Shown here: piece by piece, positions 1 to 64,000 of the stretch
Numbering within the stretch: position 1 is the stretch's first letter
Layout of the letters: the number at the start of each line of letters is the position of its first letter
Assembly: GCA_947165435.1 (NCBI GenBank)
Contig: CAMVAI010000003.1
Span: forward strand, 24,548 to 88,547
DNA: 64,000 nucleotides
Source: an uncultured Prevotella sp.
GTDB lineage: Bacteria > Bacteroidota > Bacteroidia > Bacteroidales > Bacteroidaceae
Direction: 5' to 3'
Position numbers and translations under genes: made by a program
The notes under the pieces: model-generated
Database searches by the model: none
What the model was told of the DNA's origin: nothing
The model's input: only the letters and a program-made list of their open reading frames with translations

Positions 1-2
1 TG

Positions 3-548
3 CACAAGGATGGTAGCGGCACCACAGGGAAACCGTTCGACGTGGTAGAGCAGATGCCCCAGTTCCCCGGCGGACCGGCAGAAATGATGGCATTCCTGGC
101 TAAGAACATCCGTTATCCCGTGGCGGCAGAAAAGGCCGGTGTGCAGGGGCGTGTCATCGTCACCTTTGTCGTAGAGAAGGACGGCAGCATCGCGGAGGCT
201 CGCATCGTGAAGTCGGTATCGCCCGAGCTGGATGCCGAAGCCCTACGCGTGATAAATGCCATGCCCAACTGGTTGCCGGGCAGGCAGAACGGTGAGGCCG
301 TGCGTGTGAAATATACCGTACCCGTCACCTTCCGTCTGCAGGGTGGCACCAAGCCCGCCACAGCGTCTGTCAAGATAGGTCCGGAGCACAAAGGCAAGCC
401 TGTAGAGGTGGTAATAGACGACAAGGTGGTGGATGCCAGTGTAATCAATGGCATCAATCCTGCCGACATCGAGAGCATGCAGGTCGAGAAGGCCAAGGAC
501 GGACAGCCGAAGGACCGCATCATTATCAAGATGAAGCAAAAGGAATAG
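3..548 (+). CDS. TonB C-terminal domain (energy transducer TonB-like) protein, 5' end outside window
   Basis: Frame is open from the window start; FPGGPAEMMAFLAKNIRYPVAAEKAGVQGRVIVTFVVEKDGSI is typical of the TonB_C domain. Confidence 0.85.
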   Translation, partial: HKDGSGTTGKPFDVVEQMPQFPGGPAEMMAFLAKNIRYPVAAEKAGVQGRVIVTFVVEKDGSIAEARIVKSVSPELDAEALRVINAMPNWLPGRQNGEAVRVKYTVPVTFRLQGGTKPATASVKIGPEHKGKPVEVVIDDKVVDASVINGINPADIESMQVEKAKDGQPKDRIIIKMKQKE

Positions 549-572
549 AACGCACACACTCTCTCGTTAATC

Positions 573-1748
573 ATGAACAAGATAACAACTATGTTCATCC
601 TCGCCCTCTTTGCGGTTTCCGCCGCAAGGGGCGAGGCTCTTGACTCGCTGGCTCTGCTGGTGCAGCGGGGTGACAGCATGATGCAGCGGTACAATACCTA
701 TGAGGCGTTGAAATACTATCAGCAGGCCTACAATCAGGCACAGGCACAAGGCATCACCCGCTTCTCGATGGATGCGGATTTCAGCATGTCGAAGCCTTAC
801 GTGCCAGCAGACCGTGTTCCCCGTCAGATTCGGCTGAAGTTGGCCGATTGTCAGTATAAGCGTGCCAACTACCGGGAGACCACGGAACTGCTGAAGAACA
901 TGCCCGAGGACAGCTTGACGCACGATGCCTTCCGACAGTTGGCCAACAGCTACAGGCAGCAGGGCGACACGGACTCCTACATGTATTGGGCTGCCCGGCT
1001 TTTGGAGCATTACCCGATGGACGGCGAAGTGGTGGCCGGTCTCACGCTGGCATACGCCAGGAGCAATCAGCCGCAGAAGGGCATCGTCTGTGCATTGAAA
1101 TACACATTGAAGGACTCAACCAATATCCTCGTCAACCGCGCCGAGGCTGAAGCCTGGCTGCTGAACGGCGACTATACGGCGGCAGCAGAAATGTATGAGC
1201 GGTTGTTACAGCAGGGCGACTCCGTTTTCAGCACCCTCTATTCCGCAGGTATGTGCTATAGCAAGATAGACTCGCTGGAGCAGGCCTACCAGTGTCTGAA
1301 GACAGCCTTCTTCACCAGCGGTATGCAACATGCCAACTGTGCCTGGCGCCTCGGCGTGGTCAGTATCGATACCAAGCGCTTCGGCGAAGGACTGGAGTAT
1401 CTCCGCATGGCTCAGGAGCTGATGAAGCCCGACACCGTTGCCATGCGCGCCATCACGCTGTCGCAAGGCGAGGGCTACTACCTGACCGAACACTACGCAG
1501 AGGCCGTAGCGTCATGGAAAGAGCATTTGGCATATAACCCTTCCTCTATTGCCACCTATTATAATATAGCCAGTGCCTACTATTACTTCTTGCCAGACGG
1601 TGAGGAGGCTAAGAAATACTTTGAGAAGTTCCTCGCCCTGGCTCGCAGGGAAGAAAAGCCTACGCCGCAACTGGCGGAGATGATAGAAAAGGCCGAAACA
1701 CTGCTGCGTACCACCCACTTCGCGAAGCCCAGGACAAAGAAACGATAG
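573..1748 (+). CDS. Tetratricopeptide-repeat protein with signal peptide
   Basis: N-terminal signal peptide; repeated TPR-like helices (YEALKYYQQAYNQAQ, YTAAAEMYERLLQQGD, YYNIASAYYYFLPDGEEAKKYFEKFL). Confidence 0.75.
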   Translation: MNKITTMFILALFAVSAARGEALDSLALLVQRGDSMMQRYNTYEALKYYQQAYNQAQAQGITRFSMDADFSMSKPYVPADRVPRQIRLKLADCQYKRANYRETTELLKNMPEDSLTHDAFRQLANSYRQQGDTDSYMYWAARLLEHYPMDGEVVAGLTLAYARSNQPQKGIVCALKYTLKDSTNILVNRAEAEAWLLNGDYTAAAEMYERLLQQGDSVFSTLYSAGMCYSKIDSLEQAYQCLKTAFFTSGMQHANCAWRLGVVSIDTKRFGEGLEYLRMAQELMKPDTVAMRAITLSQGEGYYLTEHYAEAVASWKEHLAYNPSSIATYYNIASAYYYFLPDGEEAKKYFEKFLALARREEKPTPQLAEMIEKAETLLRTTHFAKPRTKKR

Positions 1749-1864
1749 CCAACAGGTAAAGCGTAGCTTATTTTCCGTCTTTCTATGCTCCCGGCATTAA
1801 ACCTTTGTTAGTGGTATTCGTCAAAAGGGAATATCACTAACATTTTTAATGCATTAAGAAAACA

Positions 1865-3049
1865 ATGAGAGACTTTAATTACTATGCGCCGACAGAAGTG
1901 GTGTTCGGCAAGGAGTCAGAAGAGCAGGTTGCCCAACTGGTGAAGAAATACGGTGGCACGAAGGTGCTGGTACACTATGGCGGCAAGAGTGCGCAGCGCT
2001 CGGGCTTGTTAGACAAGATTTGCGGTCTGCTGAAGGACGGCGGTGTGAGCTACGTCACGCTGGGCGGTGTGGTGCCCAACCCCCGGCTGTCGCTGGTGCA
2101 TGAGGGCATTCGCCTGTGCCAGCAGGAGGGTGTCGATTTCATTCTGGCCATCGGTGGCGGCAGTGTCATCGACAGCAGCAAGGCTATCGCCATGGGCGTC
2201 GCCGTGCCCGACGTGGAGGTGTGGGACTACTACATCGGCAAGGCTCAGCTGACGAAGGCACTGCCCGTAGCCTCTGTGCTCACCATCCCCGCTGCAGGCA
2301 GCGAGACGAGTGCCAACACGGTGATTACCAACGAGGACGGCGACATCAAGCTGGGCTTTGGCGGTCCGGCCCTGCGCCCCAAGTTTGCCATCATGAACCC
2401 AGAGCGTACCTTCACGTTGCCGCCCTACCAGACGGCCGCCGGTGTGACGGACATGATGATGCACATCTTCGAGCGCTACTTCACCAAGGACGACGACATG
2501 GAGCTGACCACCGCACTGGCCGAGGCTACGCTGCGCACCGTCAAGAATGCCGTCTTCGACGTGCTGAAGAACCCTGAAGACTACCGCCAGCGTGCGCAGA
2601 TCATGTGGAGCGGTTCGGTGGCCCACTGGGGTCTGTTGGGTATGGGTGTGCAGGAAGACTGGGCTACGCACCAGATAGAACACGAGCTGAGTGCCATGTT
2701 CGACGTGACGCACGGTGCCGGTCTGGCTGCCGTATGGCCGTCGTGGGCCCGCTATTGCATGCACGAGAACCTGAGCCGCTTTGTGCGCTTCGCCGTCAAC
2801 GTGATGGACGTGCCCAACGACTTCAGCAACCCCGAGGCTACGGCCCTGAAGGGCATCGAGGCCATGGAGTGCTTCTATCGTGCCATCGGCATGCCGACGA
2901 ACATCCACGAGCTGATAGGCCGCGAGGTGACTGACGACGAGATCAAGGAGATGGCCCGCAAGTGCTGTCAGGACGACCGTCGCGTCATCGGCGGGCTGAA
3001 GAAGCTCTACCGTGCCGACATCGAGGCCATCTACTATATGGCGCAATAA
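1865..3049 (+). CDS. Iron-containing alcohol dehydrogenase (BdhA/YqhD-like)
   Basis: MRDFNYYAPTEVVFGKES, GGGSVIDSSKAIA, HxxxH metal motif region (HQIEHELSAMFDVTHGAGLA). Confidence 0.92.
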   Translation: MRDFNYYAPTEVVFGKESEEQVAQLVKKYGGTKVLVHYGGKSAQRSGLLDKICGLLKDGGVSYVTLGGVVPNPRLSLVHEGIRLCQQEGVDFILAIGGGSVIDSSKAIAMGVAVPDVEVWDYYIGKAQLTKALPVASVLTIPAAGSETSANTVITNEDGDIKLGFGGPALRPKFAIMNPERTFTLPPYQTAAGVTDMMMHIFERYFTKDDDMELTTALAEATLRTVKNAVFDVLKNPEDYRQRAQIMWSGSVAHWGLLGMGVQEDWATHQIEHELSAMFDVTHGAGLAAVWPSWARYCMHENLSRFVRFAVNVMDVPNDFSNPEATALKGIEAMECFYRAIGMPTNIHELIGREVTDDEIKEMARKCCQDDRRVIGGLKKLYRADIEAIYYMAQ

Positions 3050-3066
3050 GTAGAAAGAGGCATGTT

Positions 3067-3109
3067 ACACGAAGAGAGCCTTCCCGCAGGTGGAAGGCTC
3101 TCTTCGTGT
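3067..3109. terminator. Long hairpin between convergent genes, probable bidirectional terminator
   Basis: ACACGAAGAGAGCCTTCC-CGCAGGT-GGAAGGCTCTCTTCGTGT, 18-bp perfect stem. Confidence 0.8.
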
Positions 3110-3162
3110 ATCCCTCTTGGGGGGAGGCTCTCTTTGCGCCGTGGAGAGACGCCCTTCTGGCG

Positions 3163-5436
3163 TTACCGCTTCAAGGGCAGCCAGAGCGACATGTCTTGAA
3201 TGCCCCGGTTGTCCCAGGCGTAGTAAGGGATGAGGCGGATGTGCGCCTTGCGGTTCGTGACGGGGCGCAGCTCGCGGTAGAGCTCGTCGCTGCGCCAGAA
3301 GTCCTCGTTGACAATGGGTACGTCGGCTTCGAGGGCTACCATCTCGTGGCCACAGATGGTGACCTTGGTCTCGGTGAAGCGCACGTCGGCGGGGATGGCG
3401 ATGTCGTTGATGCGGGGGGCGGGGGAGGCGGTGGCAGCGGCAGAACCGCTGCCCACAGTAGCGGCGGAAATATCCTGGCCCTCTAAGCAATAGACGATGG
3501 GGCCGCGCATGATGGCGATGTGGTTCTTGGCCTCCTCGACCAGCGGGTTGGCCTCGATGAGGCGCGGGCGCATGGGCAGGATAAGCTCTATACGGTCGCC
3601 CTTCTTCCATTTACGCGGCTCGCGCAGGGCCTCGGCGGCGATGGGCTTGCCGTTGAGGCGCAGCTCCATGCCGGTGCTCCATCCGGGGATGTGCATGCGG
3701 ATGCTGGCCAGGTGCTTGGCCTTCTTGATGGTCAGCGTGATGTGGCCGTCCCATGGGTAGTCGGTCTGCTGCTCCACCTCCAGGTCGTCGGTCTTCAGCG
3801 TGTTCTGTCCGTAGAGGTTCACCCACAGCGTATCGCCCTTGATGCTGTAGGCATACTCCTGCGCCTCCAGGAGCGTGCGCAGCGTGTTGGGCGGACAGCA
3901 GAAGCAGGTGATGTAGCGCTGGCGGTGCTTGGGCCATCGCAGCACGTAGGGGTACTCCTTGGTGCGGCGCAGGGCCTCGGTGTAGAAGTAGTCCTTGCCG
4001 TCGAGCGACACTCCGCTGAGGATGCCATTGTATAGCTCGTTCTCGATGTTGTCGATATACTTCGGGTGCATGTCGGTCTGGAACATACGCCACGAGTAGA
4101 GCAGCATGCCAATCTGGGCGCATATCTCGTTGTGGGCATACTCCTGCGGCAGCTGGAACTGGCGTCCGTAGGCCTGGTGTATCTGCTGGATGGAGGGCTG
4201 GTTGTAGGTGGTGCCGTCAGGCGACACACCGTCGTAGAGGGCTCCACAGCCACCCATGATGTATATCTTATGGTTTACGATGTCGTCCCAGATGGCCTCC
4301 AGGTTCTTCTTCAACTGTGCCTCGCCAGTCTCGGCATAGAGGTCGGCCACGCCGGCATAGAGGTAGTTGGCGCGCACGGCATGGCCCATGGCCTCATACT
4401 GCTGGCGGAAGGGGATGCGGTCCTGGTTGTGGTCCTCGCCGTTCTTCACCGAGTCGCGGATGCTGATGAGGCCCTCGGCCAGGGTGAGGTACTTCTTGTC
4501 GCCCGTCTCGCGGTACATCTCGGCAGCACCCATGTAGTGGCTGGGGCAGATGGCGTTGCGCGACAGTTCGGCAGCGTCGTTGGTCAGGAAGTTGTAGAGG
4601 AAGTCGGCCGCCTTGCGCCCGCAGTCGAAGAGCATCGTCTTGCCCGTAGCCCGCTTATGGATGATGCCCGCCGTCATGAGGTGGCCAAGGTTGTAGGTCT
4701 CGAAGTTCAGGCGCGAGGCAAAGGCATGCTTCTGGTCCTTGCCAATCTCGATGCCGGCGGCATTCTCCGAAGCTCCGGCCCTAGCCCCCGCCGAACCTCC
4801 AGCCCCCTCCAAACCTCCCCCTGTAGGGGAGGCTTTTTGACCAGCCGCCGAAGCTCCAGCCCCCTCCAAACCTCCCCCTGTAGGGGAGGCTTTTTGCGCG
4901 GTCGATTCTCCCCCTCTACAGGAGGGGGTCGGGGGGAGGCTGGTCGGGGGGAGGCTGTTCCGCTCTTCAATATTCACCGGCGTGTGGATGTAGCCGTCGG
5001 CACGCTGGGCGAGAGCCACTTGCTCGATGAATTGGTCCATCAACTGGTCGAGCTTCGGGTCTTTGGTCACGGCGTATGCGGCAGCGCAGGCCTCCAGCCA
5101 TTTGTACATGTCGCCATCGTGGAAGGGAGGACCGTGGTGCTTGCCCTTGACGGTGCCCGCCGCCACCTGGAAATTGGCAAAACCGTGCGAGCCGTGCAGG
5201 CCGAGGGCATCGATGGTCTCGTAGGGCGTATTCCATGTGTCCCACATCGACCAGATGCCGGTGGTGGAGAGTACGTTGAAACGGTCGCCCCAGAATCCGC
5301 CCGTCCAGTGGGTGGCACCGAGGGGCAGGTTGTGCATGACGGCCTCGCGGCTGTGGGTCATGTCGGTGAGACCTTGGGCCGGGGAGGCTGTGGCAAAACC
5401 ACAGCACACAGTGCAGGAAATGAGGAATCTTTTCAT
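3163..5436 (-). CDS. GH127-like (DUF1680) beta-L-arabinofuranosidase with in-frame repeat insertion
   Basis: GLHGSHGFANFQ, HNEICAQIGMLLYSWRMF, CFCCPPNTLRTLLE; signal peptide MKRFLISCTVCCGFATASPAQG. ORF track start is 5484, but the signal peptide suggests 5436. Confidence 0.88.
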   Translation of the reverse strand: MKRFLISCTVCCGFATASPAQGLTDMTHSREAVMHNLPLGATHWTGGFWGDRFNVLSTTGIWSMWDTWNTPYETIDALGLHGSHGFANFQVAAGTVKGKHHGPPFHDGDMYKWLEACAAAYAVTKDPKLDQLMDQFIEQVALAQRADGYIHTPVNIEERNSLPPTSLPPTPSCRGGESTAQKASPTGGGLEGAGASAAGQKASPTGGGLEGAGGSAGARAGASENAAGIEIGKDQKHAFASRLNFETYNLGHLMTAGIIHKRATGKTMLFDCGRKAADFLYNFLTNDAAELSRNAICPSHYMGAAEMYRETGDKKYLTLAEGLISIRDSVKNGEDHNQDRIPFRQQYEAMGHAVRANYLYAGVADLYAETGEAQLKKNLEAIWDDIVNHKIYIMGGCGALYDGVSPDGTTYNQPSIQQIHQAYGRQFQLPQEYAHNEICAQIGMLLYSWRMFQTDMHPKYIDNIENELYNGILSGVSLDGKDYFYTEALRRTKEYPYVLRWPKHRQRYITCFCCPPNTLRTLLEAQEYAYSIKGDTLWVNLYGQNTLKTDDLEVEQQTDYPWDGHITLTIKKAKHLASIRMHIPGWSTGMELRLNGKPIAAEALREPRKWKKGDRIELILPMRPRLIEANPLVEEAKNHIAIMRGPIVYCLEGQDISAATVGSGSAAATASPAPRINDIAIPADVRFTETKVTICGHEMVALEADVPIVNEDFWRSDELYRELRPVTNRKAHIRLIPYYAWDNRGIQDMSLWLPLKR
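4801..4834 (+). repeat. GC-rich palindromic element, R-arm half unit (34 bp) inside the GH127 gene
   Basis: agccccctccaaacctccccctgtaggggaggct; same sequence as 4858-4891 and 9614-9647. Confidence 0.95.
4858..4941 (+). repeat. 84-bp composite palindromic element (R arm + 16-bp core + L arm) inside the GH127 gene
   Basis: agccccctccaaacctccccctgtaggggaggct-tttttgcgcggtcgatt-ctccccctctacaggagggggtcggggggaggct; near-identical to 7364-7447 and 9344-9427. Confidence 0.95.
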
Positions 5437-5493
5437 ATTCATATATTTCAATATTAGTCTTTCATTACACATTATTTCTTTCATCCTTGTTTT

Positions 5494-7074
5494 TTAATTA
5501 AAGAAGCAATAGAGACCTACCATGACGATAGCCAGGGCCACCCATAGCACGACGGCCAAACGCGACCACCCCTCGTGGATGGGCTCCGGAATCTGGTAGC
5601 GCGTCTTGTCACGGTCGGTCAGCGAGATGACGGTCATCGAGACCATGAGGATAACGAACAGATAGAACGACAGCATCATGAAATGGGGCAGGGCGATGCC
5701 CGTGGCGGCGAGCCATTCGGTGAGCCACTGGGGCGGCCACAGATAGAGAACACCCACGGCAAGACAGAACACGGTGCCGACGGTCAGCGAGAAGTTGGCG
5801 GCACGCCGTGTGCAACGCTTCCAGAAGATGCCCATGAGGAATACCGAGGCCATGGGCGGAGCGATGAATCCCAGCACCGACTGGAACACATTGAACAGGT
5901 TGAGACCCTTGATAGCGTCGATGGCCACCGTCATGGCGATGGCCAGCACGGCACCCACCACCACCACGATGCGCCCTACGAGGTTGATTTCCCATTGCGG
6001 GGCACCGGGTTTGAAGTTCTTCACATAGACATCCATCGTGAATACCGTTGATAGCGCGTTGAGCGCTGAGCCGATGGTGCTGACCAGGCAAGCTGTGAGC
6101 ACGGCAAATACCAGACCCACCATACCGACGGGGAAGAGGTTTTCGACCATCGTCAGATAAGCTTCGTCAGGATTCTTCAGTGTGTCGCCGAAGAGGGCGA
6201 AGCAGATGATGCCCGGTACGATGTAGAGCACCACGTCGAGTATCTTCAGCCACCCCGTAAAATTGGTGCCCAGCTGTCCCTCGTGCAGGTTCTTAGCGGC
6301 CAGCACAGGCTGTACCATGCTCTGGTCGGTACACCAGAACCATACCCCCATCACCGGGTAGCCCAATAGGATGGGCAGCCAGGGGAAGGCCTCGTCCGTA
6401 TTGGGCTTGAACATCACCCAGTAGTCGGCAGGTACTTTTTCTACCAGTGCCGAGATGCCGCCCACCCGGTCGAGACCCACCACCACCAGTACGAGCGATA
6501 CGACGATGAGCAGTATCATCTGATAGACGTTGGTATAGGCCACCGCCTTCAGTCCGCCCAGCATGGTGAAGAAGGCTGATATGAGTACGAGGATGAGTGC
6601 CGACATCCACATGGGTATGTCGAATACCTGCCGGATGAGTACGCCGCCGGCAAAGAGCGTCAGGGCTAGCCACGAGATGATGACCGTCACGATGGTGTAC
6701 CACGCCAGGATGTTGCGCGTGCTCTGTCCGAAGCGCAGACCCATGAACTCGGGCAGCGTCGAGATGTTGGCTCCGAGATAGCGTGGCGCAAAGACGAAGG
6801 CCAGCAGGGCGATGAACACGAAGGCATACCAAGCATAGTTGCCCGAGACGATGCCCGTCGTAAAACCTGCCGATGCCGATGCAATGAGCATCGACGGTCC
6901 GACGTTGGTGCCCCACATCGAGAATCCGATATGGTGCCAGCGCAGCGAGTGCTCGGCCAAAAAGAGTGAACCCTCCTTTTTGCGTTTGGTACTGGCCCAC
7001 AGGCCGATGGTGATAAGTACGACAAAATAGATGCCCAGAATGATCCAGTCGAGCGACTGCATGTAGTGACCCAT
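5494..7074 (-). CDS. Sodium:solute symporter (SSS family)
   Basis: Multi-TM protein; LDWIILGIYFVVLITIGLWAS, NISTLPEFMGLRFG, SALNALSTVFTMDVY. Confidence 0.9.
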   Translation of the reverse strand: MGHYMQSLDWIILGIYFVVLITIGLWASTKRKKEGSLFLAEHSLRWHHIGFSMWGTNVGPSMLIASASAGFTTGIVSGNYAWYAFVFIALLAFVFAPRYLGANISTLPEFMGLRFGQSTRNILAWYTIVTVIISWLALTLFAGGVLIRQVFDIPMWMSALILVLISAFFTMLGGLKAVAYTNVYQMILLIVVSLVLVVVGLDRVGGISALVEKVPADYWVMFKPNTDEAFPWLPILLGYPVMGVWFWCTDQSMVQPVLAAKNLHEGQLGTNFTGWLKILDVVLYIVPGIICFALFGDTLKNPDEAYLTMVENLFPVGMVGLVFAVLTACLVSTIGSALNALSTVFTMDVYVKNFKPGAPQWEINLVGRIVVVVGAVLAIAMTVAIDAIKGLNLFNVFQSVLGFIAPPMASVFLMGIFWKRCTRRAANFSLTVGTVFCLAVGVLYLWPPQWLTEWLAATGIALPHFMMLSFYLFVILMVSMTVISLTDRDKTRYQIPEPIHEGWSRLAVVLWVALAIVMVGLYCFFN

Positions 7075-7080
7075 GATATT

Positions 7081-7112
7081 TATTTTCGATTTACTGATTT
7101 ACGATTTACTGT
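7081..7112. repeat. Short iterated (GATTTACT/G)n intergenic repeat
   Basis: cgatttactgatttacgatttactgttt. Confidence 0.6.
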
Positions 7113-7135
7113 TTGTATGCTCAGACCGTTGCTTG

Positions 7136-10006
7136 CTATAGGCTCAGGCCATTGTAGTCTTTAGTGATTTCGATGGTGATTGCTTTGCTCATGTCCATGT
7201 CGTCGGTAGAATCCACCTCGTTGGGATAGAGCCTGATGAGGCTGCCCGGGCGCACGAATACCGGCATGTGGTCGAGCGGCACCTTCACATCATAGTACCA
7301 GCGTCCTCCCTCCAGTCGCTCGCCCGTGAAGAAGTTGACCCAATCAGCCCCCTCCAAAGCTCCAGCCCCCTCCAAACCTCCCCCTGTAGGGGAGGCTTTT
7401 TGCGCGGTCGATTCTCCCCCTCTACAGGAGGGGGTCGGGGGGAGGCTGGCCGGGGGCAGGTAGATGTCGCGCCGGTTGTTGCCATTCATCACGGGGCAGA
7501 CCAGGAACTCGGAGCCGAAGTAGTATTCGTCGTCGATGTGCCATACCTGTCGGTCATGGGGGTGCTGCATCAGCAGGGCGCGGAGCATGGGCCATCCCGA
7601 ATGGCACGAGCGTTCAGCTTGTTCTGTAATATAAGGCAAGAGCCGGTAGCGCAGCTGCCACCACCGCTTGACAATGGGGGCGATAGCGGGATAGTGCCAC
7701 GGTTCGCGCTTGCAAGTGCCGTGGTAGCGCATGTGGGAGGAGAACACGCCAAACTGCGTCCAGCGCACATAGACCTGCTCGTCTAAGGGCGAGTTCATGA
7801 AGTCGGGTGTGGAGTGGAAGCCCGGCACGTCGTGGCTCCAGAAGGCGAAGCCCGATAGTCCAAAGTGCAGTCCGCCCTTCAGGCTTCCCGCCATGCCCGC
7901 CCACGACGACTCGCTATCGCCGCCCCAGTGGAGGGGGTAGCGCTGGCAGCCTGCCCAGGCCGAACGTGCCCATACGATGCCGTCGCCAGTCACCTCCTTA
8001 GTTATCTCGTAGGCGGCCCGCTGGTAGAGCAGGGCGTAGATGTTGTTCAGCCGTTCTGGAGCCATGCCATGATATTGGTGGTCCATGTGGATGTTCTCGC
8101 CGAAGTCGGTCTTGATGCACTTGACACCCATGTCGAGCAGGGGGCGCAGCAGCCGGTTCTTATACCAGTCGGTGGCGGCAGGGTAGGTGAAGTCGATGGT
8201 GCCGGCGTAGTCGAGGGCCGAGAAGTTGGAGGAAGCCTCCCCCTGTCCCCCTCCTGTAGAGGGGGTAGAGAGAGCGGTGATGATACGAGCTTTTACGGAA
8301 TCCAAGTCTTGAAGTATTTCTTCGTTGGTGAATCTTAATACAGAAAAGCCGACGTATTCTAAATACTCAGTCCTTATCGCGTCTATTTCTTGTTGTTTGG
8401 CATCTTGGTGGTAACCGCCATCAACCTCTATGACCAATGAGCAAGAAGGACAAACAAAGTCAGCGATATAGTCGCCAATGATGTGCTGTCTTCTGAATTT
8501 TTGCCCCAGACCCTTTCCTCTCAGTACTTGCCATAGTATATTCTCTGCCTCCGTGGGCTCTTTCTTGTTATTCTTTGAGAACAATTTCAGAAGGTCATAT
8601 CTGTCAGGATAAGCCAATCGGTAATCATTATAGTTGCGTTTCTGTAAGCCTCCCCTACAGGGGGAGGTTTGGAGGGGGCTGGCTTGACTGATATACCTGT
8701 TAGCTTTGGCCTCTTCCAGCTGCTCGGCACCCTGTGCCACATAGGGAAGCTGCCACAGCGACACCTTGAAACCGTTGTTTTTGAGACGCTGGATGAAGGC
8801 CTTCGGGTCGGGGAACCGCTCGGGGTTGAAACGCCATTCGCACAGCCAGTCGGTGCGGAACCAGCCGGTGTCGAGATGGATGACATCGCAGGGGTAGTGT
8901 TCGTGGCGCAGACGGTCGCAGATGTCGTTGACTTCGTCGGCAGAGAAGTAGGTCATGCGACTCATCCAGATGCCGAACGACCAAAGTGGCGGCATCTGCG
9001 GGAAACCTGTTAGCATGCGGTAGCCACGGAGAATCTCTTCCGGTGTCTTGCCACCGATGAGGAACACGTCGATGGTGGCGTGGTCGTTGAGGAACTGTAC
9101 CGAGCGGGTGGAGTGGTCGGCCAGCGACAGCTTGCAGTAGTCGCTGGTATGGAAGAAGGCACCGTACATACGGCTCGACAGGTAGAACGGGATGTTCTTG
9201 TAACAGCGGCGGTTGTTGACACCTTGTCCGTCCTGGTTCTTCAGCTGGAAGGTCTGTCCGCTGAGGTCCATCTTGCGGAATCGCTCGCCAGTGCCTACGA
9301 AGCACTCGTCGGCCTCGCAGCGGAAGCTGATGGTGGCACGCTCAGCCCCCTCCAAACCTCCCCCTGTAGGGGAGGCTTTTTGCGCGGCCGATTCTCCCCC
9401 TCTACAGGAGGGGGTAAGGGGGAGACTCACGAAGCCCAGCGGCAGGGCGTCGTAGCGTGGCGGCGAGAAGTGGTCGTCGCTCAGCGCAATGCCCTTCGTC
9501 TCGTCGCCGTCGGGATAGAAGGTGATGAAGGGCGCAGGCTGCGGTGCAGGTAGCAGGTCGCTCCAGTGGTCCAGTACGGGGGAGCGCTGGTCGATAGTCC
9601 CCACCAAACCTCCAGCCCCCTCCAAACCTCCCCCTGTAGGGGAGGCTTTACTGATTACTACGATTCCGCCATTGTCCTTTATAGAAAGAGGAACGCGCTT
9701 TACCCCGGGGGCGAACTGCAGCATGTCGTCCTGCTCGGTCATCTCGTCACCGCTCATGGTGGTGAACAAACGGATGATGTTGGGCTCGTATGCTCGGACG
9801 ATGAGGTCGTAGCTCTGTTGGGCTGCTGTGGTGTCGGGCGCCATGTCCTCCTGGTGCAGTTGCTTTTGATAGGGGATGGTAATGATGATGTCGCCATCAC
9901 GCTCTTCTATTCTTGTCGGTGCGTATGCTTTCCAGAGGGCTTCGGCCTGCTGTAGGGCGGGGTCGAAGTCCATGAAGTCAAAGAGATGGTAGTTGGTTTG
10001 CTTCAT
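7136..10006 (-). CDS. GH31 alpha-xylosidase/alpha-glucosidase interrupted in frame by several repeat elements and a DUF559-like domain
   Basis: GH31 motifs GVKCIKTDFGENI, WARSAWAGCQRYPLHWGGDSESSW, HDVPGFHSTP; extra segments ASPTGGGLEGAG, PPTPSCRGGE and a 149-codon insert lie within the ORF. Confidence 0.93.
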   Translation of the reverse strand: MKQTNYHLFDFMDFDPALQQAEALWKAYAPTRIEERDGDIIITIPYQKQLHQEDMAPDTTAAQQSYDLIVRAYEPNIIRLFTTMSGDEMTEQDDMLQFAPGVKRVPLSIKDNGGIVVISKASPTGGGLEGAGGLVGTIDQRSPVLDHWSDLLPAPQPAPFITFYPDGDETKGIALSDDHFSPPRYDALPLGFVSLPLTPSCRGGESAAQKASPTGGGLEGAERATISFRCEADECFVGTGERFRKMDLSGQTFQLKNQDGQGVNNRRCYKNIPFYLSSRMYGAFFHTSDYCKLSLADHSTRSVQFLNDHATIDVFLIGGKTPEEILRGYRMLTGFPQMPPLWSFGIWMSRMTYFSADEVNDICDRLRHEHYPCDVIHLDTGWFRTDWLCEWRFNPERFPDPKAFIQRLKNNGFKVSLWQLPYVAQGAEQLEEAKANRYISQASPLQTSPCRGGLQKRNYNDYRLAYPDRYDLLKLFSKNNKKEPTEAENILWQVLRGKGLGQKFRRQHIIGDYIADFVCPSCSLVIEVDGGYHQDAKQQEIDAIRTEYLEYVGFSVLRFTNEEILQDLDSVKARIITALSTPSTGGGQGEASSNFSALDYAGTIDFTYPAATDWYKNRLLRPLLDMGVKCIKTDFGENIHMDHQYHGMAPERLNNIYALLYQRAAYEITKEVTGDGIVWARSAWAGCQRYPLHWGGDSESSWAGMAGSLKGGLHFGLSGFAFWSHDVPGFHSTPDFMNSPLDEQVYVRWTQFGVFSSHMRYHGTCKREPWHYPAIAPIVKRWWQLRYRLLPYITEQAERSCHSGWPMLRALLMQHPHDRQVWHIDDEYYFGSEFLVCPVMNGNNRRDIYLPPASLPPTPSCRGGESTAQKASPTGGGLEGAGALEGADWVNFFTGERLEGGRWYYDVKVPLDHMPVFVRPGSLIRLYPNEVDSTDDMDMSKAITIEITKDYNGLSL
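7364..7447 (+). repeat. 84-bp composite palindromic element inside GH31
   Basis: Matches 4858-4941; preceded by an 18-bp partial duplicate (7346-7363). Confidence 0.95.
8234..8680 (-). mobile_element. 447-bp element: L arm + DUF559-type endonuclease domain + R arm, embedded in frame in GH31
   Basis: Ends agcctccccctgtccccctcctgtagaggggg ... agcctcccctacagggggaggtttggagggggct match the two arms of the 84-bp units; interior encodes NKKEPTEAENILWQVLRGKGLGQKFRRQHIIGDYIADFVCPSCSLVIEVDGGYH...EYLEYVGFSVLRFTNEEIL. Length is 149 codons. Confidence 0.88.
9344..9427 (+). repeat. 84-bp composite palindromic element inside GH31
   Basis: agccccctccaaacctccccctgtaggggaggctttttgcgcggccgattctccccctctacaggagggggtaagggggagact. 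Confidence 0.95.
9614..9647 (+). repeat. R-arm half unit (34 bp) inside GH31
   Basis: agccccctccaaacctccccctgtaggggaggct. Confidence 0.95.
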
Positions 10007-11589
10007 TGCTTAAAGATGATATTTGGACCGGGGTGGTTGTCGCCAATCTCGTCACGACGGATGGGCCGTTGGTTAGTGAGAGGACGACCGGCAATCCCGG
10101 GGGCGATGTCGCCGGTGTAATTGTTCTCGATAGTAAAACCGTCGGTACGGGCATCCAGATAGATGCAGAAACCGCGGTCGTTGGTAGCATAGGGGGCAGG
10201 GTAGGGGCGTGAGACCTTGTTGCCGCTAATCACGGAACCTGGCTGGTTGCTGAGCGTATAGATGCCGCCGGCGTCATAGAGCTGACGGGCATAGTTGTAG
10301 ACATTGTTACCCTCGATGCGGTTGTGCTCCATACCCGTGTTGAGGGGTGTCCAACCCCAACCGACGCAGATGCCCGAGTAGCTGAGGAAGCTCACGTAGT
10401 TATTGCTGATGGTGCAATGGCGTACATAGCCCAATGCGATGCCCACGGCTCCCCAGTCCTCGTTGGCAGCATCGACGATGAAATTACTGTCGATGGTTAG
10501 CCGCTGGCAGCGACTGGCCAGGTCGGTGTAGGGGCGGTGTACCTCGCGCGGGCTCTCGGCAAAGGAACCGCCCATGATGGCCGTGCCGCCAATGTTACCG
10601 AAGGTGCATTTCTGCACCACACAGTCGCTGACGTTATCGACAAAGTCCAAGGCCGTGGCGGCCAAACCTTCGAACACCACAGAATAGAATTCTACGTGGT
10701 GGGCGTTGCGCACGGTGACAGCACTGACAGGACGCTCTATCCAGGCTTGGTTCTCGAGATCCTTGTCCCAAGGCAGTCCGGGGGCTTCTTTCAGTTTGTA
10801 GGCATCAACCAGGGGGAATCCGCCCTGCAGGGTAACGTGCCCTTTGTGCAAGGGACGGTTCCAGCAAGTGTGTTTGAAGGTTATACCTTCAAAACGTATA
10901 TAGTTGGCGCCGTCGACGATGACCAACTGCTCAATGCCGTCACGCTGTTCTGTGGTGCGAAGCAGGAAAGAGCTGTTCCCCTTCTCGCCTCCGATGACGG
11001 GTTGTGGCCAGGGGTGTTCGAACTCCAATCGGCTTTCAGGTTCCATGAAGCTGACGACGGTCTTGTCGCCCTGTACCTTCATCTCCTTGACGCGCAGGAT
11101 GGCTATCGCCCATCGCTGGTGAACCACCATTTCGAGGGGCGTTTTCTTCAAGGCAAAACCTTGAAGCACACTGTCGGGTGGCGTGGGAATGGTGATGGTG
11201 CGGTCGGTGGTGTTAAAATCAATCATGCGCTCCATGCCACCTCTTGGGAGACCAGCACCTTGTTCTTTTAACGGCCATACCTGTGTATGCTTCTGCCGGA
11301 TGTCGCCGCAGATGACGCTCTTGTGGTTCTCTCCAGTGCCACAGATGATGAGGGGCGACTCCTTGGTGCCGCTGTCCTCGGGACGCAGGAACAGCGGCTC
11401 CTGCATGTAGTATTGTCCTGCTTCGATGGCGATGGTGATGCCCCCCTTGCAGCGTGCGTCGTTGGTACGCCGCCATTCGCGGGCTTGCCGCAGGGCATCG
11501 TGGATGCTTTCGCCTTCGCGGACGATGATTTTGCCTGCATAAACCGATAAGGCCGACAGCAAGAGTAGTGAGGTTAGTAATCGTTTCAT
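10003..11589 (-). CDS. Secreted right-handed parallel beta-helix protein (putative glycoside hydrolase)
   Basis: Signal peptide MKRLLTSLLLLSALSVYAG; repeated N-ladder segments (CTISNNYVSFLSYSGICVGWG, NRIEGNNVYNYARQLYDAGGIYTLSNQPGSVISGNKV). Confidence 0.8.
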   Translation of the reverse strand: MKRLLTSLLLLSALSVYAGKIIVREGESIHDALRQAREWRRTNDARCKGGITIAIEAGQYYMQEPLFLRPEDSGTKESPLIICGTGENHKSVICGDIRQKHTQVWPLKEQGAGLPRGGMERMIDFNTTDRTITIPTPPDSVLQGFALKKTPLEMVVHQRWAIAILRVKEMKVQGDKTVVSFMEPESRLEFEHPWPQPVIGGEKGNSSFLLRTTEQRDGIEQLVIVDGANYIRFEGITFKHTCWNRPLHKGHVTLQGGFPLVDAYKLKEAPGLPWDKDLENQAWIERPVSAVTVRNAHHVEFYSVVFEGLAATALDFVDNVSDCVVQKCTFGNIGGTAIMGGSFAESPREVHRPYTDLASRCQRLTIDSNFIVDAANEDWGAVGIALGYVRHCTISNNYVSFLSYSGICVGWGWTPLNTGMEHNRIEGNNVYNYARQLYDAGGIYTLSNQPGSVISGNKVSRPYPAPYATNDRGFCIYLDARTDGFTIENNYTGDIAPGIAGRPLTNQRPIRRDEIGDNHPGPNIIFKQ

Positions 11590-11693
11590 ACTTTTAAGAC
11601 GCTGAATGTGGGGAAATGTCATCACTTTGCCTCAATCAGGAGTAGTGACAAAATGCCTTGCTCTTCGTCTAAAAGTATAAAGCATAGAACACG

Positions 11694-12704
11694 ATGAAGA
11701 TGAACATGAAGCAATGGGTGGCTGACGTCATCCGCCAGAAAGAGGTGACGGCAGTGCCGGTGATGACCCATCCGGGCATAGAACAGAACGGCCATACCGT
11801 GCGGCAGGCAGTCAGCGACGGCCGCATACACTATGAGGCGGTGATGACGCTGACGCACCACTATCCGAGTGCGGCGGCCTGTACCATCATGGACCTTACC
11901 ACCGAGGCTGAGGCCTTCGGTGCCGAGATTGCTTTCTCCGACATTGCCGTACCCGCCGTGTCGGGGCGTCTGTTGCCCGATGTGGAGAGCATCTACAAGC
12001 TGCCGGTTCCCTCGCTCAAGACTGGGCGCATCCCCGCTTACCTGAAGGCCAACCTGCTGGCTGCTAAAGCCATCGCCGACCGTCCGTTGTTTGCGGGCTG
12101 CATCGGGCCGTTCTCGTTGGCGGGCCGATTGTATGACATGTCGGACATCATGGTGCTGATTTACGAACATCCCGAGGCAGCCCACACGCTGTTGCAGAAG
12201 TGTACCGACTTCATCGAGAAATACTGCCAGGCACTGAAGCTGACTGGTGCCAACGGTGTGATGATGGCGGAGCCTGCCGCAGGCCTGATGTCGAACGACG
12301 ACTGCCTGACTTTCTCGTCGCGCTATGTGAAGCGCATCGTTGACCGCGTGCAGGACGACCATTTCATCGTGGTGCTGCACAACTGTGGCAATACCGGCCA
12401 CTGTACCCGGGCGATGGTGGTCACGGGGGCTGCCGCCTACCATTTCGGCAACAAGTGCCGCATGGAGGAGGTCATCCGCGACGTGCCGCCTACAGCACTG
12501 GCTATGGGCAACATCGACCCGGTGAGCGCGTTCAAAGACGGTATGCCGTCGCAGATGCGCGAGACGGTGCTCGACCTCTTGCAGAAGATGCAGCGCTATC
12601 CTAACTTTGTGCTGTCCAGCGGATGCGATACACCGCCCCACACGCCTCAGCATAATATTGATGCCTTCTTCGAGACACTGGCAGCATGGAATAAGCAACG
12701 ATGA
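11694..12704 (+). CDS. Uroporphyrinogen decarboxylase (UroD)-superfamily methyltransferase-like protein
   Basis: VTAVPVMTHPGIEQNG, GCIGPFSLAGRLYD, MMAEPAAGLMS, LHNCGNTGH, ALAMGNIDPVSAF, LSSGCDTPPHTP. Confidence 0.85.
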   Translation: MKMNMKQWVADVIRQKEVTAVPVMTHPGIEQNGHTVRQAVSDGRIHYEAVMTLTHHYPSAAACTIMDLTTEAEAFGAEIAFSDIAVPAVSGRLLPDVESIYKLPVPSLKTGRIPAYLKANLLAAKAIADRPLFAGCIGPFSLAGRLYDMSDIMVLIYEHPEAAHTLLQKCTDFIEKYCQALKLTGANGVMMAEPAAGLMSNDDCLTFSSRYVKRIVDRVQDDHFIVVLHNCGNTGHCTRAMVVTGAAAYHFGNKCRMEEVIRDVPPTALAMGNIDPVSAFKDGMPSQMRETVLDLLQKMQRYPNFVLSSGCDTPPHTPQHNIDAFFETLAAWNKQR

Positions 12705-13354
12705 CCAGGAAGACGCTGACATACGACGAACTGCGGATAACCCCTGCCGACGTTTACGAACAGATGGGCTATCGTGATGCTGTGCCCGACGACATGACAC
12801 AGCGCGAGACGCAGGCGGTCATCAACGAGGTGTACACATGGCTGCAGCCGCAGTTCTGCTATCTGGTGGAAGCAGTGCTGCCGCCGTTCGACTTGGGCGC
12901 CATCATCCGTCGGCAGCTGCGCGGCGCGGAGGCTTACGCCTTGTTTATATGCACCAGCGGTACGGCTTTTGATGCCTATCAACAACGGCTGAAGGACGAT
13001 GGTGACATGGTGCGCATGTTCATTGCCGACGCCCTTGGTTCTGTTATTGCAGAGAGGTGTGCCGACCGTATGGAGGAACATTTGCAGGAGAGCATTGACA
13101 AACTCGGATGGCATCACACCAACCGCTTCTCGCCGGGCTACTGCGGGTGGCATGTGTCGCAGCAACAGTTGCTTTTTCCTCTATTCAACGGTAATACATG
13201 CGGTGTACGCTTGACAGATTCTTCACTCATGGTACCCATCAAGAGTGTTAGCGGCATTATCGGTGTAGGCGAAAAAGTCCGCAGGCTCGACTATACCTGC
13301 GGACTCTGCGATTTTCAACAATGCTACAAGCGGAAGCTAAAGCCTGCCAAGTAG
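12701..13354 (+). CDS. Stand-alone methionine synthase reactivation (Met_synt_B12)-like domain protein
   Basis: RFSPGYCGWHVSQQQLLFPLF and CGVRLTDSSLMVPIKSVSGIIGVG resemble the MetH activation domain; overlaps the upstream stop by 4 nt. Confidence 0.75.
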   Translation: MTRKTLTYDELRITPADVYEQMGYRDAVPDDMTQRETQAVINEVYTWLQPQFCYLVEAVLPPFDLGAIIRRQLRGAEAYALFICTSGTAFDAYQQRLKDDGDMVRMFIADALGSVIAERCADRMEEHLQESIDKLGWHHTNRFSPGYCGWHVSQQQLLFPLFNGNTCGVRLTDSSLMVPIKSVSGIIGVGEKVRRLDYTCGLCDFQQCYKRKLKPAK

Positions 13355-16279
13355 TTGCTTGGCCACGGTGACAGCCGAGTTGGCATTGTCAGAGTAGCCG
13401 TCGGCACCTATCTCGTCGGCAAAACCCTGCGAGACGGGTGCGCCGCCCACCATCACCTTCACCTGATTGCGGATGCCGGCAGCCTGAAGGGCGTCTATCA
13501 CCTCCTTCATATACCCCATTGTGGTGGTAAGCAAGGCCGACATGGCCAGGATGTCGGGGCGGTTCTTCTTGATTTCCTCGACGAAGGTGTCGGCAGACAC
13601 ATCGATGCCGATGTTCACCACCTCGAAACCACAGCCTTCGAGCATCGAGGCCACCAGGTTCTTGCCGATGTCGTGTAGGTCACCCTTCACGGTACCTATA
13701 AGCACCTTGCCGATGGATGCCGACTGTTGTCCGCTCATCAGTGGCTTCAGTATCTCCAGACCGGCCTTCATGGCGCGACCGGCCATGAGCAGCTGGGGCA
13801 CGAAGGCCTTGCCGTCCTGGAAGCGCTGGCCTACCTCGCCCATGGCGCGTATCATGTCGTGGTTGATGATGTCCTGTGGCTGCCGACCGCTGTCGATGGC
13901 GGCACGGGTGGCCTGCACGGCGGCATCGCTCTTGCCGTTGAGAATGGCTTGGAAGAGCTGTTCCTCAGGGCTCATGCTAACAGATGGGTTGGAGGTGCTC
14001 GCTGAGATAGTAGGGATAGTTGGGATAGTTGAAATAGTTGGGATAGTTGGGATAGTTTTATTGGCAATACCAGGTGGGTTGGCCAGGTCGGAGAAGGCTG
14101 TATCCTTGTCCAGCGGCGACAGGCGCAGGCCGGGAACCGGTTCGATGGCCTTGGCTATGAGACTGATGTGCTTGTCGGTAGTGCCGCAGCATCCGCCGAC
14201 GATGCTCAGACGGTGCCCTTCTATCAGTGGCCACAGACTGGCCACCAGACTCTCGGGGGTGGTGGCATAGTGCCCCTGACTGTCAGGATGGCCTGCATTC
14301 GGGTAGAGGCTGACGCCCATGCCGAACTGTGCCAGACGGCAGACCAGCGGCGTCATGGCCTTGATGTCGGCGGTGCAGTTGATGCCGACGGAGAATAGCT
14401 GCTGCTTGTCTAATTGCTTGATGAACTCGATGATGTCCTGCCCCAGCATGTTGCGACCGTCCGCCGTGGAAATACTGAAGCTCAGCATGACGGGCAGTTC
14501 GGGGGCTATGGTCTTGGCGGCATCAAGGGCGATGCGGGCGTTTTCCACATCGAAGATGGTCTCTATGAGCAGGGTATCAACGCCCCCCTGCTTCAGTGCG
14601 CCAATCTGCTCTTCATAGGCCGTGCGTAGCAGCTCCTTGCTGAGCGGTTCGCCGCTGGTGGCCATCGAAGTGGTACGGCTGGTGGGACCTATGCTGCCGG
14701 CTACGAAGCGCGGACGGTCCGGCGTGCTGTATTCGTCGGCACACTGGCGTGCCAGTCGGGAGGCGGCGAGGTTGATGTCGCCGACGCAGGCTTGCAGACC
14801 GTAGTCTTGCAGCGAGATGCGCTGTGCGTTGAAGGTGTTCGTCTCGATGATGTCGGCACCGGCGGTCAGGTATTTACGGTGGATGTCGCGTATGACAAAC
14901 GGACACGTGAGCGACAGCACGTCGTTGCAGCCTTTCAGGTCGGTGGGGTGCTGGGCAAAGCGGGCACCTCGGAAGGCTTCCTCGTCCAACTGGTACTGCT
15001 GTATCATGGTACCCATCGCCCCGTCGAGAACCAGCAGACGGTCGGTGGGCAGCGGGGCGGGGTGTGTTGTCTTGCCAGTCATACTAGCCCTGCTATTCAT
15101 GCTAGTTTTACCAGCCTCTATCTTCTTGATAATCTCTGCCACCTCGCGGTCGGCATCGTCGAGCATGTCGGCAGGATGCACGTTGCGGCTGTGCTCAAAC
15201 TCCTGGACGATCTTCATCGCCTCTTCCACCTCACGCTCGTTGTGGAAGTCCATCTCCAGGTGGATGCCCTCGCCGCCGATGTGGTCCAGCAGCGGGCGCA
15301 GCTCGTCCAGCGTCACCCAGCAGGCCATGATGCTCTTGCCGCCGTCAAGTATCTTTCGGTACAGGTCGTACCATTTCGCGCTGCCGCCCTGTGGCTCGCC
15401 CACGCCGGGTGTCCACTGGATGGCGTTCAGCTCCTCGATTTCCAGCAGTGCATCCAGATGGTGCATGGCCCCCACGCCGTCCAGATGGTACAGCGTGTAG
15501 TCTATCTTCTGGCACTGTTCGCGGATGAAGGGCTGTACAAAGCGGCGGTAGTCGTCCTGGCTGATCATTGTCGATATGTCGCTCTGCAGCTTCGACATCT
15601 TGCCCGGTGCCCATGCCGAGAAGTAGCAGAAGGCCATCTCGTCGCCCTCGCGGATGATGTCGTACAGCTCGTCGAACACCTGGAAGTAGATGTCGTTGAT
15701 CTGCTGCATCTGGTGCTCTAAGCGCTCCGGGTGCATCACCGTGTCGAGCAGCACCTGGTCGGTGCCTTTCAGGGCCGCCAGCACGTCCATGCCCTCCATC
15801 AGGTCGGGCATGCCTACATAGTAGTGACCCTGTGCCTTCCGCTTGCAGGCCCGCAGCAAGTCTTTGTGCAACAGCCAGTTGGGGTGGTTGGGGTCGAAGC
15901 GGATGTCGTCGGTATCAACGGCAGAACCGTTGACCACCGTGGGGCGGGGGTGTATCCAGATGGTGTCGTCGCCACCCTCGAAGACACCGCCCAGGATGGC
16001 TGCCAGCGAGCCGGGACCCAGTTGTGTGTTGGCCACGGGCAGCATGTCGGCCATCAGACAGGAGTGGGCCACATACCAGTCCAGGTATTCGGCGCGCCAT
16101 TCGGGGTCGAACCACCGTTGGTTCAGGTCGCGGTAGGGCTTCGGCTCAGGCACGTCGGCATGGGGCTTCACGCCCTCTTGAAAGTGCTCCCACATGTTGA
16201 GCACAATGCCACGATGCTGCCACCAATCGATATAGTGCTGCTTGGTTTCGTCGAGGTTGGGTTTCCAAGTATTCATCAT
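13337..16279 (-). CDS. Three-domain fusion: UroD-like methyltransferase + homocysteine S-methyltransferase (MetH N-terminal) + corrinoid-binding domain
   Basis: N-term HLDGVGAMHHLDALLEIEELNAIQWTPGVGEP; middle LVLDGAMGTMIQQYQL, GSIGPT, VGGCCGTTDKHI; C-term GTVKGDLHDIGKNLVASMLEGCGFEVVNIG. Confidence 0.88.
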   Translation of the reverse strand: MMNTWKPNLDETKQHYIDWWQHRGIVLNMWEHFQEGVKPHADVPEPKPYRDLNQRWFDPEWRAEYLDWYVAHSCLMADMLPVANTQLGPGSLAAILGGVFEGGDDTIWIHPRPTVVNGSAVDTDDIRFDPNHPNWLLHKDLLRACKRKAQGHYYVGMPDLMEGMDVLAALKGTDQVLLDTVMHPERLEHQMQQINDIYFQVFDELYDIIREGDEMAFCYFSAWAPGKMSKLQSDISTMISQDDYRRFVQPFIREQCQKIDYTLYHLDGVGAMHHLDALLEIEELNAIQWTPGVGEPQGGSAKWYDLYRKILDGGKSIMACWVTLDELRPLLDHIGGEGIHLEMDFHNEREVEEAMKIVQEFEHSRNVHPADMLDDADREVAEIIKKIEAGKTSMNSRASMTGKTTHPAPLPTDRLLVLDGAMGTMIQQYQLDEEAFRGARFAQHPTDLKGCNDVLSLTCPFVIRDIHRKYLTAGADIIETNTFNAQRISLQDYGLQACVGDINLAASRLARQCADEYSTPDRPRFVAGSIGPTSRTTSMATSGEPLSKELLRTAYEEQIGALKQGGVDTLLIETIFDVENARIALDAAKTIAPELPVMLSFSISTADGRNMLGQDIIEFIKQLDKQQLFSVGINCTADIKAMTPLVCRLAQFGMGVSLYPNAGHPDSQGHYATTPESLVASLWPLIEGHRLSIVGGCCGTTDKHISLIAKAIEPVPGLRLSPLDKDTAFSDLANPPGIANKTIPTIPTISTIPTIPTISASTSNPSVSMSPEEQLFQAILNGKSDAAVQATRAAIDSGRQPQDIINHDMIRAMGEVGQRFQDGKAFVPQLLMAGRAMKAGLEILKPLMSGQQSASIGKVLIGTVKGDLHDIGKNLVASMLEGCGFEVVNIGIDVSADTFVEEIKKNRPDILAMSALLTTTMGYMKEVIDALQAAGIRNQVKVMVGGAPVSQGFADEIGADGYSDNANSAVTVAKQLLGRL
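14004..14057 (-). repeat. Six 9-bp tandem repeats (gggatagtt) coding an IPT-rich interdomain linker
   Basis: gagatagta gggatagtt gggatagtt gaaatagtt gggatagtt gggatagtt, translated TIPTIPTISTIPTIPTIS. Confidence 0.95.
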
Positions 16280-16360
16280 CTGTTGTGTATATAATATAAT
16301 AAGGTGTATTGCTGAAATATATATATTATTAAAGACGCTCGGCCGACGGTTTTGTCATCG

Positions 16361-17479
16361 TCACACCAGCATCAGTCCGCTCATCACCATGTCGCTGAGA
16401 AAGAGACCCCGTCGGGTCAGCACCAGCCGCTGACCGTCCAGACGCAGCAGCCCGCTGGCCAGAAATGTGCGCGCCTCGCCAAGACAATAGCGGCGGTGGC
16501 GGTCGGAAAGCATGTCGAGGCATAGTCCGTCGCTGGTGCGCAGGGCGGTGGTGACGAGGTCGTTGTAGTGGGTGTCGCCGTCGATGTGCTCGCGCTCGCA
16601 GGGCAGCTGTCCCTGTTCGATGCTGTCGATGTATGCGTGGAGGTCGGCGGTGTTCCACGAGCGGGTGTGTTGTGCGGGCGAATAGCTGTGGGCGGCGGCA
16701 CCGAGACCCGCGTAGGCGGTGTCGTGCCAATAAGATGAGTTGTGGCGCGAGCGATAGCCGGGGCGTGCGAAATTGGAAATCTCGTAGTGCTCGTAGCCTG
16801 CCGTCGTCAGCCGGTCGATAAGCGTCTCGTACATCTGCCGCTCCAGCTCTTCACCTTCTTCCGCACCGTCATTTCTCGTTTCTAATTTCTCATTTCTCAT
16901 TTGCTCATAGAGCGCCGTGCCTTCCTCTACCATCAGACAGTAGGCCGACAGGTGCTCGGCATCGAGGGCCAGCGCCTCGTTGATGTCCTGCTGCCATGCG
17001 TCGAGTGTCTCGCCCGGGAAACCGTACATCAGGTCGATGCTGATGTTGCCGATGCCCGCAGCCCGCAGCCTACTGACGGCCTCTGCCACCTGTGTTGCCG
17101 AATGCCGACGGTGCAGAAAACGCAGGCGACGGTCGTTGAAGGTCTGGGCACCCATGCTTACCCTGTTGACGGGCAGCCGCGACACGGTGGCGGCGAATTG
17201 CTCCGTGACATCGTCGGGGTTCACCTCGATGGTCACCTCGTCAGCAGCAGGCAGCTCGGCGAAGAGTCGCGACAGCTGGTCGCCCTCCAGCAGGCTGGGC
17301 GTGCCCCCGCCGATATATATCGTATCGACCGGCTCTGCCAGTTCGTGGTGCCTCATCTGCCATTCCCGACATACCGCCTCGACATAGCGGCGGCGCAGGT
17401 CGAGGCGGGTGGTAGAGTAGAATCCGCAGTAGATGCAACGGCTCTTGCAAAAGGGAATATGTATGTAGATTCCTGCCAT
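16361..17479 (-). CDS. hemW: Radical SAM heme chaperone HemW-like
   Basis: AGIYIHIPFCKSRCIYCGFYS, TIYIGGGTPSLL, NRVSMGAQTF. Confidence 0.88.
   Translation of the reverse strand: MAGIYIHIPFCKSRCIYCGFYSTTRLDLRRRYVEAVCREWQMRHHELAEPVDTIYIGGGTPSLLEGDQLSRLFAELPAADEVTIEVNPDDVTEQFAATVSRLPVNRVSMGAQTFNDRRLRFLHRRHSATQVAEAVSRLRAAGIGNISIDLMYGFPGETLDAWQQDINEALALDAEHLSAYCLMVEEGTALYEQMRNEKLETRNDGAEEGEELERQMYETLIDRLTTAGYEHYEISNFARPGYRSRHNSSYWHDTAYAGLGAAAHSYSPAQHTRSWNTADLHAYIDSIEQGQLPCEREHIDGDTHYNDLVTTALRTSDGLCLDMLSDRHRRYCLGEARTFLASGLLRLDGQRLVLTRRGLFLSDMVMSGLMLV
16869..16908 (-). repeat. Short iterated (GAGAAATTAGAAAC)n repeat inside hemW
   Basis: Minus strand: atgagcaaatgagaaatgagaaattagaaacgagaaatga; encodes QMRNEKLETRND. 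Confidence 0.7.
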
Positions 17480-17620
17480 AATTGCGCGCGAAATTACTAA
17501 TAAAGTTTAATATTTGCAAGCTTTCTTAGGTTTTTTGCTCGAAAATGCCTACCTTTAGCGTCGCTTTGTGCGATACAGGGCGAAAACAGACAATTAATAT
17601 AAACCTAAAATATTACTATT

Positions 17621-19780
17621 ATGAAAGTTTATCAGACTAACGAGATTAAGAACATTGCACTCATTGGCAGTGCGGGTAGCGGCAAGACTACTCTTGCCGA
17701 AGCAATGGTTTACGAGGCCGGCATCACCAAGCGCCGCGGCACCGTAGAGGGTAAGAACACCATGAGCGACTACTTCCCCGTAGAACAGGAGTACGGCTAC
17801 TCGGTGTTCTCTACTGTCTTTCATGTGGAGTGGAACAATAAGAAGCTGAACATCATCGACTGTCCGGGCAGCGACGACTTCGTGGGTGGCTCTATCACCG
17901 CCATGAACGTGACCGACCAGGCCGTGATACTGATTAACGGACAGTACGGCCCGGAGGTGGGCACGATGAATGCCTTCCGCAATACCGAGAAACTGAAGAA
18001 GCCCGTCATCTTCCTCGTCAACCAGCTGGACCGCGACAACTGCGACTACGACCAGATTCTGGCTCAGCTGAAGGAGGTGTATGGCAACAACTGCGTGCCC
18101 GTACAGTATCCTATCGCTACGGGTAACGGCTTCAACAGCGTCATCGACGTGCTGCTGATGAAGAAATACTCGTGGAAGCCCGAGGGCGGTGCTCCCATCA
18201 TCGAGGATGTTCCCGCCGAGGAGCTGGAGAAGGCCAAGGAGTGGAAGGCTGCCCTGGTGGAGGCTGCCGCCGCCGGCGACGACACACTGATGGAGAAGTT
18301 CTTCGAGAGCGAGGACCTCTCTGAGGACGAGATGCGCGAGGGCATCCGCAAGGGTCTTGTCACACGCTCTATCTATCCCGTGTTCTGCGTCTGCGCAGGC
18401 CGCGACATGGGTGTGCGCCGTCTGATGGAGTTCCTGGGCAATGTCGTGCCCTTCGTCTCTGAGATGCCCGTCGTGAAGAATGCTGCCGGACAGGATGTGC
18501 CTGCCGATGCCTCTGCTCCCACGTCGCTGTACTTCTTCAAGACCGGTGTGGAGCCTCATATCGGTGAGGTGCAGTATTTCAAGGTGATGAGCGGTGTGGT
18601 GAAGAGCGGCGACGACCTGACCAATGCCGACCGTGGCTCGAAGGAGCGCATGGGTACGCTGTATGCCTGTGCCGGTGCCAATCGTATTCAGGTCGATCAG
18701 CTCGTGGCCGGCGACATCGGCTGCACGGTGAAGCTGAAGGATGTCAAGACTGGCAACACGTTGAACGCCAAGGATGTGGAGAATAAGTTCGACTTCATCA
18801 AATATCCTAACTCGAAGTTCTCTCGCGCCATCAAGGCCGTCAACGAGGCTGAGACGGAGAAGATGATGGCTGCCCTGCAGAAGATGCGCCAGGAAGACCC
18901 GACGTGGGTGGTGGAGCAGTCGAAGGAGCTGCGCCAGATTATCGTACACGGACAGGGTGAGTTCCACCTGCGCACGCTGAAGTGGCGCATGGAGAACAAC
19001 GAGAAGATACAGGTGGAATACCAGGAGCCGAAAATACCGTATCGCGAGACCATCACCAAGATGGCGCGCGCCGACTACCGCCACAAGAAGCAGTCGGGCG
19101 GCGCCGGCCAGTTCGGCGAGGTACACCTGATTGTCGAGCCGTATCAGGAGGGCATGCCCGACCCGACCTCGTTCACCATCAACGGCCAGGAGTTCAAGAT
19201 GAACATCAAGTCGAAGGAAGAGAAAGACTTGGAGTGGGGCGGCAAGCTCGTCTTCATCAACAGCGTCGTGGGTGGTGCCATCGACATGCGCTTCATGCCT
19301 GCCATCCTGAAGGGTGTCATGGAGCGTATGGAGCAGGGACCGCTCACTGGCTCGTATGCCCGCGACGTGCGCGTCATCGTCTATGACGGCAAGATGCACC
19401 CCGTCGATTCCAACGAGCTCTCGTTCATGCTCGCTGCACGCAACGCCTTCTCGGCAGCCTTCAAGAATGCCGGACCGAAGGTGCTGGAGCCTATCTACGA
19501 CCTGGAGGTGCTCGTGCCTGCCGACTACATGGGCGACGTGATGAGCGACCTGCAGGGCCGCCGTGCCATCATCATGGGCATGGACTCTGAATCTGGCTAC
19601 CAGAAGCTCACCGCCAAGATTCCTCTCAAGGAGCTGGCCAGCTACTCCATCGCCCTCTCGTCGCTGACGGGCGGACGGGCCTCGTTCACTACCGCATTCA
19701 GCAGCTACGAGCTCGTGCCTAACGACATCCAGCAGGAACTCATCAAGCAGCATGAGGCTGAGGTGAAGGACGAAGACTGA
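17621..19780 (+). CDS. Elongation factor G paralogue (EF-G2-like)
   Basis: GSAGSGKTTLAEAM P-loop, EF-G domain IV RETITKMARADYRHKKQSGGAGQFGEV; G3 box reads DCPGSDDF, not DTPGHVDF. Confidence 0.88.
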   Translation: MKVYQTNEIKNIALIGSAGSGKTTLAEAMVYEAGITKRRGTVEGKNTMSDYFPVEQEYGYSVFSTVFHVEWNNKKLNIIDCPGSDDFVGGSITAMNVTDQAVILINGQYGPEVGTMNAFRNTEKLKKPVIFLVNQLDRDNCDYDQILAQLKEVYGNNCVPVQYPIATGNGFNSVIDVLLMKKYSWKPEGGAPIIEDVPAEELEKAKEWKAALVEAAAAGDDTLMEKFFESEDLSEDEMREGIRKGLVTRSIYPVFCVCAGRDMGVRRLMEFLGNVVPFVSEMPVVKNAAGQDVPADASAPTSLYFFKTGVEPHIGEVQYFKVMSGVVKSGDDLTNADRGSKERMGTLYACAGANRIQVDQLVAGDIGCTVKLKDVKTGNTLNAKDVENKFDFIKYPNSKFSRAIKAVNEAETEKMMAALQKMRQEDPTWVVEQSKELRQIIVHGQGEFHLRTLKWRMENNEKIQVEYQEPKIPYRETITKMARADYRHKKQSGGAGQFGEVHLIVEPYQEGMPDPTSFTINGQEFKMNIKSKEEKDLEWGGKLVFINSVVGGAIDMRFMPAILKGVMERMEQGPLTGSYARDVRVIVYDGKMHPVDSNELSFMLAARNAFSAAFKNAGPKVLEPIYDLEVLVPADYMGDVMSDLQGRRAIIMGMDSESGYQKLTAKIPLKELASYSIALSSLTGGRASFTTAFSSYELVPNDIQQELIKQHEAEVKDED

Positions 19781-19802
19781 TTCCCACCCTTGTTACATAC
19801 AA

Positions 19803-19847
19803 AATCAAGAAGGAGCTTTTTGCTGGGCAAAAGGCTCCTTCTTGATT
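19803..19847. terminator. Hairpin terminator between convergent genes
   Basis: AATCAAGAAGGAGC...GCTCCTTCTTGATT stem. Confidence 0.75.
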
Positions 19848-19898
19848 GGTAGCTCCATCGCTGGTCAATGGAGCATGAAGCCATTTGCTATTCATGTT

Positions 19899-21656
19899 TC
19901 AGGTATAGGCCTGTTCATGCACCCCCTTGACAGCCCGTCCACTTGGGTCGTTAAGGTTTTGGAAGGCCGCATCCCATTCGAGGGCAATGGCTGTCGAGCA
20001 GGCTACGCTGGCCTCTGAGGGCACGCTGCGGGCAGCGGAGTCAGAAGGAAAATGCTCGGCAAAGATGCTGCGGTAGTAATACTCCTCCTTGTTCTTGGGA
20101 GGGTTGATGGGGAAGCGCTCTGCGGCGTGGGCCATCTGTTCGTCGGAGACCGCTGCCGCCGTTACGGCCTTTAGGGTATCAATCCATGAATAGCCCACGC
20201 CATCGCTAAACTGTTCCTTCTGCCGCCAGGCTATCTCGTCGGGTAGCATATCTGCAAAGGCTTTACGGACAATTTTTTTCTCGATGATAAAGTCGCTACT
20301 TGCCCCTCCCCTACAGGGGGAGGTTGGGAGGGGGCCGCACATCTTCGCCTCTGGATTGGTACGCATGGCCACGTCAAGAAACTCCTTGTCGAGGAATGGG
20401 ACACGCCCTTCTACGCCCCACGCTGACAGGCTCTTGTTGGCTCTCAGGCAGTCGTAGAGGTGGAGTTTTCCCAGTTTCCGTACGGTTTCTTCGTGAAAGT
20501 CGCGCGCAGAAGGTGCTTTGTGGAAATAGAGATAGCCACCGAATATCTCATCGGCTCCCTCACCCGAGAGCACCATCTTGATGCCCATAGACTTGATGAC
20601 CCGAGCCAGTAGATACATAGGGGTAGATGCCCTTACGGTGGTGACATCATAGGTCTCGATATAGTAGATGACATCACGGATGGCATCGAGGCCCTCCTGA
20701 ATGGTATAGTTGATTTCATGGTGAACGGTGCCGATATGGTCGGCTACGAGGCGGGCTTTGGCCAAGTCGGGAGCTCCCTTCAGTCCGACGGCGAAGGAGT
20801 GCAGGCGCGGCCAGTAGGCACGTGTCTCGCTGTTGTCCTCGATGCGGTGCTCGCTGAATTTCTCGGCAATGGCAGAGATGACAGAAGAATCGAGCCCTCC
20901 GCTTAAGAGTACGCCATAAGGCACGTCTGACATCAATTGCCGGCGGACGGCATCTTCCAGTGCATCGTGAATGTCTTTCACACTGGCAGGATTGTCTTTC
21001 ACTGCGTCATATTCCATCCAGTCGCGCCGATAGTATCTCTTCATGCCGGGTGCTGCGCTCCAGTAGTAATGGCCTGGCAGGAATGGTTCATATCGTTCGC
21101 ACTGCCCTTCGAGGGCTTTCAGTTCCGAAGCCGCATATACTGTTCCGTCACTGTTGTAGCCTATATACAACGGTATGACGCCAATAGGGTCGCGGGCTAT
21201 CAGAAACTCATCGTGCTCTTCGTCGTAGAGCACAAAGGCGAAAATACCGCTGAGACTTTCAAGCAGGGTGCTGAGTGCTGCTTGCTGTGTGTCGAGTGCG
21301 TCGTTCTGCGCCATGGTGCATTCTCTCATCTTTTTCCAAAGCGCCAAGATGACCTCACAGTCACTTCCGGTCTGAAAATCATACCGTCCGGCGTAGCGCC
21401 TGCGTATGTCCTGATGATTATAGATCTCACCATTGACGGCCAACACCTGTTTGCCGTCGGGCGAGTACAACGGTTGTCCGCCAGACTCCGGATCAACGAT
21501 GCTGAGTCGCTCGTGGGCCAGAATGGCATCCCCACCGACATAGATTCCACTCCAGTCAGGACCGCGATGTCGGATCTTCTGACTCATTCTCAATGCTTTC
21601 TGGCGCAGTTCGGCCGATTGATTCTTGACATTCAAGATGGCTACAATTCCACACAT
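19899..21656 (-). CDS. asnB: Asparagine synthase (glutamine-hydrolysing) with repeat insertion
   Basis: MCGIVAILNVKN (Cys2 nucleophile), LLSGGLDSSVI, VLSGEGADEIFGGY, WRQKEQFSDGVGYSWID; insert CGPLPTSPCRGGASS. Confidence 0.93.
   Translation of the reverse strand: MCGIVAILNVKNQSAELRQKALRMSQKIRHRGPDWSGIYVGGDAILAHERLSIVDPESGGQPLYSPDGKQVLAVNGEIYNHQDIRRRYAGRYDFQTGSDCEVILALWKKMRECTMAQNDALDTQQAALSTLLESLSGIFAFVLYDEEHDEFLIARDPIGVIPLYIGYNSDGTVYAASELKALEGQCERYEPFLPGHYYWSAAPGMKRYYRRDWMEYDAVKDNPASVKDIHDALEDAVRRQLMSDVPYGVLLSGGLDSSVISAIAEKFSEHRIEDNSETRAYWPRLHSFAVGLKGAPDLAKARLVADHIGTVHHEINYTIQEGLDAIRDVIYYIETYDVTTVRASTPMYLLARVIKSMGIKMVLSGEGADEIFGGYLYFHKAPSARDFHEETVRKLGKLHLYDCLRANKSLSAWGVEGRVPFLDKEFLDVAMRTNPEAKMCGPLPTSPCRGGASSDFIIEKKIVRKAFADMLPDEIAWRQKEQFSDGVGYSWIDTLKAVTAAAVSDEQMAHAAERFPINPPKNKEEYYYRSIFAEHFPSDSAARSVPSEASVACSTAIALEWDAAFQNLNDPSGRAVKGVHEQAYT
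20302..20335 (-). repeat. R-arm half unit inside asnB
   Basis: gcccctcccctacagggggaggttgggagggggc. Confidence 0.9.
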
Positions 21657-23463
21657 AATCTTTATAGTTTAGTTCTACATACTTAATAAATGCCTCGTTA
21701 CAGAGACGGATGCCACCAGGGGTGGGGTAGTGGCCTGTGAAGTACCAGTCGCCGCGGTGGTCGGGGCAAGCCTTATGCAAACCCTCGATGCTCTGAAATA
21801 CCAGTTCAACCGGTGTCTTCATGCCTTCAGGACGAAGTATCTCGACAATTTTACGGTTGATCTCTTCAACGGTGAAAGGCTCATAGATGTGCCTTACGTG
21901 ATTTTCCGCCAAGGGCGCTTCCTTGCATTTTCGGTAAATATAGTTGATCAAGTCCTTTCCTCTCAGCTGTCGGGGGCGTTCATTCCCTCCACCCTCTTGG
22001 GAGGAACAGCATGTAAGGTTCAGTTCGATGGCGGCACGGAAAGCACAGAGCTCCTCCAGTCGTGACATGTCAATGCCGTAGTAGTCGGGATAGCGGATCT
22101 GAGGTGAACTGCTGACCATCACGATCTTCTTCGGACGTAAGCGGTCAAGTATCTTGAAGATGCTCTCTTTTAATGTTGTGCCCCGCACGATAGAATCGTC
22201 GATGATGACGAGATTGTCTTCGTGAGGCCGTAGCGCCCCATAGGTGATGTCATAGACATGTGCCGCCAGGTCATTGCGCTCTGTACCATCAGAGATGAAA
22301 GTACGCAGTTTGATATCTTTCCACACTACTTTCTCTATGCGGACGTCGGCCCCCTCCAACCTCCCCCCATAGGGGAGGCTTTTGCGGATACCGTCGGTCA
22401 TGCCATAGAAAGAGACTTCTGCTGTGTTGGGTATATAGCTGAAGACCGTGTTAGGAATGTCATAGTTGATACTTTGCATGATGACGGGGGTTAGTTGCTC
22501 GCCCAACCGTTTTCGTTCCAGATAGATATCCTTGTCAGACCCTCGGCTGAAGTAGATGCGCTCGAATGAGCATTTGTGAGAGGTGAGCAGTGGGTGATGG
22601 GTGATCTGTTGCAATGACACGCTCCCGCTTTTTCTGATCAGAAGAGCATTACCGGGTTCTAATTCTCGGACATCATCTGTCTGCAGGTCGAAGGTGGTTT
22701 GCAATACAGGTCGCTCACTGGCTACGGCAATGATTTCTTCGTTACGGTAATAGAACGCAGGACGAATGCCCCAGGGGTCGCGCATGGCAAACATTTCTCC
22801 AGAGCCTGTCATACCGCACATGACATAGCCTCCGTCATAATGGCACATGGTCGTCCTTAATACGTTCTGCATCTCTATATGGTCTTCAATATAATCAGTG
22901 ATGTCGGTACCTTTGAAGCCTTTCATGCAGGCTTCTTCATACAGTCGTTCTGCCTCACGGTCTAACCGATGGCCCATCAGCTCCAGGGTGATATAGGAGT
23001 CGCTGTAGATGCGAGGTGATTGGCCTTGTTCGGTCAAAGCCTTGAAGACTTCATCGATATTGGTCATGTTGAAGTTGCCGCAAAGGCAAAGATTCTTTGC
23101 CCTCCAATTGTTGCGCCGCAGGAAGGGATGTACGTAGGTAAGCCCCTTCTTGCCTGTTGTTGAGTAACGAAGGTGTCCCATGTAAAGTTGGCCAGCCATC
23201 TCTTTCCTCACCCGACTGAAAATCTCTGTGATGGCATCCTTGCCTTCAGCCTTTTCCCGAAACATATATTCTGTTCCAGGGGCTTTGGTCAAACTTACAG
23301 TAGCGATACCAGCTCCTTCCTGCCCTCGGTTGTGCTGTTTCTCCATCATCAGGTAGAGCTTATTGAAGCCCCACGCCCACGTGCCGTACTTCCGTTCGTA
23401 GTACTCCAAAGGCTTCAACAGGCGAATCATCGCCACGCCACATTCATGTTTTAGCTGTTCCAT
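21556..23463 (-). CDS. Amidophosphoribosyltransferase-like class II glutamine amidotransferase/PRTase
   Basis: ECGVAMIRL, GHLRYSTTGK, LVIIDDSIVRGTTLKESI (PRPP loop). Confidence 0.85.
   Translation of the reverse strand: MEQLKHECGVAMIRLLKPLEYYERKYGTWAWGFNKLYLMMEKQHNRGQEGAGIATVSLTKAPGTEYMFREKAEGKDAITEIFSRVRKEMAGQLYMGHLRYSTTGKKGLTYVHPFLRRNNWRAKNLCLCGNFNMTNIDEVFKALTEQGQSPRIYSDSYITLELMGHRLDREAERLYEEACMKGFKGTDITDYIEDHIEMQNVLRTTMCHYDGGYVMCGMTGSGEMFAMRDPWGIRPAFYYRNEEIIAVASERPVLQTTFDLQTDDVRELEPGNALLIRKSGSVSLQQITHHPLLTSHKCSFERIYFSRGSDKDIYLERKRLGEQLTPVIMQSINYDIPNTVFSYIPNTAEVSFYGMTDGIRKSLPYGGRLEGADVRIEKVVWKDIKLRTFISDGTERNDLAAHVYDITYGALRPHEDNLVIIDDSIVRGTTLKESIFKILDRLRPKKIVMVSSSPQIRYPDYYGIDMSRLEELCAFRAAIELNLTCCSSQEGGGNERPRQLRGKDLINYIYRKCKEAPLAENHVRHIYEPFTVEEINRKIVEILRPEGMKTPVELVFQSIEGLHKACPDHRGDWYFTGHYPTPGGIRLCNEAFIKYVELNYKDYVWNCSHLECQESIGRTAPESIENESEDPTSRS
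22349..22380 (+). repeat. R-arm half unit variant inside the purF-like gene
   Basis: gccccctccaacctccccccataggggaggct, coding SLPYGGRLEGAD on the minus strand. Confidence 0.88.
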
Positions 23464-23473
23464 ATTATCTCAA

Positions 23474-23500
23474 CCACGGATTAAACGGATTTCACGGATT
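23474..23500. repeat. Short iterated (CACGGATTNAACGGATTT) repeat at the 3' end of pyrG
   Basis: ccacggattaaacggatttcacggatt. Confidence 0.6.
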
Positions 23501-25166
23501 CTTCTTGAACACACGCCTTGACGAATGACATAAACAGCGGATGCGGATGGAGCACCGTCGATGCGTATTCGGGGTGGAACTGTGTGCCGATGTACCACCG
23601 CAGGGTCGGTATCTCGACAATCTCCACGAGGTCGGCAGCGGGGTTGATGCCTACGCACTGCATGCCATGCTGCTCGTAGTCCTCCCTGTATTCGTTGTTG
23701 AACTCATAGCGATGGCGATGACGCTCGCGGATAAGCAGCCTCTCCCCCGACCCCTCCCCTGTAGGGAGGGGAGTAGATTGTCCTGACTGTGTGTATGCCT
23801 CGTAGGCGCGGCTGCCTTTCACCAGTTCGCAGTCGTAGGCACCCAGCCGCATCGTGCCGCCCATGTTGGTGACATTCTTCTGCTCTTCCATCAGGTTGAT
23901 GACGGGGTGACGGGTATCTGCTGACATCTCGCTGCTATTGGCATCCGCATAGCCCAGCACATTCCGCGCAAACTCAATGACCATCATCTGCATGCCAAGA
24001 CAGATGCCAAAGGTGGGGATGTCGTTCGTCCGGCAATATTCGGCAGCAACAATCTTGCCTTCGATGCCCCGCTGACCAAAGCCAGGACAGATGACGACAC
24101 CCGCCATGCCCTCTAATCGTGTGGCGACATTCTCCGTCGTCACCTCCTCGCTATTGACGAAATGAATCTTTGCCTTTACATCATTATATATACCCGCCAA
24201 GTTCAGGCTCTCGCGGATGCTCTTGTAAGCATCCTGCAGGTCGTATTTGCCTACGAGTCCGATGTGGACTTCGCTGGTGGCGCGGCGTTGTTTGTCGAGG
24301 AATGCGTGCCACGGCTTCATGGCCGGCGTCTCTCCCACGGAGATTCCCATCTTGCGCAGGATGGCGGCATCGAGTCCCTGCCGCTGCATACTGACCGGCA
24401 CCTCGTAGATGCTTGGCATGTCCTCGCTCTGCACCACGCACTCCAGGTCAACATTGCAGAACGAGGCCACCTTCATCCTCAGCGCGTCGTCGAGGTGACG
24501 CTCCGTTCGCAGCACCAGGATGTCGGGCTGTATGCCCATCCCTTGCAACTCCTTAACGCTGTGCTGTGTCGGCTTTGTCTTCAATTCATCCGCCGCCTTC
24601 AGATAGGGCACGTAGGTCAGATGCACACACACCGCATTGCGTCCCAACTCCCACCGCAACTGTCGGATGGCCTCCATGAACGGCGCACTCTCAATATCGC
24701 CAATGGTACCGCCCACTTCGGTGATGACGAAGTCATAATTCCCTTCTCTGAGCATGCGCCGCTTTATCTCGTCGGTGATGTGCGGCACCACCTGGATGGT
24801 CTTGCCCAGATAGTCGCCGTGTCGCTCACGGTCGATGACGGTCTGGTAGATGCGCCCCGTGGTGATGCTGTTGTCGCGGGTGGTGCGGATGCCCGTGAAC
24901 CGCTCGTAGTGTCCCAGGTCCAGGTCGGTCTCGAAGCCGTCTTCCGTCACGTAGCACTCGCCGTGCTCGTAGGGGTTCAGCGTCCCCGGGTCGATGTTGA
25001 TGTAGGGGTCGAACTTCTGGATGGTGATGTCGTAGCCGCGTGCCTGCAGCAGTTTGCCGATTGAAGCGGCTATGATGCCTTTTCCCAACGAGGAAACGAC
25101 GCCGCCCGTTACGAAAATATACTTTGTTTGACCTTTAGCCAAGGTCTGGCTTTGCATTGTATCCAT
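23481..25166 (-). CDS. pyrG: CTP synthase with repeat insertion
   Basis: TKYIFVTGGVVSSLGKGIIAASIGKLLQARG, KFDPYINIDPGTLNPYEHGECYVTEDG, FGICLGMQ; insert STPLPTGEGSGER. Confidence 0.97.
   Translation of the reverse strand: MDTMQSQTLAKGQTKYIFVTGGVVSSLGKGIIAASIGKLLQARGYDITIQKFDPYINIDPGTLNPYEHGECYVTEDGFETDLDLGHYERFTGIRTTRDNSITTGRIYQTVIDRERHGDYLGKTIQVVPHITDEIKRRMLREGNYDFVITEVGGTIGDIESAPFMEAIRQLRWELGRNAVCVHLTYVPYLKAADELKTKPTQHSVKELQGMGIQPDILVLRTERHLDDALRMKVASFCNVDLECVVQSEDMPSIYEVPVSMQRQGLDAAILRKMGISVGETPAMKPWHAFLDKQRRATSEVHIGLVGKYDLQDAYKSIRESLNLAGIYNDVKAKIHFVNSEEVTTENVATRLEGMAGVVICPGFGQRGIEGKIVAAEYCRTNDIPTFGICLGMQMMVIEFARNVLGYADANSSEMSADTRHPVINLMEEQKNVTNMGGTMRLGAYDCELVKGSRAYEAYTQSGQSTPLPTGEGSGERLLIRERHRHRYEFNNEYREDYEQHGMQCVGINPAADLVEIVEIPTLRWYIGTQFHPEYASTVLHPHPLFMSFVKACVQEESVKSV
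23737..23772 (-). repeat. L-arm-like palindromic half unit inside pyrG
   Basis: agcctctcccccgacccctcccctgtagggagggga. Confidence 0.85.
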
Positions 25167-25327
25167 AAAACAAATCTATTTTATGGACTGCAAAGTTATG
25201 CACTTTTCTCCAAATACCTTTTGCCTTCGCCCAACTTTTGAATGTTAAAATCCCGTCAGGCTGACACTTTGTAAAGTTTCGGGGGCCACTTGTGGCCGAT
25301 TATCTGTTCTTTTTGTCCCAAATACCT

Positions 25328-25359
25328 ATTGTGTCGTTACAAACTGTCACTACCTTTGC
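25328..25359 (+). promoter_or_regulatory. Bacteroidales-type promoter (-33 TTG / -7 TAnnTTTG)
   Basis: ATTG, 19-nt spacer, TACCTTTGC. Confidence 0.55.
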
Positions 25360-25384
25360 ACGGATTAATCTATAAAAACGTTGT

Positions 25385-25450
25385 ATGAAAAGAATAATGG
25401 TGGCAATGACGGTAGTAGCAATGAACTCATTTTTTCCATCGTACAGATAG
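25385..25450 (+). pseudogene. Truncated ORF with signal-peptide-like start (MKRIMVAMTVVAMNSFFPSYR*)
   Basis: Promoter and ATG followed by a short hydrophobic ORF that ends inside the 3' end of the opposing glycosyltransferase. Confidence 0.5.
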
Positions 25451-26401
25451 AATTGCCAAATATTGTCGAGGTGCTTTGCGAGAAAGCCAATTGCCTATGC
25501 GTTGTTTAATATTATTAGAGAATCGTAAATCTGGCGCCAAAGTGTAAAGGAACCTCAACATATTTACGCGATCTGTGACTTTGTTAATGTATTTCAAAAG
25601 TCGATATATCAAATTGTAATAAGTGCCCAAAAGACTCTTTATAATAGCCTTTCTGGCTTCAGGTGTTATACCTTCGCTTTTGGTTAGCTCCCATGTTGCA
25701 GCGATGGCTGTGCATAAGTCATGAGCTTTCTCCATATTGAAGGAGTTGGGGGCGGAAGCTGAACAATGCCCTTTACGGTAGACATTTAGAATTAGATTCG
25801 TTTTTATGCACTTAGTCGCTTTTAAATAGCATTCATGGGTAAAGGGAATGTCTTGGAATCGAATGCCTGGTATAAATGAGAGATGGTTATCTATGATGAA
25901 GCTTCTTCGAAATAGTTTGTTCCATACATAACATGCTTTCAACTCATTAAGCGATTCTAAACTTGTCATGTTTCTAAATAGCATATTGGGTTGCTCTATT
26001 CTACCGTTTGATAGCTCATCGATCTCTTGGTTATTCATTATCAGATAGTTGGCTTCCACAATATCTGCCTTTGTCTCCAAAGCTTTATCTAACAAGATGG
26101 ACAGACTGTTCTCTGTCAATAAGTCATCGGAGTCGGGCATTATAATATATTCTCCTTTTGCCACTGCGATACCATTGTTTCGTGCAACGGACAGACTGAG
26201 ATTCTCTTGATTGATAACAGTAATATTACTATGAGCCTGTATGATATCAGCAATCATTTCCATGCTACGGTCTGTCGATCCGTCATTCACTATGATGACT
26301 TCAAATCGGGAGTCATCAAGGTCTTGTTTGAAAATACTTTCCAAACAAGGGCGGACATATTCCTCGACGTTGTATACAGGGACGATGATGCTTAAATCCA
26401 T
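25427..26401 (-). CDS. Glycosyltransferase family 2
   Basis: MDLSIIVPVYNVEEYVRPCLESIFKQ, VNDGSTDRS, MPDSDD. Confidence 0.93.
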   Translation of the reverse strand: MDLSIIVPVYNVEEYVRPCLESIFKQDLDDSRFEVIIVNDGSTDRSMEMIADIIQAHSNITVINQENLSLSVARNNGIAVAKGEYIIMPDSDDLLTENSLSILLDKALETKADIVEANYLIMNNQEIDELSNGRIEQPNMLFRNMTSLESLNELKACYVWNKLFRRSFIIDNHLSFIPGIRFQDIPFTHECYLKATKCIKTNLILNVYRKGHCSASAPNSFNMEKAHDLCTAIAATWELTKSEGITPEARKAIIKSLLGTYYNLIYRLLKYINKVTDRVNMLRFLYTLAPDLRFSNNIKQRIGNWLSRKAPRQYLAILSVRWKK

Positions 26402-26517
26402 ATCTTTTTATGAATTTGTTTAGTTAAATAGTCAAGTTTCCACTTGCAAATATACGATATTTGTTTAATTTGTCCAAATGTTTTGCCGAAAAAATATAAA
26501 GTCGGTACTCTATTTTG

Positions 26518-26554
26518 CCTCTTATCGTGATATCGTGATATCGTGACGCGTGAC
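26518..26554 (+). repeat. Iterated CGTGAC inverted repeat, left copy (pairs with 28238-28274)
   Basis: cctcttatcgtgatatcgtgatatcgtgacgcgtgac; 36/37 identity to the reverse complement of 28238-28274. Confidence 0.95.
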
Positions 26555-26559
26555 AAAAA

Positions 26560-26583
26560 GAGCGTCGGCAAATGCCGACGCTC
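26560..26583. terminator. Perfect 11-bp stem hairpin
   Basis: GAGCGTCGGCA-AA-TGCCGACGCTC. Confidence 0.7.
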
Positions 26584-26624
26584 CCCCTGTCAAACAACCA
26601 TTTTACTAACAAAGAAACTACTTT

Positions 26625-26744
26625 CTAAAAGTACAGAGGACCGAACCCCGCACATGACGTTGTGGTGATCGCTGTAGCGAACGCCGTGATTGCAGCTACT
26701 AACACCTTCACTACAATATCAACCATTCTCTTGCTCAGCTTCAT
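26625..26744 (-). CDS. Smalltalk-like small protein (39 aa)
   Basis: MKLSKRMVDIVVKVLVAAITAFATAITTTSCAGFGPLYF; ATGA overlap with the upstream HU gene. This ORF is not in the supplied track. Confidence 0.6.
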   Translation of the reverse strand: MKLSKRMVDIVVKVLVAAITAFATAITTTSCAGFGPLYF

Positions 26745-27265
26745 ACGCCAACTGTCTTTAACCAATCGGAATACGACAACAGCTGCAGGGCTTTCACTTC
26801 CTCACCGCCCTCTTCAGAACGGGTCGTAACCTCGGTGAACACGCCAGCAAGCTCGGGGCTTGCCTTGCGCTTGAACTCGTAGGCCGTGAGGTTGTCGTCC
26901 ATCGTTGAATCGGGGCGGAAGCGCATGCGCACACCCAGGACGTCGGTCGCGGGGTTGTACTTCAGCGGGTCATCGGCCCCCCTTGAATGGAGGGTGGGGT
27001 AGAACACGCCCAGCTTGTCAATCTTGACGCTGACACCCTGCGACAGCAGCTCGGGGATACATTGGCTAATCTGCCCAATCACAGCAGCCACCAGAGGACG
27101 GGGCACGCCGATGACGTGCTTTGCTACATGGTCAATGAAGCCACGCTGGCTCAGACCTTCGCGCTGAACGACTTCGGAGTAGAAGTTGCCATAACCAGCG
27201 CTCTTTCTGTTGTTGTTCTTGCGCATACCATAGTGCAGAACAAGATTTTCACGTAAACCTGCCAT
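26741..27265 (-). CDS. HU-family DNA-binding protein
   Basis: QREGLSQRGFIDHVAKHVIGVPRPLVAAVIGQISQCIPELLSQGVSVKIDKLGVFYPT, RFRPDS. Confidence 0.85.
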   Translation of the reverse strand: MAGLRENLVLHYGMRKNNNRKSAGYGNFYSEVVQREGLSQRGFIDHVAKHVIGVPRPLVAAVIGQISQCIPELLSQGVSVKIDKLGVFYPTLHSRGADDPLKYNPATDVLGVRMRFRPDSTMDDNLTAYEFKRKASPELAGVFTEVTTRSEEGGEEVKALQLLSYSDWLKTVGV

Positions 27266-27285
27266 AATTATCTTATTTTTTTAGT

Positions 27286-27807
27286 TTATTCAGAATGAGC
27301 ACGCTTGTACTCGTCCATGGGAAGCAGCACCTCTACCGTCTGGTCACCGACCTTGACATCCGTGTAGATGCCTGCGATTGTCATTGCCGTCTTGTCTTTG
27401 AGCGACTTCGACGTAAGATTGTCCAGCTTCGTCGAATCGGGGCGGAAGCGGAGCCGAAGACCGTTTATCACGGCATTAGCCGAGGGAGCACCCTCCTTCA
27501 TTTTTTCCAGCGTGATACCGCCGCCGGGGTTTTCGATGGTCGGATAGAAGATGCCGATGCCGTCCAGCTTGACGCTTACGCCCTGCGCCACCAGTTCGGG
27601 GATACACGTTACCACGGTTTCCAGCACTGCCGCTGTCATGCTCTCGGTGATGCCGGGGATGTGTGCCGTCACGTGATTGATGAAACCTCGCTGGGTCAAC
27701 CCGTCGCGCTGCACAACCTTACCGTAGAATTTGCCATAGCCTGCCGACTTCCTGTTCTTGTTCTTCCGCAGGCCAATAGAAAGTTTTTGTTTGCGATCGA
27801 TTGCCAT
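27286..27807 (-). CDS. HU-family DNA-binding protein (paralogue)
   Basis: QRDGLTQRGFINHVTAHIPGITESMTAAVLETVVTCIPELVAQGVSVKLDGIGIFYPT, LRFRPDSTKLDNLTSKSL. Confidence 0.85.
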   Translation of the reverse strand: MAIDRKQKLSIGLRKNKNRKSAGYGKFYGKVVQRDGLTQRGFINHVTAHIPGITESMTAAVLETVVTCIPELVAQGVSVKLDGIGIFYPTIENPGGGITLEKMKEGAPSANAVINGLRLRFRPDSTKLDNLTSKSLKDKTAMTIAGIYTDVKVGDQTVEVLLPMDEYKRAHSE

Positions 27808-28237
27808 ATCACTAATTTTGAGTTGAAAACTTGTCGTTGTTGCCTTTGGCTCGCCCCCATCGGCTAACTTGTACCCTTTGTGGGTTACCGCTTACTTAAT
27901 CCGTCCTTGCGGCCGTCGAGGCGGCGTATAGCGGGTCGCTACATAGGAGATACTTGACGACGGTGCAAAGGTAAGTAAAATCCATGAGCACGGCAAGCGG
28001 GTCGCGCACACGCGGGTGCCTACGCGCGTGCCTCCGCGTACATTATTATAAGCTACGGTTCAGAAATTAAATATCCTTAACTGCGCTTTAACGTTTTTTT
28101 TGTCCTGTTAACGAAAAATAGCGACTTTTGCAGCCCGAAATCACTTTTTAATTAAAAACAATTCTAAAACGTATATGCTATGAACATTGATTTAGTAGGA
28201 AAAGTGCAGTAGCGGACTACAAGAGGGTATGAATGCC

Positions 28238-28274
28238 GTCACGCGTCACGATATCACGATGTCACGATAAGAGG
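28238..28274 (-). repeat. Iterated CGTGAC inverted repeat, right copy (pairs with 26518-26554)
   Basis: gtcacgcgtcacgatatcacgatgtcacgataagagg. Confidence 0.95.
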
Positions 28275-28346
28275 TAGCACAGAATTAAATTATAATAATA
28301 ATTACTATAGTAATTATATATAATTTTGATTTTCAGATATTTAGCA

Positions 28347-28386
28347 GTCGCTTATCGTGACAACGTGACATCGTGACACGTGACAA
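28347..28386 (+). repeat. 40-bp iterated CGTGAC inverted repeat, left copy
   Basis: gtcgcttatcgtgacaacgtgacatcgtgacacgtgacaa; perfect reverse complement at 28843-28882. Confidence 0.97.
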
Positions 28387-28420
28387 TCACGTGTATTAAG
28401 ACACAAACAATCTAAGTAAA

Positions 28421-28671
28421 ATGAAAAAGCCAATCAAAATCAGAGGAACGGGTGCTTACTACGAAGATAACACCTTCGAGTTTACCCCACAGAAGGAGGG
28501 CAACCCCCAACGTTCCTGCAACGGTTCACTAAATGGGGGATAGGTTTTGACGAACTGTTCGTATGCAGGCGCAAATCAATTGGCAGTATATGGATCCACA
28601 TAGGCATACCCAATGACGGTTCTCTGTTCCTCGGTTCGCGTATGAAAGTAAGCTTAATGGAATATGAATGA
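28421..28671 (+). pseudogene. Degraded ORF remnant (MKKPIKIRGTGAYYEDNTFEFTPQKEGNPQ... with later fragment FDELFVCRRKSIGSIWIHIGIPNDGSLFLGSRMKVSLMEYE)
   Basis: Coding-like sequence in two frames without a continuous ORF. Confidence 0.45.
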
Positions 28672-28831
28672 GCCGAAGTTCATCGAAGTGCCAAACAAAA
28701 TTGGCTATGATGGTTGCGCCGATTGCATCTTATATTTCGAGTGTTTTTCTTCTGAATGCGTTGCAAAAACAGGCTACCACTGGGAGTTGAACCCGAAATA
28801 TAAAGAAAATAAAAGAAAGAGAGCGGTGTAA
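28664..28831 (+). CDS. Small Cys-rich ORF (55 aa)
   Basis: MNEPKFIEVPNKIGYDGCADCILYFECFSSECVAKTGYHWELNPKYKENKRKRAV; followed directly by a terminator. Confidence 0.45.
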   Translation: MNEPKFIEVPNKIGYDGCADCILYFECFSSECVAKTGYHWELNPKYKENKRKRAV

Positions 28832-28844
28832 AACCGCTCTTTTT
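28820..28844 (+). terminator. Intrinsic terminator
   Basis: AGAGCGG-TGTAAAA-CCGCTCT-TTTT. Confidence 0.8.
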
Positions 28845-28882
28845 GTCACGTGTCACGATGTCACGTTGTCACGATAAGCGAC
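28843..28882 (-). repeat. 40-bp iterated CGTGAC inverted repeat, right copy
   Basis: ttgtcacgtgtcacgatgtcacgttgtcacgataagcgac. Confidence 0.97.
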
Positions 28883-29045
28883 TAAAACGAGGTGGACTAC
28901 AAGAACACCGAGGGCGACACCATCCGCAACGTGAAGAGCACGCCGGCCATCGCCGTACCCACAAATCCCCCCTCTTCGGCCATCAGTGGCGGGAGAGGGG
29001 GCGGTTACCTGGCAAAGATTAAGGTTCTCTCTTTTGAGAGCGACG

Positions 29046-29753
29046 TTAGTCGATTTGCAGCGTGAAACCGAAAACCAGGTATGCTTTCTGCGAACAGGGG
29101 TTGCCTGTCAGCTGTGCGAAGATGGGGATGGAGAACGAGTCGGTCACGCGGATGTCTTTCGTAGCCCGCAGCGAGAGGTTGGTCACGGCGAAGCCGCTGG
29201 TGCCGTACGACGTCGTGGCGAACGGCACGACACCGGCAGTGGCTGTCCAGTCGACGGTGGCGAGGCGGAAGGAGACGCTGGCCTCCATGTAGCTGCTGTA
29301 GGCCCGTCGGCCGCTCTTGTTCTGGCCGTCGTTGCCGGCGAAGTTGGTGTACCACTGCAGGGCGACGGGACCGAAGTCGTAGCCGATGTTGGCTTCAAAG
29401 ACGTGGTTCGTCGAGTGGGTGTTGTACTTGAAGTAGCGTGCGTCGGGGTCGAGGCCCTCGGAGAACCAGTAGTCGGTGATGCCGATATTAAAGCCGCCGA
29501 TGCTGTAGGCCAGCGTGAGGTCAAACTCCTTCACGTCGTCCTTGTTCGACAGTCCGTAGGAGCCCCATGCTGTCAGCGACAGACCTTTATAGCCTATTCC
29601 GAGCGTCGGCTGCACGGCCACGTCGCCACACTTCAGGCCACGCCAGATATACTCGTTCACGAAATCGGCCTTGATGGTCGTTTCTACTTTATCCTGTGCA
29701 AGGGCGGTGCCACTAAGCACCAGTCCCATTGCAAATAAAACAATCTTTTTCAT
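29046..29753 (-). CDS. TorF-like putative outer-membrane porin
   Basis: Signal peptide; KADFVNEYIWRGLKCGDVAVQPTLGIGYKGLSLTAWGSYG beta-barrel pattern; next to amtB. Confidence 0.7.
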   Translation of the reverse strand: MKKIVLFAMGLVLSGTALAQDKVETTIKADFVNEYIWRGLKCGDVAVQPTLGIGYKGLSLTAWGSYGLSNKDDVKEFDLTLAYSIGGFNIGITDYWFSEGLDPDARYFKYNTHSTNHVFEANIGYDFGPVALQWYTNFAGNDGQNKSGRRAYSSYMEASVSFRLATVDWTATAGVVPFATTSYGTSGFAVTNLSLRATKDIRVTDSFSIPIFAQLTGNPCSQKAYLVFGFTLQID

Positions 29754-29810
29754 ACCTTATATTATTAATGTACCATAGCGGTAGCAAATTATTCACTTTT
29801 AACTGTTCAC

Positions 29811-31064
29811 TTAGTTATAGCACGACTCGCCGTGCTCGTAGATGTCGAGCCCTTCGTCCTCGATGCGCTCGTCGACGCGCAGGCCGTGCAGGCGCTTGAT
29901 GCCGTAGAAAAGCACGATGCCGCAAAGGGCCGCCCAGAGGTCGATGACGAGGATGCCGAACGTCTGGGCCCCGAAGAATCCCCAGCCATAGCCGTAGAGG
30001 GCACCGTTAGAGGTGGAGAGCAGACCGGTCAAGAGCGTGCCGAGGATGCCGCATACACCGTGTACGCTGCTGGCTCCCACGGGGTCGTCGATGTGCAGTC
30101 GGTGGTCGATGAACTCGATGGCATAGACCAGCACCAGGCCGCAGACCAGTCCGATGACAACAGCTCCGAAGGGCGACACCAAGTCGCATCCGGCGGTGAT
30201 GCCCACCAGTCCGGCCAGCACGCCGTTGAGCGTCAGCGAGAGCGACGGCTTGCCATATTTTATATAGGTAAGGAACATCGTGGCCGTTCCGCCCGCCACG
30301 GCGGCGAGGTTGGTGGTCAGGAACACATGACTGATGGCCACGCGGTTCACCTCACCGCTTGCCGCCAGCTGCGAGCCGGGGTTGAAGCCGAACCAGCCGA
30401 GCCAGAGGATGAACACGCCCAGCGCGGCCATGGCCAGGTTGTGGCCGGGAATGGCGCGGCTCTTGCCGTCCGGGCCATACTTGCCTCGGCGCGGGCCGAG
30501 GGCGATGGCTCCCACCAGGGCCAGCACGCCGCCCACCGAGTGGACGATGGCCGAACCGGCGAAGTCGTGGAACACGTCGCCGAACGTCGTCATCATAAAC
30601 CCGTCGTCAGCCGCATTGCATAGCCATCCGCCGCCCCACGTCCAGTGGCCCTCGATGGGGTAGATGAGCAGCGAGATGACGGCTGAATAGACCAGGTACA
30701 TCGAGAACTTCGTCCGCTCGGCCATGGCTCCGCTGACGATGGTGGCGGAGGTGGCGCAGAAGACGGTCTCGAAAATCAGGAAGCCCTCCACGGGCAATTC
30801 ACCTTTATAAAATGAGAGGTCGCCCCAGTTTGGCGCTCCGATGAAGCCCGCGCCCTCGCTGCCGAACATGAATCCGAAGCCGAGGAAGAAGAACAGCAGC
30901 GAGCCGAACATGAAGTCGACGAAGTTCTTCATCAGGATGTTGGCCGTGTTCTTCGAGCGAGTAAAACCCGCCTCGCACAGCGCGAAGCCCGGCTGCATCC
31001 AGAACACCAGCATGGCTGCCAAGAGCATCCATACGGTATCGAGTGATAATCCTATTTCGTTCAT
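29811..31064 (-). CDS. amtB: Ammonium transporter
   Basis: FWMQPGFALCEAGFTRSKNT, GHWTWGGGWL, DFAGSAIVHSVGG, LGWFGFNPGS, VHGVCGILGTLLTG. Confidence 0.97.
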   Translation of the reverse strand: MNEIGLSLDTVWMLLAAMLVFWMQPGFALCEAGFTRSKNTANILMKNFVDFMFGSLLFFFLGFGFMFGSEGAGFIGAPNWGDLSFYKGELPVEGFLIFETVFCATSATIVSGAMAERTKFSMYLVYSAVISLLIYPIEGHWTWGGGWLCNAADDGFMMTTFGDVFHDFAGSAIVHSVGGVLALVGAIALGPRRGKYGPDGKSRAIPGHNLAMAALGVFILWLGWFGFNPGSQLAASGEVNRVAISHVFLTTNLAAVAGGTATMFLTYIKYGKPSLSLTLNGVLAGLVGITAGCDLVSPFGAVVIGLVCGLVLVYAIEFIDHRLHIDDPVGASSVHGVCGILGTLLTGLLSTSNGALYGYGWGFFGAQTFGILVIDLWAALCGIVLFYGIKRLHGLRVDERIEDEGLDIYEHGESCYN

Positions 31065-31100
31065 ATCGTAAAAGTTTTTGTGTTTGTGTTGTTATCCTTC

Positions 31101-31448
31101 TTACTTCTTGTCGCGCAAAACCGTGTCGCCGTGCTCGCCGGTGCGTATCGACCAGGTGTCGATGACGTCGCTCACGAAGATGCGCCCGTCGCCCACCTGG
31201 CCGGTCCGTGCCACCCGTAATATGACGTCCACCGTGGGCTGCATGATGACGTCGCGGCAGACGATGGTGATGGCCACGCGCTCGATGACGTCGGTAGAGT
31301 ACTGCACGCCGCGGTAGATGCGCTCCTGGCGGCTCTGCCCGATGCCATGCACGTCGTGGTACTCGAACCAGTCGATGTCCGAGTGCAGCAGGGCGTCCTT
31401 CAGCTCCTCGAACTTGGTCTTGCGGATGATTGCTTCAATCCTTTTCAT
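31101..31448 (-). CDS. glnK: P-II family nitrogen regulator
   Basis: MKRIEAIIRKTKFEELKDAL, RVARTGQVGDGRIFVSDV. Confidence 0.92.
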   Translation of the reverse strand: MKRIEAIIRKTKFEELKDALLHSDIDWFEYHDVHGIGQSRQERIYRGVQYSTDVIERVAITIVCRDVIMQPTVDVILRVARTGQVGDGRIFVSDVIDTWSIRTGEHGDTVLRDKK

Positions 31449-31706
31449 ACCTTTTTCCCTTTTTAATGTGAATACTTAGTTTCTGTGTCGTCTTGCAAGA
31501 TTACGGCGGCAAAGGTACGGCGATTCTTGGAAAAATGATGCATAAACTTGCAACTTTCCACCAAAAAAATCGGCAGAAATGACAAAGTGTAAACATTTAT
31601 GCAGGTTGGCAACCCGTTTTCTTTTCGTTTTGTCATAAAACAAGCTGTTTTCATGGCAAAATGATAGTTGTGTACGATTATCAAACAAAATTATGCCACC
31701 ATTTCG

Positions 31707-31738
31707 CTTGTTTTACTAACTATTTGTATTATCTTTGC
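31707..31738 (+). promoter_or_regulatory. Bacteroidales-type promoter upstream of gltB
   Basis: CTTG, 19-nt spacer, TATCTTTGC. Confidence 0.6.
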
Positions 31739-31778
31739 ACCCGAAATCGAGACAAAAGAAAGATTAAACAAGGATAAT

Positions 31779-34700
31779 ATGACAAAAAGTAAATTAGACG
31801 GACTATATCAGCCGCAGTATGAGCACGATGCCTGCGGTGTGGGCATGGTGGTGAACATCCACGGCGGCAAGAGCCACGAACTGGTGGACCAGGCCTTGAA
31901 GGTGCTGGAGAACATGGAGCACCGCGGTGCCGAGACGCGCGACGGAACGGGCGACGGTGCGGGCATCATGCTGCAGATACCGCATGAGTTCATCCTGCTG
32001 CAGGGCATCCCCGTGCCCGAGAAGGGTAAGTACGGCACGGGCCTGGTCTTCCTGCCCAAGGACGAGACGGCGCAGCAGCAGATCCTCTCCGTCATGATAG
32101 AGGAGATAGAGCGCGAGGGCCTGCAGCTGATGCACCTGCGCACAGTGCCCACCTGCCCCGAGGTGCTGGGCGAGGCGGCACGGCGCGTGGAACCGGCCAT
32201 CAAGCAGGTGTTTGTGACGAGCAGCCTCACCCCCGACCCCTCTCCGAAGGGAGAGGGGAGTGATTACCTTCAGGGCAGTGTTTCTGAGCTTGACCGTAAG
32301 CTATATATAATAAGGAAAAGGATAGAGCGGAGACTTGCCGAGTTGGCAAAAGTATCTACTCCCCTCTCCAATCGGAGAGGGGTTGGGGGTGAGGCGTATA
32401 TTTGCTCATTATCAACCAAAAACATTATATATAAGGGAATGCTGGCCAGCGGACAGCTGCGTCGGTATTTCCCTGACCTGTCGAGTCCCTACCTGACAAG
32501 CGGACTGGCACTGGTACATTCACGATTCTCAACCAACACATTCCCCACATGGTCACTGGCCCAGCCCTTCCGCTTGCTGGCTCACAACGGCGAGATCAAC
32601 ACCATCCGTGGCAACCGGGGGTGGATGAAGGCCCGCGAGAGCGTGCTGTCGAGCGAGGCACTGGGCGACATCCGGGAGATTTCGCCCATCGTCGAGGAGG
32701 GCATGTCGGACTCGGCCTCGCTCGACAATGTGTTCGAGTTCCTTACCATGAGCGGCATGTCGCTGCCGCAGGCCATGGCGATACTTGTGCCGGAATCGTT
32801 CAACGACAAGAATCCCATCAGCGAGGACCTGAAGGCCTTCTACGAATACCACTCGATACTGATGGAGCCGTGGGACGGGCCCGCCGCCCTGCTCTTCAGC
32901 GACGGTCGCTATGCCGGCGGCATGCTGGATCGTAACGGTTTGCGCCCCAGTCGCTACACCATTACCCGGCAGGGCATGATGGTGGTGGCCAGCGAGGTGG
33001 GCGTAATGGATTTCGAGCCTGGCGATGTGGTATCGAAAGGACGGTTGCAGCCCGGCAAGATTCTGCTCATCGACACGCAGGAGGGCAGGATATATTATGA
33101 TGGCGAAATCAAAGAGCAGTTGGCCAAAGCCCATCCCTATCGTGAATGGCTCAGTGAGAACCGTGTGCAGTTGGAGAAATTGAAGAGTGGTCGCCACGTG
33201 GAGAACAGCGTGGACCATCTGCAGCAGCGGCTCATCCAGTTTGGCTACGGCCAGGAGGACATCGACCGCACCATCATTCCGATGGCTGCAGCCGGTCAGG
33301 AACCCGTGGCCGCGATGGGCAATGACACGCCACTGGCCGTCATCAGTGACCGTCCGCAGTTGCTTTTCAACTATTTCCGTCAGCAGTTTGCACAGGTGAC
33401 GAATCCTGCCATCGATCCTATTCGGGAAGAACTGGTGATGTCATTGACAGAGTATATCGGTGCTGTGGGAACTAATATCCTGACACCTGATGCCTCCAAC
33501 TGCAAAATGGTTCGCTTGCCGCAACCCGTGCTGACCAACACTCAGCTTGACATATTGTGTAATATCCGCTATAAAGGATTTAAAACGAAGAAACTATTCA
33601 TGTCGTTTGAAATCTCGAAAGGCGAGGAAGGGTTGCGCCAGTCACTCGACAATCTCTGCAAAGCAGCCGAGGCAAGTGTTGACGAGGGCGTAAACTACAT
33701 CATTCTCACTGACCGTAATCTTGATGATCAGCAGGCTGCAATCCCTTCGCTGCTGGCTGTGAGCGCTGTCCACCACTATCTTATCAGTGTTGGCAAGCGA
33801 GTTCAGACGGCTCTTATCGTGGAGAGTGGCGAAATTCGCGAGACGATGCATGCAGCATTATTGTTGGGCTATGGTGCAAGTGCGCTGTGTCCGTATATGG
33901 CCTTTGCTATCTTGGATGACCTGGTAAAGAGAGGGAAGATTCAGGAAGACTACGAGACAGCCGAGAACCATTATATCCATGCCGTTGATAAAGGACTGAA
34001 GAAGATCATGTCGAAGATGGGCATCTCTACTATCCGCAGTTATCGTGGTGCGAAGATCTTTGAGAGTATAGGGCTCGGCGAGCCTTTGTTGCGCAGGTAC
34101 TTTGGCACTGCGACAAGTACTGTCGGCGGCATCGGTCTAAAGGAAATAGCCCGAGATGCCATCCGTTTCAGTTCGCTTTCTGCACAAAACGCTCCACTAA
34201 AGAATCACGGACAGTTCTCTTGGCGTAAGGATGGTATCAAGCATGCCTGGACTCCTGAGACAATCTATCGCCTGCAGATTGCCACCCGTACGGGGGACTA
34301 CCAGAAGTTCAAGGAGTGGTCGGTCATGGCAGACGAGAAGGATAGCCCTATTTTCATCCGCGACTTCTTCGGCTGGAAGAAGGCAGACAGGCCGACTCCG
34401 ATTGACGAGATTGAACCCGTGGAATCAATCGTGAAGCATTTTGTGACGGGTGCCATGTCGTTTGGTGCATTGAGCATCGAAGCGCATGAAGCGTTAGCCT
34501 TGGCGATGAACAAGCTCGGCACTCGTTCAAATACAGGCGAGGGCGGAGAGGACAATGCCCGTTACCATACTGAGGTAGATGGCGTGAGCCTCAGCAGTAA
34601 GACCAAGCAGATAGCAAGCGGTCGTTTTGGAGTGACGGCTGAGTATCTTGTGAATGCCGAAGAGATACAGATAAAGGTGGCCCAGGGCGCCAAGCCTGGT

Positions 34701-36347
34701 GAAGGCGGACAGTTGCCCGGCTTTAAGGTGAACGAGGTCATCGCCAAGACACGTAATGCCATTCCCGGCATCTCACTGATTTCTCCACCGCCACACCATG
34801 ACATCTACTCTATTGAAGATCTTGCCCAACTCATTTTTGACCTGAAGAACGTCAATCCGACAGCTGCCGTCAGCGTGAAGCTCGTAGCCGAGAGCGGTGT
34901 GGGAACGATTGCTGCTGGCGTGGCCAAAGCAAAAGCCGACCTTATCGTGATTAGTGGAGCCGAGGGTGGTACAGGTGCCAGTCCTGTCAGCAGCATGCGC
35001 TTTGCTGGCATCTCTCCTGAGATAGGCCTTGCCGAGACACAGCAGACGCTGGTTTTGAACGGTCTGCGCAATCAGGTACGCTTGCAGACCGACGGTCAGC
35101 TGAAGACAGCCAAAGATGTCATCATCATGGCCATGCTGGGAGCTGACGAATTCTCATTTGGCACGTTGCCGCTGATAGTTCTGGGGTGTGTGATGATGCG
35201 CAAGTGCAACACTAATACCTGCCCGATGGGGGTGGCTACTCAGAACCCCGAGTTGCGCAAGCACTTTGAGGGCAGGGCAGAATATGTCGTGAATTTCTTT
35301 ACGTTCCTCGCCCAGCAGGTACGTGAATATCTTAGTGAGATAGGTGTGCATAGCCTGAAGGAGATCATCGGGCATACCGAGCTGCTTGAGTTACATACAA
35401 GTCATCTGACAGACAAGCAGAAGACGATCGACTTCTCTCGCCTGCTATACAGGCCAGATACCGATAAAGCCCTCTATTGGGATCGTGGTGCCTATACGAA
35501 GGTGACGGGCGTGAAGGATGAAGAGATTGTCAAGGCAGCTGCGAAAGCCATTCAGGATCAAGAGGAAGTAACGCTTGACTATGCGATCCGCAACACCGAC
35601 CGGGCCGTCACGACCATGCTTAGTGGCATTATCGCCAAACGATATGGTGAAGCTGGCTTGCCTGACAGCACGGTCAATATCAAGTTCAAGGGCTCTGCCG
35701 GACAGTCGTTTGGTGCGTTTGCCGTGCGTGGACTAAACATCAGGCTGGAAGGTGAGTGTAATGACTATTTCGGAAAAGGACTGTCAGGCGGACGTATTTC
35801 GATATTGCCACCCAGCCGGATCAACATAGACTTCCTGCCGGAGAATAATGTCATCGCAGGCAATACCGGACTCTATGGTGCTACTTCCGGTGGGCTGTAT
35901 GTCAATGGCAAGGTAGGTGAGCGTTTCGCTGTCCGCAACTCTGGTGCTATAGCTGTCATTGAGGGAGCAGGCGATCATTGCTGTGAGTATATGACGGGCG
36001 GACGCGTGGTCGTACTGGGTAAAACTGGCAGGAATTTTGCTGCAGGCATGTCAGGTGGTGTTGCCTACGTCTATGATCCAGACCACACCTTCGATTATTT
36101 CTGTAATATGGACATGGTCGAAATCAATCTTGTTGAAGACAGTGTGTCGCGCAAGGAACTTCTGGAACTTGTCCGTCAGCACTATCTGCATACTGGGTCA
36201 GCACTGGCCGGACGGATGCTTGATGGCTGGCAGCGATATTGCGAAGACTTCGTTCAAGTGGTACCCATCGAGTATAAGCGTGTGCTACAAGAAGAGCAGA
36301 TGATGAGGCTTAGAGAAAAGATCAGCGAGATACAACGGGAATACTGA
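31779..36347 (+). CDS. gltB: Glutamate synthase large subunit with two repeat insertions
   Basis: YEHDACGVGMVV (Cys nucleophile), GAEGGTGASPVSSM, CNTNTCPMGVATQ. ORF track start is 31668, but MTKSKLDGLYQPQYEHDACG begins at 31779. Confidence 0.97.
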   Translation: MTKSKLDGLYQPQYEHDACGVGMVVNIHGGKSHELVDQALKVLENMEHRGAETRDGTGDGAGIMLQIPHEFILLQGIPVPEKGKYGTGLVFLPKDETAQQQILSVMIEEIEREGLQLMHLRTVPTCPEVLGEAARRVEPAIKQVFVTSSLTPDPSPKGEGSDYLQGSVSELDRKLYIIRKRIERRLAELAKVSTPLSNRRGVGGEAYICSLSTKNIIYKGMLASGQLRRYFPDLSSPYLTSGLALVHSRFSTNTFPTWSLAQPFRLLAHNGEINTIRGNRGWMKARESVLSSEALGDIREISPIVEEGMSDSASLDNVFEFLTMSGMSLPQAMAILVPESFNDKNPISEDLKAFYEYHSILMEPWDGPAALLFSDGRYAGGMLDRNGLRPSRYTITRQGMMVVASEVGVMDFEPGDVVSKGRLQPGKILLIDTQEGRIYYDGEIKEQLAKAHPYREWLSENRVQLEKLKSGRHVENSVDHLQQRLIQFGYGQEDIDRTIIPMAAAGQEPVAAMGNDTPLAVISDRPQLLFNYFRQQFAQVTNPAIDPIREELVMSLTEYIGAVGTNILTPDASNCKMVRLPQPVLTNTQLDILCNIRYKGFKTKKLFMSFEISKGEEGLRQSLDNLCKAAEASVDEGVNYIILTDRNLDDQQAAIPSLLAVSAVHHYLISVGKRVQTALIVESGEIRETMHAALLLGYGASALCPYMAFAILDDLVKRGKIQEDYETAENHYIHAVDKGLKKIMSKMGISTIRSYRGAKIFESIGLGEPLLRRYFGTATSTVGGIGLKEIARDAIRFSSLSAQNAPLKNHGQFSWRKDGIKHAWTPETIYRLQIATRTGDYQKFKEWSVMADEKDSPIFIRDFFGWKKADRPTPIDEIEPVESIVKHFVTGAMSFGALSIEAHEALALAMNKLGTRSNTGEGGEDNARYHTEVDGVSLSSKTKQIASGRFGVTAEYLVNAEEIQIKVAQGAKPGEGGQLPGFKVNEVIAKTRNAIPGISLISPPPHHDIYSIEDLAQLIFDLKNVNPTAAVSVKLVAESGVGTIAAGVAKAKADLIVISGAEGGTGASPVSSMRFAGISPEIGLAETQQTLVLNGLRNQVRLQTDGQLKTAKDVIIMAMLGADEFSFGTLPLIVLGCVMMRKCNTNTCPMGVATQNPELRKHFEGRAEYVVNFFTFLAQQVREYLSEIGVHSLKEIIGHTELLELHTSHLTDKQKTIDFSRLLYRPDTDKALYWDRGAYTKVTGVKDEEIVKAAAKAIQDQEEVTLDYAIRNTDRAVTTMLSGIIAKRYGEAGLPDSTVNIKFKGSAGQSFGAFAVRGLNIRLEGECNDYFGKGLSGGRISILPPSRINIDFLPENNVIAGNTGLYGATSGGLYVNGKVGERFAVRNSGAIAVIEGAGDHCCEYMTGGRVVVLGKTGRNFAAGMSGGVAYVYDPDHTFDYFCNMDMVEINLVEDSVSRKELLELVRQHYLHTGSALAGRMLDGWQRYCEDFVQVVPIEYKRVLQEEQMMRLREKISEIQREY
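32224..32261 (+). repeat. L-arm-like palindromic half unit in gltB
   Basis: agcctcacccccgacccctctccgaagggagaggggag. Confidence 0.88.
32359..32395 (-). repeat. L-arm-like palindromic half unit in gltB, inverted relative to 32224-32261
   Basis: ctcccctctccaatcggagaggggttgggggtgaggc. Confidence 0.88.
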
Positions 36348-36356
36348 TAATTAGTT

Positions 36357-37703
36357 ATGGAAAACTTGAAAGCATTTTTAGAGATACACCGTCAAGAGGC
36401 AGGCTATCGTCCTGTCCACGATAGAATCCATGATTTTGGCGAGGTAGAGCAGACGCTCAACACGCGTGAGCGCAAGTTGCAGGCGAGCCGCTGTATGGAC
36501 TGTGGCGTTCCTTTCTGCCATTGGGCTTGTCCGTTGGGCAATAAGGCTCCCGAATGGAACGGTGCCCTCTGTCGGGGAGAATGGGAACTGGCCTATCAGC
36601 TGCTGTCGGCCACCAATCCGTTTCCTGAATTTACAGGGCGCATCTGTCCGGCACTATGCGAAAAAGCCTGTGTGCTCAATCGTTTCAACCATGAGCCCAC
36701 CACGAACCGTGAAGACGAGTGTGCCATTATTGAGGCCGCATTCCGTGAAGGGTTTATCCTGCCGCAGGTTCCGCTCAGAAATGGCATGCGGGTAGCCGTT
36801 GTAGGTGCTGGTCCTGCCGGATTGGCTGCAGCCCACTCACTGAATCGGATGGGATATACCGTCACTGTCTTTGAGAAGAACGAAGCTGCCGGTGGTCTCT
36901 TGCGCTATGGCATTCCCAACTTTAAGCTCAACAAAGCCATCATTGACCGTCGTATAAAGCAGATGGAACAGGAGGGTATAGGCTTTCGCTATAATACCCA
37001 TATTCAGCATTTGCAAGAAATCGGAGACGCTGATGCTGTCGTTCTCGCAACGGGTACGCCCCAAGCCCGTGACCTGAACATCCCCGGTCGCCACCTGAAA
37101 GGCGTCTATTTGGCTCTTGAACTGTTGAGTCAGCAGAACCGTGTGCTTGCAGGCGTGGACATTTCAAGCGACGAGCGCATCACAGCTAAGGGTAAGGACG
37201 TTCTTGTGATTGGTGGTGGTGATACGGGGTCTGACTGTATAGGTACAGCCCATCGTCAAGGTTGTAAGAGTGTTACGCAGATAGAGATCATGCCGCGTCC
37301 TGTCGATGGACCGGACGATCCGCATAATCCCTGGCCCAACTGGCCACGTACGCTGAAGACCACTTCTTCTCATGAAGAGGGTTGCATCCGTAGATGGAAT
37401 GTCAATACGCTGGAATTTCTTGGCCAGGACGGTCGTCTCATCGGGGTCAAGGTGCAGGAGATCGACTGGCGGCCTAATCCTGATGGTGGCCGTCCTATAA
37501 TGACTGCGAAGGGTGAACCCGAAATCATCAAGGCTGAGCTCTGTCTGCTCGCAATGGGGTTTCTGAAGCCGGATCATCCTGACTATCCAGAGAATGTTTT
37601 CGTTTGTGGTGACGCCCAAAACGGTGCCTCACTCGTTGTGCGAGCAATGGCCAGCGGATTAGAGACGGCACGACGGGTTCATGACACCCTCTCTCATGAG
37701 TAA
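36357..37703 (+). CDS. gltD: Glutamate synthase small subunit
   Basis: [53 protein letters not shown]. Confidence 0.96.
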
Positions 37704-37707
37704 TTTT

Positions 37708-38544
37708 ATGACAAAGATAAAATTCACCAAAATGCACGGTTGCGGCAATGACTACATCTACGTCAATGCCATGTCTTACCCAGTTGCCGATGCTCATGCC
37801 TGCGCCCTTATGTGGAGTGACCGCCATACAGGCATCGGCTCAGACGGTCTGGTGCTCATCGAACGCAGTACGCTGCCGGAAGCAGATTTCTCCATGCGCA
37901 TCTTCAATGCCGACGGGTCGGAAGCAATGATGTGTGGCAATGCTTCGCGCTGTATTGGCAAGTATCTCTATGAACGTGGACTTACCGAAAAGACAGTGAT
38001 CCGTCTGCTCACGCTTGCTGGCATCAAGACGCTCTATCTCCATCTTGTCAATCATCGCGTAGAATCAGTAACCGTAGATATGGGTGAGCCTGTGCTGGCA
38101 GATGAAAGGTTCTTCTACGGTAGCCTAATGAAAGGCGGTGATGGCCTTTTCGTCTCAATGGGCAATCCTCACTACGTTGTTTTTACCGATGATGTTGATC
38201 AGGTGAGCAGGACAGGGAAAATCCTTGAGCATCATGCTGCCTTTCCGCAGCGTTGCAACATCGAATTTGCACAAGTGCTGACCGATGGACGTATCCGCAC
38301 GAGAGTCTGGGAGCGTGGCAGCGGTGTCACGATGGCTTGCGGAACGGGAGCTTGTGCCACTGCTGTGGCAGCCAGTCTTGCGAAGCGGGCTGGCCGGACG
38401 AGCCACATCGTCATGGATGGGGGTACTCTCGATGTAGAATGGTGTGAACAAGACCGCTCTGAAGGGATATGTCTCTATCGCAGAAATCATGTCTATATGA
38501 CAGGACCGGCACAGTTTGTCTTTGATGGCGAAATAGAACTATAA
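37708..38544 (+). CDS. dapF: Diaminopimelate epimerase
   Basis: [45 protein letters not shown]. Confidence 0.97.
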
Positions 38545-38571
38545 ATATTTAACAGTCAGATATATATAAAA

Positions 38572-39807
38572 ATGGCGTTAGTAAACATTCATTTCTTGAA
38601 TCTACAGAACAACTACTTGTTCGCTGACATAGCCAAGAAGGTCAATGCCTTCAAAGTGATGCATCCTAAGGCAGACGTCATCAGTCTTGGAATCGGTGAC
38701 GTCACTCAGCCGCTCTGTCCTGCCGTTGTAGAAGCCATGCACAAGGCGGTCGATGAGATGGCTACTGCCGATGGCTTCCGAGGGTACGGACCAGAACAAG
38801 GTTATGATTTCCTGCGTGAGGCTATCTTGAATAACGACTTTGCTCCGCGAGGTGTCCGTCTGAGTCTTAACGAGGTGTTTGTCAACGATGGTGCCAAAAG
38901 CGATACTGGTAATTTTCAGGAACTGCTTCATTGGGACAATTTCATTGGTGTCACCGACCCGATCTACCCGGTTTATATAGACTCGAACGTGATGATAGGT
39001 CGTTGCGGCACTTATCGTGACGGGCGCTGGACCAACGTGCGCTACATGCCCACTACGGCCGAAAATGGCTTTGTGCCAGAACCGCCTAAGGGACGTCCCG
39101 TGGATGTCATCTACCTCTGTTTTCCGAACAACCCTACAGGGACTGTCATCACTCGTCAGGAAATGCGCAAATGGGTGAACTACGCCCTGAAAAACGATGC
39201 GCTCATTCTTTTCGATGCTGCCTATCAGGCCTATATACAGGATCCGGACATTCCCCATAGCATCTACGAGATACGCGGAGCCCGCAAGTGTGCAGTAGAG
39301 TTTAGGTCGTTTTCCAAGACCGCAGGCTTTACGGGTGTGCGTTGTGGCTATACGATTGTGCCAAAGGATGTCAGCGTGGCTACTTTCGAGGGTGAGCGAA
39401 TATCCCTCAATCAACTATGGTTGCGCCGCCAGTGTACCAAGTTCAACGGCACAAGTTATATTTCCCAGCGGGCTGCCGAAGCCATCTATTCGCCCGAGGG
39501 TAAGAAGCAAGTGCAGCAGACCATCGACTACTATATGCAGAATGCTGCCCGGATGCTCCGTGTCTTGCGCAGTCTCGGCTTTGAAGTCTATGGAGGTGAG
39601 AATGCTCCCTATATTTGGATGCGAACGCCAGAAGGTACAACCTCCTGGAAATTTTTCGAACAACTTCTCTATGGCGCTAATGTCGTGTGTACTCCCGGCG
39701 TGGGCTTTGGTCCCAGCGGTGAAGGCTATGTGCGCTTTACCGCATTTGGCAGTCATGAGCGGACAGAAGAAGCACTACAACGAATATCTCATTGGAAAAA
39801 ACAATAG
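38572..39807 (+). CDS. dapL: LL-diaminopimelate aminotransferase
   Basis: [51 protein letters not shown]. Confidence 0.96.
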
Positions 39808-39832
39808 TCATTAACACAAAAACAAAACAATT

Positions 39833-42049
39833 ATGGAAACATTAAGATTTCAGGTTGTCGGAGAGGCATTCAAGAAGAAGCCTCTTGAAGTAAAAACGCC
39901 TAAAGAGCGCCCCGCTCAGTATTATGGAAGCAAGGTGTTCAACCGTGAAAAGATGTATAAGTACCTGTCTAAGGACGTGTACGAAAAAATGATTGACGTT
40001 ATGGAAAACGGTGCACGGCTGGACCGAAAGGTGGCTGACGAAGTGGCTGCCGGTATGAAGCAGTGGGCTACAGAAAACGGCGTGACGCACTACACCCACT
40101 GGTTTCAGCCGTTGACCGAGGGCACCGCCGAGAAACACGACTCTTTTATCGAGCATGACGGTAAGGGAGGTGTGGTCGAGGAGTTCAGCGGCAAATTGCT
40201 TGTTCAGCAAGAGCCCGATGCCTCATCGTTTCCCAGTGGAGGCATCCGCTCCACCTTTGAAGCCAGAGGCTATTCGGCCTGGGATCCTACGTCACCGGTA
40301 TTTATCATTGACGATACATTGTGTATTCCCACCGTATTTATATCTTATACCGGTGAGGCTCTAGACTATAAAGCACCGCTGCTCCGTGCCCTCCACGCTG
40401 TCAATGTAGCTGCTACTGAGGTGTGCCGTTACTTCGACCCCAGTGTGAGGAAAGTAACCTCAAACCTCGGATGGGAACAGGAATACTTCTTGGTCGATGA
40501 GGGACTGTATTCTGCGCGTCCGGACTTGTTGCTGACGGGGCGAACGTTGATGGGACACGATTCTGCGAAGAATCAGCAGATGGACGATCATTACTTTGGC
40601 GCTATACCCGAACGTGTGGCGGCTTTTATGCGTGAGTTGGAGATTGTCTCGCTCGAACTGGGCATCCCTTGTAAGACCCGTCACAATGAGGTGGCTCCTA
40701 ACCAGTTTGAGTTGGCACCTATTTTCGAGGAAACCAATCTTGCCGTTGATCATAATATGTTGCTTATGTCGCTGATGAAGCGCGTAGCTCGCAAGCATGG
40801 CTTCAGGGTGTTGCTCCATGAAAAACCATTCGCTGGCATCAACGGTTCTGGAAAACATAACAACTGGAGCCTATCGACAGACAATGGTGTACTGCTTCAT
40901 GCTCCAGGGAAGACACCGGAAGAAAACCTTCGTTTTGCCACCTTTATTGTTGAGACACTGATGGGCGTCTGGCGCCACAACGGACTGCTGAAGGCCAGCA
41001 TTATGAGCGCCACCAATGCTCATCGGTTAGGAGCTAACGAGGCACCCCCTGCAATCATCAGTTCTTTCCTTGGCAAGCAGGTTTCTGAGCTTTTAGACCA
41101 TATTGAGAGAGCCGATGTCAGTGATATCCTTGCGATGGCAGGTAAGCAAGGCCTGATGATGGATATCCCGGAGATTCCAGAACTCTTCATCGACAATACT
41201 GATCGCAACCGTACGTCGCCCTTTGCGTTCACGGGCAACCGCTTTGAGTTTCGTGCCGTCGGATCTGAAGCGAACTGTGCCTCGGCCATGATTGCGCTCA
41301 ACAGTGCTGTTGCCGAAGCCCTTGTGGACTTCAAGAAACGTGTGGATGCACGTATTCCAGAACTGGAGAAAAAGCTTGCAGGCACTGCTCATACTGCAAC
41401 CTTCCATGCCATCATTGACGTGCTCCGTGAGGATATCAAGACTTGTAAACCTATCCGTTTCGACGGCAACGGCTATAGTGACGAGTGGGTAGAGGAAGCA
41501 GCCAATCGCGGATTGGACGTTGAAAAGTCTTGTCCGAAAATCTTTGAACGCTATCTGGATGATTCGAGTGTTCAGATGTTTGAGAGTCTTGGCGTAATGA
41601 CAAGGAAAGAATTGGAGGCCCGTAACGAAGTGAAGTGGGAAACTTATACGAAGAAGATACAGATAGAAGCTCGTGTGCTCGGCGACCTCTCGATGAACCA
41701 TATCATCCCTGTTGCCACTTGCTATCAGACGCAGCTGTTGCAGAACATTGGCCACATGGCAGTAGTCTTTCCTATAGACACTGCTGATAAGCTCTCAGCT
41801 CGCAACAAGAAGATAATTCAGGAAATTGCCGAGCGTACCAGTGCAATCGAAAAAGGCGTTGAAGAGTTGGTTGAGGCTCGTAAGAAAGCAAATAAGATCG
41901 ATAATGAGCATATAAAGGCTATTGCCTATCACGACAGCGTGGAGCCTAAACTTGATATGATCCGCTATGAGATAGACAAGTTGGAATTGATTGTCGATGA
42001 CAGTCTGTGGCCACTGCCTAAATATCGTGAGTTGTTGTTCATCAGATAG
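39833..42049 (+). CDS. glnN: Type III glutamine synthetase
   Basis: THWFQPLTEGTAEKHDSF, RHNEVAPNQFELAPIFEETNLAVDHN, HEKPFAGINGSGKHNNWSL. Confidence 0.96.
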   Translation: METLRFQVVGEAFKKKPLEVKTPKERPAQYYGSKVFNREKMYKYLSKDVYEKMIDVMENGARLDRKVADEVAAGMKQWATENGVTHYTHWFQPLTEGTAEKHDSFIEHDGKGGVVEEFSGKLLVQQEPDASSFPSGGIRSTFEARGYSAWDPTSPVFIIDDTLCIPTVFISYTGEALDYKAPLLRALHAVNVAATEVCRYFDPSVRKVTSNLGWEQEYFLVDEGLYSARPDLLLTGRTLMGHDSAKNQQMDDHYFGAIPERVAAFMRELEIVSLELGIPCKTRHNEVAPNQFELAPIFEETNLAVDHNMLLMSLMKRVARKHGFRVLLHEKPFAGINGSGKHNNWSLSTDNGVLLHAPGKTPEENLRFATFIVETLMGVWRHNGLLKASIMSATNAHRLGANEAPPAIISSFLGKQVSELLDHIERADVSDILAMAGKQGLMMDIPEIPELFIDNTDRNRTSPFAFTGNRFEFRAVGSEANCASAMIALNSAVAEALVDFKKRVDARIPELEKKLAGTAHTATFHAIIDVLREDIKTCKPIRFDGNGYSDEWVEEAANRGLDVEKSCPKIFERYLDDSSVQMFESLGVMTRKELEARNEVKWETYTKKIQIEARVLGDLSMNHIIPVATCYQTQLLQNIGHMAVVFPIDTADKLSARNKKIIQEIAERTSAIEKGVEELVEARKKANKIDNEHIKAIAYHDSVEPKLDMIRYEIDKLELIVDDSLWPLPKYRELLFIR

Positions 42050-42141
42050 ACATTACCTGATAATCGCAAAAAGTGGGGACTTGAAATATCGTGTTTTGAG
42101 TCTCCATTCTTTTATTCAGTCATAAATGAATGAATGCCTAA

Positions 42142-42807
42142 TCAGAACACCTTGCCTGTGACGATGTTGATGAAAGTCTTGACGAGCAGCTTGGCATCGA
42201 ACCATAGCGAGCGGTGCTCCAGGTAGTAGAGGTCGAGCTCCAAGCGGCGCAGCATCTTCTCCATCGTGTCGGTATAGCCGTTGTAGAGTGTGGCATACGA
42301 CGTGACGCCGGGGCGCACCTGATAGAGATACACGTAGCGAGGGTCGTGCTGTATAATCTGGTCGATGTAGTATTTCCGCTCCGGTCGCGGGCCGATGAAT
42401 GCCATCTCGCCCTTGAAGACGTTCCACAGCTGTGGCAGTTCGTCAAGATGGTGCTCGCGCAGGAATTTTCCCACCTCCGTCATGCGTGTCTCCCGGTCGT
42501 GCTGGTAGAGGGCCGGTCCGTTTTTCTCGGCATCCATCTTCATGCTGCGGAACTTATAGATATAGAACGGTCGCCCGAAGCGGCCTATGCGCTCTTGCTT
42601 GAAGATGGCGGGGCCACCGTCTTCGCGCTTCACGGCAATATAGCAGACGAGGAAGAGCGGCGAGAAGACAATTAGGCAGATGAACGACGTGAACAGGTCG
42701 ATGAGCCGCTTGGTGTTGCGCTCAAACTCGTTCATCCCGTCTTTGATGAAACGAGGGTTATTCCTATCGCTGTTTAACTTGTATCTTACACTGGATTGTT
42801 CTTTCAT
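42142..42807 (-). CDS. Bacterial sugar transferase (undecaprenyl-phosphate phosphosugar transferase family)
   Basis: RLIDLFTSFICLIVFSPLFLVCYIAVKREDGGPAIFKQERIGR, KFRSMKMDAE, DELPQLWNVFKGEMAFIGPRPE. Confidence 0.92.
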   Translation of the reverse strand: MKEQSSVRYKLNSDRNNPRFIKDGMNEFERNTKRLIDLFTSFICLIVFSPLFLVCYIAVKREDGGPAIFKQERIGRFGRPFYIYKFRSMKMDAEKNGPALYQHDRETRMTEVGKFLREHHLDELPQLWNVFKGEMAFIGPRPERKYYIDQIIQHDPRYVYLYQVRPGVTSYATLYNGYTDTMEKMLRRLELDLYYLEHRSLWFDAKLLVKTFINIVTGKVF

Positions 42808-42908
42808 GATCATGCTATTTAATGATAAAACGCATGTCTCTGCGTTTTTATTGTATATTCCCACTATTTTTGTTGTTGAAATGCTTCCGTATGTCAGCGT
42901 TATTTCGT

Positions 42909-42917
42909 AATTTTGCA
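42909..42917 (+). promoter_or_regulatory. -7 motif TAATTTTGC immediately before recF
   Basis: Matches TAnnTTTG; only 6 nt separate it from the likely ATG at 42924. Confidence 0.45.
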
Positions 42918-42923
42918 GGCGCA

Positions 42924-44048
42924 ATGATACTCAGGTCACTTTCCATACTGAACTACAAGAACATTAGCGAGGCTTCATTGAGCTTCTCGCCGAAGATGAA
43001 CTGCTTTATCGGTCATAACGGTGCGGGGAAAACCAACGTGCTCGATGCGGTGTACTACTTGTCGTTCTGCCGCTCGGCCACGAATCCCGTCGATGCTCAG
43101 GTGATACGCCACGACGAGCAGTACTGCATGATAGAGGGAAAATACGAGAACGAGCAGGGCGACGAGGAGCTGGTGTCGTGCGGCATGAAACGGGGCGTGA
43201 GGAAGCACTTCAAGCGTAACAAGAAGGAGTATAAGCGGCTGTCGGAGCATATCGGACTGATACCGCTGGTGGTGGTGGCCCCTGCCGACACGCTGCTGAT
43301 AGAGGGCGGCGGCGAAGAGCGGCGGCGGCTGATGGATGTGGTCATTTCGCAGTATGACCATTCGTATATTGACGCACTCGCCCGATATAACAATGCGCAC
43401 CAGCAGCGCAATACCCTGCTGAAGGCGGCCAGCGGTGACGAGAGGTCTGACGGCGGAGGCTACGACCCACTGCTCATGCAGCTGTGGGAGGAGCAGATGG
43501 CCGAGGCCGGCGAGACGCTGTACCGGAAGCGGGCGGCATTCGTGGACGAGCTGACGCCGGTGTTCCAACGATATTATGAGCAGATTTCCGGTGGCCACGA
43601 GCAGGTGGGGCTGCAGTATGTGTCGCATTGCCAGCGCGGCCCACTGTTGGAGGTCATCCAGCGCGACCGGCATAAGGACGTGGCGGTGGGCTACTCGCTG
43701 CACGGCGTACACCGCGACGACCTGGTATTTACCTTAGGCGGCCACCCCATGCGCCGTGAGGGTTCGCAAGGTCAGAACAAGACGTATGTCGTGGCGCTGA
43801 AGCTGGCTCAGTTCGAGTTTCTCAAGCGCACGGCATCGCAGACCACGCCGCTGCTGCTGCTGGACGACATCTTCGACAAGCTGGATGCCGACCGCGTGGA
43901 ACAGATCGTCCGCCTGGTGTCGGGCGACAGCTTCGGCCAGATATTCATCACCGACACCAACCGTGACCACCTGGACAGGATTCTCGCGGCGGCAGCCTTC
44001 GACCACAAGATTTTCCACGTCGCCGACGGGGTGATTACCGCTCAGTGA
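42924..44048 (+). CDS. recF: DNA replication and repair protein RecF
   Basis: MILRSLSILNYKNISEASLSFSPKMNCFIGHNGAGKTNVLDAVYYLSFCRS; LLLLDDIFDKLD. Confidence 0.95.
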   Translation: MILRSLSILNYKNISEASLSFSPKMNCFIGHNGAGKTNVLDAVYYLSFCRSATNPVDAQVIRHDEQYCMIEGKYENEQGDEELVSCGMKRGVRKHFKRNKKEYKRLSEHIGLIPLVVVAPADTLLIEGGGEERRRLMDVVISQYDHSYIDALARYNNAHQQRNTLLKAASGDERSDGGGYDPLLMQLWEEQMAEAGETLYRKRAAFVDELTPVFQRYYEQISGGHEQVGLQYVSHCQRGPLLEVIQRDRHKDVAVGYSLHGVHRDDLVFTLGGHPMRREGSQGQNKTYVVALKLAQFEFLKRTASQTTPLLLLDDIFDKLDADRVEQIVRLVSGDSFGQIFITDTNRDHLDRILAAAAFDHKIFHVADGVITAQ

Positions 44049-44057
44049 ACTATCATC

Positions 44058-44108
44058 AATTAGTCAAGCGAGGGCATAGTCTTTCTCTATGTCCTCGCTT
44101 GGCTAATT
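44058..44108. terminator. Long hairpin terminator after recF
   Basis: AATTAGTCAAGCGAGGGCATAG-TCTTTCT-CTATGTCCTCGCTTGGCTAATT. Confidence 0.85.
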
Positions 44109-44167
44109 TGGAGTGTCTGTCATTCTTCTTGCTGTAAAAGCGATACAATTCTATACTCTTCTAGTTA

Positions 44168-44503
44168 TCAAACCACCCACTCCGTGCTGACACGCCACGT
44201 AGTCTTATCCTCCCTCACCACCATTATCCTGCCGTCTGTCACGCGCCGCAGGGCCGGCAGCCAGCCAGCGCGTGGTGAGCCCAAGGACCTTGAACCATTA
44301 ACCTTGAACCCTGAACCAACCATCATCCCCGTCTCCCATACCTCCGACTCGTAGTCTTCCGGTCGCTCATCATTTCGCCCAAAGGGATACACCGTCAGCA
44401 CATACGCATCGCTCGCATCCACCATGTTCCTCGGATGCTCGTCCTCGAAGGCCCCACGCACATCTTCGCAAGATGTGTCAGTCACCTGTCCCCCTGACAC
44501 CAC
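44168..44503 (-). CDS. Hypothetical protein containing a short iterated GGTTCAAGGTT repeat
   Basis: 111-aa ORF; the segment SGFKVNGSRSLG is encoded by a degenerate repeat (44284-44321). Confidence 0.4.
   Translation of the reverse strand: MVSGGQVTDTSCEDVRGAFEDEHPRNMVDASDAYVLTVYPFGRNDERPEDYESEVWETGMMVGSGFKVNGSRSLGSPRAGWLPALRRVTDGRIMVVREDKTTWRVSTEWVV
44284..44321. repeat. Iterated (GGTTCAAGGTTAAT)n repeat
   Basis: aggaccttgaaccattaaccttgaaccctgaaccaacc. Confidence 0.65.
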
Positions 44504-44915
44504 AAGAAAAGAAGTTCTGCCCTTTAATTTTAATGATTTTCATGGAAAATGGATGGAAAAAGGTTTCACAAGCCTTGTGAAAGTGAAATTTTTGGGTAAA
44601 AGTTGTTGTGGTTTAAATATTTTTTTGTACTTTTACAGCCGATTCTCGAAGTCATGATCATTCAGCAGCAGCGGACGTGTTCCGTTATCGCCCACAATGT
44701 GAATGACAGTCCACGCCGGGCAAAGAGAAGTTGATTCTTTCTGATGAGGCTAATCAAAGCGGGAAGGCAAGATGAGTTTATATACGATTCTATTGAGGTG
44801 GGAAAGAGAGTCACTACTTTATGTAGAAAGGCGTTTACTCAACGCTTCATCGCTACACTCCAAACTTCGAACACTTGGAATCCCTGTAGCAGATGTGGCA
44901 ATGGTAGATGTCCTC

Positions 44916-45100
44916 GGGATGTGTATATACGCATCCCCTTTCATGATAATGTATGTAGTAATACATTGCGTCTATTATCTGTAAGGGGTATGCTATATTC
45001 ATATCGGCGTGGGCTTCGAAGTTGCTTATCTTAACAGGGTGGCAAGTTCGAAGGCCAGGAGTGTGAGGTAAGTAACGGGTACGGATCTCACGCTTTTTTG
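44916..45100 (+). ncRNA. Candidate structured RNA or long leader with four consecutive hairpins and a U-tract
   Basis: GGGATGTG-TATATA-CGCATCCC; AATGTAT-GTAGTA-ATACATT; GGCTTCGAAGTTGC...GCAAGTTCGAAGGCC; GTGTGAG...CTCACGC-TTTTTT. Confidence 0.45.
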
Positions 45101-45180
45101 TATATCGTAGTCAGCTACACAGGTTTTAACATTCTTGCTGGAGATTCCAAGGACATTGGGGAAACCCACAAAAGAGTCTT

Positions 45181-46566
45181 ATGACATCAAAAAAACTGAC
45201 TATAAGAAAAAACATGTTCGGTTTGGCAACTGCCTTCATTATCGGATACGGATTAACGACCTCGTGTTGTAACAAGATACCTACTGATGACGGAGGGAAA
45301 TACATGACCTACATTGAAGAGTTTCACTATTCGAATTTCTTAAGAGGCACTGATGCCATCGAGTCAGGGAATCTTTCTATGTATGTAGATTATTCCACTT
45401 GTAATGTTCTTGGGCAGAATTCAGCTTTTTACCAGGCGCTTGTACCCTCTTGGGTGGCTGCAGCCAAAAACTATTATTCAATAAAAGGCGGTCAAATCAC
45501 AAAAGAAGAAGGAGCCACATTTAATTTGTTGCGCTCCATACAGAACGTGAATTTTGCTGATTTGAAAAGTGCCGTAGAGCAAATGGCAAACAGCAACTCA
45601 GAGTCTGTTCTTCTGACAGATGGTGAATACTTTCAGCCATCCATAGCAAAAGGGAACATCAACAATCCGTACATGGCCGATGCATTAAAAACTTGGCTGA
45701 AGAAAGGTCACGATATTTTCGTATTTAGCGAGCCATATAAAGAGCCTTGTCCATATCCAAATGGCCCTTTATATAACAAGAAGCGTTTCTATATTATATT
45801 TACAGATGTACGCTTGACCGATAATATCTATGACAGGATTATACAGACGGTAAAGTTGCAAAATTTTCAGGACGTAGAGATGTTTCACTTATCTGCAGAC
45901 CACCCATCACTTTCTGCAGAAGGAACAAGTACAAAAGTCAACGAGAATCTTAGTGCAGAGGTGAAGGGCTTTGGTTCTTTTGAGGCACAGGAATGGCCTA
46001 TAGACTGGAAGAACGGCATAGAACCACTAATTGTTAATGCGGTTAACCCTCAAACCGGAGAAGTGCTACCCAGCGGTGAGTCATTTACAGGTGGCCTGAA
46101 GGTTGACAGGAACAGTTTTGGTGGTTATCGAATCTCCGATGTAACTGCAAAAGTTTATAATATCAATCAAGAGTTTACGGATTTTTGCGCAGCAAAGCAA
46201 GCTGGCGAGAAGTATAAGACAAACATAACCCTAAATCCATTAGACAACTTTATCAAGATAGATGATAAAGAATTCAAAAAGCATGGCATCATCAATTTAT
46301 TCTTTGATAGCCAGATGTATACGCCTGACCCCGTTTTAAACGGATGTCCCTATAATTTCACAAAAGTCGATATATGTGTGTTAGGAGTGCAAGATATGTT
46401 TTCAAAGTTTGCCCATCAGTTTGAGTTCGACAGCATAGACATGCCCGGGCAAACCAATACCTCTGTAGCAGAGAGCATCAAACAGTGCCTTGCAGACCCC
46501 GACATCAAAGCTATGATTTCCACATGTCCGATATATACTATCTACATCAAGACACCAGAAAGATAA
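45181..46566 (+). CDS. Uncharacterised lipoprotein-like protein, first gene of the Ter-like cluster
   Basis: N-terminal hydrophobic segment then TTSCC (lipobox-like); RFYIIFTDVRLTDNIYDRI. No family recognised. Confidence 0.6.
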   Translation: MTSKKLTIRKNMFGLATAFIIGYGLTTSCCNKIPTDDGGKYMTYIEEFHYSNFLRGTDAIESGNLSMYVDYSTCNVLGQNSAFYQALVPSWVAAAKNYYSIKGGQITKEEGATFNLLRSIQNVNFADLKSAVEQMANSNSESVLLTDGEYFQPSIAKGNINNPYMADALKTWLKKGHDIFVFSEPYKEPCPYPNGPLYNKKRFYIIFTDVRLTDNIYDRIIQTVKLQNFQDVEMFHLSADHPSLSAEGTSTKVNENLSAEVKGFGSFEAQEWPIDWKNGIEPLIVNAVNPQTGEVLPSGESFTGGLKVDRNSFGGYRISDVTAKVYNINQEFTDFCAAKQAGEKYKTNITLNPLDNFIKIDDKEFKKHGIINLFFDSQMYTPDPVLNGCPYNFTKVDICVLGVQDMFSKFAHQFEFDSIDMPGQTNTSVAESIKQCLADPDIKAMISTCPIYTIYIKTPER

Positions 46567-46583
46567 ACTAAAACAAAAAAAAC

Positions 46584-46970
46584 ATGACACCAATAACAAA
46601 TTTGCCTCAGTTGCAACAGTTGATGAACAGCACTATGATTTACGCTGTCATCGTCGGTCTCGTGGCCGTTATCATTTCCCTTGCAGTAGCTAATATGTTT
46701 CCGTGGGAAGGCGGTAATGACAAGTCGTATGTAAAAAGAAGGATTGCCTTTGTCATCATTGGCCTTGTAGCTATCCTTGGTTTTTGGCTTTACAATGACC
46801 TTGTAGTGGTTGGGAATATCAGAAATGCCGGTTTCCAGAATATGTTTAAGGCATGTAACCTGAAGTGCATTTTCATCAATGCAGGTGTATATTTGGTTGC
46901 AAGCGTAGCTTTGATGCTCACGTTCCGCCATTCTAAATTTGGTTCCATTTTAGGTAAAGAAAAGAAATAA
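46584..46970 (+). CDS. Small integral membrane protein (about 3 TM)
   Basis: Hydrophobic segments MIYAVIVGLVAVIISLAVANMF, RIAFVIIGLVAILGFWLY, VYLVASVALML. Confidence 0.7.
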   Translation: MTPITNLPQLQQLMNSTMIYAVIVGLVAVIISLAVANMFPWEGGNDKSYVKRRIAFVIIGLVAILGFWLYNDLVVVGNIRNAGFQNMFKACNLKCIFINAGVYLVASVALMLTFRHSKFGSILGKEKK

Positions 46971-46973
46971 CTT

Positions 46974-48584
46974 ATGGCAAGACAATTTTTTGTATTAGGT
47001 ATTGGCGGTACTGGTATGAGGTGCATAGAATCACTCATACACCTTTGCGCTATGGGTATGTTTGATGACACAGAAATACAGATGTTGGCTCTTGACACCG
47101 ATAAAAACAATGGAAACTTCTCACGTCTGAAGGAAGTGAAGGAAGCGTATCTGAACGCTAAAGGTTTGGATAAAGCAAACCGTGTTACTCATAAGGACAC
47201 TTTCTTTTCTGCCAATATCAAGTATTACGAGTTTAGCCCTAACTACGAACAGAAGAGCACATTCAAGGCAGTGTTCAATTACGGAGATACTCAATATAAT
47301 CACCGTGAAGAAACAGATTTGGCAGACCTGGTACTGAGTGGGAATGTTGAAGATTTCAATCTTCGTCATGGATACCGTGCACAGACGCACCTTGGTTCCA
47401 TGATGATGTACCACTCAATAATAGAAGCAGCAAATTCTCCCATCTCCAGCGAACTAAAATCTTTCCTTAGCGAGTTGATTAAAGCATCACAGAATGGTCA
47501 GCCCAGGGTGTTTATTCTTGGCTCTGTATTTGGTGGAACCGGAGCATCATCTATCCCTATCATACCACAAGCCATCTCCAAGGCGGCAGAAATTATGAGT
47601 AATGGTGCAGCCAATGTATTGAAAAGCGCATACTTCGGGTCAACGCTTCTAACAGCTTATTTCAGCTTCCGTGCTCCAAGTGGCAACGAACTCTCAAACC
47701 AAAAAATTATAGCAACGAGTGATAAGTTTGCGCTGAATTCACAGGTCGCCACGATGTTCTACGACGATGACACAACGGTGAAGAGTACCTATCAGAAGTT
47801 TTACATGATGGGTACCAGTGGCTTGGAATGGAACCCTATGCAGCGTGAAAGCGATAAAATTACCGAGACCATTACTGGTGGCGAGCAGCAAAAGAACGAC
47901 TCTCACTATATAGAATTACTTGCTGCATGTGCAGCTCTCGACTTCTATAATACAGACGATTCAACCCTCCAGCAGAACAAAGAACACCATAAGACGGATT
48001 ATCAATACCGCTCGATTAACGACAACGGGAAATTCGACTTTCAGGACTTTGTCGGTTCTGACCGCGCAAAGGAGTTTGCGCAGAAATTCGGCATGCTCAT
48101 CGCCTTTGCCCTGTTTTGTAATGGTTCAGATGATTTCGTTGAAAGTGTAAGAACTGGTGGTCATAAAGAGATACAAGAGTTTACAGGCATCGATGTCAAT
48201 CAGGTCGTCAATCTCAAGAAGTACTTTGATCTATTCTTCGTTCAAAAGAATGGAGATGGAACTTTGAAAGAAGGATGGCTCCGACAAATTCATCGTTCTG
48301 CAGGAGGCGGTGACAACTATCTTTTCAATGCCAATCTATTCTCTCCTGATACGTTCAAGGGTTTAATGAAGGTCGATTGGAACAAGGCCATTTACCGTAA
48401 CGAGGGAATAGGAAAAGACAATGTTTACAAAACAGGTCTGTTTGGCTCTAAATTCGACTCATTCAAAAAACAGTTTATAGCGGTTCGCGATTCCAACAAG
48501 AACTGGCAGAATATCACCAACCAGGGCGAGCAGCTCTATAAGTTAATATTCGACACGTTGGCAAAGTTGTACAATTTTAATTGA
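46974..48584 (+). CDS. Tubulin/FtsZ-superfamily-like GTPase (tubulin-like family)
   Basis: N-terminal nucleotide-binding FVLGIGGTGMRCIESL, then LALDTDKNN and a GGTGSG-like signature GSVFGGTGASSIP. Confidence 0.75.
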   Translation: MARQFFVLGIGGTGMRCIESLIHLCAMGMFDDTEIQMLALDTDKNNGNFSRLKEVKEAYLNAKGLDKANRVTHKDTFFSANIKYYEFSPNYEQKSTFKAVFNYGDTQYNHREETDLADLVLSGNVEDFNLRHGYRAQTHLGSMMMYHSIIEAANSPISSELKSFLSELIKASQNGQPRVFILGSVFGGTGASSIPIIPQAISKAAEIMSNGAANVLKSAYFGSTLLTAYFSFRAPSGNELSNQKIIATSDKFALNSQVATMFYDDDTTVKSTYQKFYMMGTSGLEWNPMQRESDKITETITGGEQQKNDSHYIELLAACAALDFYNTDDSTLQQNKEHHKTDYQYRSINDNGKFDFQDFVGSDRAKEFAQKFGMLIAFALFCNGSDDFVESVRTGGHKEIQEFTGIDVNQVVNLKKYFDLFFVQKNGDGTLKEGWLRQIHRSAGGGDNYLFNANLFSPDTFKGLMKVDWNKAIYRNEGIGKDNVYKTGLFGSKFDSFKKQFIAVRDSNKNWQNITNQGEQLYKLIFDTLAKLYNFN

Positions 48585-48591
48585 TGAAGGT

Positions 48592-51500
48592 ATGTCAAAA
48601 GCATTATTGATAAAAAGCTATACGAATATAACGACGGGAACACAAGGCCAGTGGAATGAGCTTAACATGGCTGCTTCCTATATTCAAGGTATAGAAACCG
48701 GAAAGATTCTTCAAGGTATTACTGCTGAAAAATTAGGCGCACTCATATCTGGCGTGCCAACACCTTGGGCGAGAGCTAAATTGTTTAAGTTTGCCCTTCA
48801 GACATTGGCAACACCAGACCCCAATATAGATACATCTGGGCTTCAGCAATTCTATGAACTACTCTATGGTGAGTGGAAGGGCTTATTAGCTGTTGTCGCG
48901 TTGTTTCCCGACCGAATTCGTTTCTCGAAACCCATCACAATGGATGTAAAGGGAGGGGATTATGACATAGCCGCTGCCTTTGGCAGAATGTTGTTCGAAG
49001 ACAGCGATGTATGGAGCAATCAAGATGCATTGGCAAAGAACCCAAGTGCTCAGCCCTATATACACCTTATATATTATAGAGACCATCTTGTTGGTGGAAC
49101 CTCACCGATGACAGGAGTCTTCACAGGCGTTGATTACACAAAACTTGGTGAAGATGCCAGCGATATTAGTTGGTATAGAGAGGGGAAATTTGAGGATCCT
49201 ACACGATTTTTATCACCAGACCAGTTGCAAAAGGTCTATCTGTTCATCAAGAACATGAATGGGAACTTGGATGTCTTCGAACAGAAAATCAATTCTCAAC
49301 GGGCAAATAAACAACCAATGGATTTAAACGGTTTCAAACAGATGAGCCGTAAATGGGAAGACGAATTGCGTAGGAAGGGCGGTGGAAGCCTCAGAGACAA
49401 AGGGCCAATAGCCAAATATGGAATGCTCGAATGCCCGTTCTCATTGTTGTTTAAGAGCGATGTCCCAGTATATCTGAAACCGGACTTTACATTCACCTAT
49501 ACTAATGATGGTGATTATCAACTTATTGGTGATATTCAAAATCTTCTTAGTGAGGACAAATATGTCATTGGTTGGGCGGAAGACGTCGCTGAAAGGCCAA
49601 AGCTTTCTGATGGCCCTGTTTTCTTCTTAAGAGTAAGAGACATACAAGATGGTAGCACTAACTATTTCTCCTTGCCATTGTCTGAGCGAGGTGTTGACAT
49701 CTTCAAGAATAGTCTGTCAGGATTGTTGGGCTATTCTGAAGGCGGTAATACATCTTTGACAGCATCCTTAACAGATGCCGGTCAGCTTGCTGTTACACTT
49801 ATCGTTGAAATTGATGGTGAGAAAGTTACCTTGAATACCCGTGAATATGAAATAGACTGGATGACGGACCAAGGTAGAGTTATCATGTGGCCTAATTTCG
49901 TTTCTGAGAAATGGAATAAGTATTATCTCTATTCAGAATTCACTGCTGATGCTAAAGAGCAATTTACTCCGATATTCAAATGGCAGGGTGAATTTATCAG
50001 GAATGTGAATAACGTCTTTCTTACAGGTGATTACGAACCCAGCCCCGATGAAGAAAAGAAAGTGGAGATCAAACGCCTTATCACCTATCCCGCAGGACAG
50101 GGCGAAGATTTACCCAAATACAATATTATATCTGCTGACAAACCTCTTGCAGGACTGTCTGCTACCGTAAAAGATACCGGCAAGGATGTCCATGCTGGAT
50201 TCCTTATCTTCCGCCCTCAGATTATTGAGGACAGGACTACCTTTGATATAAAGGGAACTGCTGTTGTCGGTATTGATTTTGGCAGCAACAATACCTGTGT
50301 CTATTATAATGAGAACGACCGTGGCGCAATGCCTGTCCAATTTGGTAACTACAGGAGTGTACTGATAGGAAAAGAAAATAGTGATATCAAGGCAATTGCT
50401 GAAAACAACGAGTTGCTATTCTTCACCAACTATCCATCAGACAATGGACAGGTGAAATCCTGGCTCCACGAGCACGATTCACGTTACAATTGCTACAATG
50501 AGTCAGAAGAGATAGCTGGTGGTGTGCCTGTTAATCGTCCTAACGTTCTAGTCCGTGAGATGGATCAGTATGAGATCAAGACGCAAGCAGGTATCCTTCA
50601 CTACAACATGAAATGGCTTGATAATGATAAGGGGCTCCAGAAAAAACGTGCTTTCTTGAAATCCATCTGGCTCAATGTATGCGCTTTCTTGTACAAGAAC
50701 AAGATTCGTCCGGAAGAAATCGAATGGAGTTTCCCTGGATCGATGATGGAAGCTGACCGTACTGACTTGGAAAAGATTTTCGAGGAACTATGCAAAATCA
50801 CGCCAATTACAATTGGTAGAAAACCTGAACTGAGTACCCAGTTGATAACAGAGGCAGAAGCTGTTTGTAGTTTCGCTTTGTCTCAGGACTTTGGTCTCAA
50901 CAAGGATAACATGTTCTTGGGAATCGATGTTGGTGGCAGTACCAGTGATATTCTTCTGCTTGCAAAAGACCCCAATAACGGTAATAGTTCCTCGCTATAC
51001 AGGGAAAGCTCTGTCCGCTTGGCTGCCGGTGTCTTTTTTAATGCTGTTATCCAGTCGGAGACATTCCGTCAGGCACTTGTTAACTTCCACGAAGGGAAGA
51101 AAACCAAGGTGTATGTGGCAAATATTCGAGAAATACTTACTCAACCGCAAAAAGCGCCATATTATCTGAATAGCATCTTTGACCAGTTGCGTACCGAGTC
51201 AGACTACGAAGAATTCTACTCGTCGATTGACGCTAATGCACGTTTCGTATTTACCATACCTGCTTATGTCACCGGATTACTGCTTTTCTATTCGGGCATG
51301 CTTATAGGAAAGACTATTAAGACCGAACATTTGGAGCATATTAACCGCATTGACATTCTCTCTTTTGGTAAGGGTGGACGCTTGTTCCATTGGCTTAGAA
51401 ATTCTGCCGGAAGAAGGGCTACAAACGAGTATTACGCCAACTGCCTGAATGCCGGCGTAAATCTTGTAACCAATAGAAACCTTGATGTCAGATACCGAGA

Positions 51501-51978
51501 TGAGATTGAGGTGGACAATAAGGCTGAAGTAGCAAAGGGCCTTGTCGATTCAAAAGTGTTGGTAAAGAAGACACAGAATACAGATTCAGATATTTGTGGT
51601 GAGACGGGCGTGAAATATACAATGCCTGACGGAGCACCCAAGATTCTCCATATCGAAGATGAATTGACTGGCGACTATTTTGCAAACGAAATGAACAACT
51701 TTGATTTCTCAGAAGTCGAGAATTTCGAGAAGTTCATGAACATATTCATTGAGTTTGTTAGTCAGAAAACTAGGCTCTATCCAAAAGCGGACGAATCACT
51801 CAGAGATGAACTCACTGACTTGCCCAATAGAATTACTGGTTACATTTGCAATAATGACAATGAGTATAAGAAAGCCCGCAAGAATAATGGAAACGGTTTC
51901 CATTACCACCAGCCTATCATCATTGCAGAGGGCTTGTCGTTCCTAGATACTCTTATCAAAAAGGCATTTAACCAATAA
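48592..51978 (+). CDS. Large protein with C-terminal actin/Hsp70-fold ATPase domain
   Basis: Phosphate-1 motif AVVGIDFGSNNTCVYY; phosphate-2 motif MFLGIDVGGSTSDILLLAKD; unknown ~550-aa N-terminus. Confidence 0.75.
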   Translation: MSKALLIKSYTNITTGTQGQWNELNMAASYIQGIETGKILQGITAEKLGALISGVPTPWARAKLFKFALQTLATPDPNIDTSGLQQFYELLYGEWKGLLAVVALFPDRIRFSKPITMDVKGGDYDIAAAFGRMLFEDSDVWSNQDALAKNPSAQPYIHLIYYRDHLVGGTSPMTGVFTGVDYTKLGEDASDISWYREGKFEDPTRFLSPDQLQKVYLFIKNMNGNLDVFEQKINSQRANKQPMDLNGFKQMSRKWEDELRRKGGGSLRDKGPIAKYGMLECPFSLLFKSDVPVYLKPDFTFTYTNDGDYQLIGDIQNLLSEDKYVIGWAEDVAERPKLSDGPVFFLRVRDIQDGSTNYFSLPLSERGVDIFKNSLSGLLGYSEGGNTSLTASLTDAGQLAVTLIVEIDGEKVTLNTREYEIDWMTDQGRVIMWPNFVSEKWNKYYLYSEFTADAKEQFTPIFKWQGEFIRNVNNVFLTGDYEPSPDEEKKVEIKRLITYPAGQGEDLPKYNIISADKPLAGLSATVKDTGKDVHAGFLIFRPQIIEDRTTFDIKGTAVVGIDFGSNNTCVYYNENDRGAMPVQFGNYRSVLIGKENSDIKAIAENNELLFFTNYPSDNGQVKSWLHEHDSRYNCYNESEEIAGGVPVNRPNVLVREMDQYEIKTQAGILHYNMKWLDNDKGLQKKRAFLKSIWLNVCAFLYKNKIRPEEIEWSFPGSMMEADRTDLEKIFEELCKITPITIGRKPELSTQLITEAEAVCSFALSQDFGLNKDNMFLGIDVGGSTSDILLLAKDPNNGNSSSLYRESSVRLAAGVFFNAVIQSETFRQALVNFHEGKKTKVYVANIREILTQPQKAPYYLNSIFDQLRTESDYEEFYSSIDANARFVFTIPAYVTGLLLFYSGMLIGKTIKTEHLEHINRIDILSFGKGGRLFHWLRNSAGRRATNEYYANCLNAGVNLVTNRNLDVRYRDEIEVDNKAEVAKGLVDSKVLVKKTQNTDSDICGETGVKYTMPDGAPKILHIEDELTGDYFANEMNNFDFSEVENFEKFMNIFIEFVSQKTRLYPKADESLRDELTDLPNRITGYICNNDNEYKKARKNNGNGFHYHQPIIIAEGLSFLDTLIKKAFNQ

Positions 51979-51984
51979 ATTAAG

Positions 51985-54645
51985 ATGAAAGCCTTAACGT
52001 TATACGTAGATAAGTGGTACATCATCGGTGCTGTATGCATCGATGGTGTACCCCATCTTATCACACTGTCAAACCATGAAGACCGCTTTTGGCTATTCTT
52101 CTACGAAGATACGTACAACAATTCTATTGTCTATGGTAAGGACAACCAGCCCCATTACAGGAACGGTGAAGCACATTACATAGGAGATGTATTCAGTCTG
52201 ATTACCGATCCTGACAGACGATTCTCGAGATATAATGGAAGAGGAGAAGAGTTAAAGACAATCTTTCAGGCATCAGGGATTTTTGATACGCTCCGCAGTG
52301 CCGTAGATACAGATGGAGAGATAGAAACATATATCTCCTTTTCACCAGACATAGCCGGACCTGCTCGTTTGGTGTTCTTTGAAGAACTAAAATCAAGTGG
52401 GTTCAACGTTATAGCAAGTCAAGCACGAATTGGGTTCCTGGCATTGGAGCATAACCGACGACATGAAAAGTTACAAGATGACGGATATTATCTGGTCCTC
52501 AATGCCTGTAATGAAAACCTCCACTATATACTCTATAAGCACGAAGACAACAAGTTCAAGATGTTCTCCGAAAATGTTCTCGTTGGAATGGGAATGGATT
52601 TGCGTGGAAGAGCACTAGTGGAATCTATTGTCGATAATATCAATAGCAGAACTCATTTCCTCTCAACTAAAGAAGAGGTGGAGAGAGAGTATTTGCGAAT
52701 GGAGCAATTTGTGCAAAACTGGTTTGTCAAGATTGCAAATGCAAAGGCATTTGTCCCTATTACAATCCCAAATGTCTCATTTGCTAACCAACCTGCAAAC
52801 ACTTTCCAGGTTTCAATCATCAGGAACAAACTTGATGAGAGGACATCTGTTATTGTAAATAACATCATCAAGGTGGTTGCTGATTTTACAAAAGCCTCTG
52901 GTGTGCGCAATGATGAAATAAAGGGGCTGGTGTTTATTGGGAACACTTTTACGAACAGCCAGTTTGAACGAGCCATCCGAGCAAAGTTCTACGTTGCAGA
53001 AGAAAATGTTATCAGACAAAAAGAATCAGACCTGCCCAATATAGTTGGCGTTTATCCGTTATTAGGGGACCTCCATGAAAGCGATTGGCAAAAAACGGCA
53101 AAAAAGGATTTGGGGGAGATACAAATACGATCAGCTTTCGATAAGGAACGTGAACTTTTAGAAAACCTTATTAATAGCAGGTCATGGGAAGAAGCTCGTG
53201 CTCATCTTGATAAAATGTCGAATTTGTATCTGGACTTTTCTAATGAGTTGTCTAGTTACAAGACAGTTATAGACAGAGGTGTTGCAGAAGACGGCAACAA
53301 ATCTGCCCGTCAATACGATGACGCCATGCAGAAGGTTTATGATTTTGAAAAGAATCAAGACTATGTCCAAATGAGTGACTGGGCAGACATAGCCCTCCAA
53401 CATCGTCCTGGTGACAAAGAGGCCACCCAAAAGAAAGCTGATGCCGTTCATCTTCTTTCTGAACAAAAGGTCAGAGAGGAACAATATAGAGCAATCATTG
53501 TCAGGGCACAAAAGAGTCTCAAAGAAGGACAGTGGCAAGATGCTTTGTCTCAGAGTGATGCAGCCCTGAACTTAAGACCGACGTCCGTAGAGGCAAAACG
53601 AATTTATAATGAAGCCAAGAAGCATATAGAAACTGCCAAGGAAGTTGACAAATACATCAATCGTTCAGATTTGTTCCTTGCTCAAAGGTTATATGATGAA
53701 GCACTCCGCGAGTTAGCTAAAGTTCAATCATTAGACCCCAGTAATGAAGAAGCAAGAAAGCGTATCAAGGAAATAAAGGATATTCGTAAAGAACACGATG
53801 AAAAAGTTGCATTCTTAGTGGAGCAGTACGAAAATGCCAAAAAGGCATCTGACTTCAAGGGGGCTATTACTGCCAGTAAACAGTTGGTCGACTTGGATAG
53901 CATAAATCAAAGGAAATGGTCTGCGGAAGCAGAAAAACTACGTGGAGAAGAAGAAAATTATCTGAGGGAGCTTAAACGCTTCGAAGACTTGGTAGAGAAA
54001 GTGACTGGTGCCTATTTCGATGAGAATTGGGTGAATGTAGTCCATTTTGCAGAGGAAGCTCTGCAGATAAGAGAGGATGAGAGATTGCGTTTAAGAATTG
54101 CAGAAGCTAAAATAAAGATTAAGGAGATAGAAGAGAAAAAGATATATGATGACTCCGTTCATCGCGTAAACAAACTTATGCTCGACGGAGAATTTGAAGA
54201 AGCAGAGTCTATACTAAACCAGCTTCAAAAGGAATATCCTCAGCATAAAGATCAAATCAAGGAGCTTAGAAAAAAACTGTTTGCACAACAGATGAGGGAA
54301 CCAAAGAAGAAAGCATTTTCTCCAAAGAAAAAAGAGCAGGAATCACCAAAGAAGAAACCCGAAATCAAAAAGGAAGATTTCTTTGGGAGTGGGGAAACAC
54401 AGTCCAAGAAGTCTGGAAAACAGAAAGTGTTGAATCCTCCCCAAAATGGAGCAAAGACAATAACTTCTGATAAAGCAACTGCGAAGCGGAATGTATCGAT
54501 TGGTGATTTCTTTAGTTCAGATGACACTTCGAAAGATAAGTTGACTGGTAAAATTGGTTCGGTACAAAATGACAAGAAAGAGTCTGCTCCTAAGAAACCT
54601 GCGACTAAAGGGTCATCCACAGGTATAGATTTCTTTGATTCATAA
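51985..54645 (+). CDS. Divergent actin/Hsp70-like N-terminus + TPR/coiled-coil + basic Lys-rich C-terminus
   Basis: GYYLVLNACNENLHYILYKH, EIKGLVFIGNTFTNSQFERAI; TPR KSLKEGQWQDALSQSDAALNLRP; repeated KKEDFFGSGE / IGDFFSSDD / GIDFFDS motifs. Confidence 0.6.
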   Translation: MKALTLYVDKWYIIGAVCIDGVPHLITLSNHEDRFWLFFYEDTYNNSIVYGKDNQPHYRNGEAHYIGDVFSLITDPDRRFSRYNGRGEELKTIFQASGIFDTLRSAVDTDGEIETYISFSPDIAGPARLVFFEELKSSGFNVIASQARIGFLALEHNRRHEKLQDDGYYLVLNACNENLHYILYKHEDNKFKMFSENVLVGMGMDLRGRALVESIVDNINSRTHFLSTKEEVEREYLRMEQFVQNWFVKIANAKAFVPITIPNVSFANQPANTFQVSIIRNKLDERTSVIVNNIIKVVADFTKASGVRNDEIKGLVFIGNTFTNSQFERAIRAKFYVAEENVIRQKESDLPNIVGVYPLLGDLHESDWQKTAKKDLGEIQIRSAFDKERELLENLINSRSWEEARAHLDKMSNLYLDFSNELSSYKTVIDRGVAEDGNKSARQYDDAMQKVYDFEKNQDYVQMSDWADIALQHRPGDKEATQKKADAVHLLSEQKVREEQYRAIIVRAQKSLKEGQWQDALSQSDAALNLRPTSVEAKRIYNEAKKHIETAKEVDKYINRSDLFLAQRLYDEALRELAKVQSLDPSNEEARKRIKEIKDIRKEHDEKVAFLVEQYENAKKASDFKGAITASKQLVDLDSINQRKWSAEAEKLRGEEENYLRELKRFEDLVEKVTGAYFDENWVNVVHFAEEALQIREDERLRLRIAEAKIKIKEIEEKKIYDDSVHRVNKLMLDGEFEEAESILNQLQKEYPQHKDQIKELRKKLFAQQMREPKKKAFSPKKKEQESPKKKPEIKKEDFFGSGETQSKKSGKQKVLNPPQNGAKTITSDKATAKRNVSIGDFFSSDDTSKDKLTGKIGSVQNDKKESAPKKPATKGSSTGIDFFDS

Positions 54646-54718
54646 ATAAGACAAAGACTTTTATTAAGGCAATATAAGAGAAAAATTTTTGTTTATTATT
54701 TTTTAATTTTTAAGTAAT

Positions 54719-55300
54719 ATGGCAGAAGGAGTTCAATTAAAGAAGAAAATTTGCCTGCGCCGCAAGGAGAAGCCGGCAGAGTTTACATTTACGCAGTATC
54801 TTAAAGTGAAACTGCTTTGGAAGGCTAAGACCGATCTTGATTTGTGTATTTTTTATACAAAGAAAGATGGTGAGGCTGGTGGCGTGTTCTCTTCCATGTT
54901 CCGTCAGAAGAAGTCTGACATGGGAGCACAAGACCAGTTCCCTTTCATGCTTCATACAGGAGATAAGCCTGAACCTGCTGAAGGTGGAGAGTCTGTAGAG
55001 CAAATTAACGTATTCAATCTTGACGAGATTGACACCGCGAACGTTGTTGTCCTAAACTATGGTAAAGCCATCGACGGAGAAGAGGTGAATTTCGCTCAGG
55101 ACTCTGGTAGAGTAGAAATTCAGAGCAGTGAGGGCGACTATTTTGAAGTTGAAATTGATGCTTCGGAAATGGGACATGTGTATCATGTATGCTCCATCAA
55201 GAACAAAGATGGAGTTAATTCTGTAGTTAACGAGGGCGTAGTTATGGATCTTGGTACGGCATTTGACAAGATTCCTGGCTTCTCATTGATTTGTGAGTAA
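54719..55300 (+). CDS. TerD-like domain protein
   Basis: VQLKKKICLRRKE, LLWKAKTDLDLCIFYTKKDGEAGGVFSS (TerD DLDxxxF core), KSDMGAQDQFPFMLHTGD. Confidence 0.75.
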   Translation: MAEGVQLKKKICLRRKEKPAEFTFTQYLKVKLLWKAKTDLDLCIFYTKKDGEAGGVFSSMFRQKKSDMGAQDQFPFMLHTGDKPEPAEGGESVEQINVFNLDEIDTANVVVLNYGKAIDGEEVNFAQDSGRVEIQSSEGDYFEVEIDASEMGHVYHVCSIKNKDGVNSVVNEGVVMDLGTAFDKIPGFSLICE

Positions 55301-55330
55301 TAATAGTTAAACCCATTAAATAATAAGATT

Positions 55331-55906
55331 ATGGCAGTACAGTTAAAAAAGAAAGTTACTCTTCGCAGGAAGAACGACTCAGTTGCTTTTAATTTTGCAG
55401 GCAAACTGAAAGTGAAGCTTTTCTGGCAGTCTGAAACAGACTTGGATCTCTGCTTGTTCTTTAAGAAGAAGGATGGTGAGGTCGGTGGTGTGTTCTCTAA
55501 TGAATATCGCTCAAAGAAAAGCGACCTTGGTTCACTCGACAAATTCCCTTACATGCTTCACATGGGAGATAACAAAGAACCTGCTCCCGGTGGAGAAGAG
55601 ACGGAACAGATTAACATTGCAAGCATGTCAGAAATTGACACTGCATACATTGTTATTGTTAATTATGGCGCAGCCATTGAAGGTGAAGATGTCACCTATG
55701 CTGATGAAGGTGGCCGTGTAGAGGTACAGAGTGACTCGGGCGATTATCTGGAGGTTCTTGCTGACTCAAAGGAAGAAGGACACGTGTACTGCGTTTGCTC
55801 TATCCACAATAACGGTGACGATTTCTCTTTAAAGAATGAGAGCCGCGTAATGGATTTGAGCACTGCATTTGACGAGGTTCCTGGTTTTGCTCTAATTTGT
55901 AATTAA
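55331..55906 (+). CDS. TerD-like domain protein (tandem paralogue)
   Basis: VQLKKKVTLRRKND, LFWQSETDLDLCLFFKKKDGEVGGVFSN, KSDLGSLDKFPYMLHMGDN. Confidence 0.75.
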   Translation: MAVQLKKKVTLRRKNDSVAFNFAGKLKVKLFWQSETDLDLCLFFKKKDGEVGGVFSNEYRSKKSDLGSLDKFPYMLHMGDNKEPAPGGEETEQINIASMSEIDTAYIVIVNYGAAIEGEDVTYADEGGRVEVQSDSGDYLEVLADSKEEGHVYCVCSIHNNGDDFSLKNESRVMDLSTAFDEVPGFALICN

Positions 55907-55909
55907 GTT

Positions 55910-56599
55910 ATGGTTGAGTTAAAGAAAAAAGTTACGCTTCGAACTAAAACGACAGAGGCTCCTGAAGAAGTTCAGAAGCCGCAAGTAGTTTTAAAAAAGA
56001 AGCAACCTATGTCTGGTTCCATACCTCCAACTCCACCAACTGGCGGAGAAACGGAAGAGCCTAAGGGAAAAGGAAAGTGGTATGCTGCCGCTTTAGCTGG
56101 ACTCCTTGTTCTGGGTGGAGGTGGTTATTATTTGTCTCAGCAAGGAGAGGACGAACCTCAGCCAGTTATCGCAGTTGCAGATACTGGCCAATCGGATGTA
56201 GCTGCCAAAGGAGAGACTACAAAAGGAAATCAGAATGAGCAAAATCAAGAAGGTGAAACACCTTCCGATGCTGCATCTGCCGAGAATCCTTCAAGCGGCA
56301 CCCCTGCTGGTGAAACTCCTGCAGATCCAAGTTCAAAGACTGACGCTACTGCTCCTGGTTCAACCCCAGCATCATCATCTGCCTCTCAACCTGTTCAGGA
56401 TAAGCCCAAAGCAAATCCTGCCCCGACAAAGCCAGTAACAGGTTCTTCGAGTGCAACAAGTGCTATTGAGGAAGAAGCCAAGGAGGTTATTCGTGGAAAG
56501 TATGGAAACGGAGATGTCCGCAAGAGAAATCTTGGCGACAGATATGCAGAGATCCAGAGCAAAGTTAATGAAATGTACAGAAATGGACAGGTTCAATAA
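55910..56599 (+). CDS. Single-TM protein sharing the TerD N-terminal LKKKVTLR motif, Pro/Ser/Thr-rich linker
   Basis: MVELKKKVTLRTKTTEAPEEVQKPQVVLKKKQPM; TM WYAAALAGLLVLGGGGYYL. Confidence 0.7.
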   Translation: MVELKKKVTLRTKTTEAPEEVQKPQVVLKKKQPMSGSIPPTPPTGGETEEPKGKGKWYAAALAGLLVLGGGGYYLSQQGEDEPQPVIAVADTGQSDVAAKGETTKGNQNEQNQEGETPSDAASAENPSSGTPAGETPADPSSKTDATAPGSTPASSSASQPVQDKPKANPAPTKPVTGSSSATSAIEEEAKEVIRGKYGNGDVRKRNLGDRYAEIQSKVNEMYRNGQVQ

Positions 56600-56666
56600 T
56601 TAACGGCAAACTAAGTTTCATGGGCAGGTGGTTCAACTGCCATCTGCCCATAAACAATAACAAGAA

Positions 56667-56837
56667 ATGATACTTTCAATCATTATAGGCCTCTGCATTT
56701 GGTTCGTTGTTCCAATTTTGCTGGAAGGCCGGATTAAAGGAAAAAACAACAAAAAGGCACTTAAGATGGTTTGCAAAATCGTAGGTGTCGTTATTATATG
56801 TTGGACAATATTTAATCACATTATATATAGCGTATGA
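56667..56837 (+). CDS. Small membrane protein, 56 aa
   Basis: MILSIIIGLCIWFVVPILLEGRIKGKNNKKALKMVCKIVGVVIICWTIFNHIIYSV; ATGA-type overlap with the next ORF. Absent from the ORF track. Confidence 0.6.
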   Translation: MILSIIIGLCIWFVVPILLEGRIKGKNNKKALKMVCKIVGVVIICWTIFNHIIYSV

Positions 56838-57403
56838 AGAAGATTGCAATGCTATGCTGTTCTGCTCTATTATTGGCGAGCTGTCACAATACTGCAAGTT
56901 CTAAGCAGGAAACTCATGAGAACAGTGAGTATCAGGAAAAGTTGATGCGTGATGGATGGACGTTTGAAGAGTTGTCTGATTCTGAATTGGGCGAAGAATA
57001 TGGTGTTAAACCCATATACGGAATCCAAGACAACTACTTCGACATAACAATGGGAGAAGGGTATAACGTTGCAGTTAAAATTGTAGATGCTCAGACGGAT
57101 AAATGTATCAGATATGCTGTTGTACCAGAAAACTCGACAACAACTATTACCCAAATTCCACAAGGGAAATATTACCTGAAACTAGCATACGGAAAAGACT
57201 GGATGGAGTTAGAGACAGATTCTATTATTATAGGCAAATTTACCCGTAATGCCTTCTATGAGAAAAGCAGGGAAACATATGATTTTGGGAAAAAGAACTC
57301 TCTGCAGGAGGTAAACTATGACTTGCGAATTAATGTTCGTGAGGAAACCGGAATGAATAACTTTGAGACATCACCTATTAGCGAAGAAGAGTTCCTTAAA
57401 TAG
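56834..57403 (+). CDS. Lipoprotein, uncharacterised
   Basis: MKKIAMLCCSALLLASCHN lipobox. Confidence 0.7.
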   Translation: MKKIAMLCCSALLLASCHNTASSKQETHENSEYQEKLMRDGWTFEELSDSELGEEYGVKPIYGIQDNYFDITMGEGYNVAVKIVDAQTDKCIRYAVVPENSTTTITQIPQGKYYLKLAYGKDWMELETDSIIIGKFTRNAFYEKSRETYDFGKKNSLQEVNYDLRINVREETGMNNFETSPISEEEFLK

Positions 57404-57411
57404 TAACAGAT

Positions 57412-57588
57412 ATGCGTAAGATTCTTCCTTTATTTATGGTCATTGCCTTTTGGACCATTTTCCTTTGGGGGCAAAACAATCCAAATGTAGGGGATGCCAT
57501 CGTGGTTATTGGAATTGTCGGAATCACTCTGATTATTATTCTATTGACAAAAAAGATACTAAATTTTATAATAGCTAATTCAAATTAA
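57412..57588 (+). CDS. Small membrane protein, 58 aa
   Basis: MRKILPLFMVIAFWTIFLWGQNNPNVGDAIVVIGIVGITLIIILLTKKILNFIIANSN. Absent from the ORF track. Confidence 0.6.
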   Translation: MRKILPLFMVIAFWTIFLWGQNNPNVGDAIVVIGIVGITLIIILLTKKILNFIIANSN

Positions 57589-57594
57589 AAGCAT

Positions 57595-60500
57595 ATGAAG
57601 ACAGCAAAACACTACATTGGCTTAACCGATGCCCAAGTGCTCGAAAGCCGCGCTAAGTATGGAGCTAACGTACTGACTCCTCCCCAAGCTGATTCTTTAT
57701 GGGATCAGATTAAAGAAGTGTGTAAACATCCTATTGCCATTACGATGGCATGTTTGATTGTTGGCACGGCCATTTTGGCAGGTATTCTTGCTGGTAGCAT
57801 GGGCGCTGTTGTATGGGTGATGCCCGCCATTGTTGCGATTGCTACACTACTTATTTTGATAGTTGGCTTCTTTGGTGGTTTTGGCGATCCTCTTTTCAAA
57901 ATCTTGATTACGGCATTCGTTCTGTCAATGGGTATCTCAATCTATGAATATGAGTGGAACCCAATGCACGAAGGTGATTGGACGGTCTTTTTTGAACCCA
58001 TCGGAATTATTGTAGCCTTGATACTTGCAACAAGTATTGCCTATTTCTTGGAGAAGAAAAACGAGAAGACTTTTCAAAGCCTAAATCAAACGAATGACGA
58101 AGTGCCAGTAAAGGTATATCGTAATGGACATATGTGCGAAGTTCCTCGCATGGATATTGTCGTGGGCGATATTGTAAGATTAGATATTGGCGAAGAGATT
58201 CCTGCAGATTGTGAATTGTTAGATTCACAAAATCTAATAGTCAATGAATCTTCTTTGACTGGAGAACTTCAGGCTACAAAAACGACCGACTCAGAGAGGT
58301 TTGATGCAAATGCTACATATAAATCCAACGAGATAAAAAAGGGTACAACTATTATTGAAGGTTTCTGTACTGCTGAAGTTAAGAAAGTTGGTGATGCAAC
58401 AGAGAGTGGCGAAGTTTACAGATCGCTAAACGAGGGTGATGAGGTGAAGGTTGGTTGGCTCTTGAAGGACAAATCTAACGATTGTGTTATCGGCAAGTAT
58501 AATACTGAAGATGATGCCAACGATGCACTTGAAGAATACTTAGGTGAACATGAGGATGCTGATGTCGTCGTTGAGCAGCCTCTTATCGACAGAATGCGTG
58601 TAAGAAAAGGTAGTGAAACACCGTTGAGCAAGAAGTTAAATGGTCTTGCTGACTGGATTACAAATGCCAGCTATGTTCTTGCTGTTCTGATTATTATTGG
58701 CCGTATTGTTTGGTACTTTGTGTCTTATGACACAGACTTCTCATCCAGTGACTTCTGGATAGATTTCGTCAGCTATCTTTTGAAGACAATTATGATTGCT
58801 GTTACATTGGTAGTAGTAGCTGTTCCAGAAGGACTTCCTATGTCTGTAACCCTGAGTCTTGCATTCAGCATGAGAAAGTTGATGAAGAGTAATACGTTGC
58901 CCAGGACAATGCATGCTTGTGAGACAATGGGTGCCGCTTCTGTTATTTGTACAGATAAAACAGGCACGTTGACTAAAAATCAGATGGAAGTAGCTGATTC
59001 TAAGCTAAGTAACGTGGATGACAAATTGCTTGCAGAAATGATTGCAGCTAACTCTACGGCAAACTTAGACTTTGCCAATAAGAATGCAGTCAAAGTAATT
59101 GGCAATCCAACGGAGGGTGCTCTACTTTTATGGCTAAATGGAAAAGGAAGAAACTACCTTGATATCCGAGAGAGCACTGCTGTAATAGAGACGTTACCAT
59201 TCTCTACAGAAAATAAGTATATGGTAACTATCGTCAACTCTGCCATACTTAGAAAGAAAGTGGCTTACGTGAAAGGTGCGCCGGAAATACTTCTGTCTAT
59301 GTCAGATATTGATGCTACTACTAAGACTGCTTATGAAACAGCATTGACAGAATATCAGCATAAAGCTATGCGTACACTTGCACTTGGTTATGTTGAACTT
59401 GGTAACAATGAAACAGTAATAGAAAGCGGCAAACTGAAGAACGTCAAACTTAAATTTGTTGGTGTCTTTGCCATGCATGATGACATTCGTGAGGGAGTAA
59501 AGGACTCCATTCAGGAGTGTATGGAGGCTGGCATTGCGGTGAAAATTGTAACTGGTGATAATCCCGTTACTGCCGTTGAGATTGGCCGCAGGCTTGGACT
59601 CTGGACAGAGGCTGATAACGAGAAGAACATCATAATAGGCACAGAACTCGCAAAACTGACAGACAAACAACTTGAGGAACGAGTGATGGACCTGAAGATT
59701 ATTGCCCGCGCAAGACCTATGGATAAGAAGCGTTTGGTAGATGCCCTTCGTCGTTTAGACCAGGTTGTTGCGGTTACGGGTGACGGCACTAATGATGCAC
59801 CGGCCTTGAATGCAGCCGATGTAGGTCTGGCTATGGGTAATGGTACACAGGTAGCCAAGGATGCTTCTGACATGATTATTCAGGACAACTCGTTCAGTAC
59901 CATTGCAAGTGCGGTGATGTGGGGACGTTCACTCTATAAGAACATCCAACGTTTCTTGCTGTTCCAATTGACTGTTAATGTGGCTGCTTGTTTCTTGGTG
60001 CTCTTTGGCGCTTTCCTCGGAACAGAGACTCCTTTGACCGTGACCCAGATGCTGTGGGTGAACCTTATTATGGATACCTTTGCTGCTATAGCATTATCAG
60101 CTCTGCCTCCACAGAAGTCTGTTATGAATGAAAAGCCTCGCGATCCAAAGGCGTTTATTCTTGACAAGTCAATGCTGCACAACATCTTCGGAGTGGGTGG
60201 ATTCTTCTTCCTGATGCTTCTGGTATTGCTGATTATCTTCCAGCACACAGAGATAACAAGCATGAAAGACTTGATTACACTAAACTTCTCGTTTGGCGAA
60301 AGAAGTCATGTGACCATATACGAGTTGACATTGCTCTTTACTATCTTTGTGATGACTCACATGGGCTATATGTTCAACGCACGTGGATATAAAACTGGCG
60401 GTTCAGGCTGGAATCTCAAAGGATGTGACGGTTTCCTGATGATTGCTACTGTAGTAACTCTTGGGCAGATTGCCATCGTAGAGGTACCTTTCCTAAACGA

Positions 60501-60684
60501 CTTCTTTAATGTTGAGTCGTTAACTAAGATAAACTGGAAAGATTTCTTCCAAACATGGAATCCTTTAAATTGGAATTATGACTTATTATTGAATGCAAAT
60601 TGGAGTGATTGGTTCTGGATATTCATTTTAGGATTCTTGGTAACAGGAGTTCGTGAAGTTTATGCTTTTGCAAAAAGAATGTAA
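57595..60684 (+). CDS. PMCA-type Ca2+-translocating P-type ATPase
   Basis: CDKTGTLTKNQ, PEGLPMSVTLSLAFSM, TGDGTNDAPALNAADVGLAMG, NLIMDTFAAIALS. Confidence 0.94.
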   Translation: MKTAKHYIGLTDAQVLESRAKYGANVLTPPQADSLWDQIKEVCKHPIAITMACLIVGTAILAGILAGSMGAVVWVMPAIVAIATLLILIVGFFGGFGDPLFKILITAFVLSMGISIYEYEWNPMHEGDWTVFFEPIGIIVALILATSIAYFLEKKNEKTFQSLNQTNDEVPVKVYRNGHMCEVPRMDIVVGDIVRLDIGEEIPADCELLDSQNLIVNESSLTGELQATKTTDSERFDANATYKSNEIKKGTTIIEGFCTAEVKKVGDATESGEVYRSLNEGDEVKVGWLLKDKSNDCVIGKYNTEDDANDALEEYLGEHEDADVVVEQPLIDRMRVRKGSETPLSKKLNGLADWITNASYVLAVLIIIGRIVWYFVSYDTDFSSSDFWIDFVSYLLKTIMIAVTLVVVAVPEGLPMSVTLSLAFSMRKLMKSNTLPRTMHACETMGAASVICTDKTGTLTKNQMEVADSKLSNVDDKLLAEMIAANSTANLDFANKNAVKVIGNPTEGALLLWLNGKGRNYLDIRESTAVIETLPFSTENKYMVTIVNSAILRKKVAYVKGAPEILLSMSDIDATTKTAYETALTEYQHKAMRTLALGYVELGNNETVIESGKLKNVKLKFVGVFAMHDDIREGVKDSIQECMEAGIAVKIVTGDNPVTAVEIGRRLGLWTEADNEKNIIIGTELAKLTDKQLEERVMDLKIIARARPMDKKRLVDALRRLDQVVAVTGDGTNDAPALNAADVGLAMGNGTQVAKDASDMIIQDNSFSTIASAVMWGRSLYKNIQRFLLFQLTVNVAACFLVLFGAFLGTETPLTVTQMLWVNLIMDTFAAIALSALPPQKSVMNEKPRDPKAFILDKSMLHNIFGVGGFFFLMLLVLLIIFQHTEITSMKDLITLNFSFGERSHVTIYELTLLFTIFVMTHMGYMFNARGYKTGGSGWNLKGCDGFLMIATVVTLGQIAIVEVPFLNDFFNVESLTKINWKDFFQTWNPLNWNYDLLLNANWSDWFWIFILGFLVTGVREVYAFAKRM

Positions 60685-60717
60685 GTAACATTATAAACCA
60701 CTTAAATATTTAAGAAA

Positions 60718-61095
60718 ATGAAAACTTTAGAAGAACTGAAAAAAGAATTGCTAGCAGACGGTATTATCGATGCTGCAGAAGTAAAAGAACTGGAAGAAGT
60801 CCTGTATGAGGATGGAGTTATTGACAAAGATGAAGCTGATTTCCTTTTCGAGTTGAACAATGCAGTTTCTGGCAAAGCCAATGCTCCTGAGTGGAAGGAT
60901 TTCTTTGTAAAGGCTATCACTTCATTCGTGCTGGATGATGACCAGTCCAATGGCGAGGTTGACGATGACGAAGCTAAGTATCTGTATGGTCAGATCAAGG
61001 GTGACGGTCAGATTGATGACATCGAGAAGGCTTTGCTGGAGAATATCAAGACTAAGTCAAGGAACTTCCCTGCTTTGTTAGCAGAACTTCTCTAA
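60718..61095 (+). CDS. Acidic TerB/EF-hand-like protein
   Basis: Four DGx[IV]DxxE-type motifs: ADGIIDAAE, EDGVIDKDE, SNGEVDDDE, GDGQIDDIE. Confidence 0.65.
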   Translation: MKTLEELKKELLADGIIDAAEVKELEEVLYEDGVIDKDEADFLFELNNAVSGKANAPEWKDFFVKAITSFVLDDDQSNGEVDDDEAKYLYGQIKGDGQIDDIEKALLENIKTKSRNFPALLAELL

Positions 61096-61206
61096 TCCCT
61101 GTAAGTATCTTACAAACAAGAATTGTTAATCCAAGGACTTTAAGTACTTTATGTACTTTAGTCCTTGGAGAAACAACGAAGTATCACTCACGTATTCAAA
61201 CCTAAG

Positions 61207-62106
61207 ATGAAACTTAAGGTTACTATTGGCATTTTCATCGCAGCCTTTTTGGGACTTGTCCTGCTTCTCTATGCAAATGGGGAATCCTCAAATGACTATG
61301 CCTATTCTCAAATGGCATCCTTAGATGGGACTCCAGCAAGTAACGAAGTTCTACCAGAAGATTATGAAACCAGCGTCGAAGAAGAGCCTGAAGCACAACA
61401 CGATCCTGCTGCTTCGGATTCGATTTTGGAAATCTGCAAGCCAGCACCGTTGCTAGGTGTATCGGAACAGATAATTAAGAAAAAAGCCTATATTGTTTCG
61501 TATAACAAAGACTCAAAGACTCCTAACTGGGTGGCTTGGCATCTGACGGCAGAACATACCGACGGGCCATACAGGAGGCTGGGGAATTTTCATGAAGAGG
61601 AGGATGTGCCGACTCCACGGGCTACGCTCGATGATTATCGGGGAAGCGGATGGTCGCGCGGACACATGTGTCCGGCTGGTGACAACAAATGGGACGAGAC
61701 AGCGATGTTTGAGTCGTTCAGTCTCGTCAATGTGTGTCCGCAGAATGCCAGCCTTAACAGCGGCCTATGGAACAGTATAGAAATGGACTGTAGAAAGTGG
61801 GCAAGGCGATATGGAGATATTTACATCGTCTGCGGGCCTGTATTTTATAATAGGGAGCATGAGGTAATAGGTTATAACGAGGTGTATGTGCCTGAGGCTT
61901 TCTTCAAGGTGGTCTTGTGTCTGAACGGCAAACCAAAGGCGATGGGCTTTGTGGTCAAGAATACTGATGGGAATAAGAAGAGAGACCTATACTATAACTC
62001 CATCGACCAGGTGGAGCGGATTACAGGGATGGACTTTTTCCCAGCCTTACCGGATGTCATAGAAAAACAGGTTGAGGCGGAGGTTAATATGAAGGAATGG
62101 AGGTAA
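61207..62106 (+). CDS. Membrane-anchored DNA/RNA non-specific endonuclease (NUC1-like)
   Basis: N-terminal TM; GSGWSRGHMCPAGDNKWDETAMFESFSLVNVCPQNASLNSGLWNSIE (RGH nuclease motif). Confidence 0.88.
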   Translation: MKLKVTIGIFIAAFLGLVLLLYANGESSNDYAYSQMASLDGTPASNEVLPEDYETSVEEEPEAQHDPAASDSILEICKPAPLLGVSEQIIKKKAYIVSYNKDSKTPNWVAWHLTAEHTDGPYRRLGNFHEEEDVPTPRATLDDYRGSGWSRGHMCPAGDNKWDETAMFESFSLVNVCPQNASLNSGLWNSIEMDCRKWARRYGDIYIVCGPVFYNREHEVIGYNEVYVPEAFFKVVLCLNGKPKAMGFVVKNTDGNKKRDLYYNSIDQVERITGMDFFPALPDVIEKQVEAEVNMKEWR

Positions 62107-62111
62107 GAATC

Positions 62112-63512
62112 ATGAAACAGGTCTATCTTATTCTTGCAGCATTGATGCTGCTGTGTCTGGCTCCGATGCCGTATGGGTATTTCCAATTGGTGCGGCTTGT
62201 GGCGATGGTGGTGTTTGGCATCATGGCATATCGTTACTACCAGATAAACAAGACGGTGGCAGCGTGCGTGTTTGGCGTGCTGGCATTGTTGTTTCAACCG
62301 ATGTACAAGATTGCACTGGGGCGGACGATATGGAATGTGGTGGATGTCGTGGTGGCCGTGCTGCTGATAGTCCTATTCGTGATGGAGAGGCGATTGGAGC
62401 GAAAGGCGACCGTAAGTTATCAGCCGGTGTCGCCTGATTACCAACCGAAATTGGAGGACAACGAGGTGGAGTTCTCGCTGAACGGCAAGTTGGATGCCAA
62501 GGAACTGGTGTTTGTGGCCAGCGAGGAGGACAAGGCACTGACAGAATTGTTTGAGACGCGGCCAGAGGTACTGGAAGGGTGGGGGAGGATGATTGGTTTC
62601 CACATCGTCTATCTGCCACTGCTCTTGAAGAGGCTAAAGGATAAGCGGGTGCTGCAATACAGGGCGCCATATCTGAGCGATGCGCAACTGAAGGACATCT
62701 CCGTAGGAAATGACTTTCTGCTACAGTATCTGGAGAATCCTGCTGACAGGGATAGGGTGAAACAGGGATTTATCCGAACGGAAAATATCCACCGAGGGAG
62801 TGACGGGAAGGATAAGGCTGTGAACCGATTCTATCCGCTGTCGTCGAAGACTGGCGAGCCGCTGGCAGACCAGCTTCACAGGATAGGGAAACAGATCTCT
62901 CAGGAAAAAGAGCGCAGTGGGCGGTATCTGGAAAAGAAATCGGGCGGCTATGATGACTTGGGGCATGCGGACGAATCGAGCGATCTAGGTGCCGGCAGGC
63001 AGGAGTATGACGCATCAACGGAAGAACTATTGGAAGAGGTGCGAGAGCGCATCAGCAGGTTGAGGCAGAGAGGCATTGCGGAGTATATTCTGGAGCAGTT
63101 GATACATCCGGACAATCGCCTGAGCCGGATGGTGATAACGAGGGACGGACGCATCGTGCTGTCCGACTATAACGATATGGAAATCAAGATGGAACCGCTG
63201 GTGAAGGCGGTGTATCTGCTATTCTTGCTACATCCGGAGGGTATCTCGTTCAAACAGTTGCCTGACTATCGGGAGGAACTGACGGTTATCTATGCCAGGT
63301 TGAGGCCCTCGGGACTGACGGACAAGGCACTACAGAGCATTGAGGATGTGACGAACCCAACGCTGAACTCCATCAACGAGAAGTGTGCCAGGATACGTGC
63401 CGCCTTCTTGAGTCAGTTTGACGAGTATATGGCGAAGAGTTACTATGTCGATGGAGCAAGAGGTGAGGCGAAGAAGATTATGCTCTCCAGAGATTTAGTC
63501 ATCTGGGAGTAA
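62112..63512 (+). CDS. N-terminal multi-TM domain fused to a soluble domain of unknown function
   Basis: 4 TM-like helices then VITRDGRIVLSDYNDMEIKMEPLVKAVYLLFLLHPEGISFKQLPDYREEL. Confidence 0.65.
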   Translation: MKQVYLILAALMLLCLAPMPYGYFQLVRLVAMVVFGIMAYRYYQINKTVAACVFGVLALLFQPMYKIALGRTIWNVVDVVVAVLLIVLFVMERRLERKATVSYQPVSPDYQPKLEDNEVEFSLNGKLDAKELVFVASEEDKALTELFETRPEVLEGWGRMIGFHIVYLPLLLKRLKDKRVLQYRAPYLSDAQLKDISVGNDFLLQYLENPADRDRVKQGFIRTENIHRGSDGKDKAVNRFYPLSSKTGEPLADQLHRIGKQISQEKERSGRYLEKKSGGYDDLGHADESSDLGAGRQEYDASTEELLEEVRERISRLRQRGIAEYILEQLIHPDNRLSRMVITRDGRIVLSDYNDMEIKMEPLVKAVYLLFLLHPEGISFKQLPDYREELTVIYARLRPSGLTDKALQSIEDVTNPTLNSINEKCARIRAAFLSQFDEYMAKSYYVDGARGEAKKIMLSRDLVIWE

Positions 63513-63572
63513 AATCACGATTCTACAAGCCATGTGGAGTGAAAGACTTTAGTGTATGTTTGGTAATAAATC

Positions 63573-63731
63573 ATGAATCCCGGAGGGCTGTACGGACAGG
63601 CACGACCAGAGAACTTCCCGATGGTGAACGATTATCGCAATAGTGTGATAGCTGAGATGATGAAGACGCTGAACTATGTGACTTGTGTAACGCAGAAAAC
63701 AACCCGCACATCCCGCACATCTCGCACGTGA
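63573..63731 (+). pseudogene. Fragment resembling the C-terminal part of an AlbA_2/Schlafen-type ATP-binding (AAA_4) protein
   Basis: MNPGGLYGQARPENFPMVNDYRNSVIAEMMKTLNYV, then runs into an iterated repeat. Confidence 0.5.
63703..63729 (-). repeat. Three 9-bp iterations cccgcacat (inverted partner of 63885-63914)
   Basis: cccgcacat cccgcacat ctcgcacgt. Confidence 0.9.
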
Positions 63732-63812
63732 AAAAGTTTCAACACAGCATAAAGCCATCCTATTGCTGCAACAGTCAGGTGCGGGATAGGTGTGGGGCGG
63801 CAGTTGCAAAGT

Positions 63813-63914
63813 GTCAGCTACGTGCGGGATAAAATGAGCAAATCGTCAGCTACGTGCGAGATAAATTGAGCAGACTGTCAGTTTACGTGCGGGATGTGCG
63901 GGATGTGCGGGATG
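63813..63914 (+). repeat. Three ~32-bp direct units ending in a GTGCGGGAT iterated tract
   Basis: gtcagctacgtgcgggataaaatgagcaaatc / gtcagctacgtgcgagataaattgagcagact / gtcagtttacgtgcgggatgtgcgggatgtgcgggatg. Confidence 0.9.
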
Positions 63915-63950
63915 TTTTCCTTTTTCACAATATATATATATTTACGGCAG

Positions 63951-63978
63951 AAAAATCCCGATGAAATCGGGGATTTTT
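63951..63978. terminator. Bidirectional hairpin terminator
   Basis: AAAAATCCCGAT-GAA-ATCGGGGATTTTT. Confidence 0.75.
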
Positions 63979-64000
63979 GCGAGGGGAGGGCGGATGAGGA

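Follow-up and report, generated by a model that had tools for sequence, protein, structure and literature searches.

The segment at positions 8234 to 8680 of the window, i.e., the whole stretch of 64,000 nucleotides from an uncultured Prevotella sp. that was analysed, is probably a long copy, equipped with a gene, of a palindromic element that is widespread among bacteria; this judgement includes spread by means of its DUF559 nuclease. The element (AGCC...GGCT, minus strand) comprises 447 nt, exactly the 149 codons at 8234-8680 given in the original prediction, and lies in frame inside a GH31 glycosidase gene (7136..10006, minus strand, 956 aa). As had also been predicted, the host frame stays open throughout the insertion; the same ORF contains three further in-frame arm insertions and is open across all four. 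The sole gene of the element is the DUF559 (PF04480) nuclease domain at 8270..8587 on the minus strand, with a conserved core at 8294-8557. Pfam placed DUF559 at residues 474-579 of the 956-aa ORF with GH31 domains on both sides. The profile search confirmed the family that had been read from the translated insert (E 7e-32, 110.1 bits versus a cut-off of 20.6, profile positions 4-108 of 109). Each end of the element is an arm consisting of a tag and a hairpin. In coding sense, the 5' end is formed by arm A (8649..8680, minus strand) with the hairpin CCTCCCCCTGTAGGGGAGG at 8649-8667 and the tag AGCCCCCTCCAAA at 8668-8680 in minus-strand reading, the 3' end by arm A' (8234..8265, plus strand) with the tag AGCCTCCCCCTGT at 8234-8246 and the hairpin CCCCCTCCTGTAGAGGGGG at 8247-8265. 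The short repeats at 4804-4943, 7346-7453 and 9346-9430 indeed have the same A and A' arms.

The arrangement had been likened to an intein or homing endonuclease, with no sign of self-splicing. The absence of splicing signs stood, but the intein likeness was misleading: the in-frame position is one of several contexts of the element, and Pfam found in the 956-aa ORF only GH31 and PD-(D/E)XK nuclease families and no Hint/intein domain. A splicing element that releases a free nuclease and a free glycosidase is very improbable. The nuclease does lie in frame inside a larger predicted protein and the frame is open in three species, but the ends of the insert are translated DNA palindromes that are also present without a nuclease, and many DUF559 copies are intergenic.

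Orthologues of the GH31 gene were searched in 60 genomes of the genus. The empty site was found in 17 orthologues without DUF559 insertion, which had 65-84 % identity over the aligned host columns, and the other three arm insertions were missing in all ten orthologues aligned in detail. Two Prevotella-type contigs (L094 and L095) carried DUF559 at the same GH31 site, with inserts of 447 and 459 nt and open frames of 962 and 889 aa. These carriers dispelled the doubt, raised along with the original prediction, that the insertion is an assembly chimera. Although the source assembly has 150 contigs and is 86 % complete, a chimeric origin of the GH31-DUF559 fusion is practically negligible in view of the same insertion in two other assemblies. 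Records marked as complete and genomes of one or two contigs likewise contained arm-flanked DUF559 genes, and for the arm-DUF559 family the chimera reading is already refuted. Among the three carriers, four-fold sites of the host gene agreed in merely 35-52 %, and the synonymous sites of the inserts were saturated or nearly so at a dN of about 0.2. A 41-nt stretch that contains the left arm differed from that of the window by one base in L094 and by one base in L095. Hosts and inserts have thus diverged, yet open frames, the dN of the inserts and the near-identical arm indicate that reading frame, nuclease and arm have long been kept; the left arm is either constrained or homogenised with other copies. 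In the host tree, the carriers were scattered among empty relatives, with modest support. The inserts are as diverged as their hosts, therefore no recent transfer has taken place and recent homing into GH31 was rejected.

Residence in genes is not restricted to the glycosidase: 27 of 97 DUF559 copies of the family were in frame within larger ORFs. Besides GH31, the genes split internally include those for SpoIID-domain proteins (L014, L049, L080), a MiaB-type radical-SAM protein (L035), a RecD-like helicase (L087) and nucleotide-sugar or polysaccharide functions (L009, L044). In other cases the DUF559 frame was continuous with the start or the end of a gene, among them those for aconitase, isocitrate dehydrogenase, GcpE, guanylate kinase, IspF, a FabG-like protein and phosphoglycerate mutase. 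The phylum-wide set contained DUF559 in frame within DNA-methylase-type, restriction-enzyme-like proteins of several genera (L224, L225, L227; frames of about 1100-1270 aa).

The source genome has four DUF559 genes, one of them decayed, each with inverted tag-hairpin arms of differing sequence types. PF04480 was present in 70 of 201 genomes of the same family. An inverted-repeat alignment of the two 300-nt flanks yielded a median score of 49 for 91 distinct DUF559 copies, compared to 18 for offset windows and 20 for flanks taken from different elements, which shows a specific match between the two arms of an element. Seventy-six of the 91 copies exceeded the 99th percentile of the offset windows. 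A score above 27 was obtained for 62 of 79 copies in a second set and for 20 of 29 in the phylum-wide set. The RAYT genes of the same genomes served as positive control and revealed, by the same flank method, different arms of their own. A strict arm detector, which demands a perfect stem and a C-rich tag and undercounts (the inverted-repeat test gives fairer figures), found both arms at 67 and at least one arm at 140 of 200 DUF559 genes. The corresponding values were 1 and 24 for 311 offset windows and 0 and 1 for 26 RAYT genes; none of 30 GIY-YIG genes had arms, a weak control of mostly about 600-aa proteins, probably UvrC. DUF559 genes elsewhere are hence bounded by such arms, the point on which the original prediction had been staked. 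Its restriction to Bacteroidales was too narrow: matched two-sided arms were also detected at DUF559 in records of Cyanobacteria, Deinococcota and Alphaproteobacteria (Pseudomonadota). Tags pointed outward in 254 of 269 arm-bearing DUF559 flanks, and the tag-to-tag length of the elements was mostly 440-676 nt with a median of 499. Direct repeats of 2-9 nt were not enriched at the tips of 115 elements, whose positions are known to within a few bases; with target-site duplications missing in these elements, DDE-type transposition and a MITE nature were rejected. In Legionella pneumophila, three segments with a transposase and a DUF559 nuclease have been described as mutational and recombination hotspots (PMC12308824). 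Some proteins contain DUF559 without arms, e.g., L043 and L081, which represent an armless subfamily (TPAEATLWLQLKAKRL..SWRRQ) that is perhaps resident rather than mobile.

The arms had been described as palindromes, but they are not plain ones. In 169 distinct arms, the tag mirrored the 5' strand of the stem with a mean identity of 0.953, tag A being counted as T. Mirror identity with the tags of other elements was 0.820 (P 2e-27) and a direct, unmirrored comparison gave 0.816 (P 1e-20). Tag plus mirror-symmetric stem is the known BoxC/PIT/TM triplex motif. Judged from its sequence, the arm is of BoxC/PIT type, with all three blocks present: a pyrimidine tag and a GC-rich hairpin whose 5' strand mirrors the tag. 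Folding into an intrastrand triplex would be possible with such a design, and triplex formation in solution has been shown for the E. coli motif (PMC4666352). Further likenesses to BoxC/PIT/TM are the C-rich composition, the pairing of two inverted motif types and the occurrence in many phyla; according to Holder et al. 2015, two neighbouring motifs in inverted orientation are always one of each of two types (PMC4666352). The motifs described there are gene-less, always intergenic in E. coli and have no mobility function nearby; neither transposase nor integrase remnants were found near the motif, and DUF559 is not mentioned (PMC4666352). The present unit, in contrast, has a DUF559 gene between two arms and is often located inside genes. 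E. coli BoxC units do adjoin a DUF559 gene, ycjD, whose neighbours are sapF and fabI; the BoxC-type units lie directly downstream of ycjD, on one side only. A 44-nt unit from this downstream region was found at 18 sites in the median genome. Upstream of ycjD is a different, A+T-rich hairpin, so that ycjD does not form a clean unit with two arms.

Arms also occur in shorter, gene-less arrangements. Fifteen arms were listed in the real window and 0-2 in shuffled windows, and the tags of complete pairs within the window point outward. In the GH31 gene, the in-frame insertions other than the long element are an A and A' pair with a partial extra tag (7346..7453), a pair of A with an imperfect A' (9346..9430), both listed without strand, and a single A arm on the plus strand (9616..9651). 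Two A arms and one A' arm (4804..4943, no strand assigned) are in frame in a neighbouring glycosidase-like ORF of 773 aa (3163-5484, minus strand), and a single A-type arm (20305..20338, minus strand) is in frame in an asparagine-synthetase-like ORF (19899-21656, minus strand). A short arm pair of another type, with AGCCTCACCCCCGA and a CCCCTCTCC stem, was located at 32223..32396, again without strand, and resembles the arms of the DUF559 copy L001 of the same genome. The short pairs of about 85-180 bp in window and genome are most likely gene-less derivatives of the long element, by analogy with the relation of REPINs to RAYTs. Translated arms explain a recurrent nuisance of annotation, peptides like SPLQTSPCRGG, PSPLPLGEDLGEG and LTLTLSPRERE within predicted proteins. 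The source genome also contains at least nine non-coding composite repeats of about 450 bp (L204-L210, L221 and L222 on contigs C11, C13, C17, C21, C38, C40, C57, C7 and C30), gene-less, with GCTGCCACTCTGCCACC in the outer inverted parts and inner arms of the CCCCACCCCCAACCCCTCCC type. Elsewhere in the window, an ORF of 980 aa at 13337-16279 (minus strand) appeared by eye to be a fusion of uroporphyrinogen-decarboxylase-like, homocysteine-methyltransferase-like and cobalamin-binding parts with a TIPTIPTIS linker, and a 32-bp unit was present twice in tandem at 63806-63869, the two being 88 % alike.

By sequence and predicted fold, DUF559 is a Vsr-like nuclease of the PD-(D/E)XK superfamily. 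It is under purifying selection, with a median dN/dS of 0.095 for 41 pairs. T27, E30, D58, E69, D71 and H75 were invariant in 69 sequences (numbering of the 122-residue domain), and D58, E69, D71 and H75 are, with the predicted structure as a guide, the putative catalytic residues. AlphaFold2 modelled the domain from the 69 sequences with a pLDDT of 89.6. The best PDB fold was 3hrl (NGO0050, a DUF559-like endonuclease), followed by 3r3p, the homing endonuclease I-Bth0305I (Foldseek E 8e-5, TM 0.77 on target; sequence match E 4e-8); E. coli Vsr ranked further down. I-Bth0305I is listed as a mobile-intron protein, whereas the DUF559 element has palindromic arms and no intron or intein.

Arms and nuclease varied together among genomes and among elements. 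DUF559 was detected in 38 of 48 genomes with at least five arm motifs, but in 23 of the 153 genomes below that number (nominal P 4e-16, the relatedness of genomes being ignored), and RAYT presence had no association with arm number in the same genomes (P 0.31). These counts, as well as the analysis of G056 below, used the CCCCTCC-stem pattern only and miss other arm types. The ten arm-rich genomes without detected DUF559 were mostly incomplete assemblies. One of them, the same-family genome G017, is 90 % complete and has 147 arm motifs; arms may therefore persist or move without a resident DUF559 copy. For 155 elements, with locus-sharing pairs removed, arm similarity rose from 0.20 to 0.58 with increasing DUF559 similarity, a correlation reached in none of 300 permutations. 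G056, a nearly finished genome, has gene-less elements with two arm types, and the same two types occur on two of its DUF559 copies; in the corresponding ranking, somewhat favoured by the CCCCTCC-limited pattern, 28 of 32 own arms were in the top 5 %. Matching arms in non-homologous surroundings were observed for the pairs L061/L073 (88 %, on one contig about 2.5 kb apart), L132/L143 (81 %) and L129/L168 (80 %).

We infer that DUF559 cuts at the arms and drives the mobility of the element. The nuclease would recognise the folded arms and nick or cut at them or at the target; repair of the break would copy the element into the new site in a homing-like manner without target duplication, and some copies would survive in frame inside genes, as in GH31. 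Such a break-repair route is consistent with the missing target duplications and with the nuclease fold. The wider proposition, which we hold with no more confidence than doubt, is that DUF559 proteins are the mobility enzymes of a pan-bacterial class of elements with intrastrand-triplex ends, whose gene-less copies are BoxC/PIT and which would persist also as in-frame protein insertions, all without a transposase, recombinase or integrase of known type. Two facts weigh most heavily against the nuclease-driven mechanism: DUF559 was not detected in ten arm-rich genomes, and many copies have resided at orthologous places for a long time.

The first of these facts would fit a DUF559 that is cargo, a hitch-hiker captured between two arms that are moved by RAYT or another enzyme. 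Arms greatly outnumber DUF559 genes, and longer composite repeats without a gene also bear arms. Yet RAYT as the mover was rejected: the RAYT genes have other arms and their presence is unrelated to arm number. The gene between the arms is DUF559 and not a cognate HUH (Y1) transposase. In the stretches read of the source genome and of G056 no other arm-bracketed gene was seen, and a passenger does not readily agree with the co-variation of arm and nuclease. We regard the cargo reading as unlikely.

Many DUF559 copies have long resided at orthologous places, which would suit a resident gene better than an active mobile element, and they are kept there under purifying selection. DUF559 could accordingly be a nuclease of repair or control that resides in the genome and processes triplexes and hairpins, with the adjoining arms as sites of binding or self-regulation and the repeats spread by replication errors. 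The Vsr-like fold points in this direction, as does the DUF559 protein VsrA of Caulobacter, to which SOS response and DNA damage in a methylase mutant are due and a mismatch-repair-like role has been assigned (PMC12907096). Triplex motifs have also been tied to local instability in E. coli (PMC4666352). Two matched flanking arms with outward tags argue for a mobile unit rather than an operator, however, and so do the repeated insertions within unrelated genes and the same unit at unrelated loci; we consider a purely resident nuclease quite unlikely.

The unit resembles REPIN/RAYT systems in several respects: short palindromes are paired in inverted orientation with their tags outward, gene-less copies accompany a few that have one small enzyme gene, and a genome has several families of arms, each with an enzyme copy of its own nearby (PMC3116915, PMC3733652). 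It differs in its enzyme, a PD-(D/E)XK-type nuclease instead of an HUH tyrosine transposase, and in its tags, which begin with AGCC or GACC and continue C-rich, the GTAG/CGTC of REPIN/RAYT not being found. The palindromic elements of Rickettsia and Wolbachia (RPE, WPE) are, as cited in PMC3733652, likewise short palindromes in frame in many genes. In the present case a 149-codon, enzyme-bearing unit is in frame, and no sequence relation was seen. RPEs are not known to carry a gene.

BoxC, PIT and triplex repeats have been known since the 1990s from hundreds of genomes, without an enzyme or a route of spread. DUF559 is a common family of orphan nucleases, including E. coli ycjD, with almost no literature; its name appears in 14 of the 5.39 million papers searched. 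A literature search, outside of which most subscription journals lay, yielded no paper that ties DUF559 to BoxC/PIT or REP-like repeats. The orphan repeats of the BoxC class may herewith be given their missing enzyme, and with the link between DUF559 and BoxC, E. coli K-12 becomes a direct testing ground for both.
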